A stretch of 64,000 nt of DNA, from NCBI GenBank assembly GCA_022616275.1, contig JAKEFB010000104.1:1-64000 (forward strand). The letters run 5' to 3'. The translations under genes and the position numbers were made by a program. This DNA comes from Chloroflexota bacterium (GTDB lineage Bacteria; Chloroflexota; Anaerolineae; Promineifilales; Promineifilaceae). The notes beneath the pieces are model-generated. The model saw only the letters and a list, made by a program, of their open reading frames with translations. It had not been told where the DNA came from and did no database searches. Positions 1-64,000 of this stretch are shown here, in pieces (position 1 is the first letter of the stretch; every line of letters starts with the position of its first letter).

Positions 1-358
1 ATAATCTGCCTTTATACCCTGTTAGCCACGGCCGGCCATTCAGGTTGGCCCTTTTTCATCTCTCTATTCAATTGTAAAGGTGCGAAATTTAGGCTTAGGC
101 ATCGGCAATCACTCTCCCACCCCACCCCGGCTGCCACCACCGCTTCTCCCACCTCCAAATCCGTAAATCCCGCCCATCCGTTGCTCCCTGTCGCCTATTC
201 CCTATCCCGTGTCTCCTATCCCCTATCCCCTGTCCCTTGTTCCCTATCCCCTGTCCCCTCCAAGTCCACCGGCCGTAACACTGCGCTCACACCCATAGCT
301 GTGGCCGGTCTCCGACCGCGCCACACCGGGCGCGGTAAATTTTGCCAAAGAGACCGTT
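1..358. other. Gene-poor left edge of window
   Basis: No supportable gene is seen. A weak GC-rich inverted repeat followed by a short T-run near 29-57 may be the terminator of a gene lying left of the window. Positions 180-259 are a low-complexity array (next entry). Positions 304-330 hold a GGCCGGTC...GACCGCGCC inverted repeat that resembles the direct repeats at 36961-37034. Confidence 0.5.
180..259. repeat. Degenerate CCCTATCC/CCCTGTCC short-word array
   Basis: An array of 6-8 base words of the type CCCTATCCC and CCCTGTCCC on the plus strand. Copies differ by one or two bases and the period is irregular. It is one of many word-like arrays between genes in this window; each place uses a different word. 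Confidence 0.7.
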
Positions 359-430
359 ATGACATATCACATCCGTGACGCCAGGCATGAGGACGCGCCA
401 GCCCTGGCCCAATATCGCCCGGCTACTTGA
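359..430 (+). pseudogene. Stub of a GNAT-type acetyltransferase N-terminus
   Basis: ATG at 359 opens a 23-codon frame ending TGA at 428. The peptide begins MTYHIRDARHEDAPALAQ, which resembles the opening strand and first helix of GNAT N-acetyltransferases (pattern M..IR.A...DAPAL). Everything after the first helix is missing; the frame stops inside a 10-bp hairpin. I infer a gene truncated by deletion. A chance 23-codon frame cannot be excluded. Confidence 0.4.
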
Positions 431-440
431 GTAGCCGGGC
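417..440 (+). terminator. Perfect 10-bp hairpin without T-run
   Basis: Arms GCCCGGCTAC and GTAGCCGGGC around a TTGA loop. It covers the stop of the acetyltransferase stub and lies about 90 nt before the phage-type ATPase. There is no downstream T-run, so intrinsic termination is not assured. Confidence 0.4.
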
Positions 441-530
441 CTAATCATGCTGAAAAAGGGTGCCTGCGCCATGGCCAACGTGATAGAATATAGAACGTAT
501 GTTCTGGTTAAAGGCAAGGAAAGGAGAGCG

Positions 531-1448
531 ATGCCATTCAAGCTAAAGAAAAAACCAAAGTACCCGCGCCGTTTGTGGGCGCTGGCCGGCTACCCTAACG
601 ACGGCAAGAGCACCTTCGCCACCCAGATGGCGGCTCCATTGCTGCCCATTGACGCCGACCACCGCTTCGACCAGGTGATGCACCTGGTCCAGGGCGACGT
701 GTACGAGTTTGGCCCGCCGGCCGATCACGTCATGGTCAGCCGGATCGTCACCCGGCTGCAACAGGAAATGCCGGACGAGGGCGAGATCGGCAGCATCGTC
801 GTAGACTCCCTGACCGAGATTATTGCTCCGTTAGTGGCCAAGGCAGTGGCCGACAACGCGGCCGGGCTGAACAAAAACAAAGCGGCCGCGTTCATAGACA
901 AAGCGTTAGCCATGCGCCAGCTCCAGAGTGCCGTTACCCGTTGGGGCACCGACGTGCTCTGGATCTACCACCTGCAAGATGGCCGGGATGCTAAAGCCCA
1001 GGCCGTGGTCACCACCAGCATTCCGCAACTGGAGCTGGCCCGCCTGACCCGCAGTCTCAACGCCAAAATGCGCATTGTCCGCGACGGCCGGAAGCGGGGC
1101 ATCTTCGTCGAGTGGAGCCGTGGCCGGGATGGGATGACCCTCTGGGACGAGTCCGGCTGCTGGCACGAGATGCCGGAAAAACTGGAGTCGGCCATGTACG
1201 ACGGCCTGTCGCCCGAGCAGATAGAGGCCAAGTCCTTGCCTGCTTCGTTCGCCAGCATGGCCGAGGCGCTGCGCTGGGCCGTCGGGCTCGGTGCGTACCC
1301 ATCTGAGGCCGATGCCCGCCAGGGCTATGAGCAGCTAAAGGACGAACACGCCCCCAAAACGGCGGCCGACATGTGGGACCTCTGGATTCCGGCCGTCGTC
1401 GAGCGTATCAGCCCCGAGCCGGACATCGCGCCCACGGCCGAGTACTGA
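531..1448 (+). CDS. Phage-type P-loop ATPase (AAA_24/Sak4-like), putative
   Basis: A 305-residue P-loop NTPase. The Walker A motif is at residues 20-28 (GYPNDGKST) and a Walker B-like strand ending VVD at 90-92. The layout, a short basic N-terminus, early P-loop and about 200-residue RecA-like core, is that of phage nucleotide-binding proteins. Those proteins bind ATP and often assist single-strand annealing or DNA packaging. The start at 531 is preferred over the in-frame ATG at 447 because AAGGAAAGGAGAG sits just before it and homology-like sequence begins there. No other phage gene is nearby, so this may be a prophage leftover. The exact role is unknown. Confidence 0.6.
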   Translation: MPFKLKKKPKYPRRLWALAGYPNDGKSTFATQMAAPLLPIDADHRFDQVMHLVQGDVYEFGPPADHVMVSRIVTRLQQEMPDEGEIGSIVVDSLTEIIAPLVAKAVADNAAGLNKNKAAAFIDKALAMRQLQSAVTRWGTDVLWIYHLQDGRDAKAQAVVTTSIPQLELARLTRSLNAKMRIVRDGRKRGIFVEWSRGRDGMTLWDESGCWHEMPEKLESAMYDGLSPEQIEAKSLPASFASMAEALRWAVGLGAYPSEADARQGYEQLKDEHAPKTAADMWDLWIPAVVERISPEPDIAPTAEY

Positions 1449-1534
1449 CGGCAGGCGGCCGGGCCTTTTCACTAGCCTGGCTCACAACGACTCCAGAATG
1501 TCAGCGATAAGGTGTAAAGTCTGGAGCAACGACT

Positions 1535-1648
1535 ATGTTGATTCGCGAGTTAGCCCACCTTACCGGCGTGTCAGCCAAAGCCATTCATTATTACGAGTCC
1601 ATTGGCTTGCTCCTACCGCCGCAACGAGCGTTTTGCCAGCGCTGTTGA
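1535..1648 (+). pseudogene. Truncated MerR-family regulator
   Basis: ATG at 1535, preceded by CTGGAG, opens MLIRELAHLTGVSAKAIHYY followed by ESIGLL. This is the classic first helix-turn-helix and wing of MerR-family activators. After residue 31 the similarity stops and the frame ends at TGA (1646-1648), giving only 37 codons instead of 110-150. The wing helix, coiled coil and effector domain are absent. I infer a deletion whose right edge is near 1630; the DNA up to 1730 is not recognisable. Confidence 0.7.
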
Positions 1649-1730
1649 TTCCAGCGACAGATAGGAGAACCTCAGCCGGACCTTTTCTGCGCCTTGCTTT
1701 TCCCCAACCGGTCACTAGAATCAATGTTTA

Positions 1731-2531
1731 ATGATCAGGCTTCCCCTCTCTGGCGTGCGCCACGCGCTGGCCGTGGCCAGCGGCAAGGGCGGCGTCGGCA
1801 AGACGACGGTGACGGTCAACCTGGCCCTGGCTTTGCAAAAGCTGGGGGCCCGGGTGGGCATTTTCGACGCCGACGTCTACGGCCCCAACGTGCCCCTCAT
1901 GCTGGGCGTCCACCAGCGCCAGGACAGTCAAGGCTGGGTGCCCATAGTCCGGCCGAAAGACGCCCCGGCCTACATCCGGCCGCTGGAGCGCTTTGGCCTC
2001 AAGGTTATGTCGGTCGGTCTGCTCGTTTCCGAAAACCAGGTTATCAATCCCCAGGCTTCGGCCGCCGGCCAGGTGGTCGTCCAGACGCTGCGGGATATGT
2101 TGTGGGGTGAGCTGGACTACCTGCTTATTGACCTGCCGCCCTCGGCCGGGCAGCCGCAGGAAGATTTGCTGCAACAGGTGCCCATGGCCGGCGTCATCAT
2201 CGTCACCACGCCCCAAGACCTGAGCCTGCTGGACTCGTCGCGCTCCTTACAGCTCTTTCACCGGGCTGGCGTGCCGGTGCTGGGGCTGGTGGAGAATATG
2301 AGTTACTTCATCTGCCCCAACTGCGGGGAAGAGCACGAAATCTTCCAGCACTCGGACAGGTGGCGGCCGAAAGCGTTGGAGGACGTGCCTGTGCTTGGCC
2401 GCATCCCCCTGGCCCCCGGCATCTCCCAGGGCATTAACCAGGCCAACCCGCTGATGCACGACCACCCCGACAGCCCCCAGGCGCGGATCTTCCTGGACAT
2501 TGCGGCGGCCGTGCGTGAGCAAATCGAGTAG
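1731..2531 (+). CDS. Mrp/NBP35-family ATP-binding iron-sulfur carrier
   Basis: A 266-residue Mrp/ApbC ATPase, a cytosolic carrier that assembles and hands over Fe-S clusters. Seen: the deviant Walker A GKGGVGKT at 18-25, switch I region DADVYGPN at 46-53, DLPP at 134-137, and a CPNC pair at residues 195 and 198 that would bridge the cluster at the dimer interface. The N-terminal DUF59/MIP18 domain of longer Mrp proteins is missing, as in the short NBP35-like form. No Shine-Dalgarno is seen before 1731, but an in-frame stop at 1716 leaves no earlier ATG. The stop codon lies in a cruciform shared with the convergent amine oxidase gene. Confidence 0.88.
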   Translation: MIRLPLSGVRHALAVASGKGGVGKTTVTVNLALALQKLGARVGIFDADVYGPNVPLMLGVHQRQDSQGWVPIVRPKDAPAYIRPLERFGLKVMSVGLLVSENQVINPQASAAGQVVVQTLRDMLWGELDYLLIDLPPSAGQPQEDLLQQVPMAGVIIVTTPQDLSLLDSSRSLQLFHRAGVPVLGLVENMSYFICPNCGEEHEIFQHSDRWRPKALEDVPVLGRIPLAPGISQGINQANPLMHDHPDSPQARIFLDIAAAVREQIE

Positions 2532-2562
2532 GGCAAATTTGCAAATTTGTCCTACTCGATTT
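2521..2562. terminator. Bidirectional cruciform over two convergent stop codons
   Basis: Twelve-base arms AAATCGAGTAGG (2521-2532) and CCTACTCGATTT (2551-2562) are perfectly complementary. They enclose the palindrome AAATTTGCAAATTT (2535-2548). Each arm carries the last codons and stop of one gene: Mrp on plus, amine oxidase on minus. Confidence 0.75.
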
Positions 2563-3994
2563 CCTGGGGCAGTTCGTTGCGCAGGCCGGTGTGTAGGGCG
2601 TAGGCGTTTTTGACGGCCGCCGTCAGGGCGGCTTCGATCCAGCGGCGGTGGCGGCGGTCGCAGGCGTCGTTGGCAAACCAGAGGCGGCCGACGGGGCGAA
2701 TGATGTTATCGTAGAAGTGGCCGCTCATCTCGTGGGGGCGAAAGAGCGGCCCAATGCCGCCGGCGTATTGGTCCAGCGCCCAGTCGTGGGAGATGCCAAA
2801 CTCGAAAGTGTGCCGGGCTTCGGGGTGGATTTTGACCAGGTCCTGCAGGGCCTGGGAGATGCGCTGCTCCTCGGTCAACATGCTGTAGGCCATGCTGTCC
2901 TGGCCCCAGGCGTAGGAGGCAATGAGGACGCCTTTTTGGAAGCGGTCGTCCTGGCCGGCCGGGGTGTAGACCACGCTGCGGATGGCCAGGTCGGTCGCGG
3001 TGACGCCGTGGGTAATCTGGTACTTGGTCTGCCACCACCGTTCGCTGAACTGCATAAAAATCTTGTGGGCCCGGTCGTAGTAGACGTTGCGAATGCCGTA
3101 CCACTTTTGCGAGTCCAGGCCCTGAATTTCCATGTGGCGCAACAGGCTGAAAGGCACGGTCAGGATGCATTCGTCAGCCACCATGCTTTGGGACGTGCCC
3201 GGCCGGTCGCGGAAATGGACGATGACTTTGCCGGGCGTTTGCTCGATGGCGTGGACTTCTGCGCCCAGGCGAACGTCGTTCATGAGGTGCGGGGCGAAGG
3301 CGTTGGGCAAAGAGTCGGCCCCGTCCACGATGTAGAGCAGGTCGCCAAAGACGTCGTCGTAGTAATGGAAGAACCACTCCAACAGCGAGAAATGGTAGCG
3401 CCCTTCCAGGTTGAGCAACGGCCCCATCATGGCCAGAGCCCCGTGGCTGACGCCTCGCTCCATCAGGTAGTCAATGAGAGAGTGCTTATCATACTGGTTG
3501 AGCAGTTGCTCCCAGCCGTTTTCCTGTTCGATGATCTCAATCAGCGGTTGCACGGCGTCGCGCAAGATGCGGTCGGGCAGTTTGCCGACTTCGCTGGGCA
3601 GCAGCTCGAAGTGGAAGCGGTCGGGATGGAACTCAGTGCGGCGCATGGCCTTGCCGTCCAGGTAAATGAAGGTGTCGGCGTCGTACATGGGGAAGGGGCG
3701 TGTCTCCAGCTTGAAGCGTTCCTGGATGAGGTATTGGGCCAGTTTATGCCGCCTGGGGAAGCGCATGGCTCCAAACTCGCCATACATTTTACCGGGGAAG
3801 CCGCGATAGGTGTAAATCCGGCCGCCGAGCCGGTTTTGGGCTTCCAGGATGGTCACCTCATGGCCGGCTTCTTTGAGGATGAGACCGGCCGCCAGACCGG
3901 CGATGCCGGCGCCGACAATGACGATGTGGCGGGGGGGCAGGCCGGCGGCCGGCAGGCCGTTCTTGAGAATGTCCAGGCAGTCAATCGTCGCCAT
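2552..3994 (-). CDS. Flavin-dependent amine oxidase (MAO/LAAO family)
   Basis: A 480-residue FAD enzyme of the monoamine/L-amino-acid oxidase superfamily, expected to oxidise an amine to an imine with release of H2O2. The Rossmann fingerprint GAGIAG (28-33) with acidic E51, followed by a NRLGGR motif, binds FAD. The C-terminal segment WFANDACDRRHRRWIEAAL corresponds to the FAGE...WIEGA flavin-contact region, with FAGE changed to FAND. I chose ATG 3994 because GGAGG lies 6-10 nt upstream; the earlier in-frame ATG at 4006 overlaps that site. There is no signal peptide. Substrate unknown. The leader upstream is shared with the ABC exporter at 50.5 kb. Confidence 0.82.
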   Translation of the reverse strand: MATIDCLDILKNGLPAAGLPPRHIVIVGAGIAGLAAGLILKEAGHEVTILEAQNRLGGRIYTYRGFPGKMYGEFGAMRFPRRHKLAQYLIQERFKLETRPFPMYDADTFIYLDGKAMRRTEFHPDRFHFELLPSEVGKLPDRILRDAVQPLIEIIEQENGWEQLLNQYDKHSLIDYLMERGVSHGALAMMGPLLNLEGRYHFSLLEWFFHYYDDVFGDLLYIVDGADSLPNAFAPHLMNDVRLGAEVHAIEQTPGKVIVHFRDRPGTSQSMVADECILTVPFSLLRHMEIQGLDSQKWYGIRNVYYDRAHKIFMQFSERWWQTKYQITHGVTATDLAIRSVVYTPAGQDDRFQKGVLIASYAWGQDSMAYSMLTEEQRISQALQDLVKIHPEARHTFEFGISHDWALDQYAGGIGPLFRPHEMSGHFYDNIIRPVGRLWFANDACDRRHRRWIEAALTAAVKNAYALHTGLRNELPQEIE

Positions 3995-4004
3995 AATATC
4001 CTCC

Positions 4005-4061
4005 ATTGCATCAAATTAACGCGAGTGACGCAGGAAGCCTGCGTTATCGCGAAAAAGATGG
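4005..4061 (-). promoter_or_regulatory. Shared leader element, copy 1 (upstream of amine oxidase)
   Basis: On the minus strand this 57-nt block contains the perfect hairpin ACGCAGG-CTT-CCTGCGT, bracketed by CGCGA and TCGCG and followed by TTAATTTGATGCAAT. The same block, about 54 of 57 positions identical and in the same orientation, precedes the ABC exporter gene at 50452-50507. It ends 10 nt before the start codon. It could be an operator, an attenuator or a mobile leader repeat. Confidence 0.65.
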
Positions 4062-4139
4062 GTGAATTTGGGTTCACTCATTATTATCCCACAACAAACA
4101 CTGACTCACCAACCGAGCCTTGTGCTGCTCTCACCCCTC

Positions 4140-4148
4140 TGGTAGTAT
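4140..4148 (+). promoter_or_regulatory. Extended -10 promoter (TGG-TAGTAT), leaderless spacing
   Basis: TGG followed by TAGTAT, then exactly 9 nt to ATG 4158. No clear -35. No Shine-Dalgarno fits between it and the start, so transcription probably begins at or next to the start codon. The same geometry occurs at 24083-24091 and 37549-37557. Confidence 0.5.
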
Positions 4149-4157
4149 AGCGAAAAC

Positions 4158-4631
4158 ATGGGCGTGATACTGATTGTGATAGTTGGTCTTTCGCTCGGCG
4201 TGGCGGCGCTGGGGGAGTTCTTGAGCCAGCGACTGGGCTCAGTGCTGCCGGTCTATGGGGCGCTGGCGCTGATTACGCTGGCCGGGGTCTGGTACGAACT
4301 GGCATTGACGTACGAGATCGGCGGCTCAGTGCGGATGGCGGTTGGCGCCCACGATTACACGCCCCGGAAGCGCGAGTACCAGGCGATTGAACGGGCCTGG
4401 TTGTGGGGTGGCCTGCAAAGAGCCCTGCCCTTTGCAGGCCTGGTCATCGGGGTGGGCTGGGTGTTAGGTTGGGCTTGTAGTTGGATCCTGGAGGAGACGC
4501 CGCTCGCAGCGCTGGCGCTGGTGGTGATTGGGGGGACGTACACGGCGGCGGCCGGGTTGTGCCTGCCAATCCAGGTCCTCTACTTTGCCAGGCTGCTCAA
4601 ATTAAGCGCCGAGTTGAAAATGGAGCCATAA
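4158..4631 (+). CDS. Small integral membrane protein, unknown
   Basis: 157 residues with about four hydrophobic segments: near 1-20, 28-47, 93-113 and 118-147. A charged loop lies between about 50 and 90 and a short charged tail at the end. I do not recognise a family. It converges with the HAD gene and the two reading frames overlap by 30 bp at their 3' ends. The upstream -10-like box 9 nt before the ATG suggests a leaderless message. Confidence 0.6.
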   Translation: MGVILIVIVGLSLGVAALGEFLSQRLGSVLPVYGALALITLAGVWYELALTYEIGGSVRMAVGAHDYTPRKREYQAIERAWLWGGLQRALPFAGLVIGVGWVLGWACSWILEETPLAALALVVIGGTYTAAAGLCLPIQVLYFARLLKLSAELKMEP

Positions 4632-5324
4632 GCTCTGTTTTGTGCTGGTGTGTAAGGGCAACGATGGGCCAGGGCCAGTTTTGCTAGTCTCTGAAAGCAG
4701 CAACCTGACGGAAGTAAAGTCTGGGACGGCGTGGTGTGCCCCTGCTTGAAGTAGCGCCGGGGTCAGGTTTGACGGCTGCACCCCAATACACAGCATCCCG
4801 GCGGCGACGGCCGCTTTGACGCCGTTGAGGGCATCTTCAAAGACAATGCAGTCGGCCGGTTGTTGCTGCAACTGCTGGGCGGCTCGCAGGTAGCATTCGG
4901 GGTCCGGCTTGCCCCGCTGGATGTCGCCGGCCGTGACCTGAACCGTAAACAAGCCGTCCGTATCAAGCTGGCGAGTGACCTGGCTGACTTTGTGTTGTGC
5001 GGCGCTGGTGACCAAAGCAGTCGGAAGGTGATGTCGCTTCAGCGCCCGCACCAGGGCCAGGGCGCCCGGCACTTCGGTGTAACTTAGTCCGGCCTCGTAG
5101 CCGGCCAGCCTGGCTAGGGCCGCCTGGCGTTGCTGGGAACTCAATTGCGGAAAGAGGACCTCAAGCGTATCAGTTGCCGGGCAGCCGTGGATGTGCTGAT
5201 CGAAATCGGCCGGGGTGAGAAGCACCTGGTGGGCCGCCGCCAGTTCCAGCCAGAAGGCGACGACCGATTGGCGCGTGTCAATGATGACGCCGTCCATATC
5301 GAATAAAACCGCCTGATAGCTCAT
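4602..5324 (-). CDS. HAD-superfamily phosphatase/phosphomutase (beta-PGM-like)
   Basis: 240 residues of HAD subfamily IA. Motif I FDMDGVIID has nucleophile D9 and acid/base D11. A cap domain follows, then motif II VTSA, and the motif III/IV region ends in VFEDALNGVKAA. Such enzymes hydrolyse or isomerise small phosphoesters, such as beta-glucose-1-phosphate or phosphoglycolate; substrate is not predictable here. The last ~25 residues extend past the fold and overlap the convergent membrane-protein gene, so the natural stop may have drifted. Its ATG overlaps the stop of the upstream ligase gene (ATGA), indicating coupled translation. Confidence 0.82.
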   Translation of the reverse strand: MSYQAVLFDMDGVIIDTRQSVVAFWLELAAAHQVLLTPADFDQHIHGCPATDTLEVLFPQLSSQQRQAALARLAGYEAGLSYTEVPGALALVRALKRHHLPTALVTSAAQHKVSQVTRQLDTDGLFTVQVTAGDIQRGKPDPECYLRAAQQLQQQPADCIVFEDALNGVKAAVAAGMLCIGVQPSNLTPALLQAGAHHAVPDFTSVRLLLSETSKTGPGPSLPLHTSTKQSLWLHFQLGA

Positions 5325-6580
5325 GAAACAAATCGCTCTTTGTGCTGCTGCCAGCCGGCGACGACCCGCTCTTCCGGCCCGCCGGCATCCAGGCGCAGGC
5401 CCAGCAGCCCGGCGTGGCGGCGCAGCGTCTCTTGAGCCTGGCGGACGTCCTGCCTGGCCCGGCCGGCGGCCAGGATGTCGTTGGCCAGTTGGTCCAGGGC
5501 AGTGACGGCGGCCGGGGTGTTCAGGTCGTCGTCCATCAACGTCCGGAAGGCGGCTGCGGCCGGCTCGCTGTCCAGGGCTGAGCCGTCGCCACTCCCGGCC
5601 GTGATCGCTTCCAGCCAGCGTTGGGCCATGCCGGCCGCCTGGGACAGTTCTTCCGGGCTGTGGCTCCAGGCGTCGCGGTAGTGGTGCGTGGCCAGGTAGA
5701 GTCGCAGGGCGTCCGGCGACCAGCCGTCGCGCAGCAGGTCGCGGACCATGACCAGGTTGCCCAGCGACTTGCTCATCTTTTCCCCTTCGTGGCGGACCAT
5801 GGCCGTGTGCAGCCAGAAGTGGGTGAATGGTTTGACCCTGGTGGCCTGCTCGGCCTGGGCAATTTCGCTCTCATGGTGGGGGAAGAGTAGATCGGCCCCG
5901 CCGCCGTGAATGTCAATGGTCTGGCCGAGGTACTTGGTGGACATCGTCGAGCATTCAATGTGCCAGCCCGGCCGGCCCGACCCCCAGGGGCTATGCCAGG
6001 CCGGTTCGCCGGGCACGTGGGCCTGCCACAAGACAAAGTCCAGCGGGTCGCGCTTGTGGGGGTCGTCGGGGTTGTTACCCCGTTCGTTGGCAATGGGCAG
6101 CATTTCGGCGTAAGAGAGCCGGCTGAGCTGGCCGTACCCCGGGTCACTGGCCACGTGGAAGTAGACGTTGCCGGCCACCTGGTAGGCCACCCCGGCGGCT
6201 AACAACTGCTGGACGGCGGCAATAATCTCTTCGATTACCTCGGTGGCCCGGGGATAAAAGTCTGGTGGCCGGACGTTGAGGGCCAGGTTGTCCTCGATGA
6301 AGTGGACGGTCCAGCGGTTGCCCAGGTCGCGCCAGTTGTCGCCGGCCTGCCGAGCCTTGCGCAGGATGTCGTCGTCAATGTCGGTCACGTTTTGCACGTA
6401 GCGGACCGGGCGGCCGGATGACTCCAGGTAGCGAATGAGGTTGTCAAAGCTGGCATAGGTGAAGATGTGGCCCAGGTGGGTGGTGTCATAGGGGGTAATG
6501 CCGCAGACGTAAATAGTGACGGCATCACCCTGGGGTTCAAAAGTCTCGACTCGTTGGCTGAGAGCGTTGTAAAGCTTCAT
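5321..6580 (-). CDS. Class I cysteinyl ligase: short CysRS or MshC-like
   Basis: 419 residues. Adenylation motifs: TTHLGH (33-38, HIGH-type) and KMSKS (268-272). Zinc ligands expected in CysRS are present: C26, C210, H235 and E239. The opening CGITPYDTTHLGH and VQNVTDIDD blocks match MshC (mycothiol cysteine ligase) better than ordinary CysRS, and as in MshC the C-terminal anticodon-binding subdomain is missing (E. coli CysRS is 461 residues). E239, however, is a CysRS-type ligand. It therefore activates cysteine; the acceptor, tRNA-Cys or a sugar/other small molecule, is open. ATG 6580 is chosen because AGGAGG lies just upstream; 20 extra residues from 6640 would be non-homologous. Confidence 0.8.
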   Translation of the reverse strand: MKLYNALSQRVETFEPQGDAVTIYVCGITPYDTTHLGHIFTYASFDNLIRYLESSGRPVRYVQNVTDIDDDILRKARQAGDNWRDLGNRWTVHFIEDNLALNVRPPDFYPRATEVIEEIIAAVQQLLAAGVAYQVAGNVYFHVASDPGYGQLSRLSYAEMLPIANERGNNPDDPHKRDPLDFVLWQAHVPGEPAWHSPWGSGRPGWHIECSTMSTKYLGQTIDIHGGGADLLFPHHESEIAQAEQATRVKPFTHFWLHTAMVRHEGEKMSKSLGNLVMVRDLLRDGWSPDALRLYLATHHYRDAWSHSPEELSQAAGMAQRWLEAITAGSGDGSALDSEPAAAAFRTLMDDDLNTPAAVTALDQLANDILAAGRARQDVRQAQETLRRHAGLLGLRLDAGGPEERVVAGWQQHKERFVS

Positions 6581-6706
6581 TGTTCCTCCTAGTTGCCTTT
6601 CATCCATCATAGCTTTTTTTCTGGCCGGATGCACGCCCATCAGGTGTTACGTCAGGCACTCTCCTTCACTTGACACCTGGCACTTGATACTTGATACTTG
6701 TTGCTT

Positions 6707-8155
6707 ATGAACCGGATAATACGCTTGCTTTTACTGTTCCTGCCCTGGCTTTTGCTGGCGCTGGCCTGCCAGGCAACGCAGCCCAGGGTGGTCGAAGTGA
6801 CCGTCGCCGTGACCAAAGAAATCACCAGGGAGGTGCAGGTGGAGGTGACGACCACACCCGTACCGACGGAGGCACCGCTGCCCACGGCCACCGAACCGGC
6901 CACGCCGACAGAAGAGCCGACGGCCACCCTGTCGCCCATCCTGGCTACCGTCCAGGCGATGGGCGCCCAGGTGACAGTGCAACCGGGGGGGACGTCCGAA
7001 CCGGCTATTGCCCCGGACGATTACCCGGCCATCGTAGACCGGGCCTGCGCCATCGTCCAGGAAAATTACGTCCGCGACAATTTTAACGGCGTGGATTGGC
7101 CGGCCACGTGTACCGAGTACCACCAGTTGGCCGAGAACGTCCAGAGCCAGGAAGCGTTCTGGGACCTGATGGACGCCTTCATCGCCGAGCTGAACGACAA
7201 TCACAGCCGTTTTGTCCGGCCGGACGACTTTGCCGCCGAGTTTGATTTGCCGTCCACCGGGGAGGGCGTCGCCTGGCCGGGCCTGATCATCTGGCCGGCG
7301 CGGGAGGACGAGCGGTTGTTGCTGTGGCGAGTCTGCGAATTTGGCCCGGCGGCCGACGCCGGTCTGCAGCGCGGCGACGTCGTTCTGGCCTTCAACGGCA
7401 CGCCGGCCGAATCAGTGCCCGAGGAAGAAATCGGCCGTATTCTGTACAGCGGTCAGGAAGAGGAAGTGACGCTGACCGTCCAGCGCGGGCCGGAGAATGA
7501 GCCGGAAGATATTACCCTGGAGTACGGGCCGGCGTTTAACTGCGACGGCTGGAGCTACGACCTGTTGAGCCAGGAGCCGCGCATCGGCTACATCCGCGTC
7601 TTCGACTTTAGCGGCGCGGCCAGCACCCTCATTGAAGGGGCGATTGGCGAAATGGAAGAGGAAGCGCCGCTGGACGGGCTGATCGTAGACGTGCGCCACA
7701 ACCCGGGCGGCAATTCCGACGAGTCCATTGCCATCTTTACCAGCGGCGATTTCGGCCTGGTGGGGCCGCTACGGGCCGACGCCACCCAGGGCGTCTACCG
7801 GATTCGCGGCCCGGTGCGTTGGAACGAAACGACGCCGGTGGTGGTCCTCACCGACGGGGCCAGCCACAGCGCGGCCGAGTATTTTGCCACGGCGATGCAA
7901 CAGTCCGGCCGGGCCACGCTGGTGGGTATGCCCACGGCCGGCAACACCGAGGGCATCACCGGCTTCAGCCTGCCCGACGGCTCCCTCATTCGCCTGGCGG
8001 TGATGACGCTGCAACTGCCGGATGGCCGGACGCTGGAAGAAACCGGGGTGGTACCCGACCTCGAGGTTCCTCTAGGCGAGTGGGGGCTGCGCCAGGAGCC
8101 GGACGTGCAGTTGCAGGCGGGGTTGGATACGTTGTTGGAGATGATTGGACAGTAG
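6707..8155 (+). CDS. S41-family peptidase, secreted lipoprotein
   Basis: 482 residues. The N-terminal hydrophobic stretch ends in lipobox LALAC (C21), so the protein is likely a membrane-anchored extracytoplasmic lipoprotein. A Thr/Pro-rich spacer follows (about 45-80). Next come an N-terminal helical region, a PDZ-like segment (EFGPAADAGLQRGDVVLAFNG) and the TSPc/S41 core. The nucleophile serine is in DGASHSAAEYF. The position where C-terminal processing proteases carry the catalytic lysine reads TAGNTEG, so the classical Ser-Lys dyad is not evident. ATG 6707 is used; a TTG nine bases earlier is possible. No clear Shine-Dalgarno is seen. Confidence 0.8.
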   Translation: MNRIIRLLLLFLPWLLLALACQATQPRVVEVTVAVTKEITREVQVEVTTTPVPTEAPLPTATEPATPTEEPTATLSPILATVQAMGAQVTVQPGGTSEPAIAPDDYPAIVDRACAIVQENYVRDNFNGVDWPATCTEYHQLAENVQSQEAFWDLMDAFIAELNDNHSRFVRPDDFAAEFDLPSTGEGVAWPGLIIWPAREDERLLLWRVCEFGPAADAGLQRGDVVLAFNGTPAESVPEEEIGRILYSGQEEEVTLTVQRGPENEPEDITLEYGPAFNCDGWSYDLLSQEPRIGYIRVFDFSGAASTLIEGAIGEMEEEAPLDGLIVDVRHNPGGNSDESIAIFTSGDFGLVGPLRADATQGVYRIRGPVRWNETTPVVVLTDGASHSAAEYFATAMQQSGRATLVGMPTAGNTEGITGFSLPDGSLIRLAVMTLQLPDGRTLEETGVVPDLEVPLGEWGLRQEPDVQLQAGLDTLLEMIGQ

Positions 8156-8159
8156 GGGT

Positions 8160-8192
8160 GGGAGATTAGAGATTAGAGATTGGAGATTAGCG
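8160..8192. repeat. GAGATTA/GAGATTG short-word array
   Basis: Four near-identical 7-9 base words (GAGATTA, GAGATTG) fill the gap between the S41 peptidase and the SGNH hydrolase and run up to its GTG start. Confidence 0.6.
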
Positions 8193-8193
8193 C

Positions 8194-8841
8194 GTGGTTA
8201 TTCAGCCCAACAGCAAAGTGGTCATGATTGGTGATTCGATCACGGATTGTGGGCGGGCCCGGCCGGTTGGCCAAGGGCCATCCGGAGCGCTGGGCAACGG
8301 CTATGTCAGCCTGGTTGACGGCCTGATCAATGCCACTTACCCGGGGGGCCGTCTGCGGATCATCAACACGGGCATCAGCGGCAACACGGTGCGCGATCTC
8401 AAGGCCCGCTGGCAAAACGACGTGTTGGATTTAGAGCCTGATTGGCTGTCCATTATGATCGGCATTAACGACGTCTGGCGGCATTTTGACTCGTGGACGC
8501 CATCTAAAAGGCAGGTATCGCTGGACGAATACACCAATACGCTGGAAGCGTTGGTCCGCACGACGCGGCCCTCCTTGCAGGGGTTGGTGCTGATGACGCC
8601 TTACTTTATTGAGCCGGACCGGGCAGAGGCGATGCGCGTGATGATGGACCGCTATGGCGACGCCGTTCGGGCATTGGCCAGGCAATACGGGAGCATCCTG
8701 GTAGACACGCAGGCGGCGTTTGACGAGGTGTTGCCGGAGCTGCCGCCAACCGCGCTGGCCGAGGACCGGGTACACCCTAATCTCACTGGACACGTGGTGC
8801 TGGCCCGCGCCTTTCTCAAGGCGGTGGGCTACAGGTGGTAA
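8194..8841 (+). CDS. SGNH/GDSL-family hydrolase
   Basis: 215 residues with the four SGNH blocks in order: block I IGDSITD (nucleophile S15), block II glycine in NTGISGNTVRDL, block III GIND, and block V DRVHPN supplying the Asp-His pair. No signal peptide, so a cytoplasmic esterase, lipase or deacetylase acting on an ester or acetyl group is expected. The start is GTG 8194; the first residues lead directly into the block I strand, so no later start is possible. It is co-oriented with the S41 peptidase 39 nt upstream. Confidence 0.82.
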   Translation: MVIQPNSKVVMIGDSITDCGRARPVGQGPSGALGNGYVSLVDGLINATYPGGRLRIINTGISGNTVRDLKARWQNDVLDLEPDWLSIMIGINDVWRHFDSWTPSKRQVSLDEYTNTLEALVRTTRPSLQGLVLMTPYFIEPDRAEAMRVMMDRYGDAVRALARQYGSILVDTQAAFDEVLPELPPTALAEDRVHPNLTGHVVLARAFLKAVGYRW

Positions 8842-8848
8842 ACAGGTC

Positions 8849-8882
8849 AAACCCCGCAGTTCTGGGAGACCTGCGGGGTTTT
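8849..8882. terminator. Intrinsic terminator between convergent genes
   Basis: Eleven-base perfect stem AAACCCCGCAG / CTGCGGGGTTT with an 11-nt loop and T-run on plus (A-run on minus, so it can serve both strands). It lies between the SGNH hydrolase and the ABC permease, whose genes converge. The GACCTGCGGGGTTT half recurs at 13548-13561. Confidence 0.8.
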
Positions 8883-8892
8883 AATTGGGGAG

Positions 8893-10599
8893 CTAGTGAG
8901 TCCTACTTTCCACCTTGCGGATGACTTGCAGCACGTCTGCCTCGCGGGGCAGCAGCAGGCGGGCGGCCAGCCGGCCCCCCAACCAGAAGACGGCCAGGCC
9001 ATAGGCCAGGCTGATAGGCAGGCCGAGGAAAGCCAGCCAGGGCTGGTCTAGCCAGACGGCCAGCCCAAAGGGCAGGGCGGCCGGGACGCTGGCCAACCCG
9101 ATGGCGGCCGGGATCAGGAAGAGGTTGGCCAGTCCGCTCTGGCAACTGCCGCCGCTGGAGAAGGAACTCTGGGCCCGCCTGTTTTCCAGGTTAATGGGAA
9201 TGGGAAAGAGGACGGAACCTACGGCGGCAACTCCCAAACTGGCCAATCCCATCGCCAGGCCGGTTGCTGCCCCGGCCAGGCTTTGCCAGCCCCGCGTTAA
9301 CAGGGCCAGAACAAGGCCGACCAACAGGAAGAGCAGGCCACTGGTCAGCAGGACGGTTAATCCCTTGGCCCAGAAAATTCGCTCACGGCGCACCGGCGTC
9401 AGAAAGAGCGTTGACAGTCCGGCCCCCTCCCTGCCGAGCATGTTCTGGCCACTGACCCAGAAAATGAACAGGCTGTAAACCGGCAGGACGGCGCCGGCCA
9501 TTGGCGGCAGGGTGAAGGCGCTGCCGGTGCTGAAGAGAAAAGCGCCAAACATGATGAAGGGAAAGAAGATCCCTTGCAGCAATCCCACCCGAAGCTGGGG
9601 AGTGCGCCACAATATTTTCAACTCCTTGGCCGTCAGTTCGACCAGGTCGGCCGGCAACAGGCGGCCCAGAGACCGAGTTCGGCCGCCGAACTCCGCTCTC
9701 TCTCTGGCCGGGTGGCGCTCCGGCGCGACGGGAGCCGCCCTTTTGCCGGCTGGCGGGGCGATGAGGAAGCCTTCTCCGGTCGTCAGCCGGATGAGCAGCG
9801 CCCACCAGACTACCGCCACCAGGGCCAGCCAGGCGGCCGAATAGAGCAACCAGGCCACGGCCGGGCCCCATTGGCCGCTGCTGGCCTGCTCAATGGCCCG
9901 CGCCGCCGCCCCGGTCGGCGACCACTGGAGAACAAGCAACGGCCGGAAAGCCAGGACTTGTTCTTCGCTAATCTCCCCTGGCAGCCGGGACACCAGGCGT
10001 TGGAAGCCCAGTTGCAAAAAGTAGCAGGATGACCCTAGCAGCGAGCCGACAATGATGGCCACGTCGCGGAAGCGGCGGCTTTGCAGAATACCGCCCAGGA
10101 CGGCCACGACCAACTGGCTGATCAGCATCATGTGGCCATAACAAAGCAAAAGGGCGATGATGACGACCGGCAGGGCCAGACTTGCCCCCCAGCCAACCAG
10201 GACGGCGACAAACAAGGGGACCATAAAATAGGTTGGATAATCAAAAAGAGAACCCAACAGCGTGCCCAGGATCAACTCACGGCGGCGCAGGGGGTAGACC
10301 ATCAGGCGACTGAGGTCCAGCCCCTCGTTCAAAGAAGCGATGAAGAAAGGGAAAGTCAGCCAGATGAACCACAGAAAAACCAGGACTCCACCCAGAAGTT
10401 GGGCCGGCCAGGGGTCGGGCAGGGCGAGATAACCGGCGGCCGTGGCGATGCCTATACCTATGACCACCGGTGTCAGCGAGAGAATGACGATAATGCCGGT
10501 CAACAGGCGGCCGGGCTCACGGGCGTACTGGCGCCAGGTGAGTCTGGCCCGCAGCCCCAGCAAGGCCCGCAGCCGGGTAACGTCTACTAATTGAGCCAA
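8893..10599 (-). CDS. ABC-2 type transporter permease
   Basis: 568 residues with many hydrophobic segments, roughly 10-12 membrane helices. They are arranged as two blocks of about 250 residues separated by a charged cytoplasmic stretch near 290-330. This duplicated layout is seen in export permeases of the ABC-2/NatB type. The start overlaps the end of the ATP-binding gene by 13 bp, so both subunits are made together. Substrate unknown; drug, lipid or peptide export is typical. Confidence 0.78.
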   Translation of the reverse strand: MAQLVDVTRLRALLGLRARLTWRQYAREPGRLLTGIIVILSLTPVVIGIGIATAAGYLALPDPWPAQLLGGVLVFLWFIWLTFPFFIASLNEGLDLSRLMVYPLRRRELILGTLLGSLFDYPTYFMVPLFVAVLVGWGASLALPVVIIALLLCYGHMMLISQLVVAVLGGILQSRRFRDVAIIVGSLLGSSCYFLQLGFQRLVSRLPGEISEEQVLAFRPLLVLQWSPTGAAARAIEQASSGQWGPAVAWLLYSAAWLALVAVVWWALLIRLTTGEGFLIAPPAGKRAAPVAPERHPARERAEFGGRTRSLGRLLPADLVELTAKELKILWRTPQLRVGLLQGIFFPFIMFGAFLFSTGSAFTLPPMAGAVLPVYSLFIFWVSGQNMLGREGAGLSTLFLTPVRRERIFWAKGLTVLLTSGLLFLLVGLVLALLTRGWQSLAGAATGLAMGLASLGVAAVGSVLFPIPINLENRRAQSSFSSGGSCQSGLANLFLIPAAIGLASVPAALPFGLAVWLDQPWLAFLGLPISLAYGLAVFWLGGRLAARLLLPREADVLQVIRKVESRTH

Positions 10600-11363
10600 G
10601 ACAACAGCTCCTCGCGTTCTGGTTCCCCGGCCCCGACCGCCTTGAGGAAGAGGTCTTCCAGGGTGGCCGTCTCGCCGGCCTGGGCTCGCTCGCGCAGCTC
10701 GGGAATGGTGCCCTCGGCCACCAGGCGGCCGTCGGCAATAACCCCCACCCGGGTGCAGAGGCGCTCGACCACTTCCAGGATGTGGGAGGAGAAGAAGATC
10801 GTTGTGCCGCGCTGGCGGAGCCGCCGCAGCACGTCGCGGATGGCCCGGCCGGAAATGGCGTCAATACCCTCGAACGGCTCGTCCAGGAAGAGAACGCGCG
10901 GGGCGTGAAGGAGGGCGGCAGCCAGGGCCGTTTTCTTACGCATGCCGTGGGAGTAATCAATGATCAGCTTGTCGGCCGCTTCCGCCAGATCCAACAGTGC
11001 CAGCAGTTCCCCGGCGCGCTGCCGGACTTCGTCCCGGTCCAGGCCATACATCGTGCCGGCAAAGTGGATAAATTCCCGGCCGGTCAGCCGCTGGTACAGG
11101 TTCAGCCCCTCCGGCAGCACACCCAGTTGGCTCTTGGCGGCTATCGGGTCGCGCCAGATGTCCACGCCGTTAATGAGGGCTGCGCCGGCCGTCGGCTTGA
11201 GCAGGCCGACCAGCATGTTAATGGTCGTGGACTTGCCGGCCCCATTGGGCCCCAGGAAGCCGAAAAACTCGCCCTCGGCTACGGCCAGATTTAAATTGTC
11301 AACGGCAATCTTTTTGCCAAAGTGGCGGGTCAGGCCAACGGCCTCAATGGCGGGAACTGGCAT
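10587..11363 (-). CDS. ABC transporter ATP-binding subunit
   Basis: 258 residues. Walker A GPNGAGKST, signature region YSHGMRKKTALAAAL (the usual LSGGQ replaced by YSHGM, as in many ABC-2 type ATPases), Walker B VLFLDEPFEGID, and H-loop FFSSH. It powers the permease encoded immediately downstream. ATG 11363 has GGAG at the right distance; the upstream in-frame extension from 11408 is not homologous. It is separated from the response-regulator gene upstream by a TTCGCG repeat and about 125 nt. Confidence 0.88.
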   Translation of the reverse strand: MPVPAIEAVGLTRHFGKKIAVDNLNLAVAEGEFFGFLGPNGAGKSTTINMLVGLLKPTAGAALINGVDIWRDPIAAKSQLGVLPEGLNLYQRLTGREFIHFAGTMYGLDRDEVRQRAGELLALLDLAEAADKLIIDYSHGMRKKTALAAALLHAPRVLFLDEPFEGIDAISGRAIRDVLRRLRQRGTTIFFSSHILEVVERLCTRVGVIADGRLVAEGTIPELRERAQAGETATLEDLFLKAVGAGEPEREELLSWLN

Positions 11364-11450
11364 GGGATCTCCTGCATGTAGGTGTGTAGTACTATACGAT
11401 CCTACCACGCTTTACGTTGCGCGTCTTACACTAAACCCTATAGCTAGATT

Positions 11451-11489
11451 CATTCGCGCCATTCGGCCATTCGCGCCATTCGCGATTTA
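11451..11489. repeat. TTCGCG-type repeat, copy A (3' end of response regulator)
   Basis: Words CATTCGCGC and CCATTCGCG repeat in tandem and run into the stop codon of the response regulator gene (minus strand reads TAAATCGCGAATGGCGCG from the stop). A near-identical block abuts the histidine kinase stop, and a related palindrome lies upstream of uvrA. Confidence 0.6.
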
Positions 11490-12119
11490 TTTCAGAGTAA
11501 GAATGCGGCGTTCCAGGGCAACGGTCACGGCCGCCGTCCGGTCCTGGACGCCGAGCTTGTCGAAGATGTGGATCAGATGGGTTTTGACGGTCGCTTCGCT
11601 GATGTGCAGGCTACGGCCGATTTGTTTGTTGCTTTTGCCCTGGCTCACCAGCGCCAACACCTCGATTTCCCGGGCGCTGAGGGTTTCTTCGGCCGGGGCG
11701 CGCATACGGGTCATCAGCCGGGCGGCCACGGCCGGAGCCAGTACCGACTCGCCCCGGGCGGCGGCCCGCACGGCCCGGAATAGCTCTTCGCGGGGCGTGT
11801 CTTTCAGCAGGTAGCCGGTTGCCCCGGCCTCAATGGCCCGGACAATGTCGGCGTCGCTGTCGTAGGTAGTCAGGACAAGGACATTAGCCGCCGGCCGGTG
11901 GGCTTTAATCTGCTCGATGGCGGCCACGCCATCCAGGCCGGGCATGCGTAAATCCATCAAGATCACGTCCGGCTGCAACTGCTGGCTGAGGGCTATAGCT
12001 TCCACCCCGCCGGCCGCCTGGCCGACAATGACCAGGTCCGGCTGGCTGGCCAGCATCCCGGCCAACCCCTCCCGGACCACTGGATGGTCGTCTACAATCA
12101 CGACACGAATTTGATTCAT
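11487..12119 (-). CDS. NarL/LuxR-family response regulator
   Basis: 210 residues. Receiver domain at 1-120 has the acidic pocket D10/D11, phospho-acceptor D56 (ILMDLRMPG) and K106 (LLKDT). A GerE/LuxR helix-turn-helix lies near 145-205 (LSAREIEVLALVSQGKSNKQIG, then SEATVKTHL). It should be phosphorylated by the histidine kinase encoded directly upstream and probably controls one or both flanking ABC transporters, as in DesKR- or LiaSR-like arrangements. The targets are inferred from position only. Confidence 0.92.
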   Translation of the reverse strand: MNQIRVVIVDDHPVVREGLAGMLASQPDLVIVGQAAGGVEAIALSQQLQPDVILMDLRMPGLDGVAAIEQIKAHRPAANVLVLTTYDSDADIVRAIEAGATGYLLKDTPREELFRAVRAAARGESVLAPAVAARLMTRMRAPAEETLSAREIEVLALVSQGKSNKQIGRSLHISEATVKTHLIHIFDKLGVQDRTAAVTVALERRILTLK

Positions 12120-12138
12120 TTAATTGGCATCTTTAGAA

Positions 12139-12237
12139 ACGCGAATAACGCCAATGGACGAATGACGCGAATTTTTAAGAAAATTATTCGCGCCATTCGT
12201 GAAGCGTTGTACGCTCATTCGCGCCATTCGCGATTTA
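12139..12237. repeat. TTCGCG-type palindromic repeat, copy B (between HK and RR)
   Basis: The spacer between the histidine kinase and response regulator genes is made almost entirely of CGCGAAT and ATTCGCG words. A large imperfect palindrome is centred near 12176. The distal end reads CATTCGCGCCATTCGCG and joins the kinase stop codon at 12235. Confidence 0.65.
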
Positions 12238-13479
12238 TATAGGCAGTTCCACGACGACTGTGGTTCCTTCGCCCGGCTCGCTTTCGACGGCGACGGAGCC
12301 GCCCAACTGCTCGACGCGCTCGCGCATGGCCACCAGGCCAAAGCCACCGCTCAAGGCCGGCGGCTTGCCGGCCGTATTGCCGTTCAGCCCAACGCCGTTG
12401 TCCTGTACGTCCAGCGCTATCACGTCGCCCATGTAGGACAGGGTCACGGCCACGTGGCTGGCGCTGGCGTGCTTGCGGACGTTGGCCAGCGCTTCCTCGG
12501 CCGCCCGCCACAGCGTGACCTCGACTTCCGGGTGCAGCGGCCGGATTTCGCCGGTGATGGCGGTGGTGGCCACTACGCCGGCCGTCTCTGACCAGTGCTC
12601 GACCATCCGGCCGATAGCCTCCGGCAGCGAAGCTTCTTCCAGGGATTGCGGCCGCAAGTCCTGGACCACCCGGCGGGCCTGGGCCAGCCCTTCGCGGGCG
12701 GCGTGGCGGGCCTGGGCCAGGTGTTGTTGCGCTGTGAGGACGCTGTCTGGCAGGGCCTGTTCGGCCGCTTCCAGGTGCATGAAGATACTGGTGAAGCCCT
12801 GGGCCAGCGTGTCGTGGATCTCGTGGGCCAGGCGCTGGCGTTCGGCCAGCATACCCGTCTGGCGTTCGGCCGCGGCCAGATCGGCCTGGGTCCGTTCCAG
12901 TTGTTCAATCAACTGCCGGCGCCGGGCGCTCTGGCTGATGATGGCGTTAATCCACAGCGAAAAGAAAACTGAAATAGCGGCCACGAAGACGTACAGCCAG
13001 ACCAACGGATTGCGCAGCGACACGGCCGTTCCCGTCGCTTCGATCTGCCGGTAGGCCACCAGGGTGGTCAGGAGAAAACTGAGCGGAATGGCCCAACGGA
13101 TGGGCAGTAAGGCAAAAAACTGCCCGTAAAGGCCGAAGAGGGCATAGTAAAAGGCCGGGTGCAGGCCAACCAGGGCGTACCACAGGCTAATGGCGGCCAG
13201 CATGAAGAGGGCCATCCCCAGCGGCCGGCGGCGGAAGTCCGGCCAGCGGCGGGTCAGGCGAATGGGGCCCAGCCAGTGCAGGAACAGACTCAGGAAAGTC
13301 AGGAAGACCAGCCAGCCCCGGCCGGTAGGGGTGACACGCTCGTCCAAGAGGGTCATCAGCAGGGGCGCAGTGAAGGAGACGACAAAAACGGCCGACCAGA
13401 CCCAGCCCCACCGTTCCCAGGCGTCGGCCGATTGGCCAGCGCCGGATTTTGTCGTTTCTTCTATTCTGCTCTTGATCAT
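12235..13479 (-). CDS. NarX/DesK-type sensor histidine kinase
   Basis: 414 residues. Six hydrophobic segments lie between about 23 and 180, with no large extracellular loop, so it probably senses within or at the membrane. A short coiled coil (185-210) leads to the HisKA_3 motif ERQRLAHEIHDTLAQG with phospho-acceptor H222. The HATPase_c domain follows: N-box NVRKHA, G1 DNGVGL, G2 GGFGLVAMRERV. ATG 13479 is chosen because the 47 codons upstream overlap the permease gene and are not membrane-like. It partners with the regulator downstream. Confidence 0.88.
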   Translation of the reverse strand: MIKSRIEETTKSGAGQSADAWERWGWVWSAVFVVSFTAPLLMTLLDERVTPTGRGWLVFLTFLSLFLHWLGPIRLTRRWPDFRRRPLGMALFMLAAISLWYALVGLHPAFYYALFGLYGQFFALLPIRWAIPLSFLLTTLVAYRQIEATGTAVSLRNPLVWLYVFVAAISVFFSLWINAIISQSARRRQLIEQLERTQADLAAAERQTGMLAERQRLAHEIHDTLAQGFTSIFMHLEAAEQALPDSVLTAQQHLAQARHAAREGLAQARRVVQDLRPQSLEEASLPEAIGRMVEHWSETAGVVATTAITGEIRPLHPEVEVTLWRAAEEALANVRKHASASHVAVTLSYMGDVIALDVQDNGVGLNGNTAGKPPALSGGFGLVAMRERVEQLGGSVAVESEPGEGTTVVVELPI

Positions 13480-13497
13480 TTCAACGGCCGCCAAACG

Positions 13498-13561
13498 CCG
13501 CAGGTCGGCAAGGGCACGGAACGTACCCCGGGCACGCTTCGTGCCCCGACCTGCGGGGTTT
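13498..13561 (-). terminator. Long hairpin between ABC permease and histidine kinase
   Basis: Outer arms CCGCAGGTCGG / CCGACCTGCGG (11 bp) and inner GGCACG / CGTGCC are separated by about 22 nt. It lies downstream of the permease stop and just before the kinase start, so it could attenuate read-through into the kinase. It shares GACCTGCGGGGTTT with the terminator at 8849-8882. Confidence 0.5.
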
Positions 13562-13576
13562 CGAGTGTAGCACTTT

Positions 13577-14329
13577 CTACTCCCAGCGGAAAGTCCGCAC
13601 TGACAGCGCGGTTCCCACAACCAGCAGTCCGGCCAGGAGCAGGGCGGCCGGCCAATACCACTCCCGGCCGAACCACAAATCTTGCAGCAAGCGGACCACC
13701 ACCGTCATGGGCAGCACCTCGGCCACCTGCCGCACGTTCTCCGGCATGAACTGGAGGGGAATGGCGGCTCCCGAAAGAAACATCATGGGAAAGTAAATGA
13801 CCTGCCCGGCGACCTGGGCGACCCGGCCGGTCGGGGCCAGGCTGGCAATCAGGTAACCGACGGCGATAAAAGCCAGGGCGCTCAACAGGAAGCCGGCCAG
13901 TAGGACCGGCGCGCGGCCGCCAAAGCGCAGGTCAAAGGCCAGTTTGCCGACGACGACCAGCAAAACCATACCTACCAGGGCGATGGCCAGGTGCGTGACC
14001 ACGTCGGCCGCCAGGTAGGTGGCCGGGCGCATGGGCGTGGCCTTGTAGCGGCGCAAGATCCGCTGCTCGCGGGCGTTAGCCGTAGCGATAGGGATACCCA
14101 TCAGGGCCGTCGTGCCGATGACCAGGGCGGCCAGGGCCGGCACTTCCGAGTCCACGTAACCAAAGCCACCCATGTAGAAGGGTGACCCCGGCGGCTCCGG
14201 CTCGTTGCCCCAGATAATGCCAAAGAGCGTCAATAACAAAGCCGGAAAGACCAGCGTAAAAAAGAACGCCGCCGGCTCCCGCAAAAATAGCTTGAATTGA
14301 ACCGTCACCAACTTCACAAAACTACGCAT
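13577..14329 (-). CDS. ABC-2 type transporter permease (drug-efflux-like)
   Basis: 250 residues with six hydrophobic segments: near 20-40, 65-85, 105-130, 140-165, 170-190 and 225-245. This is the single-unit ABC2_membrane topology. The phrase REQRILRRYKATP on the cytoplasmic side matches DrrB/NodJ-type permeases. Together with the ATPase upstream it forms an exporter. The arrangement ATPase, permease, kinase, regulator on one strand suggests a self-contained efflux and sensing unit. Confidence 0.85.
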   Translation of the reverse strand: MRSFVKLVTVQFKLFLREPAAFFFTLVFPALLLTLFGIIWGNEPEPPGSPFYMGGFGYVDSEVPALAALVIGTTALMGIPIATANAREQRILRRYKATPMRPATYLAADVVTHLAIALVGMVLLVVVGKLAFDLRFGGRAPVLLAGFLLSALAFIAVGYLIASLAPTGRVAQVAGQVIYFPMMFLSGAAIPLQFMPENVRQVAEVLPMTVVVRLLQDLWFGREWYWPAALLLAGLLVVGTALSVRTFRWE

Positions 14330-14344
14330 CGCATAATCTCCATC

Positions 14345-14455
14345 GAGCTGTCAGCTATCAGCCATCAGCTTTTAGCTTCCAACTACGCTCACTCAGTCCT
14401 CATCACTCATTGCTCGTAGTTGGCCTTGCCAACTGCGCTCATCGCTCATTGCTCA
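14345..14455. repeat. Short-word arrays (CAGCTATCAGC; CTCATTGCTC)
   Basis: The gap between the two ABC subunit genes has two different word arrays: AGCTATCAGCCATCAGC-like at 14347-14377, then CTCATTGCTC / CTCATCGCTC-like at 14400-14460. No gene or clear promoter is seen. Confidence 0.55.
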
Positions 14456-15370
14456 TTACTCCCGTATCTGCCGGCCGGTCAGGGCCAGGAAAACGTCCTC
14501 CAGGTTTGGCTGCTCGGTGCGCAAGTTTTGGAAGGGCACGCCGTGGCTGCCCAGGGCGCTGACCACGGCCGAGACCAGATCGTCACCCCGGCCGTAGACA
14601 ACCACTCGCTGGCCGTGACGCTCTACCTTCGTTACCGGCGGCAGGGCCGAAAGCATTTCCGTTTGCAGCCCGCCATTAGCCTCAAAAACCACCCGGTTCT
14701 CCGTGCCCAGCCACCGGATGAGCTGCTGGGGCGTGTCCAGGGCAATCACCGTGCCGTGGTCAATGATCGCCAGGCGGTCGCACAGCACCTCCGCTTCGTC
14801 CATGAAGTGGGTCACCAGGACGACCGTCTTGCCCTGCTCCCGGATGGCCCGCACCAGGTCCCAGGTATTGCGGCGGGCCTGCGGGTCCAGCCCCGTGGTC
14901 AGCTCGTCCAGGATGACAATTTCGGGGTCGTTGACCAGGGCCAGGGCGATGAACAGGCGCTGCTTTTGCCCACCGGAGAGGTTGCTAAAGGCCGCGTTGC
15001 GCTTCTCAGCCAGGCCCCACTGCTCCAGCAACGGTTCCCAGGGCACGGTCCGGGTGTAAAAAGTGGCGTACAGATCCAGGGCTTCCCAGACCTTGAGTCG
15101 CCACGGCAGGGCGGCCTGCTGCAACTGAATACCAATCCGTTGGGCCAGCCCGGTCCGCTGCTTTTGCGGGTCCAGTCCCAGGACACGAATCAGGCCGCCG
15201 TCCGGCCGGCGCAGCCCGACGACCGATTCCACCGTGGTTGTCTTGCCTGCCCCGTTCGGCCCGACAATGCCAAAAATTTCCCCCCGGCCGACGCGCAGCG
15301 ACACGTCGTCCACAGCCACCGTCTGGCCATACACCTTACGCAATTGTTGTACTTCAATTACCGTTTCCAT
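14456..15370 (-). CDS. ABC transporter ATP-binding subunit (DrrA-like)
   Basis: 304 residues. Walker A GPNGAGKTT, Q-loop in IGIQLQQ, signature LSGGQKQR, Walker B VILDELTTGLD (the usual DEP is DEL), H-loop LVTHFMDEA. A C-terminal extension from about 225 ends in the NLEDVFLALTGRQIR motif typical of DrrA-type drug-export ATPases. ATG 15370 fits AAGGAT upstream; the 29 codons before it are not homologous. Confidence 0.88.
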   Translation of the reverse strand: METVIEVQQLRKVYGQTVAVDDVSLRVGRGEIFGIVGPNGAGKTTTVESVVGLRRPDGGLIRVLGLDPQKQRTGLAQRIGIQLQQAALPWRLKVWEALDLYATFYTRTVPWEPLLEQWGLAEKRNAAFSNLSGGQKQRLFIALALVNDPEIVILDELTTGLDPQARRNTWDLVRAIREQGKTVVLVTHFMDEAEVLCDRLAIIDHGTVIALDTPQQLIRWLGTENRVVFEANGGLQTEMLSALPPVTKVERHGQRVVVYGRGDDLVSAVVSALGSHGVPFQNLRTEQPNLEDVFLALTGRQIRE

Positions 15371-15695
15371 CTTTAGACCATCCTTATGAGCAGGCGAGCA
15401 GGCAAGTAGCAAGCAGGCAAGCGACTCGCAAACTCGCAGAGTCGCAAACTTGCCCACTTGCTCACTCAGTCCTCAGTCCTTTCAGAGCATACCAGGTCGG
15501 GGTGGCGAAGTAATCCACTGGGGAGTTGAAAGCGGGGCAACGGCCGGCTGATCTTCCCGTCCACCGGCCGGCGTGGGTGTATCCACCGATTGGTTGATGC
15601 GCCGCTTGTGGTTGTGTAATTACGTGGTTCATCTACAATACCTGCATAACTACATAACCACATAACCACATACCTACAATCCCAGGAGGAGCAAC
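15371..15695. other. Divergent intergenic region with word arrays
   Basis: 325 bases between divergent genes. Positions 15385-15455 hold GCAGGCAAG and CTCGCAAAC-type words. Positions 15640-15675 hold a CATAACCA array. Promoters for both flanking genes must lie here, but I cannot pick one with confidence. AGGAGGAGC at 15682-15690 is the ribosome site of the debranching enzyme. Confidence 0.5.
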
Positions 15696-17756
15696 ATGTT
15701 AGACTTCGGCCGGGAAATTTGTGGCCATTTGCCGGTGGCCGAGCGGCGGGAGTGGCTGGTGACGAACGGCATTGGCGGCTTCGCCATGGGAACGGTTGCC
15801 GGGCTGCTCACCCGTCGTTATCACGGCCTGCTCGTCGCCGCCCTCAAGCCCCCGGTCGGCCGGACCCTGCTGCTGACCAAGCTGGACGAGACGGCCGCTT
15901 ACGGCGGCCAGAACTACCCCCTCTTTGCCAACCGTTGGGCCGGCCGGGTAGAGGAGCCAAACGGTTTTCGCTACCTGGAACGCTTTCACCTGGAAGGCAC
16001 GACGCCAGTGTGGACTTTTGCCCTGGGAGACACCTTGCTGGAAAAGCGGGTGTGGATGGAGTGGGGTGAAAACACGACTTACGTCCAATACCGGCTGCGC
16101 CGGGCCAGCCGGCCGCTGGCCCTTTCGGCCAGGATGTTGGTCAACTACCGGGATTACCACAGCACGACCGTTGCCGGCGGCTGGCGAATGGAGGTTGAGC
16201 CTATTCCACAGGGGTTACGCGTTCTGGCCTACAATGAGGCTGTACCCTTTTTCTTGCAAAGCGCGAGTGGGAGCTTCAGCCTGGTAGCAGACTGGTACAG
16301 GAATTATTTCCTGAGCCTGGAAGCGTACCGGGGCCAACATGACGTCGTCGAAGACCACCTCTGCGCCGGGCAGTGGCGGGTGACGCTGGCGCCCGGGGAA
16401 GCGGTGACGTTGGTCGCCAGCACGGCCGCCGGCGCGGGGCTGGACGGCGAGACCGCTTACGGCCGGCGGCAGGAGCACGAGCGGCAGTTATTGGCCCGCG
16501 CTCCACTCGGCCAGGATACACCGGCCCCGCAAGACGAGGCAGAGCCGGCCGTGCGCCACCTGGTCCTGGCCGCCGACCAGTTTATCGTTCGCCGCGCCGC
16601 CCATGCCAACGCTTCGTTGGCCGACGACTCCGACGGCCGGACGGTTATTGCCGGCTACCCCTGGTTCAGCGACTGGGGCCGGGACACGATGATTGCCCTG
16701 CCCGGCCTGACTCTGGCCACCGGCCGGCCGGAAGTAGCCGCCAAAATCCTGCGCACCTTCGCCCATTTTGTAGACCAGGGAATGCTGCCCAACCGCTTTC
16801 CCGACGCCGGCGAAGCGCCGGAATACAACACGGTGGACGCCACGCTGTGGTATTTTGAGGCTATCCGCGCTTGCCACGCCTCTACCGGCGACCAAACGCT
16901 GGTCCGCGACCTGTTCCCCGTTCTGCGGGACGTCGTCGAGTGGCACCGGCGCGGCACGCGCTACCAGATCCACGTAGACCCGGCCGACGGCCTGCTGTAC
17001 GCCGGCGAGCCGGGGGTCCAACTGACCTGGATGGACGCCAAGGTCGGCGATTGGGTGGTGACGCCGCGTATCGGCAAGCCGGTGGAGATCAACGCCTTGT
17101 GGTACAACGCCCTGCGCGTGATGGCCGATTTTGCCCGCCTGCTGGAGCGGCCGGACGAAGAAGCCACCGCTTACGATCAGTTGGCCGGCCGGGTCGAGGA
17201 AGGCTTTGCCCGCTTCTGGAACGAGGCGGCCGGCTACTGTTACGACGTGCTCGACGGGCCAGACGGCCACGAGGCGACGCTGCGGCCGAACCAGATCTTG
17301 GCCGTCTCCCTACCTTACAGCCCGCTGCCGGCCGGCCGGCAAAAGGCCGTGGTGGACACCTGCGCCCGCCACCTGCTCACTTCTCACGGGCTACGCAGCC
17401 TGGCGGCGGACCACCCCGATTACATTGGCATCTACGGTGGCAACCAGCGCAAGCGGGACGCCGCTTATCACCAGGGCACGGTCTGGAGCTGGTTGATTGG
17501 CCCGTTCGCGATGGCCCATTTGCGGGTCTACGGCGACCCGGAGGCGGCCCAATCTTACCTGCGGCCGCTCTTCCACCACCTGGCCGACCACGGATTGGGC
17601 AGCGTCAGCGAGATTTTTGACGGCGACCCGCCGTTCACCCCCCGTGGCTGCCCGGCCCAGGCCTGGGGCGTGGCCGAGCTGCTGCGCGCCTGGGAGGAAG
17701 TGACAAAGTTCATTACATCGCTGAGCAAAATCGTAAAACCCTACGTGAACGCTTAA
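15696..17756 (+). CDS. Glycogen debranching enzyme (amylo-alpha-1,6-glucosidase type)
   Basis: 686 residues. The N-terminal GDE_N-type beta-sandwich (from WLVTNGIGGFAMGTVAG to about 260) is followed by a GH133-like (alpha/alpha)6 barrel. The barrel has the family stretch YPWFSDWGRDTMIALPGL near residue 321. It removes alpha-1,6 branches during glycogen breakdown. AGGAGG lies 8 nt before the ATG. Normal homology ends around LLRAWEEV (codons near 17700); the last ~16 residues are an out-of-frame read of a decayed antitoxin gene, so the original stop has been lost. A CBM48-only protein at 46.85 kb could work in the same glycogen pathway. Confidence 0.88.
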   Translation: MLDFGREICGHLPVAERREWLVTNGIGGFAMGTVAGLLTRRYHGLLVAALKPPVGRTLLLTKLDETAAYGGQNYPLFANRWAGRVEEPNGFRYLERFHLEGTTPVWTFALGDTLLEKRVWMEWGENTTYVQYRLRRASRPLALSARMLVNYRDYHSTTVAGGWRMEVEPIPQGLRVLAYNEAVPFFLQSASGSFSLVADWYRNYFLSLEAYRGQHDVVEDHLCAGQWRVTLAPGEAVTLVASTAAGAGLDGETAYGRRQEHERQLLARAPLGQDTPAPQDEAEPAVRHLVLAADQFIVRRAAHANASLADDSDGRTVIAGYPWFSDWGRDTMIALPGLTLATGRPEVAAKILRTFAHFVDQGMLPNRFPDAGEAPEYNTVDATLWYFEAIRACHASTGDQTLVRDLFPVLRDVVEWHRRGTRYQIHVDPADGLLYAGEPGVQLTWMDAKVGDWVVTPRIGKPVEINALWYNALRVMADFARLLERPDEEATAYDQLAGRVEEGFARFWNEAAGYCYDVLDGPDGHEATLRPNQILAVSLPYSPLPAGRQKAVVDTCARHLLTSHGLRSLAADHPDYIGIYGGNQRKRDAAYHQGTVWSWLIGPFAMAHLRVYGDPEAAQSYLRPLFHHLADHGLGSVSEIFDGDPPFTPRGCPAQAWGVAELLRAWEEVTKFITSLSKIVKPYVNA

Positions 17757-17899
17757 TTGCTGGTTATCAGGCTAATGCTGGTGCAGATGCGACCCTGGCT
17801 GGGGAGTGGCAACCCCTCGAAGAAGCGGTATGGACCACTCATGTTCCTGCTTATCACGGAGAAGAACCAACCGATGACGCGCCAGATTCGACAAGGTGA
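17702..17899 (+). pseudogene. Decayed MazE-like (ribbon-helix-helix) antitoxin, C-terminal part
   Basis: A frame different from the debranching enzyme reads AEQNRKTLRERLIAGYQANA from 17720, then LAGEWQPLEEAVW, to TGA at 17897-17899. This is the toxin-binding tail typical of CopG/MazE antitoxins that precede MazF. The ribbon-helix-helix DNA-binding half is missing; it has been replaced by the 3' end of the debranching enzyme. The stop overlaps the toxin remnant start, as in intact mazEF operons. Confidence 0.7.
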
Positions 17900-18007
17900 T
17901 ATTTTCACAAGTCTCGCCTCGGCCGTTACTGGGGACGGTTGGCACCGCAAACGATGGCTAAGGTAGACAAGGCCTTACTGATCAGCTTGGGTTTGATTCC
18001 TCTTTAA
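17874..18007 (+). pseudogene. Decayed MazF-like toxin with internal deletion
   Basis: ATG 17874 starts MTRQIRQGDIF, the usual opening beta-strand of MazF. From 17906 a different frame reads KSRLGRYWGRLAPQTMAKVD followed by KALLISLGLIPL and a stop at 18005. This is the usual C-terminal helix of MazF. About 60-70 central residues, including the catalytic region, are absent and the two ends are out of frame. It is a non-functional toxin relic. Confidence 0.72.
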
Positions 18008-18126
18008 TCTTTACAGGGTGGGGCTGGGCTTCAGCCATAGCGAGACGGTCGTGGGCTGCATGGTCTCCTGGACGACATACACCAGCTCGGCCGTCAACGC
18101 GTCTCCATCCACCTCGTTTCCTACGT

Positions 18127-19038
18127 TTACCCGGCATTGCTCTCCGACGCGGGTAGCGATTGCAAGAATAGCCAGATGGCCCGCAGGTCTTCTTCGCTGG
18201 CATTGGCAAAACCGGGCCAGGGCATCAACTCCGGGTTCAACTGCCGTCCGTCCGGTGTCACGCCGGTCGTCACCGCCGTCAGGAACTGTTCTTCGGTCCA
18301 GCCGCCCAGGTCGCCGCCGGGGGTCAGGTTCGGCGTATCAATGGGCAGCCCGGCCTGAGGATCGGCCGGCACGCCGGCCAGCTCTTCGCCGTGGCAGGAG
18401 CGGCAGGTGTTGGCCCGGTAATCGCCATAGGCGACGTTGGCGCCCACTTCCGGCATGGCCGGCGGCGGCGCGTCGTGGTCAATGACCTCGGCCGGGATGA
18501 AGTTGGGCGGCAGCATCCCCAGCCCCAGTAAGAGGCGGGGGGGCGTGAACACTTCCCGGTCCGGCGTCTCATTATCTACCGGCGGCAGGCTGCGGACGTA
18601 AGCGACCACGACTCCCAACTCCTCGGCGCTCAGCCGGGTGTAGAATTCGGAGGGCATAATGATCAGGTTGGTCCCATCCGGCCGGATGCCGTGGCGCAGC
18701 GCCCGTATCCAGTCCTCGTCGCTGTAGCTGGCGGCCGCGCCACCGTTGCCGCTGGTCAGGTTGGGCGCGTATAGCGCGGCAAAGCCCGGCTCGTTGATAA
18801 ACTCCTGGCCGCCCAGGTTTTCGCCGTGGCAGTCCTGGCAGCCCAGCCAGACGCTTACCAGGTACTCGCCACGGGCAATCGCTTTCTCGTCCGAGGGGAT
18901 GGGAATGGAAGCCGGCTGGACCTCATACTCTTTGTTGACAATGGACGAGCCACGCACGTAACCAATGACCGCCACCAACAGAATGAGGGCCACCAATCCT
19001 CCCAGAACGCTGCCGATCCACTTCAGTACTCTTTTCAT
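18127..19038 (-). CDS. Membrane-anchored diheme cytochrome c
   Basis: 303 residues. A single N-terminal transmembrane anchor (residues 8-28) precedes two cytochrome c domains. Heme attachment sites are C67QDCH71 and C212RSCH216. Candidate axial methionines are in IMPSEF and LMPWPGF. It faces the cell exterior and carries electrons for a dehydrogenase or terminal oxidase, as in the electron-transfer subunits of membrane dehydrogenases; no such catalytic subunit lies beside it. GGAGATAAC lies just before ATG 19038. Confidence 0.87.
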   Translation of the reverse strand: MKRVLKWIGSVLGGLVALILLVAVIGYVRGSSIVNKEYEVQPASIPIPSDEKAIARGEYLVSVWLGCQDCHGENLGGQEFINEPGFAALYAPNLTSGNGGAAASYSDEDWIRALRHGIRPDGTNLIIMPSEFYTRLSAEELGVVVAYVRSLPPVDNETPDREVFTPPRLLLGLGMLPPNFIPAEVIDHDAPPPAMPEVGANVAYGDYRANTCRSCHGEELAGVPADPQAGLPIDTPNLTPGGDLGGWTEEQFLTAVTTGVTPDGRQLNPELMPWPGFANASEEDLRAIWLFLQSLPASESNAG

Positions 19039-19172
19039 GATAGTTATCTCCTATTCAGGGATAATGGCGGCGCGCCATTCGGCAGCGTGCCCCATCTTGA
19101 CTATGCTTCAGCGCTAGATTCTAACACCATTCCCAGGCTATGTATCTGGATTTATACCGGCCTTCTGTATCC

Positions 19173-19181
19173 TGGTATATT
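19173..19181 (+). promoter_or_regulatory. Extended -10 promoter (TGG-TATATT)
   Basis: TGG followed by TATATT, about 80 nt upstream of the DUF1328 gene. No convincing -35 hexamer. It belongs to the TGG-TAnnnT set noted elsewhere in the window. Confidence 0.4.
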
Positions 19182-19260
19182 ACGCCCGCGGCCGTTTTTG
19201 TTTAGAGTATGGCCAGGCAGGTAAATCGTTCCCGCCATGCGTCCGTAAAAGGAGGCAATT

Positions 19261-19461
19261 ATGTTAGAGTGGGCGCTGGTTTTCCTGGTCATTGCCATTA
19301 TCGCTGGTGCTTTAGGCGTTACGGGCGTAGCCCGTGGGGCTGCTGCGATTTCCAAAGGGCTCTTTGGTTTTTCTCTGGTCGTCGCCCTTCTGATGATTTT
19401 AATGGTATTGTTGGGCGCTGACCCGCTGGCTGCCATCCAGCCTGCCCTGCTGGCCGTCTAG
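19261..19461 (+). CDS. DUF1328-family small membrane protein
   Basis: 66 residues with two hydrophobic helices (about 3-23 and 31-52). It opens [19 protein letters not shown] and continues [16 protein letters not shown], the DUF1328/YtjA pattern. The family is found in inner membranes and often induced by stress; no biochemical role is known. AAAGGAGG is 6 nt upstream of the ATG. It is a single-gene unit closed by a strong terminator. Confidence 0.85.
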
Positions 19462-19514
19462 GCTCTGCCGGCCGACCGTCAAAATCAGCACACTTGCCTG
19501 GCCCATTGGGCCAC

Positions 19515-19546
19515 GCCCACCCGGCCATTGACCGGGTGGGCTTTTT
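19515..19546 (+). terminator. Intrinsic terminator after DUF1328 gene
   Basis: Ten-base perfect stem GCCCACCCGG / CCGGGTGGGC with a 7-nt loop followed by TTTTT. Confidence 0.9.
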
Positions 19547-19571
19547 CGTGTCCCCCCAGATCGCTCGATTC

Positions 19572-19580
19572 TGTTACAAT
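19572..19580 (+). promoter_or_regulatory. Extended -10 promoter (TGT-TACAAT) close to tex start
   Basis: TGT followed by TACAAT, 11 nt before ATG 19592, with no Shine-Dalgarno between. This suggests a leaderless or near-leaderless tex message. Confidence 0.45.
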
Positions 19581-19591
19581 ACATCGTCAGT

Positions 19592-21736
19592 ATGGACCAC
19601 GTCGAACGAATTGCTTCCCAATTGAACGCCGGCCGCAACCAGGTGGCCGCGGCCGTTGCCCTTTTGGACGACGGCAACACCCTGCCCTTTATTGCCCGTT
19701 ACCGCAAAGAAGCCACCGGCGGCCTGGACGACGACCAGCTCCGCCGGCTTAACGGCCTGCTCGATAGCCTGCGAACGCTCGACAAGCGGCGGCAGACCAT
19801 CTTAGACTCCATTGCCGCCCAGGGGCAGTTGACCCCCGAACTGGAGGGGCAGCTCCTGGCCGCCGAAACCCTGACCGCCCTGGAAGACCTCTACCAACCG
19901 TACAAGCCCAAACGGCGTACCCGGGCCAGCGCCGCCCGCGAGAAAGGCTTGCAGGGACTGGCCGACCTGATCCTGGCCCAGGAAGCGGGACCGCGCAGCC
20001 TGGCCGAACTGGCCCGGCCCTTCTTGAACGACCAGGTCCCCACCATAGACGAGGCCCTGGCTGGAGCGCGCGACATCGTCGCCGAGACGATCAGCGACCA
20101 CGCCGGGGTCCGGCAGCGTACCCGGGAGAAGGGGCTGCACTGGGCGGTCTTAAGCTGCCAGAAGATTGACGGGGCCGAAGACCCTCGCCAGGTTTACAAG
20201 CTCTATTACGACTACCAGTGCCGGGTAGACCGGCTGCGGCCGCACCAGGTATTAGCCATCAACCGGGGCGAGGCGGACAAGGTGCTGCGACTGAGCCTGG
20301 AAATAGCCGAGCGGGACTGGCGCCAGGCCGTCGCCGCCGCCTTCCGCCCCAATCCCCGTTCGCCGCTGGCCGGGCAATTAGAGATGGCCGTCGAGGACGC
20401 GGCCAAACGACTGCTGCTGCCGGCCATCGAGCGCGACATCCGTCGCAGCCTGACGGAAACGGCCGAAGCCCACGCCATCCACGTCTTTGCCGACAATTTG
20501 GGCAACCTGCTCACCCAACCGCCGCTGGCCGGCCAGACCGTCCTGGCCATTGACCCTGGCTATCGCACCGGCTGCAAGGTAGCCGTGGTGGATCCGACCG
20601 GCAAGGTGCTGGACACGACCACCATTTATCCCCACGAGCCGCAAAAGGCCTGGGCCGCCGCCCGCCAGGCGTTGGCCGGGCTGGTCGGCCGCCACGGCGT
20701 CACCCTGGTGGCTATCGGCAACGGCACGGCCTCCCGCGAGACAGAGCGGCTGGCAGCCGAGCTGATTCAAGAACTCCAGCCGGCCGGGGTTAAGTACCTG
20801 ATCGTCAACGAGGCCGGGGCCAGCGTCTACAGCGCCAGCCCTCTGGCCCGGACGGAGCTACCCGAGCTGGATGTAACCCTGCGCGGCGCGGTCTCCATTG
20901 GCCGGCGGGTCCAGGACCCCCTGGCCGAGCTAGTCAAAATTGACCCCCGCTCTATTGGCATAGGGCTGTACCAGCACGACGTCAACCAGGGCCAACTGGC
21001 AGCCGCCCTGGAAGGAGTCGTCGAAAGCGTCGTTAACCGGGTGGGGGTAGAGGTCAACACCGCCTCGCCCTCGCTGCTGACCTACGTCGCCGGCATTGGC
21101 CCCAAACTGGCCGAGAACATCGTCGCCTATCGCGACGAGAACGGCCCCTTTGCCAGCCGGCCGGCGTTGCGCCAGGTGCCGGGGTTGGGGCCGAAAGCCT
21201 TTGAGCAGGCCGCCGGCTTCTTGCGCATCCGCGACGGGGTTAATTCCCTGGATGCCAGCGCCATTCACCCCGAAAGCTATCACATCGCCACGGCCGTGCT
21301 GGAACGGGCCGGTCTCCCGGCCACCGCCGCTTCGGCCGCCCGCGAACGAGCCCTGGCCCGCTGGCACGACGAGACTGCCCGCCGCCAACTGGCCGCCGAA
21401 CTGGGCGCTGGCCTGCCCACCCTGACCGACATCCTCGAACAACTGGCCCGCCCTGGCCGGGACCCGCGCGCCGACCTGCCCCCGCCCATTTTGCGCAGCG
21501 ACGTGCTCTCGATGGACGATTTAAAGTCAGGCATGCGCCTCAAGGGTACAGTTCGCAACGTGGTGGATTTTGGCGTTTTCGTGGACATCGGCGTCAAGCA
21601 GGACGGCCTGCTCCACCGCAGCCAGTGGCCAGGCGACGTCTCCTTTGGCGTCGGCGACGTCATTGAAGTCACCATTCGTCACGTCGAACCCGAACGCGGC
21701 CGCATCTCCCTCGGCTGGCCAGAAGAGTTACGTTGA
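19592..21736 (+). CDS. tex: Tex-family transcription accessory / RNA-binding protein
   Basis: 714 residues, close to the usual 720-780. Order: N-terminal helical Tex domain (IARYRKEATGGLDD, about 35-50), YqgF/RuvC-like fold (VLAIDPGYRTGCKVAVVD), helix-hairpin-helix repeats (YVAGIGPKLAENIVAYR; VPGLGPKAFEQAAGFLRI), and a C-terminal S1 RNA-binding domain (about 640-712). Tex binds nucleic acid and elongating RNA polymerase in the cytoplasm. The start is fixed by family alignment of the first residues. The stop overlaps the TTG/ATG region of the zincin gene, so these genes are likely co-transcribed. Confidence 0.93.
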   Translation: MDHVERIASQLNAGRNQVAAAVALLDDGNTLPFIARYRKEATGGLDDDQLRRLNGLLDSLRTLDKRRQTILDSIAAQGQLTPELEGQLLAAETLTALEDLYQPYKPKRRTRASAAREKGLQGLADLILAQEAGPRSLAELARPFLNDQVPTIDEALAGARDIVAETISDHAGVRQRTREKGLHWAVLSCQKIDGAEDPRQVYKLYYDYQCRVDRLRPHQVLAINRGEADKVLRLSLEIAERDWRQAVAAAFRPNPRSPLAGQLEMAVEDAAKRLLLPAIERDIRRSLTETAEAHAIHVFADNLGNLLTQPPLAGQTVLAIDPGYRTGCKVAVVDPTGKVLDTTTIYPHEPQKAWAAARQALAGLVGRHGVTLVAIGNGTASRETERLAAELIQELQPAGVKYLIVNEAGASVYSASPLARTELPELDVTLRGAVSIGRRVQDPLAELVKIDPRSIGIGLYQHDVNQGQLAAALEGVVESVVNRVGVEVNTASPSLLTYVAGIGPKLAENIVAYRDENGPFASRPALRQVPGLGPKAFEQAAGFLRIRDGVNSLDASAIHPESYHIATAVLERAGLPATAASAARERALARWHDETARRQLAAELGAGLPTLTDILEQLARPGRDPRADLPPPILRSDVLSMDDLKSGMRLKGTVRNVVDFGVFVDIGVKQDGLLHRSQWPGDVSFGVGDVIEVTIRHVEPERGRISLGWPEELR

Positions 21737-21741
21737 AATTG

Positions 21742-22116
21742 ATGATGTTATCGCCGGAACAGTTTGAGCAGTTGGTCGCCCGGGCGCTGGACGATTTGCC
21801 CGTTTATTTCCAGCAAAAGATGAGCAACATTGAAGTGCTCGTCCAGCCCTGGCCCAGCCAGCGCGAGCTGCGCCAGGCCGGCGTTCCGCCGGGCGAGACG
21901 CTCCTGGGCCTGTACAACGGCGTGCCCCTGACCGAGCGGACCCACGACTACGGCCTGGTGCCGCCCGACACCATTACCCTCTACCAGGGGCCGATTGAGC
22001 AGGCCGCCGGCGACCCGGCCGAAATTGAAGCCCTGGTCCGCCACGTCGTCATCCACGAAGTAGCCCACCACTTCGGCATCAGCGACGACCGGCTATGGGA
22101 ATTAGGCGCTTATTAG
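21742..22116 (+). CDS. Small zincin-like metallopeptidase
   Basis: 124 residues. The HEVAHHFGISDDRL segment gives H105-E106-x2-H109 with a downstream aspartate (D114/D115) as likely third zinc ligand. This is the short zincin family (Zincin_1) widespread in Actinobacteria and Chloroflexota, without a known substrate. No signal peptide, so cytoplasmic. ATG 21742 is preferred to TTG 21733, which overlaps the tex stop. Confidence 0.78.
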   Translation: MMLSPEQFEQLVARALDDLPVYFQQKMSNIEVLVQPWPSQRELRQAGVPPGETLLGLYNGVPLTERTHDYGLVPPDTITLYQGPIEQAAGDPAEIEALVRHVVIHEVAHHFGISDDRLWELGAY

Positions 22117-22129
22117 TGGAGTAATAACA

Positions 22130-22585
22130 ATGATCTCTCTACCCTTGGCGGTACAACTGAAAGCGGCCGGGCTGGCCTGGAAGCTGGCCCTGCACGATTT
22201 TTTTGCCATCCCCGAGCCGGGACTGGACGAACGGGTCTTTGTCCTCAGCGACATGACCATTGACGTCGAAGCGTACTTCGGCCGTCAGGCCATCACCTTT
22301 AACGGGGCAGTGGAGTGGGCCCTGGACTATATCCTGACCGCCGACGTCGTCTGGATGCCGACCGAAGAGCAGTTGCGGGAGCTATTGCAGGAGCGGCTAC
22401 TGGGCGAGACCCAGCCGGCCGTCCAGCTCCTCAGCGCCCTCGACGGCTACCACTGCCTCATTCAATTCGAGGGCCGGCCGCGCGCTTTTGAAGCCGTCGT
22501 GGCCAGCGACGCCTACGCCCTGGCCCTCCTCCATGTCCTGGAACACGCCCCCCAACAACTCCGGCCGAAGGGCATCAGCGCCTGA
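22130..22585 (+). CDS. Conserved-looking hypothetical protein
   Basis: 151 residues, soluble, slightly acidic, with no membrane segment or metal motif. I do not recognise a family. It lies 14 nt after the zincin gene on the same strand and shares its codon use, so tex, zincin and this gene look like one operon. Confidence 0.6.
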   Translation: MISLPLAVQLKAAGLAWKLALHDFFAIPEPGLDERVFVLSDMTIDVEAYFGRQAITFNGAVEWALDYILTADVVWMPTEEQLRELLQERLLGETQPAVQLLSALDGYHCLIQFEGRPRAFEAVVASDAYALALLHVLEHAPQQLRPKGISA

Positions 22586-22621
22586 GAACGCTCTGGTGAA
22601 CGCGCCAGCACGCCGGCAGAG

Positions 22622-24073
22622 TTAGAATCCTGAGTCAGAGTTAGAGTCTTGAATTAGAGTTTGCTTGCTCGACCACTCCTCTTGCTCGCGGTTGGATTCC
22701 AATCGTCGCTCTCGCTCTAACTCCACGTTCCCCACCCGTAGATACAGGCCCGTAACTAACCCCAGCAGCATCCAGAAGAGAAAGCCCGGTTTCGCCCCCA
22801 GCGCCACCGTGTCCGTCAGGCCGTAGACAAAATAGCCCACCAGCGACGCCGCAAAACCGGCCGCCAGCACCTTCGGCCAGATTGACCTCGCCCGTCGCCA
22901 GCTTTGCCACAACATCCCGGCCGTGCCCAGCCACAGGGCCAGGTAAATGGCCAGGCCGGGAACACCCAGGTCCAGCCCGGCTTGCAGCAGGTGATTATGG
23001 GCGTGGGCCACGTCTATCCGCGCCCAGAAGCCGGTGAAAGGGTACAGGACGGGAATAACCTGGCGAAACGTGCCCACCCCCATTCCCGTCAGAGCAAAGT
23101 CGTGAATCCCGGTAACGGCCCGCGCCCAGATTTCCAGCCTGAAGTTGGCCGAAGTAATCGTGTCGTCCACGTTGGTAACTAACAGCTCCGATCCTTGCGC
23201 CACCGACAGCGAGAAAAGCCGTTCCCAGCCCACGTAGGTCCCCACCCCAATAAAGACGACCGCCAGAGCGACTCCCCCCCCCATGAGCCACCGGTTGCGG
23301 AGCAAAATCGTCAGGAACAGGAAAGCTCCCGCCAGGACCAGGCCCAGCAGGCCGCTCCGGGACTGGGTAAGGACCAGCAGCGCCGCCAAAAGCAACGCCA
23401 CTGACCAGGTGGCGACAATGGCCGCCGGCCACTGCCACCCGGCCAGCTTTCTTTTTACTTCCTCCACCCGGGCCAGTAGCGCCAGCGCCACCACCAGGGC
23501 AGACGGGACAACCCACAGTAGCGCGCCGGCCACCTGGTTGGGGTGGATGCCCGATTCCGCGCCGGGCAGAGTAACCAGCCTCGTCGGTAACAACTCGTAA
23601 ACGCGGCCCAGGACAGGCAGCTTGTTGAAGGATATTCCCAGGCCCAAAAAACCGATAACGGCCACGCCGAGGCCCCCCGCCAGAAAAAGGCCAAAAGCAA
23701 ACCACAGGTTCCGGTCCGAGCGGCCGGCGCCGGCGGCGACTGCGTAAAAAACGGCCACCCCATAGACCAGGCCAATCACCTTGGGCAGGGTGTAGGTTAA
23801 ATCAAAGGTTATGGTGAGGCTGACGAAGAGCATAAAGAGGAAGCCGGCTAACAACCCATCCAGTGGCGTTGGCGGCACGAAACGGCCGGTCGCCACCTTG
23901 CGGGCCAGCCACAACCCGGGAATGATCAGCAACACCAGCGCCCCACCCGTAGTCGTGAGCAGGGCGGCCGGCAACAACAGCGCCAGCCAGACCCACTCCA
24001 AAGCCACAACCCTGGCGCACAGCCGCCGCGCCAGGGAAAAATTTTCTCGTTCCAGTACCTCGTCAGTTGTCAT
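22622..24073 (-). CDS. O-antigen ligase/polymerase-like (Wzy/WaaL) membrane protein
   Basis: 483 residues with about 10-12 membrane helices and the large periplasmic loop of Wzy_C proteins. The loop carries the histidine-rich AHAHNHLLQAG stretch where ligase/polymerase activity is centred. It should join or polymerise polysaccharide on undecaprenyl carriers, though Chloroflexota mostly lack LPS, so the acceptor is unclear. The last ~30 residues (ELERERRLESNREQEEW, then SSKQ...) are hydrophilic and are encoded by a GAGTTAGAG-type word array, probably added by 3' extension. A -10 box lies 9 nt before the ATG. A TPR-fused paralogue is at 30.96 kb. Confidence 0.78.
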   Translation of the reverse strand: MTTDEVLERENFSLARRLCARVVALEWVWLALLLPAALLTTTGGALVLLIIPGLWLARKVATGRFVPPTPLDGLLAGFLFMLFVSLTITFDLTYTLPKVIGLVYGVAVFYAVAAGAGRSDRNLWFAFGLFLAGGLGVAVIGFLGLGISFNKLPVLGRVYELLPTRLVTLPGAESGIHPNQVAGALLWVVPSALVVALALLARVEEVKRKLAGWQWPAAIVATWSVALLLAALLVLTQSRSGLLGLVLAGAFLFLTILLRNRWLMGGGVALAVVFIGVGTYVGWERLFSLSVAQGSELLVTNVDDTITSANFRLEIWARAVTGIHDFALTGMGVGTFRQVIPVLYPFTGFWARIDVAHAHNHLLQAGLDLGVPGLAIYLALWLGTAGMLWQSWRRARSIWPKVLAAGFAASLVGYFVYGLTDTVALGAKPGFLFWMLLGLVTGLYLRVGNVELERERRLESNREQEEWSSKQTLIQDSNSDSGF

Positions 24074-24082
24074 CCCGCCGGG

Positions 24083-24091
24083 ATTATACCA
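24083..24091 (-). promoter_or_regulatory. Extended -10 promoter (TGG-TATAAT), leaderless spacing
   Basis: On minus: TGG then perfect TATAAT, then 9 nt to ATG 24073. No -35 and no Shine-Dalgarno. A leaderless message is likely. Confidence 0.6.
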
Positions 24092-24094
24092 GAG

Positions 24095-24145
24095 TAGAGT
24101 TTAGAGTTAGAGTAGACCTGGCGCTAACGCTAACTCTAAACTCTA
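24095..24145. repeat. 16-bp perfect inverted repeat of TAGAGTT words
   Basis: Arms at 24095-24110 and 24130-24145 (TAGAGTTTAGAGTTAG and its complement) enclose 19 nt. They lie between the divergent Wzy-like and sigma-factor genes, just upstream of the Wzy-like -10. Related GAGTTAGAG words fill 22618-22662. Confidence 0.65.
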
Positions 24146-24190
24146 ACTCATTTGTGACCAAATCCCTGGCTCAATTGTCATACTGTATGA

Positions 24191-24727
24191 ATGAGTATAG
24201 ACGTAATGGCCAAAGCTGAGGCCCGCCAAGAATCCCTGGCCCTGGTCGCCGCTTTATTCGAGCAACACCACGGGGCCATTTTTGCCTATCTGTACCGCCT
24301 GGTTGACGACCGGGAGTGGGCCTGCGACCTGACCCAGGATACCTTTCTCCAACTACTCCACCACCGGGAGCAGTTGGACCGGGTGGCCAACCAGCGCGCC
24401 TGGCTTTACCGGGTGGCCACCAACCTGGCCCTCAACGGCCTGAAACGTCGCCGGCGCTTTGCCTGGCTGGCCTGGCGCTCCACAGACAACCCGACACTCA
24501 GCGAGCCCGGCCCAGTGGCCGAAATCGCCCAACGAGCGGTCGTGGAACAGGCCCTCAATACCCTGCCGGCCAGCTACAGCGCCCCCCTCCTGCTCTATAG
24601 CCATTATGGTTTCAGCGTCCGCGAGGTGGCCACGATCCTCAACCTCAGCCAGGGCGCGGTGAAAAACCGGCTTTACCGGGCGCGGGAGATGTTCCGCCGG
24701 GCTTACGAAAGCGAGAACGACCAGTGA
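24191..24727 (+). CDS. ECF-type RNA polymerase sigma factor
   Basis: 178 residues. Sigma-70 region 2 (about 25-90: LFEQHHGAIFAYLYRLVDDR, then DLTQDTFLQLL) and region 4 (about 120-172: LNTLPASYSAPLLLY, then SVREVATILNLSQGAVKNRL). No region 1.1 or 3, as in ECF factors. Its stop overlaps the anti-sigma gene start (ATGA-type, GTGA), the usual coupling for sigma/anti-sigma pairs. Start codon choice (24191 or 24206) is uncertain because no Shine-Dalgarno is visible. Confidence 0.9.
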   Translation: MSIDVMAKAEARQESLALVAALFEQHHGAIFAYLYRLVDDREWACDLTQDTFLQLLHHREQLDRVANQRAWLYRVATNLALNGLKRRRRFAWLAWRSTDNPTLSEPGPVAEIAQRAVVEQALNTLPASYSAPLLLYSHYGFSVREVATILNLSQGAVKNRLYRAREMFRRAYESENDQ

Positions 24728-26115
24728 ACGACCACCGGAATATTCAAACGCTCTTAGCCATCTACGCCGATTTGCCGGCCGGCGAGCGGGCGCGGCTAGA
24801 CCGGCATGTCCACCAGTGCGACCAGTGCGCTGCCCGCCTGGACGCCTACCGGGTGATGGACGCCCGGTTGGCCAATTTGTCTGACCCTGAGCCGCCGGCT
24901 GGCTTGCGGCCGGCTTTTTACCGCCGCCTGGAAAACGCCGGTTGGCAGAATCGTCAAACCTTTTTTCACTGGAACAGCTTGAAACAGCTACCGGCCCTAG
25001 CCGGGCAGGCGCTGGCCCTGGCGCTGCTGGTCGTGTTGGTCACCAGCCTATGGCTGGCCCTCCGCAACCAACAGCCGCCCCGCCCGGCCGCTGTGCCTAT
25101 CATCCGCCCAACGGCCGTTCCGTCCAGTACACCTCTGGCGACAGCCACGGTTGTTACGGCCGCTACCGCAGCCCCCACCGCCACTCCCGTGCTCCCGGTT
25201 TGGAGCTTGGCCCGGCTGCAAACCCTGCAAGCCGAAGAGAGAGTGATTGAGCAGGTGGCCTTCTCAAGGGCCAGCGCGCTGGTGGCGGCCGCCGCCGGCG
25301 ACGGCAACCTGCACCTGTGGCCGGTAGCCGGTGAAGGGCCAACGCGTACCCTGCGCCTGCCGGCCCGTTGGGCGGAAAGTCTGGCCTTTTCTTCGGATGG
25401 CGCTCTGCTGGCTGCCGGCTCGGCCGATTACAACGGCCAGGTATACCTGTGGCAAGTGAACAATGGCCTGCCGCTGGTGACTCTACGCGGTCATGCTGAT
25501 CAGGTGACGGCCCTGGCTTTTGCACCGGGCGGTAACGCCCTGGCCTCCGGCAGCGGCAGCGATGACGGCGCCGTCCGGCTATGGACTCTGCCTGGAGGCG
25601 AACTGCAATTCACGTTGCGGCCGGAAGGCGGCGGGACAATCAACACTCTGGCCTTTTCCCCCGTCGGCGCGACGTTGGCCGCCGGCACGTCGGCCGGCGT
25701 GGTTCAGCTTTGGCAGGTCAGCAACGGCGCGCCCCTGCTTACCTTGGCTGCTTCAGAGGCGGTAACCAGCCTGGCCTTTTCCCCCGACGGCGCTACCCTG
25801 GCCACCGGCGAGCGCGATGGCCAGATCAGCCTCTGGCACTCCGGCGACGGCCGGTTGCTCTACACGCTGGCCACCGGCCCGGCCGCCGTGCAAAGCCTGG
25901 CCTTTTCCCCCGACAGTTCACTGCTGGCCGCCGGCACGGCCAACGGTACAGTGGCGCTGTGGTGGCTGCCGGCCGGGGAACCACAATTGATTTTGCAGGA
26001 AAAAACGGTGGCGGCGGTGGCGCTTGTCATCCAGGTGATATTTACTGGCGACCGGCTGCTGGTGGCCGTCGGCCTCTACAACGGCACAGTAGAGCTATGG
26101 CAGGCTGTTCCTTGA
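24724..26115 (+). CDS. Zinc-finger anti-sigma factor fused to WD40 propeller
   Basis: 463 residues. The N-terminal anti-sigma zinc finger has H28-x3-C32-x2-C35. One transmembrane helix lies near 92-115 and a Thr/Pro/Ala spacer at 120-155. A WD40-type propeller follows (about 160-463) with repeated LAFSPDGATLATG and VQLW motifs. The cytoplasmic finger should hold the sigma factor. The propeller lies outside the membrane and may sense a ligand or partner, releasing sigma. GTG 24724 overlaps the sigma stop. Confidence 0.85.
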   Translation: MNDHRNIQTLLAIYADLPAGERARLDRHVHQCDQCAARLDAYRVMDARLANLSDPEPPAGLRPAFYRRLENAGWQNRQTFFHWNSLKQLPALAGQALALALLVVLVTSLWLALRNQQPPRPAAVPIIRPTAVPSSTPLATATVVTAATAAPTATPVLPVWSLARLQTLQAEERVIEQVAFSRASALVAAAAGDGNLHLWPVAGEGPTRTLRLPARWAESLAFSSDGALLAAGSADYNGQVYLWQVNNGLPLVTLRGHADQVTALAFAPGGNALASGSGSDDGAVRLWTLPGGELQFTLRPEGGGTINTLAFSPVGATLAAGTSAGVVQLWQVSNGAPLLTLAASEAVTSLAFSPDGATLATGERDGQISLWHSGDGRLLYTLATGPAAVQSLAFSPDSSLLAAGTANGTVALWWLPAGEPQLILQEKTVAAVALVIQVIFTGDRLLVAVGLYNGTVELWQAVP

Positions 26116-26132
26116 GACGAGGTGCAAACGAC

Positions 26133-27446
26133 ATGAAACGAACGATTACCCGACCGGCTCTGACCTTCCTCTTGTTATATACCAGCTTGATACTGGCGGC
26201 CTGCTCACAAAGTGGGCAGAGCGTTACCCCTACGTCAGCGAGAGTACCGGCCGGACCAGTGGAGGTGACAGCCACGCCGGTGGCGACCGTTTCCCAGACG
26301 AGCTTACCTTCGACAGCTATTCCCAGCCCAACCCCACCACCCACCAGCACCCCCATCCCCCTGGGCGCCCTGCTGACAGTGGAAGCCCTGGAAGATTTCA
26401 CCGTTCTATTTGACGCCGCCGCCGGCCGGCCGCGTCTGGTCCTGTTCCTGACCACCGGTTGCTCCAGTTGCCTGGCCGGGGCGCGCTGGCTGGAGGAGCA
26501 ACTTCTCCGGCCCCACCCGGAGCTGGAGGTTCAGGTCTATGCCGTCTGGTTTGCGATGGTGTCGCCCGAATTTTTGCCGGCCGAATTGGACGGCCGGCGC
26601 GACGAAAGCCTGTTAAACGACCCCCGGGTCATTCACTTCTGGGACCAGCAGCGCCTGGTCAATGCGTGGTTTGCCGCCAACGTCCCCCTCGAAGGGCCGG
26701 AGCGTGCTTCCCTGCGCCGGACATACGGTCAACTGGACTGGGGCGTCTACATCTGGGATGCTTACTTCCTCTATGGCCCGGAAGGGGAATGGGCCGGCGT
26801 CGCCCAGGCCCCGGCCGGCGCCGGCTACCCCATCATCCAGAACCGGGAGACCATTCGCGCCGCCCTGGCCGCCGGGCTGGAGCCGGCCACTACCACTTCC
26901 CCGCCGGCCGCCGGACCGGCCGTCTTTCACATTGTGCCGGCCGATTCTTTTGTCTACTATGGCGTACACGAGACCTTTGCCGGCCGGAAATTCAACTACG
27001 CCATCGGCGTAACCAGCAGCATCACCGGGCAAATCACCTTTGACCCGGCCAATCCCCTGGCCAGCCAGGTCGGCCCCATCACCGTCAACATCAGGGAGTT
27101 CCAGAGCGATAACTTCTTGCGAGACGAGCGCATCCAGCAGGCCTTCCTGGAAAGCAACCTTTATCCCCTGGCCATCTTCACCCCCACCGAAATACACGGC
27201 CTGCCGGTCAGCTACACACCGGGGGAAACCGTGACCTTTGAAATTGTCGGCGATTTGACGGTCCGCGAGACCATAGCGCCAACTACCTTTACCGTGAGCG
27301 CCCGCTTCGAAAACGGCCGGCTCGTTGGCGTGGCCACAGCCCAGGTGCTCATGACCGGCTTTGGTTTTGACCCCCCGGTCGTCGTTGACCTGATTGCCGC
27401 CAACAACGAGGTAGACATCACCTTTGAATTCGTAGCCGAACCTTGA
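26133..27446 (+). CDS. Lipoprotein with thioredoxin-like and YceI domains
   Basis: 437 residues. Signal peptide with lipobox LAAC (C24); Pro/Thr-rich spacer to about 78. A thioredoxin-like region has C110-S-S-C113 (LTTGCSSCLAGARWLEEQL). From about residue 268 to the end is a YceI-type lipocalin barrel (FHIVPADSFVYYGVHETFAG...). YceI domains bind isoprenoid-like lipids. As a surface lipoprotein it could handle oxidised lipid or quinone. It is 17 nt downstream of the anti-sigma gene and is a plausible target or input of that sigma system. ATG 26133 is chosen because the signal peptide starts there; the open frame upstream is a shadow of the WD40 gene. Confidence 0.85.
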   Translation: MKRTITRPALTFLLLYTSLILAACSQSGQSVTPTSARVPAGPVEVTATPVATVSQTSLPSTAIPSPTPPPTSTPIPLGALLTVEALEDFTVLFDAAAGRPRLVLFLTTGCSSCLAGARWLEEQLLRPHPELEVQVYAVWFAMVSPEFLPAELDGRRDESLLNDPRVIHFWDQQRLVNAWFAANVPLEGPERASLRRTYGQLDWGVYIWDAYFLYGPEGEWAGVAQAPAGAGYPIIQNRETIRAALAAGLEPATTTSPPAAGPAVFHIVPADSFVYYGVHETFAGRKFNYAIGVTSSITGQITFDPANPLASQVGPITVNIREFQSDNFLRDERIQQAFLESNLYPLAIFTPTEIHGLPVSYTPGETVTFEIVGDLTVRETIAPTTFTVSARFENGRLVGVATAQVLMTGFGFDPPVVVDLIAANNEVDITFEFVAEP

Positions 27447-27525
27447 GCCGAGCCTGGCGAGGGAAAACAAAACCTCCCGCAGATTTGAAACCTCAGGAAT
27501 TATATCAGCAAATATGGGCGGCGGG

Positions 27526-27945
27526 TTACTGGCTAGAAGCCGGCCGTAAGGCGCGATAGGCCAGGAGTAGCAATCCGGCGAAGATGAGCAGGGGGATAGT
27601 CTCCTCCAACCAGTGGGCCAGGGGCGAGCCGGCCAGCCAGTCGTCGTAAGCGTGGTTGAGGGCGTGGAGCAGGCTGGCCACTGCTACCAGGCCGACCAAT
27701 CCCCGGTGGGCCGCCGGCCGGGGGGCGGCCAGGAGCAGGCCAACCCCCAGCGGCAGCACGAAAGCGCCCAGGTCGCCCATGTAGTGCCGGTTGTAGGGCG
27801 GAAAAGTCCCGATAGTGGCAAAAAACCACTGCGGAAAAAAGAGCAGGGCCAGCCCAACAGCCAGGTAAAAGAGGCCGGCCACGAATACAGCGACTTGCGT
27901 CCAGGCCAGGCGGGCCGGTGCGGCAGTTGTTCGGACCTCGTTCAT
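27526..27945 (-). CDS. Four-helix membrane protein, unknown
   Basis: 139 residues with four hydrophobic segments (about 15-38, 55-75, 80-98, 112-133), the size and topology of DoxX-like or DUF4345-like proteins. It includes the stretch HALNHAYDDW at the third helix. Its ATG overlaps the TGA of the SDR gene upstream, so the two are translated together; it may be a membrane partner of that enzyme. The open frame continues upstream to 28188, but that part is the antisense of nothing conserved and overlaps the SDR gene. Confidence 0.7.
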   Translation of the reverse strand: MNEVRTTAAPARLAWTQVAVFVAGLFYLAVGLALLFFPQWFFATIGTFPPYNRHYMGDLGAFVLPLGVGLLLAAPRPAAHRGLVGLVAVASLLHALNHAYDDWLAGSPLAHWLEETIPLLIFAGLLLLAYRALRPASSQ

Positions 27946-28730
27946 TGGCAATGCTCCTTCAGCCACTCCTCCCAGGTGATGCGGCCGGTGCGGTTTTCCG
28001 GCACAGTGTTTAGCCCCCGGCGAAAGCCGTCGGCCACCTCGCCCCGCAGCGGCAGGCGGATCACCCAGCGGCGCATGTGGCGGGCGTCCAACCAGGCCCG
28101 GACCAGTTCGCCGGCCGTTTGCACGCATGGCCCGCCAATATCCGGCAACCGGCCGGCCGGCCCGGCGTTGATCGCCTCCACCATGCAATCGGCCACCTCC
28201 CCGGCGTCAATCAACTGAAATTGAAAGTCGGTCGGCAGCATAAAAATCGGCGACCAGGCGATACCCCGCAAAAACCGGTCAATCAGCTCGTGGAATTGCG
28301 TCGCCCGCAGGACACTCCAGGGGATATTTCCGGCTTCCAGGACCTTTTCCGCCGCCAGCTTGTGCTGGTAATAGTTGTACGGTATCCGGTCAATGCCGAC
28401 GATAGAAATATAGAAAAAGTGGCCAACGCCGGCTTTTTCGCCTGCAGCCAGCAGCCGGCCGGTTCCGTCCACGTCCACCTCTTTCGTCTTCCCGAAGGGG
28501 CTACTGGCCGCGTGAATGATCGTGTCCACCCCGGCCGTCGCCTCGGCCAGCCCTTCGCCCGTCTCCAGGCTGACCTGGGCCCACTCCAGGACCGGGTTCC
28601 TATCGGCCGGCGCCACACGGCGGCTGGTGATGCGCACTGTGTACCCGGCCGCTTGCAGCCGGGGCGTCAGCGCCCGGCCGAGCACTCCCGTCCCCCCGGT
28701 GACTAAGACCCTTTTAGCTTGCCTATCCAT
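27942..28730 (-). CDS. Atypical SDR / NmrA-like NAD(P)-binding protein
   Basis: 262 residues. The N-terminal Rossmann motif TGGTGVLG lies at 12-19 and binds NAD(P). The active-site region YYQHKLAAEKVL corresponds to YxxxK of extended SDRs. The pattern matches the NmrA/YwnB-like proteins of the complex I NDUFA9 group, which act as redox sensors or quinone/sugar-nucleotide enzymes. AAGGAGAG lies just before the ATG. It is translationally coupled to the small membrane protein downstream. Confidence 0.82.
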   Translation of the reverse strand: MDRQAKRVLVTGGTGVLGRALTPRLQAAGYTVRITSRRVAPADRNPVLEWAQVSLETGEGLAEATAGVDTIIHAASSPFGKTKEVDVDGTGRLLAAGEKAGVGHFFYISIVGIDRIPYNYYQHKLAAEKVLEAGNIPWSVLRATQFHELIDRFLRGIAWSPIFMLPTDFQFQLIDAGEVADCMVEAINAGPAGRLPDIGGPCVQTAGELVRAWLDARHMRRWVIRLPLRGEVADGFRRGLNTVPENRTGRITWEEWLKEHCQ

Positions 28731-28872
28731 CGGTTGTCTCTCCTTTAGCAGGTTACAACGAATTTACTCGAATTATCACAAAAATCGTATATAAAATAAG
28801 ACGAAGAAGCCGGCCGCTTTGTGACAAACGGCCACCCGATTCTCCAATCTCCACCAAAGGAAGGCTGTTATT

Positions 28873-29739
28873 ATGAAACTGATTACCTACGAACATGAAG
28901 GCCAGATCGGCATTGGCGCAGTACGGGACGAGCAGGTAATTTCCCTTTCGGCCGTAGCCCTGGACATGCTGGCTTTCATTGCCACCGGTCCGGCCGGGCT
29001 GGCCCAGGCCCACGCCCTTGTAGATGCGGCCACCGTCACCATCCCTCTGGCCTCGGTCCGGTTGCTGGCCCCCATCCCTGCCCCACGCCGCAATATCATG
29101 TGCCTGGGGCTAAATTACGCAGAGCACGTCGCGGAATCATATACCACCCGCGGCCGCCAGGTCCAGTTGCCCGAAACGCCGGTCATCTTTACCAAGGCCA
29201 CCACCGCCGTCAACGGCCCTTATGCCGGCATCCCGCTCGATCCGGCCGTGACCGGCGAGCTGGACTGGGAGGCGGAACTGGCCCTGGTGATCGGCCAGGT
29301 GGGCAAGAATATCAGCCGGGAGGCGGCCCTGAGCCACGTTTTTGGCTACATGGTTCTCAACGACGTGACCGCCCGCGACCTGCAGACGCGCGGCAAGCAA
29401 TATTTCAAAGGCAAAAGCCTGGACGGTTGCTGTCCAATGGGGCCGTGGATTGTCACGGCCGACGAATTGCCCAACCTGTCCAACCTGCGCGTCACCAGCC
29501 GGGTCAACGGCCTGACCAAACAAGACGGCAACACATCCCAGATGATTTTTGACGTGCCCACCATCATCGCCTATCTGTCCCTGGGAATGACCCTCTTGCC
29601 GGGCGACATCATCTCCACTGGTACTCCATCCGGCGTCGGCTTTGCCCGCACTCCCCCGGAGTTCCTGCAACCAGGCGACATCGTCGAATGCGAAGTTGAA
29701 GGCATCGGAACCATTCGCAACAAGATCGTCTCTACATGA
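28873..29739 (+). CDS. Fumarylacetoacetate hydrolase (FAH) family protein
   Basis: 288 residues: an FAH N-terminal extension (about 1-70) and catalytic barrel (from LAPIPAPRRNIMCLGLNYAEH). Metal ligands of the family are seen in DWEAELALVIG (E...E) and the D of NDVTARDLQ. The active-site loop is GKSLDGCCPMGPW. These enzymes hydrolyse C-C bonds of beta-diketo acids or decarboxylate/isomerise related acids; the substrate is not predictable. AAAGGAAGG lies 9 nt before the ATG. It is likely monocistronic. Confidence 0.87.
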   Translation: MKLITYEHEGQIGIGAVRDEQVISLSAVALDMLAFIATGPAGLAQAHALVDAATVTIPLASVRLLAPIPAPRRNIMCLGLNYAEHVAESYTTRGRQVQLPETPVIFTKATTAVNGPYAGIPLDPAVTGELDWEAELALVIGQVGKNISREAALSHVFGYMVLNDVTARDLQTRGKQYFKGKSLDGCCPMGPWIVTADELPNLSNLRVTSRVNGLTKQDGNTSQMIFDVPTIIAYLSLGMTLLPGDIISTGTPSGVGFARTPPEFLQPGDIVECEVEGIGTIRNKIVST

Positions 29740-29756
29740 GTTGTCCCGAGATGAGC

Positions 29757-29762
29757 TATAAT
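29757..29762 (+). promoter_or_regulatory. Possible -10 box (TATAAT)
   Basis: Perfect TATAAT in the 103-nt gap before the 327-residue unknown gene. No -35 at the right distance. The rest of the gap is short CAGTCC words. Confidence 0.3.
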
Positions 29763-29842
29763 CCCCAATAGAAATTCAGTCCTCAGTCCCTGGTTCAGGC
29801 TTCGCCCTGAACACGTCCTCGTTACTTTTGAAAGGATTTGCC

Positions 29843-30826
29843 ATGACCAAAAGCGTCAAAACCATCTTTAACGACCTCTTGTTCGGTAAACTACCTACGC
29901 TCAGCAAGGAGCCGCCGGGCTCGGTTCGGCCCGTTACTCCCAAAGTCCTATTGATCATCTTCAACCCCACCATCCCCTCGGCCGGTGGCCGGAAGCTATC
30001 GGAGGCGCTCAACTGGAACAACACTGACGAGCTGGTAGCGAAATTCATCGCCGACGTCAAGGACTGCAGTTACGGCTACTGCGTCTACCGTGTCGTCGAG
30101 CGGCTGGAGGTGGATAAGTTTCCGGTCAAGGCCGACGGCTTCACCTATACCGGCGACCAGTTTATCGCCGCCTGGAAGGCCCGCAAAGGGTTCCACGAGC
30201 CGGATTGGGTGGACTACGACCGCATCATGGCCGACTTTAAGCTGGCCGAACGGGTACAGGACGGGAAGATTGACGAGGTCTGGCTCTTTGCCTTTCCCTA
30301 TGGCGGTTTCTACGAATCCCGCATGGTCGGGCCAACCTCCTTCTGGTGTAACGCGCCGCCGCTGGAAGGGTACAATCATGCCGGCCGGCGCTTTATCATC
30401 ATGGGCTTTAATTATGAGCGGGGTGTTGGCCAGATGCTGGAGGCCCACGGCCACCGGGCCGAATCCATCATGGACTACGTCTACCGCGAGAAAAAGGGCG
30501 AAGCCAACCTCTGGAAGCGTTTCACCCGCTACGACAAAACCCATCCGGGACAGGCCGAAGTGGGCATCGTCCACTACGCTCCTAACAGCCTCAAAGATTA
30601 CGATTGGGGCAACAGCAAAAAGGTGTTGAGCCGTTGCGATACCTGGCTGAACTTCCCCGACCTCAGTGGTCCGGCCCGCGAAGTGGATTCCAGTGACTGG
30701 GGCAAAGGTGATACCCGCCTGCACCACCTCTGGTGGTTCAAGCGCTTCCCCCACATCAAAGGTGTCACCAACGGCATTTCCAACAACTGGTGGGAGTACG
30801 TGACTGATCCGAACCAGGTGGCTTAA
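29843..30826 (+). CDS. Conserved-looking secreted or soluble protein, unknown
   Basis: 327 residues; no membrane helix and no clear signal peptide. Tryptophan and aromatic residues cluster at the C-terminus (HHLWWFKRFPHIKG...NNWWEY). A central YGGFYESRMVGPTSFWCNAPP stretch and several His/Asp/Glu residues could form a polysaccharide- or metal-binding site. I do not recognise a family. AAAGGA lies 7 nt before ATG 29843; a TTG at 29828 would add five residues. Confidence 0.65.
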   Translation: MTKSVKTIFNDLLFGKLPTLSKEPPGSVRPVTPKVLLIIFNPTIPSAGGRKLSEALNWNNTDELVAKFIADVKDCSYGYCVYRVVERLEVDKFPVKADGFTYTGDQFIAAWKARKGFHEPDWVDYDRIMADFKLAERVQDGKIDEVWLFAFPYGGFYESRMVGPTSFWCNAPPLEGYNHAGRRFIIMGFNYERGVGQMLEAHGHRAESIMDYVYREKKGEANLWKRFTRYDKTHPGQAEVGIVHYAPNSLKDYDWGNSKKVLSRCDTWLNFPDLSGPAREVDSSDWGKGDTRLHHLWWFKRFPHIKGVTNGISNNWWEYVTDPNQVA

Positions 30827-30827
30827 T

Positions 30828-30955
30828 AAGTGTCAGGTGCCAGGTGTCAGGTGTCAGGTAGAACAACCCACATGACACTCGACAGGACTTTGGCAAGGCC
30901 AAAGTCTGACACCTGACACACAACCACATAACCACACAACTCACAACTACACCAA
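30828..30955. repeat. Word arrays: CAGGTGT and ACCACATAAC
   Basis: Words GTGTCAGGTGCCAGGTGT repeat at 30830-30858 and again inverted (CTGACACCTGACAC) near 30905-30920. This is followed by ACAACCACATAACCACAC words to 30955. The TGACACCTGGCAC word is also found at 6670-6682. Confidence 0.55.
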
Positions 30956-32917
30956 TCACCGGGGAGGCGTATCATCCAGGCCGGCTTTTTGGTAGGCGGC
31001 CGCTGCCCTGGCTTCGTCACCTCCTGCCATTAGAGCATCTCCTAAATACTTGTAATATAAAGGCACGTTTGAGTCAAGAGCAACTGCCTGTTCAAGAATG
31101 GCCACGGCTGCTGGCCACTCCCCATTGCCGGCCAGCAACCGGCCCCAATCAAAGGCAATGCGGGCCTGGAGAGAGACGTCTAGCCCCCTGGCCGGGGCCA
31201 GGTAAAAGGCTCGTTCGTAATCGGCCAGGGCCAGGCGTGTGGCCCCGGCCGCCTGGAACGTCGCCCCACGCCAGTAGTAGACCTCGGCCGCTCCCGGCTC
31301 GAGGGCCAGGGCCAGGTTATACCAACCCAGGGCCGCCGCTGGGTCGCGGCGATAGGCGGCCAGCGTTCCCTGGTTGTGCAGAAAAGCGACGGCCTGAGGG
31401 TCTTGCCGCCAGGTAGCCAGGGCGGCTGGCGTGTCGCCGCGCACAAAAGTAATCAGCCCAGCCCGCCGCGCGTCCCCGGCAAATTGCCGGGCCGTCAGCC
31501 AGGCAGGCGGCGCAACGCCGGCCAGCCGGACGCGGTCCAGGGCCAGGTTGGCCCGGTTGCGGGCCAGGGCAGGGGTGGGCAGAAGCAGCAGGAAAAGCAG
31601 CAGCGGCGCAGCCACCAGCAGATCGGTCCAACGGCCGGGCATGACTGGCGCTTTTCCCCTCTCCAGCCGGCCGGCCAGCGCCCCGCCGCCGGCCAACACC
31701 AGCCAGACCAGGAGGCCCGGCTTTTGCCCCAGGGTGATGGTGTCAAAGCAGTTGAAAACGAGATAACCGGCCAGGCTGGCCCCCAAGACGGCCGCCAGCC
31801 GCCGGCCACGCGGTTCGGCCAGCAATCGGCCGGCCCGCCACAAGCCGGCCATTATTACCACCCATAGCCCCACCAGGGCCAGCAGGCCGCCCCAGCCCAG
31901 CGTGGCCCCTGTTTGCAGCGCCAGGTTGTGGGCGTGGGTCAATCTGGAGTTGGGGCTAAACAACTGGTAGACGTAGTTGGCCCGGCTGACAGGATCGAAC
32001 GCATACAGGCCGGCCCCCACTACCGGATAATCGGCCATCATCCGGCCGGCGTTGCCCCAGATTTCTAGCCGGCTGAGCCAGCTTATGGCCTCCACCTGGC
32101 CGCCCTTGCTGCCGGCGTCCAGGCCGGCCAACCATCCGGCCAGCACGTCGGCCGGCAGCCACCACAAAAGCACCAGCGGGATGACCAGCAGCCCGGCGGC
32201 CACTAACAAGACCGGCCGCAGCCGTAGTCGCCCCCACACTCCCCAGGCCAGCCCGGCCACTGCCAGGCTCAAAAACGCTCCCCGTGACTGAGTGATGAGC
32301 AAAATGAAGGCCATCAGTAATGTGGCCATGGTGGCCGGCAGTCGCAGCCATGGCCGTGGTGGGTGGCGCACTGTCGCCAGCGTAAAAGGAAAGAGGAAAA
32401 CCATCGTGCCGGCCATTTCGTTAAAGTTGATCAATGCGCCGCTCCACCGGGGCAAACGGTCGGTGACAAAAGTCAGGTCAATCACCTGGCGGCTGGGCAG
32501 CGCCAGGGCAAAAAGCCCCAGGAAGGCTACCGCCGGCCCGGCCGCAGCCAGCAGCCAGACCAGTCGCTCGCCGCCCGCCGGCCGGCGCAACCACGGCTGG
32601 GCCTGGTAATAGCCAAACACACCGGCCAGGATCACTAACAACTTGGGCAGGCCAAGCTGAGGAAGAGGAGAGACGACAAAGGCAATGACGACGAAAAAAA
32701 AGTAAGAGAAGAGGTAGCTATCCAGGGGCGTGGCTGGTAAAAAAGAGCCGGTCCAGCGCCGCCCGGCCAGCCGTACCAGGAGCAGCAGGGCCAGGCCAAC
32801 AGCGGCCAACGCCGGGGCAACGTGGGGAAACAACAGCCAGGGTACAGACAATACCCACAACAGCGTTGCCAGCAGATGAAAGAGGTCGGGAGGGAATGAT
32901 CGGGCCGGGTGTTCCAC
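30956..32917 (-). CDS. O-antigen ligase-like protein with C-terminal TPR domain
   Basis: About 653 residues. Ten to twelve membrane helices, with the Wzy_C signature RLTHAHNLALQTGATLGW in the large loop, then from about 475 a soluble TPR region (ALGWYNLALALEPGAAEVYY..., DALMAGGDEARAAAAYQKAG). It is a longer paralogue of the protein at 22.6 kb; TPRs suggest docking to a partner. The open frame reaches 33031, but that part overlaps the RmlD-like gene; the nearest start after that gene's stop is GTG 32917, which I adopt with low certainty. It probably follows the RmlD-like gene in one transcript. Confidence 0.75.
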   Translation of the reverse strand: MEHPARSFPPDLFHLLATLLWVLSVPWLLFPHVAPALAAVGLALLLLVRLAGRRWTGSFLPATPLDSYLFSYFFFVVIAFVVSPLPQLGLPKLLVILAGVFGYYQAQPWLRRPAGGERLVWLLAAAGPAVAFLGLFALALPSRQVIDLTFVTDRLPRWSGALINFNEMAGTMVFLFPFTLATVRHPPRPWLRLPATMATLLMAFILLITQSRGAFLSLAVAGLAWGVWGRLRLRPVLLVAAGLLVIPLVLLWWLPADVLAGWLAGLDAGSKGGQVEAISWLSRLEIWGNAGRMMADYPVVGAGLYAFDPVSRANYVYQLFSPNSRLTHAHNLALQTGATLGWGGLLALVGLWVVIMAGLWRAGRLLAEPRGRRLAAVLGASLAGYLVFNCFDTITLGQKPGLLVWLVLAGGGALAGRLERGKAPVMPGRWTDLLVAAPLLLFLLLLPTPALARNRANLALDRVRLAGVAPPAWLTARQFAGDARRAGLITFVRGDTPAALATWRQDPQAVAFLHNQGTLAAYRRDPAAALGWYNLALALEPGAAEVYYWRGATFQAAGATRLALADYERAFYLAPARGLDVSLQARIAFDWGRLLAGNGEWPAAVAILEQAVALDSNVPLYYKYLGDALMAGGDEARAAAAYQKAGLDDTPPR

Positions 32918-32928
32918 CTTGAGCTTGT

Positions 32929-33783
32929 CTAGCTGCCATCGCCCGCTTTCAGTACCTCGTCTACACCGGGTAAAGGGGTCGTGAGCAGTTCCTGGGCCTG
33001 GCTCACGTCGAGCCGGCAGTCGAGCGGCCATTCAGGGCCGGAGGGGCCGATGTGCAGCGTCTCCCGCTCGGTCACCCCCCACCAATCGAGCAACTTCAGG
33101 CAAAATTCGGCCCTGGTCATGGCCTGCCGGCCGGCCACGTGCAGGATGCCCTGGGTGTCCAGGCTGGCCAGCTCCAGCAGAGCCTGGCTCAGGCTCTCGG
33201 CCGAGACCGGGTTGCGCCACTGGTTGTCAAACAGCGTCACCGGCCGGCCGGCCCGCAGGCTGGCGACAATCCACTCCGTCGAACGGTCCAGGAGGAGGCG
33301 GCTGTAAATGAGCGAGGTGCGGACGACGACGTGGTTGGGGTGGCGGCCGGCAATTCGCTCGGCCTCGGCCTTGGCCCGGCCATAGGCGTGCAGGGGACTG
33401 GGCGGGTCGCTTTCCTGGTAGGGGCCGTGGCGGCCGTCAAAGACGACGTCGCTGGAAATGTGAATCAAACGCGCCCCCACTTCCCTGGCGGCGAAGGCTA
33501 CCAAAGTTGTTCCCTGGAGGATCACCTTCTCCATATCCGGAGAGCGGTTGGAACCGGCAGCGTGGATAACCACCTCCGGTTGCCACTCGGCCACCAGTTT
33601 GCGGACGTCTGCCCCGGCTCGCACGTCCAGGCCCCGGCCGCCCGGTAGCCCCAACGGGTCCTGGCTAAAATAGGTGTAGCAGACCTCGTGCCCGGCCGCC
33701 CTGGCGGCCGGGACCAGGTGTTGCCCCAGGTAACTGCTGCCGCCGGTGATGAACAGGCGCCGGCGTTCAGGCCGGACGTTCAC
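32929..33783 (-). CDS. RmlD-like SDR (dTDP-4-dehydrorhamnose reductase family)
   Basis: 284 residues. Rossmann motif ITGGSSYLGQHL near 12-23, catalytic Ser in HISSDVVFDG, and YGRAK (Tyr-x3-Lys) near 130. RmlD-type enzymes reduce the 4-keto group of nucleotide sugars, giving dTDP-rhamnose; no other rml gene lies here, so it could act on another sugar nucleotide or a methionine adenosyltransferase partner. It starts at GTG 33783, overlapping the RNase III stop (GTGA). The next gene is the ligase-like membrane protein, consistent with surface polysaccharide synthesis. Confidence 0.8.
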   Translation of the reverse strand: MNVRPERRRLFITGGSSYLGQHLVPAARAAGHEVCYTYFSQDPLGLPGGRGLDVRAGADVRKLVAEWQPEVVIHAAGSNRSPDMEKVILQGTTLVAFAAREVGARLIHISSDVVFDGRHGPYQESDPPSPLHAYGRAKAEAERIAGRHPNHVVVRTSLIYSRLLLDRSTEWIVASLRAGRPVTLFDNQWRNPVSAESLSQALLELASLDTQGILHVAGRQAMTRAEFCLKLLDWWGVTERETLHIGPSGPEWPLDCRLDVSQAQELLTTPLPGVDEVLKAGDGS

Positions 33784-34517
33784 AACTCCTCAGGTAAAAG
33801 CAACAGGTCTGGGTCGTCACTGTCCTCTGTCGTTTCAGCCCGTTCCAGGGCGGCCGTGGCCGCCATCTGGGCCGCGGCCTGCTTACTGCGGCCGTGACCC
33901 ACACCCCAGGTTTCGTTCTCCAACAAAACGGCCACAGTAAAAATTTTGGCGTGGTCCGGCCCTTCGGCCGCCAGAACCTGGTAGCGCGGCGTCACGTTAT
34001 AACGCGCCTGGGCCCAGATTTGAAACTCGCTCTTGGCGTCGCGGTGCAGCGAGTCGGCCATGATTTTATCAAGGGCCGGGCCGGCCAGGTTTTGCACCAA
34101 CGCCTGGACGGGCGGCAACCCCTGGTCCAGGTACATCGCGCCAATCACCGCCTCGAAGGTGGCGCACAGCGTCGGCACGCGCTCCCGGCCGCCGCTCTCG
34201 GCTTCCCCATAGCCCAGTTGCAGGCAATCGCCGATGCCAAGTTGGCGGGCAAAATCGGCCAGCGTCCTGGCTCGCACCAGTGCAGCCCGCAACATGGTCA
34301 GCTCACCTTCCTTCATTTCCGGAAAACGGTGGTATAGGTAAGCGCCGACGACGAAGTCGAGCACGGCGTCGCCCAGAAATTCCAGCCGCTCGTTGTCCTC
34401 CAGCGCCTGTTCCGGGTTCTCGTTTAAAAACGACCGGTGGGTGAGGGCCCGCGAGAGCAGTGAATAATCCTTAAAGTGGATACCCAGGCGGGTTTCCAGG
34501 GCTTCCAGGTCAGCCAT
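33780..34517 (-). CDS. rnc: Ribonuclease III
   Basis: 245 residues. Catalytic RNase III domain (about 5-150) with signature NERLEFLGDAVLDF and second metal site E in FEAVIGAMYLDQG. C-terminal double-stranded RNA-binding domain (about 163-230) ends AAQMAATAALE. It processes rRNA and structured mRNA as a homodimer. ATG 34517 is preferred over TTG 34520. The hairpin repeats described in this window would be natural substrates when transcribed; that is inference. It is co-transcribed with the RmlD-like gene by overlap. Confidence 0.94.
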   Translation of the reverse strand: MADLEALETRLGIHFKDYSLLSRALTHRSFLNENPEQALEDNERLEFLGDAVLDFVVGAYLYHRFPEMKEGELTMLRAALVRARTLADFARQLGIGDCLQLGYGEAESGGRERVPTLCATFEAVIGAMYLDQGLPPVQALVQNLAGPALDKIMADSLHRDAKSEFQIWAQARYNVTPRYQVLAAEGPDHAKIFTVAVLLENETWGVGHGRSKQAAAQMAATAALERAETTEDSDDPDLLLLPEEL

Positions 34518-34553
34518 CAATCCAGTACGTGCTGAGTCAGAGAGTATAATCTT

Positions 34554-35795
34554 TTACTCCACAAATTCCTTAAACACCAAAACGGCATTGTGGCCGCCAA
34601 AGCCGAAGGCGTTATTCAAGGCTACCCGAATGCGGCGCGGCCGGGCTTCATTCGGCACGTAATCCAGGTCGCAATCGGGATCAGGCGTTTCGTAGTTAAT
34701 CGTGGGTGGCGCCATCTGGTCGCGAATAGCCAGCGTGCAGAAGACGCTTTCAATAGCCCCGGTAGCGCCCATAATGTGCCCGGTCATGGACTTGGTAGAG
34801 CTGATAGCCAGGTTATAAGCGTGTTCGCCCAGGGCGCTCTTGATAGCCATCGTTTCGTACAGGTCATTGAGCGGCGTGGCCGTGCCGTGGGCGCTAATGT
34901 AGTCCACATCCTCAGGCCGCAGGCCGGCGTCGGCCAGGGCCTGGCGGATGGCTCGGGCCGCACCTACGCCGCCCTCGGCCGGGGCGGTGATGTGATAGGC
35001 GTCCGTCGTCTGGCCGTAGCCGACAATCTCACCCAGGATAGGCGCGCCCCGCGCCCGGGCGTGCTCCAGGCTTTCCAGAACCACCATCCCGGCCCCTTCG
35101 CCGACAATCAGGCCATCGCGGTTCTTGTCGAACGGCTGAGGCGTTCCACTGCTCTTGGACGAGGTGGCTCCGGCGCGCTCAAAGCCACCCACCGCCACCG
35201 ACGTAATCACCGACTCCGCGCCACCGCTCAGCACAGCATCCAGTTCGCCACGCCGGATGGCCCGAAAGGCATGGCCGATGGCGTCGGCGCCGGCCGCGCA
35301 GGCAGTGGTAATCGTCGGGCTGGGGCCGTGGATGCCGTAGTCAATGGCCAGCATTCCCCCGGCCCCATTGGGCATGATCATCGTAATGCCGAAAGGACTC
35401 AGCCGGCGTAGCCCTTCCTCGATGACGACGTGTTCCTGTTCGACCAGCGTCTGGATGCCGCCAACGCCGGTGCCCAGGTAGATACCAATCCGTTCCCGGT
35501 TATCGTCGTTGATCCCCAGGCCGGACTGGCCCATGGCCTCGTTGGCAGCCACGGTAGCCAGTTGTTGGTAACGGTCACGGCGGCGAGCGTCGCGCTTGCC
35601 CAGATATTCAACCGGGTCGAAATCTTTCACCTCGCAAACGCCGCCCGAAGCATGCTCGCCTCGCTCGATGAGCGTAAAGTCGCCCAGGCCTGACTTGCCG
35701 GCCAGGGCGGCCGCCCAGCTATCAGGCACGTTGTGGCCCAGAGGTGTTATCAGGCCGGTGCCGGTAATTACAACGCGATGATGATGGTTATGCAT
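34554..35795 (-). CDS. fabF: 3-oxoacyl-ACP synthase II (FabF)
   Basis: 413 residues, normal for KAS II. Catalytic triad C166 (TTACAAGAD), H303 (SAHGTATPLND) and H340 (SMTGHIMGA), and gatekeeper-loop GFGGHN near the end. It condenses malonyl-ACP with acyl-ACP in fatty-acid elongation. TTGGAGAC precedes the ATG. The acyl-carrier protein gene that usually neighbours fabF is not visible here; RNase III follows 36 nt downstream, a common acpP-fabF-rnc order with acpP missing. Confidence 0.95.
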   Translation of the reverse strand: MHNHHHRVVITGTGLITPLGHNVPDSWAAALAGKSGLGDFTLIERGEHASGGVCEVKDFDPVEYLGKRDARRRDRYQQLATVAANEAMGQSGLGINDDNRERIGIYLGTGVGGIQTLVEQEHVVIEEGLRRLSPFGITMIMPNGAGGMLAIDYGIHGPSPTITTACAAGADAIGHAFRAIRRGELDAVLSGGAESVITSVAVGGFERAGATSSKSSGTPQPFDKNRDGLIVGEGAGMVVLESLEHARARGAPILGEIVGYGQTTDAYHITAPAEGGVGAARAIRQALADAGLRPEDVDYISAHGTATPLNDLYETMAIKSALGEHAYNLAISSTKSMTGHIMGATGAIESVFCTLAIRDQMAPPTINYETPDPDCDLDYVPNEARPRRIRVALNNAFGFGGHNAVLVFKEFVE

Positions 35796-35830
35796 ATAAC
35801 TGTCTCCAATCCTTTGAAGATTGGTAATTA

Positions 35831-35862
35831 GTAATTGGGTAATTTAGTAATTACCCAATTAC
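35831..35862. repeat. 14-bp perfect hairpin of AATTACCC words
   Basis: Arms GTAATTGGGTAATT and AATTACCCAATTAC with a TAGT loop, followed by more AATTACC words to 35878. It sits between the 90-residue protein gene and fabF (both minus) and could end the former's transcript. Confidence 0.6.
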
Positions 35863-35873
35863 CAATTACCCAA

Positions 35874-36146
35874 TTACCCGCCCTTATGCTCCGTGGCCGC
35901 CTCATCCCCGGCCGGTCTGGGCTCTGGCCGGGCGCGCCTGGGTGGCTGGGGCCTGGGTTGTATCCCTCCCCTGGGCAGGGGAGGGCCGGGCTTTTGCAAT
36001 ACGACCAGGATAATCATAGAAAATAGAAGCACCACTATGACCGCGCCCAGGATGGCAGGCCACCACTTCTGAATATCAAACGTTGTTTGTAGGGGTGGAG
36101 CGAAAGCCGCCAGGACCAGGTTTACCATCGCACTACGGTTGCTCAT
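35874..36146 (-). CDS. Small single-pass membrane protein
   Basis: 90 residues. One transmembrane helix (about 29-50) and a Pro/Arg-rich cytoplasmic tail (QKPGPPLPRGGIQPRPQPPR...). No family recognised. A GGAGG lies about 13 nt before ATG 36146; the next in-frame ATG (36128) has no better site. The upstream 99 nt fold into a nested inverted repeat. Confidence 0.5.
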   Translation of the reverse strand: MSNRSAMVNLVLAAFAPPLQTTFDIQKWWPAILGAVIVVLLFSMIILVVLQKPGPPLPRGGIQPRPQPPRRARPEPRPAGDEAATEHKGG

Positions 36147-36166
36147 CTTTGCTTCTCTGCCTCCTT

Positions 36167-36247
36167 AAGGATTGGCGATTTCTTAACTTGAACAATTCAA
36201 GGGGAAATACCCCAAGAAAGTGTTCAATTTATTTAGTGGCCAATCCT
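36167..36247 (-). repeat. Nested inverted repeat before the small membrane protein gene
   Basis: On minus, from the moaD-moaE stop onward, three nested stems are seen: AGGATTGGC / GCCAATCCT (9 bp), TTGAAC / GTTCAA (6 bp) and GGGG / CCCC. The outer right arm is followed at once by TTAAGGAGG, the ribosome site of the downstream gene. It could be a terminator-like or translation-control structure, or an 81-bp miniature element. Confidence 0.55.
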
Positions 36248-36965
36248 AATTGTCTGCTTCCGTCGGCCGGTAATGGCCTTCAACCCACGTGCTCTGGTCG
36301 TGGCCCACCTCTTTCTTCCACACCGGGACAATTTCTTTTAAGCGGTCAATGCCGTAATGAGCCGCCTCAAAAGCGCCATGGTCACGATGGGCGGCGGCGC
36401 AGGCCACCAGCGTCGTCAATTCGCCAATCTCTAGTTTACCCACACGCTGGACGATGGCAATCCCTTTCACCAGCGGCCAACGTTCCCAGACTTCCCAGGC
36501 AATCCGGGCCATCTTGGCCTCGGCCATCTCCTGGTAAGCTTCGTATTCCAGATAAAGCGTTGCCGCCGGCCGGCCCTCCCGCTGTGTTTCGCCGCGCACC
36601 GCGCCGGTAAAGGTGACGATGGCGCCTACGTCGGGTTGGGTCAGGTGGGCGTGAATGGCCCGCAAGTCGGGCTGTTCCGCCGTCACGGCAAAATAAACGG
36701 GGTAAGGAAAGTCGTTACCGCCGCTGACTGGTGGAAATAAGGCCACCTCGTCGCCAGGCCGGATAGGAGTATCCCCTCCGGCAAAAGCCTTATTAACGGC
36801 TACCAGGCTGGTGGGCAGAGCCGCCGCCAGCGAGGGCCAGGCGGCCGCCGTCGCCTGGAGCAACGTTTGCACCGTGGTTGGCTCACGCACCGTTACCTGA
36901 ATACGGTCCCGGCCGGCGCGATCTTTCAAGGTAGCAAATAAACGAATTTCCACTTCCATAGTCAT
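36246..36965 (-). CDS. MoaD-MoaE fusion (molybdopterin synthase)
   Basis: 239 residues. Residues 1-83 are a MoaD ubiquitin-like sulfur carrier ending V80-S-G-G83; residues ~88-239 are MoaE, with the active-site region PVWKKEVG. MoaE uses MoaD thiocarboxylate to add two sulfurs to precursor Z, giving molybdopterin. Because the Gly-Gly is internal, a protease would have to release it before thiocarboxylation, as reported for the mycobacterial fusion MoaX. Start M1 (36965) or M3 (36959) cannot be decided. moaC lies upstream on the same strand, separated by a direct repeat. Confidence 0.9.
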   Translation of the reverse strand: MTMEVEIRLFATLKDRAGRDRIQVTVREPTTVQTLLQATAAAWPSLAAALPTSLVAVNKAFAGGDTPIRPGDEVALFPPVSGGNDFPYPVYFAVTAEQPDLRAIHAHLTQPDVGAIVTFTGAVRGETQREGRPAATLYLEYEAYQEMAEAKMARIAWEVWERWPLVKGIAIVQRVGKLEIGELTTLVACAAAHRDHGAFEAAHYGIDRLKEIVPVWKKEVGHDQSTWVEGHYRPTEADN

Positions 36966-37034
36966 TACTCAGGCCGGTCTCCTGACCACGCCTGGGGTTG
37001 TCATTGCTCAGGCCGGTCTCCTGACCGCGCCTGG
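36961..37034. repeat. Two 35-nt direct repeats (CAGGCCGGTCTCCTGACC)
   Basis: Copies at 36961-36995 and 37000-37034 differ at two positions. Each contains an internal inverted repeat, AGGCCGGTC...GACCGCGCCT. The first copy overlaps the moaD-moaE start codon. A cousin lies at 304-330. Confidence 0.7.
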
Positions 37035-37059
37035 ATGGGAACGTCTACTTCCATTTAGC

Positions 37060-37539
37060 CTAATCGGCCTCGAACGAACCACTCTGGCCGCCTTCCTTGG
37101 CCACCAGGCGAATATCGGTCAGGCGCATGCCCCGGTCTACCGCCTTGGCCATGTCGTAAATAGTCAGGGCGGCCACGCTGACGGCCGTCAATGCTTCCAT
37201 TTCCACACCCGTTTTGCCCTGGACACGCACCGTGGCCTCAATATCCACCCGCTTTTCGGCCGGGTTGGGAGTGCAGGTCACCGCCACGTGGTTGAGGGCC
37301 AGCGGGTGGCACAGCGGGATCAGGTCACTGGTCCGCTTGGCGGCCATAATACCGGCCAGTTGGGCCACGGCCAGCACGTCCCCTTTTTTCAGGTTTCCTT
37401 CTATAATTAACTGCACAGTCTCAGGTTGCATGATCACCGCGCCCCGGGCGACCGCCACCCGCTGGGTGTCCGGTTTGTGGCCCACGTCTACCATCCGGGC
37501 CCGGCCGCTTTCGTCAAGGTGCGTCAACTGTTTGGTCAT
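37060..37539 (-). CDS. moaC: Cyclic pyranopterin monophosphate synthase (MoaC)
   Basis: 159 residues, normal for MoaC. Conserved blocks: [26 protein letters not shown], and [25 protein letters not shown], with catalytic Lys/Asp in the last. It turns the MoaA product into cPMP. ATG 37539 is chosen: it is followed by the family's N-terminus and preceded by TATAAT at 9 nt. moaA is not in the window. Confidence 0.94.
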
Positions 37540-37543
37540 CGTC

Positions 37544-38329
37544 TTGCAATTATACCACGCCATTTATCTTTCACCCCACCTGGACGATGCCGCCCTGTCC
37601 TGTGGTGGGCAGATTTACCAGCAGACGGCTGCCGGCCGTTCCGTCCTGGTGGTGACGTTGATGGCTGGCGACCCACCGGCGGCGGAACTCTCTGCTTTTG
37701 CCCGGAGCCTGCACCAGCGCTGGCAGTTGGCGGCCGATGCGGTGGCAGCGCGGCGAGCGGAAGACGTGGCCGCCTGCCGCCGGCTGGGGGCCGATTTCCT
37801 GCACTGGGACGTGCCGGACTGTGTCTATCGCCGCTACCCGCACCACTATCCGGCCGGTGACCAGCCGCTATACCCGTCGGTGGAAGCTATTTTTGGGCCG
37901 CTGCACCCGGCCGAAGCCGGGTTAGTGGCTGAGCTGGCCCGGCGCCTGGCCAGCTTGCCGGCCTGCGACCGGGTGATCGTCCCGCTGACCGTTGGCCATC
38001 ACGTGGACCACCAGTTGACCCGCGCCGCCGCCGAAGCCTGGCCCGCCCACCCGCCGCTGGCCTACTACGAGGAGTATCCCTACGTCCAATACGCCGGCGC
38101 TCCGGAGAATGGCCAACAGTGGTTGCCAGAGGTAATCCCGCTGTCGCCGGCCGATCTCCAGGCCCGCCTTGAGGCTATCGCCTCTTACCAGTCGCAGCTC
38201 AACACTTTCTTCAGCAGCCCGGCCGACCTGGAACAGCAGGTGAGCGACTACGTACAGGCCGTAGGTGGAGAGCGGCTCTGGCACCGACATTTCCCGGAGG
38301 TTGCCAACCTTCGGGAGGTGAACATATAA
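37544..38329 (+). CDS. PIG-L/LmbE-family zinc deacetylase
   Basis: 261 residues. N-terminal [13 protein letters not shown] supplies the His and Asp zinc ligands and catalytic Asp; HHVDHQ near 165 supplies the last His. Such enzymes remove acetyl from GlcNAc-like groups (MshB, BshB, LmbE relatives); with the MshC-like ligase at 5.3 kb, low-molecular-weight thiol synthesis is one speculation. No ATG exists upstream of the motif; TTG 37544 is the best start and lies 5 nt from the divergent moaC start. The last ~10 residues ([11 protein letters not shown]) are encoded by a REP-family hairpin. Confidence 0.8.
37549..37557 (-). promoter_or_regulatory. Extended -10 promoter of moaC (TGG-TATAAT), leaderless spacing
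   Basis: On minus: TGG then TATAAT, 9 nt before ATG 37539. It lies inside the first codons of the divergent PIG-L gene, so the two genes' expression may interfere. Confidence 0.6.
38293..38318. repeat. REP hairpin in 3' end of PIG-L gene
   Basis: Stem TCCCGGAGGTT / AACCTTCGGGA with GCC loop and one G-T wobble. It codes for the C-terminal residues of the deacetylase. Leftmost copy of the CCTCCCGGAGG family in the window. Confidence 0.7.
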
Positions 38330-38374
38330 TATTGTAACCTGGCTGTATGCAGGGGAAGGGCAGAACGTAAACAG

Positions 38375-40351
38375 ATGGGTGCGTTAACCACCAGACAGCT
38401 CGTTAGCAAACGGCTCCGGCTTCCGAAAGGTTCGCAGCGCGAACAACTTCAGCCTGGGACGGTGCTCCAGGGGCGATACCGCATTGTGGGCACGCTAGGG
38501 GTTGGTGGCTTCAGCTCTGTCTACCAGGCCAGGGACCTCCATTTTCCCAGCGTCACCCGCCTGTGTGCGGTGAAAGAAATGTTGAACCTGGCCCCAGATC
38601 CCCAGGTGCGAGATCTGACCATCAAGTCCTTTGAGCGGGAAGCCAGCATCCTGGCTACCCTGGACCACCCGGCCGTGCCAGACGTCTACGACTTCTTCAC
38701 CGAAGGCGAGCGCAGCTACCTGGTGATGGAGTTTATCCGGGGACAGGACCTGGAAGCCCTTCTGACAGAGACGAAAGAGTTTTTTCCCCAGGAGTCGGTC
38801 CTGGACTGGGCTTTGCAGATTTGCGACGTGCTGGCCTACCTGCACAATCATAAGCCCCAGCCGGTAGTGTTCCGGGACCTGAAACCGTCCAATATTATGC
38901 TGGATCCCCACGGCCGCATCCGGTTGATTGACTTCAACATTGCCAAGGTGTTCCAGGCCGGAGAAAAGGGCACCATGATTGGTACGGAAGGGTACTCACC
39001 ACCGGAGCAATACCGGGGTGAGTCTGGGCCGGCCGGAGATGTCTACGCCCTGGGTGCGACCATGCACCACCTTCTTACCCGGCAGGACCCGCGTATGGAG
39101 CCGCCCTTCTCCTTTGGCGAACGGCCGATTAGCGCCGTTAACCCCGAGGTCCCGCCTTCGTTTGAGGCGATTGTCAACCGTTGCCTGGCCTACGCCGTAA
39201 ACGACCGCTTCGCCGACGCCAACGCCTTGCGCGAAGCCCTGATCATGATTTCCAGGCCAGGAACCGGCAAGCTATCGCTCAACGAGAAAATGCTCCAACG
39301 GACAACCGAAGAGGCGCCCATCCCGGCCATGGGTGTGCCGGCCCCGGGTGCGCCGGCCGCGGTGGCCCCGGCGGCTGTGGCTGGTGATGTTTCCGGGGTT
39401 TCGCCTCTGTGGAAGTTCAAGTGTGAGGACGAGATCCGCTCCACGGCCGCTTTTGCTAACGGGATGGTCTTTGTCGGCGCATACGACAATAACCTCTATG
39501 CCGTGAACGCCGAGTCCGGGAAGTTTGTCTGGAAATATCCCTCGTCTGACGGAATTGCCTCATCGCCTTACGTTTACGCCGACTCGGTCTTTATTGGCTC
39601 GGCCGATAATTACCTCTACAGTCTCCGTCTCTATAACGGGCGCTTAAACTGGCGCTTCCAGACGGGTGGCCCGGTTCACTCGTCGCCCCGGGCCGATTTT
39701 GACCACGTCTTTTTCGGTTCAGACGATGGCCACCTGTACGCGGTCAATGCGACGAACGGCCGCATAGCCTGGAAAGCCAAAGCGCACGGCACTGTCCGTT
39801 CTTCACCCTATATCCAGGGCGAGCGCGTCTACTTTGGCACCGAGGGTGGGTACGTTTTCTGTGTGGACCTATCCGGCCAGGTCAAGTGGCAGTTCCAGGC
39901 CAAGCGTTCGGTTACTTCAACGCCGACGATGGCCGAAGACATGGTCTTTGTCGGCTCAATGGATGCTACAGTTTACGCCCTGGATGCCAACTCCGGCTGG
40001 GCCATCTGGCGTTTCCGGGCACGCCGCCCCATCATTTCGTCACCTACCGTCCATAACGGCGTTTTATATATTGGTTCGTCGGACGGAAACGTGTATGCGC
40101 TCGAAATTTACTCCGGCCGGCAGAACTGGGCTTTTGAAGCCGGCGGGCAGGTTAACTCGACGCCGGCCATCTGGCAAGACGCGGTCTATTTTGGCGCTAC
40201 GGACGGTTTCATTTATAGTGTAGACATTAAGCGTGGTAAACTGCGTTGGCGGTATAAGACGGGTGGTCTTATCGTGGCCTCCCCCATTGTCGTAGATGGC
40301 GTGGTTTACATTGGTTCCTGCGACCACCATTTGTACGCCTTACCGGCCTGA
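38375..40351 (+). CDS. Ser/Thr protein kinase with C-terminal PQQ-like propeller
   Basis: 658 residues. Kinase domain about 33-290: glycine loop GVGGFSSVY (42-50), Lys67 (CAVKE), catalytic loop FRDLKPSN (HRD read as F166-R-D168), metal site DFN (186-188, instead of DFG), activation-segment TEGYSPPEQY. An Ala/Pro linker (about 310-340) with no obvious membrane helix leads to a PQQ-type beta-propeller of about seven blades (350-658; repeated VFVGS/D...LYAVNA...GKFVWKY). The propeller may dock substrates or sense ligand in the cytoplasm. It heads a kinase-phosphatase-vWA-FHA cluster. Confidence 0.9.
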   Translation: MGALTTRQLVSKRLRLPKGSQREQLQPGTVLQGRYRIVGTLGVGGFSSVYQARDLHFPSVTRLCAVKEMLNLAPDPQVRDLTIKSFEREASILATLDHPAVPDVYDFFTEGERSYLVMEFIRGQDLEALLTETKEFFPQESVLDWALQICDVLAYLHNHKPQPVVFRDLKPSNIMLDPHGRIRLIDFNIAKVFQAGEKGTMIGTEGYSPPEQYRGESGPAGDVYALGATMHHLLTRQDPRMEPPFSFGERPISAVNPEVPPSFEAIVNRCLAYAVNDRFADANALREALIMISRPGTGKLSLNEKMLQRTTEEAPIPAMGVPAPGAPAAVAPAAVAGDVSGVSPLWKFKCEDEIRSTAAFANGMVFVGAYDNNLYAVNAESGKFVWKYPSSDGIASSPYVYADSVFIGSADNYLYSLRLYNGRLNWRFQTGGPVHSSPRADFDHVFFGSDDGHLYAVNATNGRIAWKAKAHGTVRSSPYIQGERVYFGTEGGYVFCVDLSGQVKWQFQAKRSVTSTPTMAEDMVFVGSMDATVYALDANSGWAIWRFRARRPIISSPTVHNGVLYIGSSDGNVYALEIYSGRQNWAFEAGGQVNSTPAIWQDAVYFGATDGFIYSVDIKRGKLRWRYKTGGLIVASPIVVDGVVYIGSCDHHLYALPA

Positions 40352-40403
40352 CGGCCTGGCGTTTCAGGTGAACGCCAGGGTTTCAAGAGAGGGCTTGTAC
40401 CTT

Positions 40404-41531
40404 GTGGGGATAAAGAAAGTGCGTGACTTGTTAAATAAATTGTTCCCAGGTAACAAAAACGAGGGGCTGGCAGCGGATGAAGCCGAAACCTCGGCTACGG
40501 ACGCCCCCGAAAGTGCGCAGGAGGAAAGGATGGAAGAAGCGCGCGAGAAAGTAGGTGGAGATCCAGCCGGCGAGGTACTGGTGACCTTAAACGACCCCGA
40601 AGCAACCATACCGACCGGGTTTCCGGTGAATGACGCTGAGCAAGAAAGCGAAGAGGAAATAGACATTGGCAAGACTATTCCTCTCCGGCCGGTGACCGAT
40701 GCCATGATTTCGGCCGGGATACGCGCCATGCAAGCCGGCCAGCGGGATAGCGACCTGCCTGTCGTTCGGGCCGTACAGCGCTGCAACATTGGTTCGGTGC
40801 GGGCCCGCAACGAAGATTCTTCCTATATGTTTACCACCGAGACAGGTGGCCAGGAGCCAATGATGCCCTTTGGCTTGTTTATTGTCGCCGACGGTATGGG
40901 TGGGCATTACGCCGGCCACGAGGCCAGCAAGAACGTTTCCCGGTTGGTGGCCCGGCAAATCGTGGAAAATATCTACCTGCCAATGCTTTACCCTGGCGCT
41001 GCCACGCCCCAAATTCCCATCCAGGAGGTCATCCTGGGCGCCGTTCAGGCCGCTAACGCGGCGATCCATAGCCCCGACCCGGAAAAGGACAGCGGCACCA
41101 CGCTGACAACGGCCCTTGTCTTCGGCCGCCGGCTGCACATTGCCCACGTGGGCGACAGCCGGGCCTACATGCTGGCCGAAGGCGAGTTGAAACTCATCAC
41201 CACCGACCATTCTTACGTACGCCGGTTGCAAGAGGCCGGCCAGTTGACTGAAGAAGAAGCTGCTTCACACCCGCACCGCAACATGCTTTACCGGGCGGTC
41301 GGCCAGGGCGGCGAGCTGGAGATAGATATTTTTACCCAGCCTCTACCCAAGAGCGGCAAGCTTGTCCTGTGCAGCGACGGGTTGTGGGGCCTGGTGCCCG
41401 AACCAATGATGCAGGAAGTGTTGGAAAGCGACATGTCGCTGCAAGAAATGGCCGATGAACTGGTGAATCTGGCCGTCCAGGCCGGTGGCTATGACAACAT
41501 TACCGCCATTTTAGTGGATTTTGCCTTATAA
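40404..41531 (+). CDS. PP2C-family protein phosphatase
   Basis: About 375 residues. An acidic, probably flexible N-terminal ~120 residues precedes the PP2C domain: RARNEDS, VADGMGGHYAG (metal-binding Asp and Gly), GTTLTTALV, HVGDSRAY, and the final GGYDNITAILV with metal Asp. It should reverse phosphorylation by the kinase next door. The start is uncertain: GTG at 40404 or 40419, or GTG 40368; an earlier ATG (40296) lies inside the kinase gene. I used 40404, which has GAGAGGG upstream. Confidence 0.86.
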   Translation: MGIKKVRDLLNKLFPGNKNEGLAADEAETSATDAPESAQEERMEEAREKVGGDPAGEVLVTLNDPEATIPTGFPVNDAEQESEEEIDIGKTIPLRPVTDAMISAGIRAMQAGQRDSDLPVVRAVQRCNIGSVRARNEDSSYMFTTETGGQEPMMPFGLFIVADGMGGHYAGHEASKNVSRLVARQIVENIYLPMLYPGAATPQIPIQEVILGAVQAANAAIHSPDPEKDSGTTLTTALVFGRRLHIAHVGDSRAYMLAEGELKLITTDHSYVRRLQEAGQLTEEEAASHPHRNMLYRAVGQGGELEIDIFTQPLPKSGKLVLCSDGLWGLVPEPMMQEVLESDMSLQEMADELVNLAVQAGGYDNITAILVDFAL

Positions 41532-41571
41532 TTGTCAACAGGGATATTACTGGTTATTTCGGTAGCTAACC

Positions 41572-42819
41572 ATGGCCGAAGAAATGTTGAAGATCAACGT
41601 TCAAGCATCACGTAATTCCATCGCCGCGTTAGAAGTGGCCCAGTTGCTTTATTTATTGGTAGACATCCGGCCGCCCGGGGAAACCACGGATATGACCGGC
41701 CTGCCGTTGAACCTTTGTCTGGTTATTGACCGTAGCACCTCGATGAACGGGGAGCGGTTAGACAAGGTCAAAGCAGCTTCCGCCTTGATTATAGACAGGC
41801 TGGGCGCGAACGACATTATCTCGGTCGTCGCCTTTAGCGACCGGGCCGACGTGGTTTTACCGGCCAGCCGTGTTCACAATAAGACGACCCTGTTGGCCCA
41901 TGTTAAAAGTATTATGGCCTCTGGGGGTACAGAAATTTACCAGGGTTTGCAGGCGGGAATACAGGAGATATACAAAGCCCCCCTGGAGAAGCGCACCAAT
42001 CAGCTTATCCTGCTTACCGATGGCCACACCTATGGCGACGCCGAATCATGCCTCTCCCTGGCCCAGCGCACCGCCGGCGAAGGCGTTGAATTTAGCGCCT
42101 TTGGCATTGGTTCCGATTGGAATGACCACTTTTTAGACCGGCTGGTGGCGCCATCAGGTGGCCAGTCCGCTTACATCGAAACACCTTCCCAGGTGATTGA
42201 CTACCTGCAACGGCGCATCCAGGGTATGGGGGCTGTCTATGCCCAGAACCTGCGCCTGGTCCACGATTTTCCGGTGGGCGTGCGGTTGAAATCGGGCTTT
42301 AAGGTGGCTCCCTACGCCCAGCCGCTGGCTATGGAGAGTAATAGTTACAAGTTGGGTTCGCTCGAGGCCCAGTCGCCTTTGTCGGTGCTGTTGGAGTTTA
42401 ACATTGAGCCGCAGTTGCCCGGCCGGAAAATTCATTTGCCGTTGAACCTGACCACCGATATACCGTCGCGCCAATTGCGCAACTATGCCCAGGAACACGG
42501 CTATGAATTGTCGGTGGTGGTGGAAGACCCGGTGTTCGATCCGCCGCCGTCGCTGCTGGATGCCGTGCAAGCCTTGAATTTCTACCGGATGAACGAGCAG
42601 GTGTGGGAGGATGTGGAGGCGGGCAACGTGGACCTGGCTACCAAGCGCATGCGCCGGTTGACCACCCGCCTGCTGGAAGCCGGGCATACCAACCTGGCCC
42701 AGCAGGCTTACACTGAAACAGAACGGCTGGCGACGATGGGATCCCTTTCCCTGGAAGGACGTAAGCGGCTAAAATATGGGACACGGTCTCTAATAACGCA
42801 GACGATTAAACTGGATTAG
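41572..42819 (+). CDS. Von Willebrand factor A (vWA) domain protein, TerY/YfbK-like
   Basis: 415 residues. vWA domain about 45-215 with intact MIDAS D53-R-S55-T-S57 (VIDRSTSMNG), T of TDGHTYGD and downstream Asp. A C-terminal beta-rich and helical region (220-415) follows. No signal peptide or membrane segment, so cytoplasmic. vWA proteins of this kind work with PP2C and kinases in Ter-type phosphosignalling (TerY-P triad). The FHA gene begins 2 nt after its stop. Confidence 0.88.
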   Translation: MAEEMLKINVQASRNSIAALEVAQLLYLLVDIRPPGETTDMTGLPLNLCLVIDRSTSMNGERLDKVKAASALIIDRLGANDIISVVAFSDRADVVLPASRVHNKTTLLAHVKSIMASGGTEIYQGLQAGIQEIYKAPLEKRTNQLILLTDGHTYGDAESCLSLAQRTAGEGVEFSAFGIGSDWNDHFLDRLVAPSGGQSAYIETPSQVIDYLQRRIQGMGAVYAQNLRLVHDFPVGVRLKSGFKVAPYAQPLAMESNSYKLGSLEAQSPLSVLLEFNIEPQLPGRKIHLPLNLTTDIPSRQLRNYAQEHGYELSVVVEDPVFDPPPSLLDAVQALNFYRMNEQVWEDVEAGNVDLATKRMRRLTTRLLEAGHTNLAQQAYTETERLATMGSLSLEGRKRLKYGTRSLITQTIKLD

Positions 42820-42821
42820 AT

Positions 42822-43328
42822 ATGATTCGATGTAGAGAGTGTGGATCCGCCGAGCCCGAGGGGGCCTTATTCTGTAGCGAATGTGGCAACCCTCTCGTCG
42901 AATCCAAAAACCAATCCACAGCCCAGTTACCCTTTTCGGATAACCTGACCGACCCGCTTCCTCCCTCGTTGTTAGGCCAGGATTTGGGAGCAATCACCGA
43001 CGCCCGCAAGGTGATGTTTGTCATCCCCAGCAGCGGCCGCCGGGTAACGCTGGAGTTGCTTGAAGAGATTCGCGTCGGCCGGGCTGATCCGACTAAAAGC
43101 GTCATCCCCGAACTGGACCTGACCGACGACAAGGGTGCGGAATTCGGCGTTTCCCGCATGCACGCCTCTATTCAGATTTCTAACCGGGGTGTTGTTCTGG
43201 TTGACCTGGGCAGCACCAATGGCACGCTGCTCAACAACTACCGGTTGCCGCCCGACCTGCCCTACCCGCTTCACAACGGCGACGAAATCCGTTTCGGCCG
43301 CTTGCTGGTCCACGTCTTTTTCGAGTAG
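42822..43328 (+). CDS. Zinc-ribbon plus FHA domain protein
   Basis: 168 residues. The N-terminal ribbon has C4-x2-C7 and C18-x2-C21. A linker follows, then an FHA domain (about 64-168) with the phosphothreonine-binding residues in VGRADP, SRMHASI and LGSTNGT. It is expected to read Thr phosphorylation placed by the adjacent kinase. Its stop codon lies in a 29-nt palindrome. Confidence 0.9.
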   Translation: MIRCRECGSAEPEGALFCSECGNPLVESKNQSTAQLPFSDNLTDPLPPSLLGQDLGAITDARKVMFVIPSSGRRVTLELLEEIRVGRADPTKSVIPELDLTDDKGAEFGVSRMHASIQISNRGVVLVDLGSTNGTLLNNYRLPPDLPYPLHNGDEIRFGRLLVHVFFE

Positions 43329-43353
43329 AGATGTTGCAATGCAACGTCTCTAC
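43325..43353. repeat. 29-nt palindrome (GTAGAGATGTTGCA / TGCAACGTCTCTAC)
   Basis: Arms differ at one base; the loop is at the central AA/T. It carries the FHA gene's stop codon. It resembles the GTAGAGACGTTGCAT-type dispersed repeat known from filamentous cyanobacteria and some Chloroflexota; no second copy is seen in this window. Confidence 0.6.
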
Positions 43354-43392
43354 CCTCTCTAACTCTAGCTCTAGCTCTTACTGAAGGTGTCT

Positions 43393-43635
43393 ATGACTGT
43401 TTCGGTGATTGTTCACATTGAGAATGAAGACCCGGTGTTATGCGAGGTAGAAAGACTGCCCGAGCCGACCGACCAGATTATCATTATCAGTAACCCCCGG
43501 CGCCGGGATGGCAAGGATATCCACTACCTGGAGGACGACGTCACCATGATGATCGTCCCCTGGCACCGCGTTAACTTCGTTCAGGTCATGCCGTCGGCCG
43601 CCATCGAAGAGGTGGTTGGCTTTGTCCGTGAGTAA
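43393..43635 (+). CDS. Small conserved-looking protein in signalling cluster, unknown
   Basis: 80 residues, predicted beta-rich, starting [20 protein letters not shown]. No motif recognised. GAAGG lies just before ATG 43393; GTG 43387 would overlap that site. It ends TAATG with the response regulator start, so the two are coupled; it may be an accessory to that regulator. Confidence 0.65.
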
Positions 43636-44375
43636 TGGTTGAAAAAGTCCCCGAGTCCCTCAAACCCAGCGGCCCGCGCCTGGTTCTCGTCGTAGACGAC
43701 GAGCCCCGGATGATTCGCTTCATCCGCATGAACCTGGAGCTGGAAGGCTACCAGGTCATTGAGGCCAGCAACGGCATAGAAACCCTGGACCAGGTGCGCC
43801 AGCACCTGCCGGACCTGGTCATCATGGACGTAATGATGCCTAAGATGGACGGCTTTGAGACGCTGCGGCTGTTGCGGGAAATTTCGACGGTGCCGGTGAT
43901 TTTGCTGACGGTCAAGGGTGACGAAGAAGACCGGATTCGGGGGCTGGAGCTGGGAGCCGACGACTACGTTACCAAGCCGTTTAGCCCCCGAGAGCTGGCC
44001 AGCCGGGTTCACGCCGTTCTGCGCCGCGCCGACTGGCCGGCGCCCACGCCCCGCACTATTCTGCAAATTGACGACCGCCTGGCGGTAGACTTTAATCGCC
44101 ACCAGGTCATCGTGGACGGTGAGCGGATCGATTTGCGGCCGACGGAGTACCGCCTGCTCAACCATCTGATCCAGAATGCCGGCTGGGTAGTGCCCCACGA
44201 AACCCTTCTGGCCAAGGTCTGGGGCTACGAGTACCGGGACGAGACCCATTATCTACGTCTGTACATTAACTACCTGCGCAAGAAGATTGAAAAAGACCCC
44301 GCCAACCCCCAATATATCTTAACCGAACGAGGCGTCGGTTACCGCTTTGTAGATTTCCAAAACAAAGAAAAGTGA
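43635..44375 (+). CDS. OmpR/PhoB-family response regulator
   Basis: 246 residues. Receiver (about 15-130): D21/D22, phospho-acceptor D65 (VIMDVMMPK), T of LLTVKG, K of TKPFS. Winged-helix DNA-binding domain (about 140-240) has [17 protein letters not shown] and [11 protein letters not shown]. No histidine kinase is adjacent, so it is an orphan or is served from elsewhere, perhaps by the Ser/Thr kinase. Its start overlaps the preceding stop by one base, and RSH follows 9 nt later. Confidence 0.93.
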
Positions 44376-44384
44376 CGGATTGTC

Positions 44385-46649
44385 ATGGTGATGCCTGGGC
44401 CTGTTCCGGCCGCTACTCAGGAGGTTGCCATTGTTAATGGTAGCCCGGAGGAAGAACAGTTTTTTACACTGGTTGACACTTACCTGAGCGCCAGGGACCG
44501 GCCGCGCGTGCGTAAAGCGTACGATTTTGCTCAGCGGAAACATGGCGACCAACGCCGTAAGTCCGGTGAGCTTTTTTTTACCCATCCCCGGACGGTCGCC
44601 TACTACCTGGCCGAATACCGGCTGGATGCCCCGGCCCTGATGGCTGCCCTGCTGCACGATGTGGCCGAGGATACCCGGGTGTCGGTAGCCGAAATCCGGC
44701 GGCGCTTTGGCGCTGAAGTCAGCCGCCTGGTAGACGGCGTCACCAAGTTGAAAGAAGTCACTTCCCGCAACGGCCGCGGCCGGGAAATGACCACCGAAGA
44801 GGTCCGGGATGCCACGCTGCATAAGCTGTTTGAGGCTATGACCGCCGACGAGCGGGTCATTATCATCAAGCTCTTTGACCGGCTGCACAACCTGCGCACC
44901 ATAGACGCCCTGCCGCCGGCCAAACAACAGCAAAAGGCCCGCGAAACCTTAATGGTCTACGCGCCGCTGGCCAACCGGCTGGGTATCTGGCGCTTGAAAA
45001 GCGAGCTGGAGGCGTTGTCGCTGCGGGCCCTGGATTCGGCCGCCTACCAGGCCATTAAACAGCAGCTTGAGAGCCAGTTTCACAAGCAGCAAGCCGATTA
45101 TGCTGCCATCACCAGCCAGATCATCGAATGCCTGGTCGGCCAGGACGTCGGGGTGGTCAACGTTCTGCCCAACCCGCAGAGCATTTACACCGTTTACCAA
45201 TCCCTGGCGGCTACTTCCGCTCCCCCCCGCAATGCCGACAGCACCCTCCGGGTGGTGGTCCTCCTGGAGGACATCCCCTCTTGCTATCTGGCCCTGGGCC
45301 TGCTGCACCATTTATGGCGGCCGGTGCCCGGCAAGTTTGACGACTATATCGCCCTGCCTCGCGATAACCTCTATCGCTCGCTACACACGACCGTCATTCA
45401 TTCCAGTGGCCAGCCGCTTAAAATTCGCTTTCGCACCGTGGCCATGAACGAGGTCTCGGAAATAGGTGTGCTGGCCCGCTGGGTATACGCCTCGGCCCCC
45501 CTCTGGTCCCGGGAAATTGACGACCGGGTGGAAGCCCTCTTTGCCAACGTCCGCGAGAATATACGGCTGGAGCCGCAGAATGTCAGCGCCGGTGTCAAGG
45601 GAGTGGTCGAGGATGTCTTTCGCAAGCAAATCATGGTCTACACGCCTCGGGGCGACGTAATCGAGCTGCCTCAAGGGGCGACGCCGGTTGATTTCGCCTT
45701 TACCATTCACACCGAGGTGGGCAACCAGTGCCAGATGGCTTATGTCAACGAAAAGCCTTATCCGCTCAACAAGCCGCTGCACGACGGCGACCGGGTGCGT
45801 ATCGTCAAGTCCGGCTGGGCCCGGCCGCAACGCACCTGGCTGGACGAAGATCTGGGCTTCCTGACCACCGGCCGGGCGCGCGCCCCGGTGCGCCGCTGGT
45901 TCCGCCGCCTGCCCCGCAAGATTGCCGTGGCCGAAGGTAAAAAACTGCTTCAGGACGAGCTAAAGATGTTGGGTCTGGAGGAAAAGTCCCCCGATGAAGT
46001 TGCCTTGCTGTTTGGTTTTGATCAGCCCCAGGGCCTCTATTACGCCTTGGGGCGGGCCGAGCTACTGCCGACCACAGTCGCCACACACGTCCTGGCCGAG
46101 GATTGGTACCTGGAGCCGCTGCGCAACGTCGGCAGCGTCGTCCATACCGAGACAGGCGAAGAGTTTGTCATTACCAATGCCAGCTATCGCCATTTGCGCC
46201 TCTGCCGGGCCTGCAACGCCCGGCCGGGTGACCCTATCGTCGGCTTTCTGCGTAGCGACGGCGGCGTAACCGTCCACCGGGAGGAGTGCTATACCCTCCG
46301 GCCGGACCCCCTGGCCGAGCGAGTCATCAAGCTGGACTGGGGCAAGGAGGGTATCCAGGGGGTACGGGTCGTGACCGTCCAGATTAACGTCTACGACCGG
46401 ACCGGCCTGCTCTTTGAGATTGCCGAGCTGTTACGGGACGAAAACATCAACATTGCCGCCATTTACACGCCGCCGGGCCCCGGCGAAGGCAAGCTCCAGG
46501 TCGTACTGGACCTGGAGGTAGTCAGCCCCCGCCAACTGGTCCGCGTCTTGCACCGCGCCCACGCCCTGGTCAACGTCTATTCTGTCTACTGCCTGCCCAA
46601 AGAGCGCAGCGGCACAGCCGCCATCCCCACCCGCTACTTACCTGAATAG
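44385..46649 (+). CDS. RSH-family (p)ppGpp hydrolase, synthetase site degenerate
   Basis: 754 residues, standard Rel/SpoT size and order: HD hydrolase (about 45-200), synthetase-like region (240-390), TGS (about 408-470), helical region, and C-terminal ACT (about 675-750). Hydrolase residues are intact: RRKSG, H67, H91-D92 with E95-D96, KLFDRLHN. The synthetase region has lost its key residues: GRPKH is replaced by VLPNPQ (261-264), the YDLLA segment with the metal Asp by a 13-residue filler (about 276-287), and LEVQIRT reads LKIRFRT (E to K346). It therefore likely only degrades (p)ppGpp. Uncertain: other synthetases elsewhere in the genome. It follows the regulator gene closely. Confidence 0.9.
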   Translation: MVMPGPVPAATQEVAIVNGSPEEEQFFTLVDTYLSARDRPRVRKAYDFAQRKHGDQRRKSGELFFTHPRTVAYYLAEYRLDAPALMAALLHDVAEDTRVSVAEIRRRFGAEVSRLVDGVTKLKEVTSRNGRGREMTTEEVRDATLHKLFEAMTADERVIIIKLFDRLHNLRTIDALPPAKQQQKARETLMVYAPLANRLGIWRLKSELEALSLRALDSAAYQAIKQQLESQFHKQQADYAAITSQIIECLVGQDVGVVNVLPNPQSIYTVYQSLAATSAPPRNADSTLRVVVLLEDIPSCYLALGLLHHLWRPVPGKFDDYIALPRDNLYRSLHTTVIHSSGQPLKIRFRTVAMNEVSEIGVLARWVYASAPLWSREIDDRVEALFANVRENIRLEPQNVSAGVKGVVEDVFRKQIMVYTPRGDVIELPQGATPVDFAFTIHTEVGNQCQMAYVNEKPYPLNKPLHDGDRVRIVKSGWARPQRTWLDEDLGFLTTGRARAPVRRWFRRLPRKIAVAEGKKLLQDELKMLGLEEKSPDEVALLFGFDQPQGLYYALGRAELLPTTVATHVLAEDWYLEPLRNVGSVVHTETGEEFVITNASYRHLRLCRACNARPGDPIVGFLRSDGGVTVHREECYTLRPDPLAERVIKLDWGKEGIQGVRVVTVQINVYDRTGLLFEIAELLRDENINIAAIYTPPGPGEGKLQVVLDLEVVSPRQLVRVLHRAHALVNVYSVYCLPKERSGTAAIPTRYLPE

Positions 46650-46652
46650 GCT

Positions 46653-46685
46653 AACCTCCCGGAGGTTGGCAACCTCCGGGAGGTT
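46653..46685. repeat. REP hairpin after RSH gene
   Basis: Perfect stem AACCTCCCGGAGGTT / AACCTCCGGGAGGTT with a 3-nt GGC loop, 3 nt after the RSH stop. Confidence 0.9.
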
Positions 46686-46711
46686 GGCGCTCGCTGTCGT
46701 CTTCTGAAAAT

Positions 46712-46739
46712 TTGACACCTTCCTCGAACCCTGTATAAT
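46712..46739 (+). promoter_or_regulatory. Consensus sigma-70 promoter of the CBM48 gene
   Basis: TTGACA (46712-46717), 16-nt spacer, TATAAT (46734-46739). It is the best -35/-10 pair in the window. Transcription should start near 46746, giving a leader of about 105 nt. Confidence 0.85.
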
Positions 46740-46746
46740 TCCCGCC

Positions 46747-46810
46747 TGTTTTGGATTTGCTCCAAAACAAAGATGAATAGGTGGTTGACCCGGCTGCCGC
46801 GAGGCAGCCG
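46747..46810 (+). promoter_or_regulatory. Two hairpins in the CBM48 5' leader
   Basis: TGTTTTGG / CCAAAACA (46747-46769, 7-nt loop) and CGGCTGCC / GGCAGCCG (46791-46810, GCGA tetraloop). Both come before the ribosome site AAGGAAGGAG at 46834-46843. They could stabilise the message or control translation. No known riboswitch class recognised. Confidence 0.6.
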
Positions 46811-46850
46811 TTGTGTTGCCGCAGCAAATTTAAGGAAGGAGTATTTTACC

Positions 46851-47156
46851 ATGTTGACGAAGAAGTTTTTGAAGTCCAAGGACGAATGCGAGGTTACCTT
46901 CGAATTCGCCGCCGACGCCGCCGGCAAAGTGGCCCTGGTCTCCGAGGCCACCGGCTGGCAGCCGCTGGAAATGAAGAAGCGCAAGAAGGACGGCGTCTTC
47001 TACGCCAAGGTTCGCCTGCCCGAAAGCCACAAGTTCCAGTACCGCTACCTGTTGGACGGCCAGACCTGGGTCAACGACCCGGCCGCCGACGCCTACGTAC
47101 CCAACGAGTTCGGTAGCCACAACGGCATCGTGGACACCACCCCCACGCTGAACTAA
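46851..47156 (+). CDS. Stand-alone CBM48 (glycogen-binding) protein
   Basis: 101 residues forming a single isoamylase N-terminal / AMPK-beta-type carbohydrate-binding module: VSEATGWQPLEMKK and YRYLLDGQTWVNDP are the typical strands that bind alpha-glucan. No catalytic domain. Probably a glycogen-granule or protein-targeting factor in the cytoplasm. Strong promoter, structured leader, AAGGAAGGAG and a good terminator indicate high independent expression. Confidence 0.87.
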   Translation: MLTKKFLKSKDECEVTFEFAADAAGKVALVSEATGWQPLEMKKRKKDGVFYAKVRLPESHKFQYRYLLDGQTWVNDPAADAYVPNEFGSHNGIVDTTPTLN

Positions 47157-47225
47157 CCCTCAGCGCCGCCTGGGCGGCAACGCCCACCCCCCCACGGCCC
47201 CTTTATCCGGCCGGACTTTTTCACG

Positions 47226-47258
47226 GCGACCTGGACTCTTTCCAGGTCGCTTTGTTTT
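47226..47258 (+). terminator. Intrinsic terminator after CBM48 gene
   Basis: Nine-base stem GCGACCTGG / CCAGGTCGC, 7-nt loop, followed by TTTGTTTT. Confidence 0.9.
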
Positions 47259-47278
47259 AGGAAACTTGAAGCTGTCTC

Positions 47279-47342
47279 GAAATTAATCGCGAATAAATTA
47301 AAAATATTCGCGTCATTCGTTCATTCGCGCTATTCGCGATTT
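47279..47342. repeat. TTCGCG-type palindromic repeat, copy C (before uvrA)
   Basis: Outer arms AATCGCGAATA / TATTCGCGATT enclose CATTCG words. Same family as 11451-11489 and 12139-12237. It may fold as one large hairpin. Confidence 0.65.
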
Positions 47343-47405
47343 CTGAGTGTAAGTGAAATGGCTGAGGAATTCGTAATCCACTTTATAGCCTGTCGTTGTG
47401 AGCTG

Positions 47406-47414
47406 TGGTAGAAT
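47406..47414 (+). promoter_or_regulatory. Extended -10 promoter of uvrA (TGG-TAGAAT)
   Basis: TGG followed by TAGAAT, about 40 nt before the uvrA ATG; here a leader with GAGGGG is present. No LexA-type box recognised around it. Confidence 0.5.
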
Positions 47415-47453
47415 AGACGTTCTATTACTGGCCGAGAACGGTGAAAGAGGGGT

Positions 47454-50348
47454 ATGTCTCTAGATAAAATTATCGTCCGCGGCGCCCGCGAACATAACCT
47501 GAAAAACATCACAGTTGAAATTCCCCGCGACAGGCTGGTCGTCATTACCGGCCTGTCAGGCTCCGGCAAGTCGTCCCTGGCCTTCGACACCATCTTTGCC
47601 GAGGGCCAGCGGCGCTACGTCGAATCCCTTTCCGCCTACGCCCGGCAATTTTTGGGCCAACTGGAAAAGCCGGATGTAGACCAGATTGAGGGGCTCAGCC
47701 CGGCCGTTTCCATTGACCAGAAAGGAGTCAGCCACAACCCCCGCTCGACCGTGGGCACGGTCACCGAGATTTACGACTACCTCCGCCTGCTCTACGCCCG
47801 TGTCGGCACGCCCCACTGCCCCCTATGCGGCCGGCCGGTCATGCCCCAGTCGGCCGAACAGATCGTCGAGAGCGTCCAGCGCATGACCCCCAACAGCCGC
47901 ATCCAGGTCCTGGCTCCCCTGATCAAAGACCGCAAAGGCCACCACCAGGCCGTCTTTGAGGACGTTCGCAAAGCCGGCTTCGTCCGCGTGCGCGTAGACG
48001 GCGAGATTTATCAGGTAGACGAGGAAATCGAGCTGGACCGCTACAAGAACCACTCCATTGAAGCCGTGGTAGACCGGCTGGTCGTCCGTTACCGGCCGGA
48101 AGACGAAAGCGAAGAGGCCAAAGCTGCCCGCTCCCGCCTGACCGACTCCATTGAAACAGCCTTGCGGCTGGGCGACGGCGTGGTCATTATCAACGACGTC
48201 ACCGACCCCGACCACACCGTAGACCACCTCTACTCGGAACATCTCTTCTGCGCCTACGACGGCACCAGCGTGCCCGACATTGAGCCTCGCACCTTCAGCT
48301 TTAACAGCCCCCACGGCGCCTGTCCCGACTGCCAGGGCTTGGGCACGAAAAAAGTCATTGACCCTGACCTGGTCGCGCCCAACAAAGACCTCAGCCTGCA
48401 CGAAGGGGCCGTCATTGCCTGGCCGACAGACGACAAGCAGGGCTATTACTGGCAGTTGCTCAAGGCCACGGCCGACCATTTTGCCATTCCCGCCGATGTA
48501 CCGCTGCGCAAGCTGAACGATGCCCAGATGCGCGTCCTTCTCTACGGCAGCGGCCAGGAAGAAATCAAGGTCCGTTACACCAACCGCGAAGGCGACAAGC
48601 GCACCTACAAGACCAATTTTGAAGGCGTCGTTCCCAACCTGGAGCGCCGCTATCGCGAGTCCACCTCCGATTATGTCCGCCTCAAGCTGGAGGAGTTCAT
48701 GGTCAACCGGCCCTGCCGCACCTGCGACGGGACCCGCCTCCAGCCGGTCGCCCGCGCCGTGGACGTCGCCGGCCAGACCATTGCCGAGATGACCCGCCGG
48801 CCGGTAGCCGACATTCTCGAGTGGGTCAAATGCCTCCACGACGAACAGATGACCCCGCTGACCAGGCGCCAGCAGCTCATTGCCGCGTCCATCTTAAAAG
48901 AGGTCCGGGCGCGCCTGGAATTCATGATTAACGTCGGCCTCGACTACCTGACGCTCGACCGTTCGGCCGGCTCCTTGAGCGGCGGCGAGGCCCAGCGCAT
49001 TCGCCTGGCCACCCAGATCGGCAGCCGGCTGATGGGGGTCCTCTACGTCCTCGACGAGCCTAGCATTGGCCTGCACCAGCGCGACAACGAACGGCTGATC
49101 CACACCCTCATGGGTATGCGTGACCTTGGCAACACCGTCCTGGTCGTCGAGCACGACGAGGACACCATCCGCCACGCTGACTGGGTCTTGGACCTCGGGC
49201 CAGGGGCCGGCCTCAACGGCGGCTGGGTCGTGGCCGAGGGCACGGTCAAGGACATCACCGCCAACGAAAACTCCTTGACCGGCGATTACCTCAGCGGCCG
49301 CAAGCACATCCCCATCCCCAGGAAGCGGCGCAAAGGGACCGGCCAGACCCTGGTCGTCCGGGGCGCTACCGAAAATAACCTCAAAAACATAGACGTCCGC
49401 ATCCCGTTGGGCAAATTTGTCTGCATCACCGGCGTCAGCGGCAGCGGCAAAAGCACCTTCCTGATCGAGATTCTCAGCAAGCGGCTCAACCAGGTCTTTT
49501 ACAAGTCCAGGGAGCTGCCCGGGGCTCACCAGGCCATTGAAGGGCTGGAGCACCTCGACAAGGTTATTGAGATTGACCAGAGTCCCATCGGCCGCACCCC
49601 CCGCTCCAACCCTGCTACCTACACCAACCTCTTTAACCAGATCCGCGACCTCTTCGCCGGCCTGCCCGACAGCAAGCTGCGCGGCTACAAGTCCGGCCGC
49701 TTCAGCTTCAACGTCAAGGGCGGCCGCTGCGAAGCCTGCGAAGGCCAGGGCCAGAACCGCATTGAAATGCAATTCCTGCCCGACATTTACGTCCCCTGCG
49801 ACGTCTGCAAGGGCGCCCGCTACAACCGCGAGACGCTCCAGGTCACCTATAAGGGGCTAAACATTGCCCAGGTGCTCGACCTGAGCGTCGAGGAGGCCCT
49901 GGACTTCTTTGCCAACATCCCCCCCATCCGCCGCAAGCTGCAAACCCTCCACGACGTCGGCCTCGGCTACGTCCGGCTGGGCCAGCCCGCGCCCACCCTC
50001 AGCGGCGGCGAGGCCCAGCGCGTCAAGCTCAGCCGCGAGCTGTCCAAGATTGCTACCGGCAACACCATTTACATCCTCGATGAACCCTCCGTCGGCCTGC
50101 ACGCCCACGACGTGGCCCGGCTGATCCAGGCCCTCAACCGGCTGGTAGACAAAGGCAACACCGTCATCATCATCGAGCACAACATGGACATCATCAAAGT
50201 TGCCGACCACCTCATTGACCTGGGCCCCGAAGGCGGCCAGCGCGGCGGTGAAATCGTCGCCGAAGGCACCCCCGAAGAGGTCGCCGCCGTCCCCCGCTCC
50301 TACACCGGCCAGTTCTTACAGCCCTATCTGAACGGCCGGCGCAGTTAA
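47454..50348 (+). CDS. uvrA: Excinuclease ABC subunit A (UvrA)
   Basis: 964 residues, normal. Two ABC ATPase halves: Walker [10 protein letters not shown] (~32) and GVSGSGKST (~660); signatures [12 protein letters not shown] and [12 protein letters not shown]; two zinc modules (CPLCGRP ... [14 protein letters not shown] ... CDVCKG). It scans DNA for lesions and loads UvrB in nucleotide excision repair. GAGGGG precedes ATG 47454. The TAA stop is the first base pairs of a REP element. Confidence 0.97.
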
Positions 50349-50393
50349 CCTCCCGGAGGTTTAAGCGATGAAATCGCCAACCTCCGGGAGGTT
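50347..50393. repeat. REP composite hairpin at uvrA stop
   Basis: Outer AACCTCCCGGAGGTT (50347-50361) and AACCTCCGGGAGGTT (50379-50393); inner GCGAT-GAA-ATCGC. The first two bases of the element are the last two of the uvrA stop codon. Confidence 0.9.
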
Positions 50394-50451
50394 GGGTCAT
50401 TGTGCTATACTTCTACTGTGAAGCTACCATCTGACGGAGTATTAACTGGAC

Positions 50452-50507
50452 CCATTTTTTCGCGATAACGCAGGCTTCCTGCGTCATTCGCGTTAATTAG
50501 ATGCAAT
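50452..50507 (+). promoter_or_regulatory. Shared leader element, copy 2 (upstream of ABC exporter)
   Basis: Same block as 4005-4061 (minus): T-run, CGCGATA, hairpin ACGCAGG-CTT-CCTGCGT, TTAATTAGATGCAAT. It differs at two substitutions and one missing base. It ends 16 nt before GTG 50524. Confidence 0.65.
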
Positions 50508-50523
50508 TTATCTAGGACCACAT

Positions 50524-52362
50524 GTGTCTATCCCCTTAAAACAATATTGGGAGCTATTAATTGACTACCTCCGGCCGCAGCGCGGCCGCGTCCTGCTCCT
50601 GGCCATCCTCCTCTTCAGCAACATTGGCCTGCAACTCGCCAACCCCCAGATCATCCGCCGCTTCCTCGACCTGGCCCTGGCCGGCCGCGGCGCCGGCCAA
50701 CTGGCGGCCATGGCCCTGCTCTTCATCGCTGTCGCCCTCGTCCAGCAAATCGCCGCTGTTGCCGCCACCTACCTCGGCGAAAACGTCAGTTGGACCGCCA
50801 CCAACTGGCTACGCGACGACCTGGCCCGCCACTGCCTCTACCTCGACATGGCCTTTCATAACGAGCGCACCCCCGGCGAAATGATCGAGCGCATTGACGG
50901 CGACGTCAACGCCCTCTCCACCTTCTTTTCCCAATTTGTCCTCCAAATCCTGGGCAACGGCCTCCTGCTCCTGGGCGTTCTCATTCTCCTCTTCCGCGAA
51001 GACGTGTACGCCGGCGCGGCCATCACCCTCTTCGTCGTCCTGACCCTGGCCGTCATCAACCGGCTGCGCAACGTTGCCGTGCCCTACTGGCAGCAGTCCC
51101 GCGAGGCCAGCGCCCGCATTTTTGGCTTCCTCGAGGAGCGGCTGGCCGGCACAGAAGACATTCGTGCCAGCGGGGCCAAAGCCTATACCCTGCGCCGCTC
51201 CTTCGAGTTGTTGCGCCACTGGTGGCGCGTCTCCGTCTTCGCCCGCGTTGCCGGCGCCCTGATGATCAACACCGCCTGGACCCTCTTCGCCGTTGGCAAC
51301 GCCGTCGCCTTCCTCGTCGGGGCCGGCCTCTACCGCTCCGGCGCCCTGACCCTGGGCAGCGTTTACCTCCTCTTCCACTACACCAACATGCTCGGCCGCC
51401 CCATCGAGCGCATTTCCCAGGAAATGGAACAGTTGCAACAGGCCGGCGCCGGCATCGTCCGCATCCGCGAATTGTTCGCCGTCCGCAGCCGGCTGGTGGA
51501 AGCCCCTCCGGCCGCCCTATCTCAACCTCCCGGAGGTTCAAGCGATGAACATCGTTCCGATGTCCATCGCCGCGATGTCCATCGCCCACCTCCGGGAGGT
51601 TCGACTGAAGTCACCTTAGAAAACGTTTGCTTTGCCTACCCGGCCGCCGCCACTAACGGCGATTCCCCCGAGTATGTCTTGCAGGACGTCTCCTTCCAAC
51701 TGGAACCCGGCCGGGTCTTGGGCCTTCTCGGCCGCACCGGCAGCGGCAAGACCACTCTCACCCGCCTCCTCTTCCGGCTCTACGACCCCACCGGCGGCCG
51801 GATCCGCCTCGACGGCCGCGACCTGCGCGGCATGGCCACCGCCGAGTTGCGGCAACAGGTCGGCCTGGTCACCCAGAACGTCCAGCTCTTTCACGCCACC
51901 GTCCGCGACAACCTGACCTTCTTCGACCGCGCCATTCCCGACCAGACCATTCTGGATGTCATTCACGAGCTGGGCCTGGCCCGCTGGTACGAATCACTCG
52001 AAGAAGGGTTGGACACCGTCCTGGCCGCCGGGGGTGGGGGAGTATCGGCCGGCGAGGGCCAGTTGCTGGCCTTCACCCGCATCTTCCTCAAAGACCCCGG
52101 CCTGGTCATTCTCGACGAAGCCTCCTCCCGGCTCGACCCGGCTACCGAACAACTGATCGAGCGCGTCGTAGACCGGCTGCTGCAAAACCGCACCGCCATC
52201 ATCATCGCCCACCGCCTCAACACCGTCCAGCGCGCCGACGAAATTCTCATCCTCGAACGCGGCCGCATCCTGGAACACGGCTCCCGCCCCCGCCTGGCCG
52301 CCGACCCCAACTCCCGCTTCTACCACCTGCTGCAGACCGGCATCGAGGAGCTATTGGTATGA
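50524..52362 (+). CDS. ABC exporter half-transporter A (consensus ATPase site)
   Basis: 612 residues. Six-helix membrane domain (about 15-320) and nucleotide-binding domain (about 362-600): Walker [10 protein letters not shown] (~403), signature [11 protein letters not shown] (~506), Walker [12 protein letters not shown] with catalytic Glu, H-loop IIAHRLNTV. The linker (residues ~334-360, [20 protein letters not shown] then RPPPGGS) is encoded by an in-frame REP composite. AGGA precedes GTG 50524; the ATG at 50522 is out of frame. It pairs with the next gene (ATGA overlap) as a heterodimer exporting drugs, lipids or peptides. Confidence 0.9.
51524..51601. repeat. REP composite inside ABC exporter coding sequence
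   Basis: 78 nt (26 codons): outer AACCTCCCGGAGGTT (51524-51538) and CACCTCCGGGAGGTT (51587-51601), with several GCGATG/CATCGC words between them. It is in frame and without stops. Confidence 0.88.
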
Positions 52363-54164
52363 CTGACTCCACCGCCGAAACACTCCAACGCCCCCCCCTC
52401 TCCACCTGGCGCTACTGGTGGGAGCTGATTCGCTGCCTGCCCTTCGAGTATATCCGCACGAGCCTGTTGCGTATCCTCATTTTCACCGTCCTCGTCCAGG
52501 TCTTTGGTCTGGTCATCCGCTCCTTCTTTGATTCCCTCACCGGCGACGCCCTCTTTGGCTGGGGTCCCTGGAGCTGGGCCGCGCTGCTGGTAGCCACGGC
52601 CGTCGTCCGCAGCCTGGCCATCCTGGCCGATATGTATGCCTTCTTTGCCTGGAACTTCAGCAGCGCCGCCGTCCTGCGTAAGAACCTCTTTGAGCGCATC
52701 CTCGACCGGCCGGGCGCCCAGGCCGTCCCCGAATCCACCGGCGAGGCCATCAGCCGCTTCCGCGAAGACGCCGAAGACGTCGGCACCTTCACCGCCTGGG
52801 CCCTCTTTCCCGTAGCCCTGGCCCTTTTTGCCGTCATCGCCCTGGTCGTCATGGTCCGCATCAACGCCCGCATCACCGCCCTGGTCTTTCTGCCCCTGGC
52901 CGGCGTCGTCGTCCTGGCCAACATGGCCATGTCCCGCATCCAAAAATACCGGGCCGCCAGCCGGGGGGCCACCGGCAACGTCACCGGCTTCATCGGCGAA
53001 ATGTTCGACGCCGTTCAGGCCATTAAAGTCGCCGCCGCCGAAGAGCGCGTCCTGGCCCACTTCCACGAGCTGAACGAGACCCGCCGCAAGTCAGCCCTCA
53101 AAGACCGTCTCTTTAACGAGCTGCTCGGCTCCATCTTCACCAACACCGTCAACCTCGGCACCGGCCTCATTTTGCTCCTGGCCGGGCAGGCCCTGCAGGA
53201 CGGCTCTTTCACCGTCGGCGATTTCTCCCTTTTCGTCTACTACCTCGGCTTCGTTGCCGACCTCACCGCCCAGGTTGGCATGTTTTTTGCCCGCTACAAA
53301 CAGGCCGGCGTCGCCTTCCAGCGCATGGACCGGCTGCTGCAAGGCGCGCCGCCTGAGGCCCTGGTCAAAAAGACCCCCATTTACCTGCGCGGCGAATTCC
53401 CGGCCGTCCCCTACACGCCCAAGACCGCCGCGCACCGGCTGGAAAGCCTCGCCGCCGTTAACCTCACCTACCATTATCCCGGCACGACCAACGGTGTCGC
53501 CGGCGTCAACCTGTCGCTCAAGCGTGGCGCCTTCACCGTCGTCACCGGCCGCATCGGCTCCGGCAAGACCACCCTGCTGCGCGTCCTCCTGGGCCTCCTC
53601 CCTAAAGACGCCGGCCAGATCTTCTGGAACGGCGAACTGGTCGCCGACCCGGCCACCTTTTTCGTTCCCCCTCGCGCCGCTTACACCTCCCAGCTCCCCA
53701 TGCTCTTCAGCGACACCCTCCGCGACAACATCCTGCTCGGCCTGCCCGAGGACCAGGTAGACCTGCCGGCCGCTATTGCCGCCGCCGTCCTTGAGCAAGA
53801 CGTCGTCCAACTGGAAAACGGGCTGGAAACCGTCGTCGGGCCGCGCGGCGTCAAGTTGTCCGGCGGCCAGAAACAGCGCGCCGCCGCCGCCCGCATGTTC
53901 GTCCGCGCCCCCGAACTACTCGTCTTCGACGACCTGTCCAGCGCCCTCGACGTCGAAACCGAGCAAAAATTGTGGTCCCGCCTGCTCGGCCGTTCCCAGG
54001 CTGCCCAACAGACCTGCCTGGTCGTCTCCCACCGCCCCCCCGCTCTCCGCCGCGCCGACCACATCATCGTCCTCAAAGACGGCCGCGTCGAAGACGAAGG
54101 AACCCTCGAAGCCCTCCTCGCCCGCTCCCCCGAAATGCAGCGTCTCTGGCACGGCGAACTCTAA
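52359..54164 (+). CDS. ABC exporter half-transporter B (degenerate Walker B Glu)
   Basis: 601 residues. Membrane domain (about 20-320) and nucleotide-binding domain: Walker [10 protein letters not shown] (~397), signature [12 protein letters not shown] (~499), Walker [13 protein letters not shown] where the usual catalytic Glu is Asp, H-loop VVSHRPPAL. Partner A keeps Glu, so the dimer has one consensus and one degenerate ATP site, as in BmrCD and TM287/288. ATG overlaps the stop of half A. Confidence 0.9.
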
Positions 54165-54214
54165 ACCTCCCGGAGGTTCAAGCGATGGTCGCCATCGCCA
54201 ACCTCCGGGAGGTT
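54164..54214. repeat. REP composite hairpin after ABC half B
   Basis: AACCTCCCGGAGGTT (54164-54178) and AACCTCCGGGAGGTT (54200-54214) around GCGATGGTCGCCATCGC, which is itself a hairpin. It begins on the last base of the stop codon and ends 13 nt before the DUF2071 ATG. Confidence 0.9.
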
Positions 54215-54227
54215 AAGCACAGTTCCC

Positions 54228-55073
54228 ATGAACTCCCCTCCCCCGCGCACCATTCTCGCCAATCGTCTACACCGTCGCCCCCCGGCCTGGTGGGACGTGC
54301 GCTCCGATTTGCTCCACTTCGCCCTCATCAACTACGCCCTGCCCAAAAGCCGCCTCGAAAAATATATCCCGGCCGGCCGTTTCCTCATTCCTGAATTCGA
54401 CGTCAACGGCCAAAAGCTGGCCCTCATGAGCGCCGTCCCCTTTGTGGACAGCGACTTTCGTTTTGTCCGGCTGGCCCCCTGGCTCAAATTCCGCTTCGGG
54501 CAGACCAATTACCGCGTCTACGTTATTGACCGCCAAACGGGGGAGCACGGCGTCTGGTTCTTTGGCACAACCTTGGGCTCGCGGCTGGTCCACCCGGCCC
54601 AATGGTTCTGGCGCATCCCCTGGCATTACGCCCGCTATCAGGTCAATTTTGACTACGATCAGCTTGGCGGCCGCTACACCCACTTCGCCTATCATACCAC
54701 CTGCGGCTGGGCTTCGGCCGAAATCGAGGTCGAGGACACCGGCCAACCCGTCAGCTTACAGGCTGGTTTCAGTTCCCTGGACGAACAGATCCTCATCCTC
54801 ACCCACCCGGTCGCCGGTTTTTACGACCGCCGCGACGGCCGGCCGGGGTCATATACCGTCTGGCACGAAGAAATAAAGCTGACCCAGGCCCGGCCGCGGC
54901 GCCTCTACTTCTCCCTCTACGAACGGCTCGGCCTCCTCACCCGCCAGGAAATGCAGCAACCCCACTCCATCTTCCTCTGCCCCCGCATCACCTTCGACGT
55001 CCACCTGCCGCCCCAAACCCTCCCGGAGGTTAGCCCAGACTGGCCTGCTCGTGGTACAATAGAGGTGCAGTGA
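54228..55073 (+). CDS. DUF2071 (YqjF/COG2071) family protein
   Basis: 281 residues. The family pattern is seen: an N-terminal LLHFALINYALPKSRLEKYIPAG stretch (lipocalin-like fold), then RVYVIDRQTGEHGVWFF and aromatic-rich strands. Biochemical role unknown in the family. Start ATG 54228; the REP composite lies immediately upstream with no clear Shine-Dalgarno beyond GGAGGTT at 54208-54214. The C-terminal LPEV residues come from a REP half-site. Confidence 0.82.
   Translation: MNSPPPRTILANRLHRRPPAWWDVRSDLLHFALINYALPKSRLEKYIPAGRFLIPEFDVNGQKLALMSAVPFVDSDFRFVRLAPWLKFRFGQTNYRVYVIDRQTGEHGVWFFGTTLGSRLVHPAQWFWRIPWHYARYQVNFDYDQLGGRYTHFAYHTTCGWASAEIEVEDTGQPVSLQAGFSSLDEQILILTHPVAGFYDRRDGRPGSYTVWHEEIKLTQARPRRLYFSLYERLGLLTRQEMQQPHSIFLCPRITFDVHLPPQTLPEVSPDWPARGTIEVQ
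55016..55031. repeat. REP half-site in 3' end of DUF2071 gene
   Basis: Single AACCCTCCCGGAGGTT arm without its partner. Codes for TLPEV near the C-terminus. Confidence 0.75.
55052..55060 (+). promoter_or_regulatory. Extended -10 promoter (TGG-TACAAT) for hsdR
   Basis: TGG followed by TACAAT, inside the last codons of DUF2071 and about 100 nt before hsdR. No -35 recognised. Confidence 0.45.
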
Positions 55074-55162
55074 TGACAGGATAATGACCGCGCCACACCA
55101 ATACGTACTGGATGTCAAACAGGCTATTTGTTAAATGATCCAACTTGGGGGAATCGAGGGAC

Positions 55163-58003
55163 ATGCCGCTGCCAGATGAAGCGGTCACCCGCCGTGACTT
55201 AATTGACCCGGCCCTGGCCAAAGCCGGTTGGGACGTCAACGACAAGGTCCAGGTGGGGATTGAGATCCCGGTGGACGGTTCCGACCCCCAATTGTGGGCG
55301 CAACTGGCCCCCCAACTCCGGGCTATGCGCGACCCAGGCGGGGGATATACGGCCGACCTGCCCCCGGGCGTTGCCGATTACCTGCTTTACCACGAGACAG
55401 GGGAAGTGCTGGCCGTCGTCGAAGCCAAGAAGCTGGCCGTTGACCCTATCAAAGCCGAAGCCCAGGCCGAGTATTACATCAATGAAATCGGCAGGTGGCC
55501 GACCCAGACCTTTCAGCCGTTTGCCTTTATGACTAACGGCGAGCGCATCCGTTTCTGGGACATCGGCCGGGCCAACCCCCGCGACGTGGCCGGCTTCTTC
55601 ACCCTGGACGATCTGAAAAACCTGCTGTACATCCGCGAAAAGCAAAAGCCCCTGGCCACGGCGGCCATCAAGCCGGAGATTGCCGGCCGGCTGTACCAGA
55701 TTGAGGCCATCCGGGCCGTGCTCGAACGCTTTGACGTTGCCAAAAAACGGCGGGCTTTGTTAGTGATGGCCACCGGCACCGGCAAGACCCGTGTGGCCAT
55801 GTCCCTGGCTGACATCTTCATCCAGACCAACCAGGCCCGCAAGATTCTCTTTGTCGCCGACCGCGACGTCCTGGTCAAGCAGGCCCTGGCCGCCTTCCAG
55901 AAGTTCATTCCCGCCGAGCCAGGCACGCGGATTCACACCCACCACGTCGAAGTGGAAAAGCAACAACGCTTATTTGCCGCCACGTTACAGACCTTGAGTA
56001 ACTGCTTCCGCCAGTTTTCCCCGGCTTTCTTCGACCTGATTATCTTCGACGAGTCGCACCGCTCCATCTTTAACAAGTTTGGCGAGATCCTTAATTACTT
56101 TGACGCTCGGATGATCGGCCTGACGGCTACGCCGGCCAACTTCATAGACCGCAACACCTTTCTGCTCTTTGAGCACCCCGAAGAACGCCCTACCTTCCTC
56201 TACACCTACGAAGAAGCCATTCGGGAAGGCTACCTGGTGGATTACGCCTCCTACCAGGCCCAAACGCGCTTTCAGCATTTCGGCATTAAGTGGCTGGAGC
56301 TGGACGAAGCCGCCCGGAACCAGCTTCTTGAAGAAGGACTTGATCCCGATAGCATCAACTTTGAGGGAACGGATTTGGAGAAGGAGGTCAGCAACAAAGA
56401 CACCATCCGCAGGCAGTGGGACGAGATTCTACAGGTAGCCTATTCCGACCGGTCGGGGCAAAAGATTGGCAAGACCATTGTCTTTGCCATGAGCCAGCAG
56501 CACGCCCGGCGCTTGCTTGAGGTTTTTAAAGAAGAATATCCCCAGTGGCCGGGGCTGGCCCGCGTCATTACCCACGAAACCGAATACAAGGGTAAGCTCA
56601 TTGAACAGTTCAAAAACGAAGACCTTCCCCGCATTGCCATTTCGGTAGATATGCTCGACACCGGCGTGGACGTGCCGGCCGTCGTCAACCTGGTCTTTAT
56701 GAAGCAGGTCTACTCCTACATTAAATTGCAGCAGATGCTCGGCCGCGGTACCCGGCCGTTTGACACCGTGCCCGAAGAGCAACATTACCTGCTGCCCAAC
56801 GGCCAAAAGCACGACTTCAAAATCATAGACTTCTGGGACAACGACTTTAACAAAGACCCCCGGCACGTCGAGCCGGCGCCCACCACCCCGGTCCTGGCCA
56901 CCATCTTCAACACCCGCCTCAAGCTGCTGGAAGCCTACCTGGACCAGGGAGCCCAGGGCGAGGCCCGCCGGGTAATGGCCGCGCTACGGGAACAAATGGC
57001 TTTGATTCCGCTCGATTCCTTTAGCGTGAAATCAAGGTTGCCGGCCGCCATGAAGGAAGCCTGGCAAGATGATTACTGGCGCTACGTCACCCAACGACAG
57101 ATTGACGATTTGCGCCTGCACGTCGCTCCGTTGCTGCGTTTTGCCCCCAGCGGCGACGTCGAGGCGGCCACGTTCACCAGCAAGATAGAAAGGCTGAAGC
57201 TACAAATGGCCACCGGCCAGAACCCGCGAGCCACCGTACACTCCTTGAGGGAGGACGCCGGCCGCTTGAAGGACGAGGTCTTGACCGCCGAACAGCGGGC
57301 CGCCCGTGACTTCATTTTGAGCGGCGACCTGCTATCCGCCAGCCCCGCCAGGCTCGACGAACTGACCGCCCAACTGGCCGGGCAGATGGGCAAGCGCGCC
57401 AAACGCCAGGCCGGCCCCTTGCTGCTGGATTTGCCCGACGAAATGCTGTCGGGCGGCTACGTCTTCCTCTGGGAGCGCAACCGGCCCATTTACGAGCAGG
57501 AATACCGCGACCTCATTGACGCCCGCCTGGTTGACCTCATTGACCACCCGGTGATTGCTGCCATTGAACGGGGGGAGACGGTCACAGATGCTCAATTGTT
57601 GGATTTAGAGCGGGAAATGCGCCGGCAACTGGGCGGCAACGATCTCGGCCTGAACGAAGAAAAAATCCGCCGCGCCTACAAGGTCGAGGTAGACAGCTTC
57701 CTGGCCTTTATGCGCCACCAATTCGAGCTGGACGGCCTGCCCAACTACGCCGACATCGTCACCCGCCACTTTGACGAATTTGCCCGCACCCATCACCTCA
57801 ACGCCACGCAGACCAACTTCTTGCGCACCATTCGCTCCCAATTCTTGAAGCGGCGCAAACTGCGCCTGGCCGACCTTTACGACGAACCCTTTACCCGCTT
57901 TGGCGCCGACGCCGCCGACCGCCTCTTCACCCCGGACCAGCTCCAGGAAATTATGCTACTGACCCAAACCCTGGTAATCCTCCCGGAGGCTTCCCCAAGT
58001 TAG
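55163..58003 (+). CDS. hsdR: Type I restriction enzyme R subunit (HsdR)
   Basis: 946 residues. PD-(D/E)xK nuclease: D72, E87-A-K89 (ADYLLYHETG...VEAKK). SF2 translocase: ATGTGKT (203-209), DESH (296-299), and motif VI QMLGRGTRPFD. C-terminal EcoEI_R-type helical domain. It cuts unmodified DNA far from the recognition site after ATP-driven translocation, in complex with HsdM2S. ATG 55163 with GAGGG upstream is chosen over TTG 55145. The last residues (ILPEASPS) are encoded by a REP arm. A REP cluster separates it from hsdM. Confidence 0.95.
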   Translation: MPLPDEAVTRRDLIDPALAKAGWDVNDKVQVGIEIPVDGSDPQLWAQLAPQLRAMRDPGGGYTADLPPGVADYLLYHETGEVLAVVEAKKLAVDPIKAEAQAEYYINEIGRWPTQTFQPFAFMTNGERIRFWDIGRANPRDVAGFFTLDDLKNLLYIREKQKPLATAAIKPEIAGRLYQIEAIRAVLERFDVAKKRRALLVMATGTGKTRVAMSLADIFIQTNQARKILFVADRDVLVKQALAAFQKFIPAEPGTRIHTHHVEVEKQQRLFAATLQTLSNCFRQFSPAFFDLIIFDESHRSIFNKFGEILNYFDARMIGLTATPANFIDRNTFLLFEHPEERPTFLYTYEEAIREGYLVDYASYQAQTRFQHFGIKWLELDEAARNQLLEEGLDPDSINFEGTDLEKEVSNKDTIRRQWDEILQVAYSDRSGQKIGKTIVFAMSQQHARRLLEVFKEEYPQWPGLARVITHETEYKGKLIEQFKNEDLPRIAISVDMLDTGVDVPAVVNLVFMKQVYSYIKLQQMLGRGTRPFDTVPEEQHYLLPNGQKHDFKIIDFWDNDFNKDPRHVEPAPTTPVLATIFNTRLKLLEAYLDQGAQGEARRVMAALREQMALIPLDSFSVKSRLPAAMKEAWQDDYWRYVTQRQIDDLRLHVAPLLRFAPSGDVEAATFTSKIERLKLQMATGQNPRATVHSLREDAGRLKDEVLTAEQRAARDFILSGDLLSASPARLDELTAQLAGQMGKRAKRQAGPLLLDLPDEMLSGGYVFLWERNRPIYEQEYRDLIDARLVDLIDHPVIAAIERGETVTDAQLLDLEREMRRQLGGNDLGLNEEKIRRAYKVEVDSFLAFMRHQFELDGLPNYADIVTRHFDEFARTHHLNATQTNFLRTIRSQFLKRRKLRLADLYDEPFTRFGADAADRLFTPDQLQEIMLLTQTLVILPEASPS

Positions 58004-58132
58004 AGATCCTCCCGGAGGTTCGAGCGGCGATCCTCCCGGAGGTTCCGAACCTCCGGGAGGATGCCACCAAGCTTAATCCTCCCGGAGGCTTTCCCAGGAG
58101 ACTATCTCCTCTGAGAGAGCCTCCGGGAGGAT
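57977..58132. repeat. REP cluster between hsdR and hsdM
   Basis: Arms at 57977-57992 and 58006-58020; perfect 15-bp hairpin 58030-58062 (ATCCTCCCGGAGGTT-CCG-complement); larger hairpin 58076-58132 with arms ATCCTCCCGGAGGCT / AGCCTCCGGGAGGAT. Together about 156 bp with six arms, the first inside hsdR. Confidence 0.92.
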
Positions 58133-58156
58133 GCCCAGGAGAATATTAGGAGAGTA

Positions 58157-59866
58157 ATGCTAACCGACACCAGATTAAAATCACAAGTTGACCGCCTGTG
58201 GGACATGTTTTGGACCGGCGGCCTGACCAACCCCCTCGACGCCATCGAGCAATTTTCCTACCTGCTCTTCTTGAAGCGGCTCGACGACCGCGAAAAACAG
58301 CGCCAGGCCCAGGCCACCCGCCGCGGCCGCCCCTACACCCCCCAGCTCGACGAAGCGCTGCGCTGGGACACCTGGACGCGGCTGCCGGCCGACAAAGCCC
58401 TGAAGCACCTCAAAGAAGTCGTCTTCCCCCGCATGCGCCAGTTGGGCGGCGAAGGCAGCTCCTTTCAGGAGCAGATGCGCACCGCCGAGTGCAAAATCAA
58501 CAAGCCCAACCTGCTCATTGAAGCCACCAAGCTCATTGACGCCATGCAAATTGGGCAGCAGCAACAGGACGTCCAGGGCGATTTATACGAATACCTCCTC
58601 AGCCACCTCAACACCGCCGGCCGCAACGGCCAGTTCCGCACCCCTCGCCACATTATCCGCATGATGGTCCAGATGGTGGACCCCCAGCCGCTGGAGCGGA
58701 TTGGCGATTTGGCCGCCGGCACGGCCGGCTTCCTGGTCAACGCCTACCAGCACATCCTCGAACAACACACCTCCCCGGACATCCTGCACTACGACGCCGA
58801 TGGCTGGCCCCACAACTTGATTGGCGACCGGTTGAGCGACGCAGAACGGGAACACCTGCACACCCAGGCCTTACGAGGCTACGACAACGATTCCGGCATG
58901 ACCATGCTGCGCATCGGCTCCATGAACCTCATGCTCCACGGCGTCGAAGCGCCCCGCTTTTTCTACGCCGACACCCTTTCCAAAGAGTACGACGAGCCCA
59001 ACGACTACGAAGTCATTCTCATGAACCCGCCCTTTAAGGGCGCGGTGGACAAAGACACCATTCACCCCAACCTGCCCCACGACACCACCAAGTCGGAGCT
59101 GCTCTTCTTGCATCGCATTTTGCGGGCGCTGGACATGGGCGGCCGCTGCGCCGTCATCGTCCCCGACGGCGTCTTGTTCGGCAGCAGCCGGGCCCACGTA
59201 GACGTTCGCCGCAAGCTGGTCGAAGAAAACGGCCTCTGGGGCGTGGTCAGCATGCCCAGCGGGGTGTTCAAACCCTACGCCGGGGTCAGCACCGCCGTCT
59301 TGATCTTTGTCAAAGGCGGCACAACGGACAATATCTGGTTTTACGACATGGCCCACGACGGCTTCTCCCTCGACGACAAGCGCACCAGGGTGCCTGAGAA
59401 CGACATCCCCGACCTCCTCGCCTGCTGGCGCAATCGCCACGACTCAACCTTTGCCGCCGAACGGGCGGCCAGGCTGGCCGCCTTAAAAGCGGAGCTAGAA
59501 CCGCTACAGGCCCAACGGCGGCTGCTGGAGAGAGAAATGAACCGGCTGACCTTTGAAGCGGCCATTGCCGCCGACGGTACGGCCGTCGCCGCTAACAGGA
59601 CTCTGGACGCAGTAAAGGCGGAAATGGAAGCGCTGCAGATCCGCATAGCCCCGCTGAAAACGCAAATAGACCGGTTAGGACGGCAATTTTGGGTGACAAA
59701 GAAGCAGGTGCGGGCCAACAAATACGACCTGAGCGCCAGCCGTTACAGGCAGATGGAGCAGGAACCCGTCTTTTACGAAGACCCACGGGTGACAATGGAG
59801 AGGTTGCTGACACTTGAGCAGGTTTTGGCTAACGAAGTGAAACAAATCAGAGAGTTGATTTCGTGA
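58157..59866 (+). CDS. hsdM: Type I restriction-modification DNA methyltransferase (HsdM)
   Basis: 569 residues. HsdM_N helical domain (about 5-140) and N6-adenine methyltransferase domain: SAM motif I DLAAGTAGF (184-192) and catalytic NPPF (290-293). A C-terminal coiled coil (about 435-505) contacts HsdS. It protects host DNA and forms M2S. TTAGGAGAG lies just before the ATG. Its TGA overlaps the GTG of hsdS. Confidence 0.95.
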   Translation: MLTDTRLKSQVDRLWDMFWTGGLTNPLDAIEQFSYLLFLKRLDDREKQRQAQATRRGRPYTPQLDEALRWDTWTRLPADKALKHLKEVVFPRMRQLGGEGSSFQEQMRTAECKINKPNLLIEATKLIDAMQIGQQQQDVQGDLYEYLLSHLNTAGRNGQFRTPRHIIRMMVQMVDPQPLERIGDLAAGTAGFLVNAYQHILEQHTSPDILHYDADGWPHNLIGDRLSDAEREHLHTQALRGYDNDSGMTMLRIGSMNLMLHGVEAPRFFYADTLSKEYDEPNDYEVILMNPPFKGAVDKDTIHPNLPHDTTKSELLFLHRILRALDMGGRCAVIVPDGVLFGSSRAHVDVRRKLVEENGLWGVVSMPSGVFKPYAGVSTAVLIFVKGGTTDNIWFYDMAHDGFSLDDKRTRVPENDIPDLLACWRNRHDSTFAAERAARLAALKAELEPLQAQRRLLEREMNRLTFEAAIAADGTAVAANRTLDAVKAEMEALQIRIAPLKTQIDRLGRQFWVTKKQVRANKYDLSASRYRQMEQEPVFYEDPRVTMERLLTLEQVLANEVKQIRELIS

Positions 59867-60966
59867 TAGTCGAGTTTGTAACGTTAGGCTCGCTGTGCGA
59901 GTTCACGTATGGGGATGGATTGCCAGAGGGTGACCGACATGGCGGTACGTTCCCTGTTTACGGCTCCAACGGTATTGTAGGCTGGCATGATAAAGGAATT
60001 ACACAGGCGCCAGTAATAGTAATTGGCCGAAAGGGCTCCATTGGTGAGGTACACTACAGCGACGAACCAAGTTGGCCCATTGATACAACATATTACGTTG
60101 ACCGCACAAAAGTCCCCTGTGACCTGAAATGGCTTTACTACATTTTGCTTGCTCTCGACTTGACTAAGCTCAACAAAGCAGCGGCAGTTCCAGGACTAAA
60201 CAGAAATGATGCCTACGAAAAATTGGTTCCGTTGCCACAATTGGCGGATCAGAAGCGGATTGCGGGGATACTGGCGAGGGCGGACCGGTTGCGCCAGTTG
60301 CGCCGCTACGCCCTGCAACTCAGCGACACCTACCTGCAATCCATCTTCCTCCAAATGTTCGGCGACCCGATGACTAATCCGATGGGGTGGGAGGAATCTA
60401 CTTTGGGTGATCTGATCATATCAGCTAAAGACGGCCCTCATGTTAGCCCAAGTTACACTGAATCAGGCATACCATTTCTTTCAACCAGAAACGTAAGACC
60501 TGGTGAAATCATTTGGGATGATTTGAAATATATCTCACTGAAAGATGCCCAGGTTCAGTGGAAAAAAGTCAAACCTGAAATGGGTGACATCCTATACACC
60601 AAAGGCGGAACCACAGGCCTGGCAAAAGCCATTGATTTTGACATAGAGATAGCTGTTTGGGTCCATATAGCAGTGTTAAAGCTAAAACGTAATCTGGTTG
60701 ATCCAATCTGGCTTGAAAGTATGCTGAATAGCGAGTACTGCTATCGTCAGTCTCAAGAACTAACAAAAGGAATTGTTAATCGTGATTTAGGCTTGAAACG
60801 AATGCCTAAAATCAAGATGTATCATCCCCCCTTGTACTTACAACAGAAGTTTGCTCAAGCTGTGAAACAGTTTACCCGGCTAGAGGCACAACAGCGCGAA
60901 GCGGCCCGGCAAGCAGACCACCTCTTTGACACCCTCCTCCACCGCGCCTTTAGCGGCGAGCTATGA
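59863..60966 (+). CDS. hsdS: Type I restriction specificity subunit (HsdS)
   Basis: 367 residues: TRD1 (about 1-125), central conserved helix (LADQKRIAGILARADRLRQL, about 128-160), TRD2 (about 165-325), distal conserved helix with AARQADHLFDTLLHRAFSGEL. Each TRD reads half of a bipartite site. The two TRD-coding blocks (about 59.88-60.24 and 60.39-60.87 kb) are visibly more AT-rich than the conserved helices, a sign of exchange by transfer. Starts at GTG 59863, overlapping the hsdM stop. Confidence 0.93.
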   Translation: MIVEFVTLGSLCEFTYGDGLPEGDRHGGTFPVYGSNGIVGWHDKGITQAPVIVIGRKGSIGEVHYSDEPSWPIDTTYYVDRTKVPCDLKWLYYILLALDLTKLNKAAAVPGLNRNDAYEKLVPLPQLADQKRIAGILARADRLRQLRRYALQLSDTYLQSIFLQMFGDPMTNPMGWEESTLGDLIISAKDGPHVSPSYTESGIPFLSTRNVRPGEIIWDDLKYISLKDAQVQWKKVKPEMGDILYTKGGTTGLAKAIDFDIEIAVWVHIAVLKLKRNLVDPIWLESMLNSEYCYRQSQELTKGIVNRDLGLKRMPKIKMYHPPLYLQQKFAQAVKQFTRLEAQQREAARQADHLFDTLLHRAFSGEL

Positions 60967-61053
60967 AGCATCAAAGCGAGTAATCAATCTCCCAGATTCC
61001 AAGAGATTAGAGGGTTGATTATTTTTATTGGGTGAACGAACCGAGGTAAGCTA

Positions 61054-62574
61054 ATGTTAGACGCCATTGGAGAATTGCTAGAAAGGCAAGGGCTACTCCT
61101 TTGTGTTAAGCGAACAGAAACGGTGCGCGATGCGCTGGTCAAGATGGTTGACAAAGATTTCAGCCAGCTTCCAATTGTGGACGAAGGCGGCTACCTTACC
61201 GGCATCATTTCTGAACAAACGATTACCCGCCACTACTACCATTTAAATGACATGGTTTCTCTGCTTGACCTGACTGTTGATCATTGTCAGGAAGAAGCTG
61301 TTACCCTCTCGGAGGAAGATAGCAGCCTCTTTGCCATATTGGAACGCCTGGAAAGTAATTATGCCGTCGTGATTACTTCAGAACGCAAGCCTATAGGCAT
61401 CGTCACTGACTATGATACGACCCACTTCTTCAGGGCCTGGTCAGAAGGTCTGATGCGCGTGCAAAGCATTGAACTTACACTCAGAAAATATATTGAGGAT
61501 GTTTTGACCACCGAGCAGGCCATGACGGCCGCTCTCTTACAGGCGTTAGGCGCTGACAAAACAGATCCGTCAAAACCGCGCAAAACTTACGACGACCTGA
61601 CCTTCTATGAACACATCCAGCTTATGACTCACGAGAAAGTCTGGCCAAAGTTTGAACCATACCTGACTCCCAAGAAACTGTTTAGCCAACTGATGGAGGC
61701 CGTCAATCAAGTACGCAACCAGCTTGCTCACTTTCGGGGCCGGCTAGATTCGATCCAATACGACGCGCTCAAAAGGTCACAGCGCTGGTTAGCTACACGA
61801 CCCAAAGTCCCGCAAGCAATGAAAACCGTCCCACCCTTTGATGTCCCTGTTCCTCCTTCAGCAGCCACAGGGAAGTATGCGCCATTACAAGACTGGCTGG
61901 CAGCGCAGGCCAGGCAGATTACTCCTGGATATGATATTCAACGCACCTTTAACGACATTCAAGCATTAATAGGCGATCAACTGCCAGATGCAGCACGTGA
62001 GCACCGCGCCTGGTGGGCCAATGATGCCACTTCTCCCTACCGCCAGTCAATGGCCTGGCTACGCGCGGGCTGGAAGGTTGAAAACGTAGATTTTGCGGCC
62101 GAAACCGTTGTCTTCCGGCGCACTGACACGGTTCTATACCAGCTCTTTTTTGCCGATTTACTGGAACGGCTTAAAGCAGAGCATCCTGGTATTACCAGGG
62201 CCGCCAGAACGTATCCCCAGAACTTTTGGAGCTTTGGCGCTGGGCGTTCCGGCTTTTTTTTCACCTGGACATTTACCGAAAATCACTATCTGCGTGTTTC
62301 ACTCGACATAGCCACTGTTGATCACGACACGAACAAGAACGTTTTCGCCTTGCTTCAATCACAAAAGGCAGAGATCGAACGACAGATCGGCGCTGAACTT
62401 CAATGGGAGCGACTTGACGAGCACCGTTCATCGCGTATTTCTCTGGCTATTAAGGCGCGCATAAACGATTCACCTGAGCGTTTAGAGTTAGCTAAAGAGT
62501 GGTGTCTCAACACAACCATTAGATTTGTAGACGTATTTCAACCCAAGCTTAAGGAACTGCACTTTGAGCAATGA
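61054..62574 (+). CDS. CBS pair + HEPN-like + DUF4268 protein, putative defence effector
   Basis: 506 residues. Order: two CBS motifs (about 12-60 and 82-128; FSQLPIVDEGGYLTGIISE, YAVVITSERKPIGIVTD), which bind adenosyl nucleotides. A helical domain follows (about 138-248) with R221-N-Q-L-A-H226, a HEPN-type RNxxxH motif. Then a module LPDAAREHRAWWAND...AWLRAGWKV (about 308-345) seen in restriction-associated proteins, and a DUF4268 domain (about 358-500; IGAELQWERLDEHRSSRI). No membrane segment. Position after hsdS, and lower GC than neighbours, suggest a defence role: nucleotide-sensed RNase is the inference. GAGG precedes the ATG. Confidence 0.8.
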   Translation: MLDAIGELLERQGLLLCVKRTETVRDALVKMVDKDFSQLPIVDEGGYLTGIISEQTITRHYYHLNDMVSLLDLTVDHCQEEAVTLSEEDSSLFAILERLESNYAVVITSERKPIGIVTDYDTTHFFRAWSEGLMRVQSIELTLRKYIEDVLTTEQAMTAALLQALGADKTDPSKPRKTYDDLTFYEHIQLMTHEKVWPKFEPYLTPKKLFSQLMEAVNQVRNQLAHFRGRLDSIQYDALKRSQRWLATRPKVPQAMKTVPPFDVPVPPSAATGKYAPLQDWLAAQARQITPGYDIQRTFNDIQALIGDQLPDAAREHRAWWANDATSPYRQSMAWLRAGWKVENVDFAAETVVFRRTDTVLYQLFFADLLERLKAEHPGITRAARTYPQNFWSFGAGRSGFFFTWTFTENHYLRVSLDIATVDHDTNKNVFALLQSQKAEIERQIGAELQWERLDEHRSSRISLAIKARINDSPERLELAKEWCLNTTIRFVDVFQPKLKELHFEQ

Positions 62575-62879
62575 AGGAAGGCCGGTGGAAAAGAAAAAGC
62601 CCCATCACTGCTACCATGTATCCTGAGTTGAGACTCAGGACTTCGCAGTGGACAGGGCTTTTCCTTACTGAAGAATAGTATAGCAGATATTGCCCCTTGA
62701 TCCTCTTGAAGGTTCCAGCGATGAAATCGCCGATCTTCTGAAAGATGCGGGTGACACACTCTATGAGACTCCGCCACCCTCCCGGAGGTTCGGAACCTCC
62801 GGGAGGGTCCACCGACGACCTACCCTCCCAAACGTTCCTAACCTTCGGGAGAATACACGAACAGTTCAGGCGAAACACC
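62575..62879. other. Intergenic block of stem-loops before RAYT
   Basis: 305 bases with no gene. Contents from left: the long stem-loop at 62595-62662, a degenerate REP composite at 62700-62747 (the GCGATGAAATCGC core is kept, arms mutated), a perfect REP at 62776-62808 and a degenerate REP at about 62822-62854. Confidence 0.65.
62595..62662. repeat. Long imperfect stem-loop
   Basis: Outer arms AAAAGCCC...CACTGC (62595-62611) and GCAGTG...GGGCTTTT (62645-62662); inner perfect stem TCCTGAGT / ACTCAGGA (62621-62640) with TGAG loop. Could be a terminator for the CBS-HEPN gene, a small RNA, or an insertion-sequence end. Confidence 0.6.
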
Positions 62880-63461
62880 ATGCCACGACGCAAGAACCCT
62901 TTCACCACCGGCCAGTTCTACCACATCTACAACCGTGGCACCGGCCGCGAACGCATTTTCTTTAACGCCGGCAACTACGAATACTGCCTGCGTCTGGTCA
63001 AAAAATACTGCGCCAAATACGACATTGCCGTGATCGCCTACTGCCTCATGCCCAACCACTACCATTTCTTACTACGTCAAGATGGGGAAGTCCCGGTCAC
63101 TAAATTCATTGGCGTGCTATTCAACGCCTATTCCCAGGCCCTCAACAACCAGCAGGAACGAACAGGAACCCTATTTGAAGGGCGGTTCAAAGATGTCCAT
63201 GTGGATCGAGAGCCTTACCTGCTTCACCTGTGCCGCTACATCCACGGCAACCCGGTCAAAGCGGGCCTGGTGACAACCCTGGAGGAATGGCCCTACTCCA
63301 ACTATCATGAGTGGATAAAGGCCCGGCCGGGGTCGTTGGTAGATCACGAATTTATAGACGCCTACTTCCCCAACCGCCAAGAATACACCACCTTCATCCT
63401 GGACTACCTGCACGGCCTGGACCAATTACCAGACGGCATCAACGCCTACTTGTTTGTCTAG
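62880..63461 (+). CDS. REP-associated tyrosine transposase (RAYT, Y1/HUH)
   Basis: 193 residues. Opening RRKNPFTTGQFYHIYNRGTG; HUH motif CLMPNHYHFLL; FEGRFKDVHVD; and a candidate catalytic Tyr in EEWPYSNYHEWI. These are hallmarks of TnpA_REP, a single-strand endonuclease that recognises REP hairpins. ATG 62880 gives the family N-terminus; the open frame extends upstream to 62745 through a REP and is not coding. Gene looks intact, so it may be active. Confidence 0.9.
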   Translation: MPRRKNPFTTGQFYHIYNRGTGRERIFFNAGNYEYCLRLVKKYCAKYDIAVIAYCLMPNHYHFLLRQDGEVPVTKFIGVLFNAYSQALNNQQERTGTLFEGRFKDVHVDREPYLLHLCRYIHGNPVKAGLVTTLEEWPYSNYHEWIKARPGSLVDHEFIDAYFPNRQEYTTFILDYLHGLDQLPDGINAYLFV

Positions 63462-63476
63462 CAGCGCCCCTCCCGT

Positions 63477-63506
63477 ATCCTCCCGGTTCGGAACCTCCGG
63501 GAGGAT
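63477..63506. repeat. Right REP of the RAYT locus
   Basis: See the mobile element entry. It ends 27 nt before the next gene's ATG. Confidence 0.85.
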
Positions 63507-63533
63507 GGCGTGCGGGATCTAAAGGAGGTCATC

Positions 63534-64000
63534 ATGCCCCATCCATTTACAGTCGCCGGCCGCTACCGCAACCGGCGGGGGGCTTACACTGTTCTTGTTA
63601 TTGACGGCGACCAGATGGCCATCCGTTACGGCGATGGCTCTGAGCAGACAGTGCCCATCGCCTCACAAGCCCGCATTTGGCAAAACATCCAGGCCGACGA
63701 AGCGCCGCCACTCCGCATTCACCGCCCTGACGAATACGACAGCCTGGAAATCCAACCCGTTGTCGAACTGGTGCAAACCGTGCTGGCTACCTTCTCTACC
63801 CCTTACCCCACTGACATTATTGATCAGATGTGCCTGGCCATTGAGCGCAATCCAGAGTGGTTAGCCCGCTATGATGCGCTTATTGAGCATTTCAGCAGCC
63901 GGGGAAAGAACGGCACGAATACAGTTAATTCCAGCATTGGTTTCTACACCAAAGAACTGGCCGGAATGGTTACACTCAAAGAGGGGAATCGAGCGAAGAG
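63534..64000 (+). CDS. Unknown protein, cut by the right edge of the window
   Basis: At least 155 codons without a stop. AAAGGAGG lies 5-12 nt before ATG 63534. Opens MPHPFTVAGRYRNRRGAYTV; residues ~1-60 look beta-rich (VLVIDGDQMAIRYGDGSEQTV) and the later part is helical (DIIDQMCLAIERNPEWLARY...). I do not recognise the family, but its position in the defence island and after RAYT makes an accessory restriction or defence role possible. Confidence 0.7.
   Translation, partial: MPHPFTVAGRYRNRRGAYTVLVIDGDQMAIRYGDGSEQTVPIASQARIWQNIQADEAPPLRIHRPDEYDSLEIQPVVELVQTVLATFSTPYPTDIIDQMCLAIERNPEWLARYDALIEHFSSRGKNGTNTVNSSIGFYTKELAGMVTLKEGNRAK

Follow-up and report, generated by a model that had tools for sequence, protein, structure and literature searches.

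A putative nucleotide-gated HEPN ribonuclease with a DUF7662-DUF4268 tail, encoded beside a type I restriction locus and recurrent in DNA-modification defence loci

A gene downstream of a type I restriction locus in the window (the whole 64,000-nucleotide stretch of Chloroflexota DNA analysed here) probably encodes a dormant RNA-cutting enzyme equipped with a nucleotide sensor. Its product joins a pair of CBS domains to a HEPN-like helical domain, DUF7662 and DUF4268 (Table 1), and genes for proteins of this architecture recur in loci of several types of DNA-modifying defence. This recurrence suggests that different systems share a backup weapon for viruses that get past their first line. On balance, we favour the view that the protein is a PrrC-like second-line effector, that is, a latent, dimeric, CBS-gated HEPN endoribonuclease of the adjacent type I system.

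Table 1. Features of the type I locus and of the CBS-HEPN gene in the window
Feature	Positions	Strand	Basis or remark
hsdR, type I restriction subunit	55145..58003	+	Pfam, NCBIfam, PADLOC
hsdM, type I methyltransferase subunit	58157..59866	+	Pfam; PADLOC PDLC03021, 524.9 bits
hsdS, specificity subunit, two Methylase_S stretches	59863..60966	+	Pfam, PADLOC
Spacer of 87 bp, hsdS to CBS-HEPN gene	60967..61053	+	possible 12-13 bp hairpin before T run
CBS-CBS-HEPN-DUF7662-DUF4268 protein, 506 aa	61054..62574	+	intact ORF, ATG start
CBS pair, about residues 4-127	61063..61434	+	
HEPN-like helical domain, about residues 128-247, with E140-x3-R144	61435..61794	+	Pfam, alignment, AlphaFold2, profile comparison
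R221-N-Q-L-A-H226, predicted RNase active-site motif	61714..61731	+	alignment
DUF7662, residues 275-356	61876..62121	+	Pfam, alignment; H-E-H-H-H-H-E-E predicted
DUF4268, about residues 359-501	62128..62556	+	Pfam (362-497), predicted structure

The initial annotation had read this open reading frame as a CBS pair, a helical domain with an RNxxxH motif and DUF4268, and all of these were recovered above the Pfam cut-offs. The CBS family matches in two stretches (57.9 bits; cut-off 24) and DUF4268 scores 78 bits (cut-off 27). Lying between HEPN and DUF4268 is an extra domain absent from that annotation, DUF7662 (52.1 bits; cut-off 26). The match to HEPN_Swt1 (PF18731, residues 140-246) is borderline, its 27.7 bits being only 0.2 over the gathering threshold of 27.5. 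The reading frame is more than a chance one, because 29 proteins align over most of its length and share an invariant motif. These 29 comprise 23 loci from a scan of a genome collection, the window protein, a paralogue from the same genome and four others; within the alignment the L068 sequence ends before DUF4268 and that of L050 lacks the start. Pfam was run on six of the aligned members (L064 via its duplicate L044) and found DUF7662 and DUF4268 in all six, and CBS in five, the exception being the N-terminally short L050. At E 0.01, HEPN_Swt1 was matched in the window protein only and in none of five other members scanned.

That the helical region is HEPN-like, as had been proposed, is supported by conserved motifs and a profile match as well as by this borderline Pfam hit. 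R221, N222 and H226 are identical in all 29 aligned members, the window included, and are kept in a member found later (L147). E140 is likewise identical in 29 of 29, and K or R occupies position 144 in 28 of 29. Both motifs described for the HEPN superfamily, Rx4-6H and Ex3[KR] (PMC3710099), are present in the window protein as R221-x4-H226 and E140-x3-R144. Profile comparison of the HEPN part of the family with that of three DS-11-like proteins gave a probability of 97.8 (E 7e-13), against 0.1 to 1.1 for three negative-control comparisons in the same test. AlphaFold2, supplied with alignments of the window protein and related-locus proteins (25 rows with L068, 24 without it), predicted the helices of the region at high confidence; the mean pLDDT was 89.3 and the pTM 0.66 for the full-length protein, and 90.9 and 0.71 for residues 126-506 modelled alone. 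With residues 126-506, Foldseek returned no match at E 0.001 or better and a profile comparison with PDB sequences nothing under E 0.17. There was no solved HEPN structure among the 50 rows shown in each of the fold lists, which CBS and DUF4268 matches filled, and this does not exclude the fold.

Sequence comparison shows the CBS-HEPN half of the window protein to be homologous with the anti-phage system DS-11, which consists of one protein and was published in 2026 (PMC13092281). Residues 15-246 match the DS-11 model NF053863 (NCBIfam) continuously at model positions 85-305 (E 4e-33); the N-terminal region of DS-11 (model positions 1-84) is absent from the window protein. Given a score of 114.7 bits against a curated equivalog cut-off of 260, we rejected an outright DS-11 label. 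Below-cut-off matches to this model occur in 13 of 14 control genomes and presumably come from CBS domains. A 365-residue E. coli relative, whose gene was present in 127 of the 5,426 E. coli genomes searched, scores 404.9 bits; its record has two further matches, at 24.6 and 19.4 bits. We take this relative to be DS-11 or a near-identical protein; its residue 157 is a tyrosine, as is the reported Y157, and NCBI names it 'CBS domain-containing anti-phage protein' (in 2 of the 15 rows listed). Its RNDVMH aligns with RNQLAH of the window protein, and its Y157 with F36 (61159-61161), a conservative change, in a column that holds F in 16 rows, Y in 12 and a gap in one. T118 (61405-61407) and D121 (61414-61416) of the second CBS domain, identical in 29 of 29, form what we take to be an adenosyl-ligand signature. 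In the DefensePredictor work, Y157A or HEPN catalytic mutants of DS-11 are reported to lose defence, and the suspected ligand is an adenine derivative not yet found (PMC13092281). The initial annotation knew of no characterised protein with this domain order; the view that nothing similar is characterised is not supported, since the CBS-HEPN core is anti-phage in DS-11 (PMC13092281) and CBS-HEPN fusions had been remarked on in 2013 (PMC3710099).

Upstream of the CBS-HEPN gene, on the same strand, hsdR, hsdM and hsdS appear to make up a full type I system. We considered a terminator or attenuator in the spacer after hsdS and rejected it: the hairpin there is not more stable than shuffled sequences (z -0.39), and a terminator scan of the 87 bp gave no match. 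Promoters in the scanned region numbered 2, against 2.1 expected. The locus also holds a REP-like palindrome, CTCCCGGAGGTTCGGAACCTCCGGGAG, at 58033-58059 (between hsdR and hsdM) and 62779-62805, with a half copy at 63485-63510. It adjoins a Y1_Tnp (Y1 transposase) gene ending at 63461, which we take to be RAYT-like; the genome contains seven exact copies of the palindrome (none of the reversed control) and six Y1_Tnp matches. Further upstream, an ABC transporter reading frame (50524..52362) has an odd 27-residue stretch at 51523-51603 that looks like an in-frame palindromic repeat insertion.

The records that hold relatives are titled as Anaerolineae, other Chloroflexota, cyanobacteria, Verrucomicrobia and one Myxococcales, and Anabaena sp. 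90 has a plasmid copy of the gene. The title of one record (L069, Pleurocapsa minor) may be wrong, as a contig of equal length (769,663) is present in G468, a genome placed in the window's class. The genome-collection scan yielded 53 loci; in 23 of these, a single open frame covers most of the protein. Of 400 genomes sampled from the phylum, 42, counting that of the window, have a match at E 1e-10, in many cases to single domains only. At E 1e-40 the distribution is patchy, with the gene in 5 of 249 genomes of the window's class, again counting its own, and in 0 of 13 other genomes of its taxonomic family. Searches of viral contigs with P0001 and with alignment A2 found no relative. The paralogue in the window's own genome (P0002, 581 aa, locus L046) has CBS, DUF7662 and DUF4268 by Pfam, and RNILAH at the HEPN position. 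In the tree, the window protein pairs with that of L073 (support 99/95) and then with that of L074 (99/100), the bootstrap being not fully settled; L147, 51% identical to the window protein, was found after the tree was built.

Neighbourhoods of the relatives bear on whether the protein belongs with modification systems. A methyltransferase gene of the type I, type III, PglX or DrmMI-like kinds is present in 14 of the 34 CBS-HEPN-DUF7662-DUF4268 loci (561 kb). Counted in the same way, controls gave one such locus among 20 with other DUF4268 genes, none among 24 with DUF7662 only, and one (type III) among three DS-11-like loci. The count is rough and favours the family, because the seed proteins for the neighbourhood families came from its own loci. 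The Fisher tests (p 0.003 against the 20 DUF4268 controls and 1.4e-5 when all 44 are pooled; for HsdM by itself, at 7/34 versus 1/44, p is 0.011) are also rough because they share this bias and contain the non-independent pairs L070/L071 and L064/L045, some loci being near-copies. The 34 take in the truncated or split L038, L076, L079 and L080 and the shorter L050 and L068, of which only the last two are in the 29-row alignment; the duplicates L044 and L041 (of L064 and L076) and the tail-only L077 and L078 were left out. The DUF4268 controls are 20 places, used with their flanks, from the 41 that remain of 45 listed once four CBS-HEPN members are set aside. A Poisson check gives about 0.5 N6_Mtase expected in 33 loci, against seven loci with HsdM (six relatives' loci and the window), on the basis of 165 N6_Mtase matches in 184.3 Mb (rounded sizes) from 30 genomes, that is, for one domain at mean density with the clustering of defence genes ignored.

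The initial annotation had called DUF4268 a domain often linked to restriction loci. For the present family a tie stands as a recurrent one in restriction and BREX-type loci, but it is not universal: in 20 of the 34 loci the DNA examined, some of it in short stretches, shows none of the methyltransferase genes searched for. Ten of these 20 are in records titled cyanobacteria, and one (L068) has hsdR and hsdS. Coupling to modification systems is therefore not obligatory and, given the one methyltransferase neighbour among three DS-11-like loci, the tie may not be special to the architecture described here. Taken with the invariance of the active-site motif, the 14 loci nonetheless contradict the idea of an unconserved RNxxxH without any link to defence.

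The tightness of gene spacing is more telling than the locus counts. In three loci (L046, which is that of the paralogue, L066 and L072) the gene X stands in the order hsdM-X-hsdM, with upstream gaps of 4, 1 and 3 bp and downstream overlaps of 4 bp; the full order in L046 is hsdM-X-hsdM-hsdS-hsdR. The L073 gene overlaps hsdM by 8 bp, that of L067 follows a type III methyltransferase gene after 35 bp, and those of L064 and L045 lie near DrmMI. A locus of Verrucomicrobiaceae (L070:950-16789) encodes a DpdE/DrmD-like helicase, a DrmMI-like methylase, an OLD-like ATPase, the CBS-HEPN protein, whose gene is 13 and 12 bp from its neighbours, and a DruE-like helicase. Of the four neighbours, three fall into clusters with their counterparts in L071, also from Verrucomicrobiaceae (the families were searched in L070 only), and across the two loci the spacing is 6-13 bp on both sides. 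This composite run mixes parts of named systems.

The closest relatives of the window protein are hosted by different systems. L073 is a type I locus, as is the window; in L074 the genes just upstream are those of BREX (PglX, PglZ and BrxL); and L147 has a type III methyltransferase gene and a HEC-05-like gene nearby. Therefore, closely related effectors serve, or at least accompany, different modification systems. GmrSD_N (L067:852-2630, Pfam) or HEC-05 genes (L066:13157-14932 and L147:10393-12504, PADLOC) recur near the CBS-HEPN gene; two of these loci carry a type III methyltransferase, and the third is a type I locus.

In the second-line reading that we favour, the HEPN sites of the putative dimer would be kept inactive at rest by an adenine-type ligand bound to the CBS pair. 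In addition or instead, the DUF7662-DUF4268 tail would contact the modification complex or correctly modified DNA and so hold these sites silent. Phage infection, by altering the ligand pool or by disabling the restriction complex, would bring about release; R221 and H226 would then cut RNA, and translation and phage growth would stop. Against such coupling, the 87 bp between hsdS and the gene in the window contrasts with the overlaps seen in relatives.

Alternatively, the protein may be a free-standing abortive-infection protein of the DS-11 kind, in which the CBS pair senses a nucleotide change and frees the HEPN RNase with no tie to the restriction complex, defence genes merely clustering and moving together. 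We regard this as rather unlikely, though a serious contender. DS-11 is itself reported as a one-protein system (PMC13092281), and its E. coli example has an integrase nearby, while the features annotated up to 6 kb away include no restriction gene. The patchy spread and the 20 loci in which no methyltransferase gene was seen fit as well. Counter to this, the overlaps of the hsdM-X-hsdM arrangements and the short distances in L070 and L071 are tighter than clustering in islands needs, and other DUF4268 proteins are rarely near methyltransferases.

The tail could also be the main sensor. According to this possibility, which we consider doubtful, DUF7662-DUF4268 would detect infection, whether as modified or unmodified DNA or as a phage protein, and would be combined with interchangeable effectors; the CBS pair would serve mainly in dimerisation and as a nucleotide check, and HEPN would kill. 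R318, W320, W321, N323, W335 and W340 of DUF7662 are identical in 29 of 29 members, and in structure comparison the predicted fold of DUF4268 most resembles those of type III secretion chaperones, YbjN and the C-terminal domain of MotA. Profile comparison of the DS-11 N-terminus with DUF7662 and DUF4268 gave probabilities of only 0.2 and 0.1, and thus nothing indicates that the tail is a relocated copy of this N-terminus. In the open-licence PMC literature we found no paper on DUF7662, and the portions of the articles found there on DUF4268 give no function. DUF4268 is joined also to partners of the TIR, nuclease and GmrSD types, and whether it is a sensor common to them can be tested.

Domains of the tail also occur in other proteins. 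One of 646 residues (L039:5699-7636) combines TIR with DUF4268 and could be a TIR effector that uses the same sensor domain. In L077 (9242-10741) and L078, from Ktedonobacter, about 250 residues with no Pfam or PADLOC match of their own are joined to DUF7662-DUF4268, and may be another type of effector. DUF7662-like stretches also lie within archaeal proteins of 752 to 1437 residues from Thermococci (L083, L084 and L092).

CBS domains commonly regulate partners, and a HEPN part that is RNA-binding or structural, in a protein that regulates the expression or activity of the restriction system, is imaginable yet very improbable. Some HEPN domains are indeed thought to be non-catalytic, but those are described as lacking the motif (PMC3710099) that is invariant here, and DS-11 is reported to need its HEPN catalytic residues (PMC13092281).

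We also suggest, as a speculation with little probability of being right, that the CBS pair reads S-adenosylmethionine (SAM) or a related adenosyl compound, which would make the protein a portable guard of the cofactor state of methylating defences. Such a cofactor is the one thing common to the systems that hold the gene, whether type I, type III, BREX or DISARM-like. A phage SAM lyase, or another anti-restriction measure, would collapse methylation and thereby release the HEPN ribonuclease. If true, the protein would counter anti-restriction in a general way, whatever the system beside it, and would not be private to one operon.

Defence by CBS-HEPN proteins is already known, as is the placement of HEPN beside restriction genes. 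As far as searches of the open-licence PMC literature go, the novelty lies in a protein that joins CBS-HEPN to DUF7662-DUF4268, and in the repeated presence of its gene within loci of the type I, type III, BREX and DISARM-like kinds. With DS-11 it shares a CBS pair followed by HEPN, the RNxxxH motif, an aromatic residue at the Y157 position, and the threonine and aspartate of the second CBS domain. The E. coli protein differs in that its CBS pair is preceded by about 125 residues and its HEPN domain is followed by nothing, whereas the window protein is without that N-terminus and has the tail in addition. PDC-S11 of PADLOC and the DUF4268 nucleases are alike in their C-terminal DUF4268, and all four PDC-S11 matches to the window protein fall within residues 358-503, the DUF4268 part. 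Those examined here are without CBS-HEPN, and their nuclease-like N-terminus, which we take to bear a PD-(D/E)XK-like motif, is not matched by the window protein.

PrrC, the textbook RNase guard of a restriction enzyme, has to our knowledge no DUF7662-DUF4268. It is described as an anticodon nuclease of the HEPN class whose gene lies within a type I operon (PMC3874165, PMC3710099). The PrrC/EcoprrI pair resembles the present case in that the gene for an RNase with the HEPN motif is tied to a type I operon and regulation responds to nucleotides (PMC3710099). Linkage of this type is present here, with hsdRMS directly upstream in the window and relatives inside hsd operons. PrrC differs, in the account of it used here, in being regulated via an ABC ATPase and not via CBS (PMC3710099); no ATPase family is among the Pfam matches of the window protein at E 1 or better. 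The backup effectors of BREX and BREX-related loci are similar in that HEPN-type endoribonucleases are described as a second layer in modification-based loci (PMC12839542); the terms CBS, DUF4268 and DUF7662 have no occurrence in the main text of that paper (PMC12839542). The window protein would be a different, probably nucleotide-gated RNase, of a family that recurs across four kinds of modification locus, with its closest relatives in three of these classes. Whether one effector module guards many modification systems, and which ligand it reads, can now be tested.
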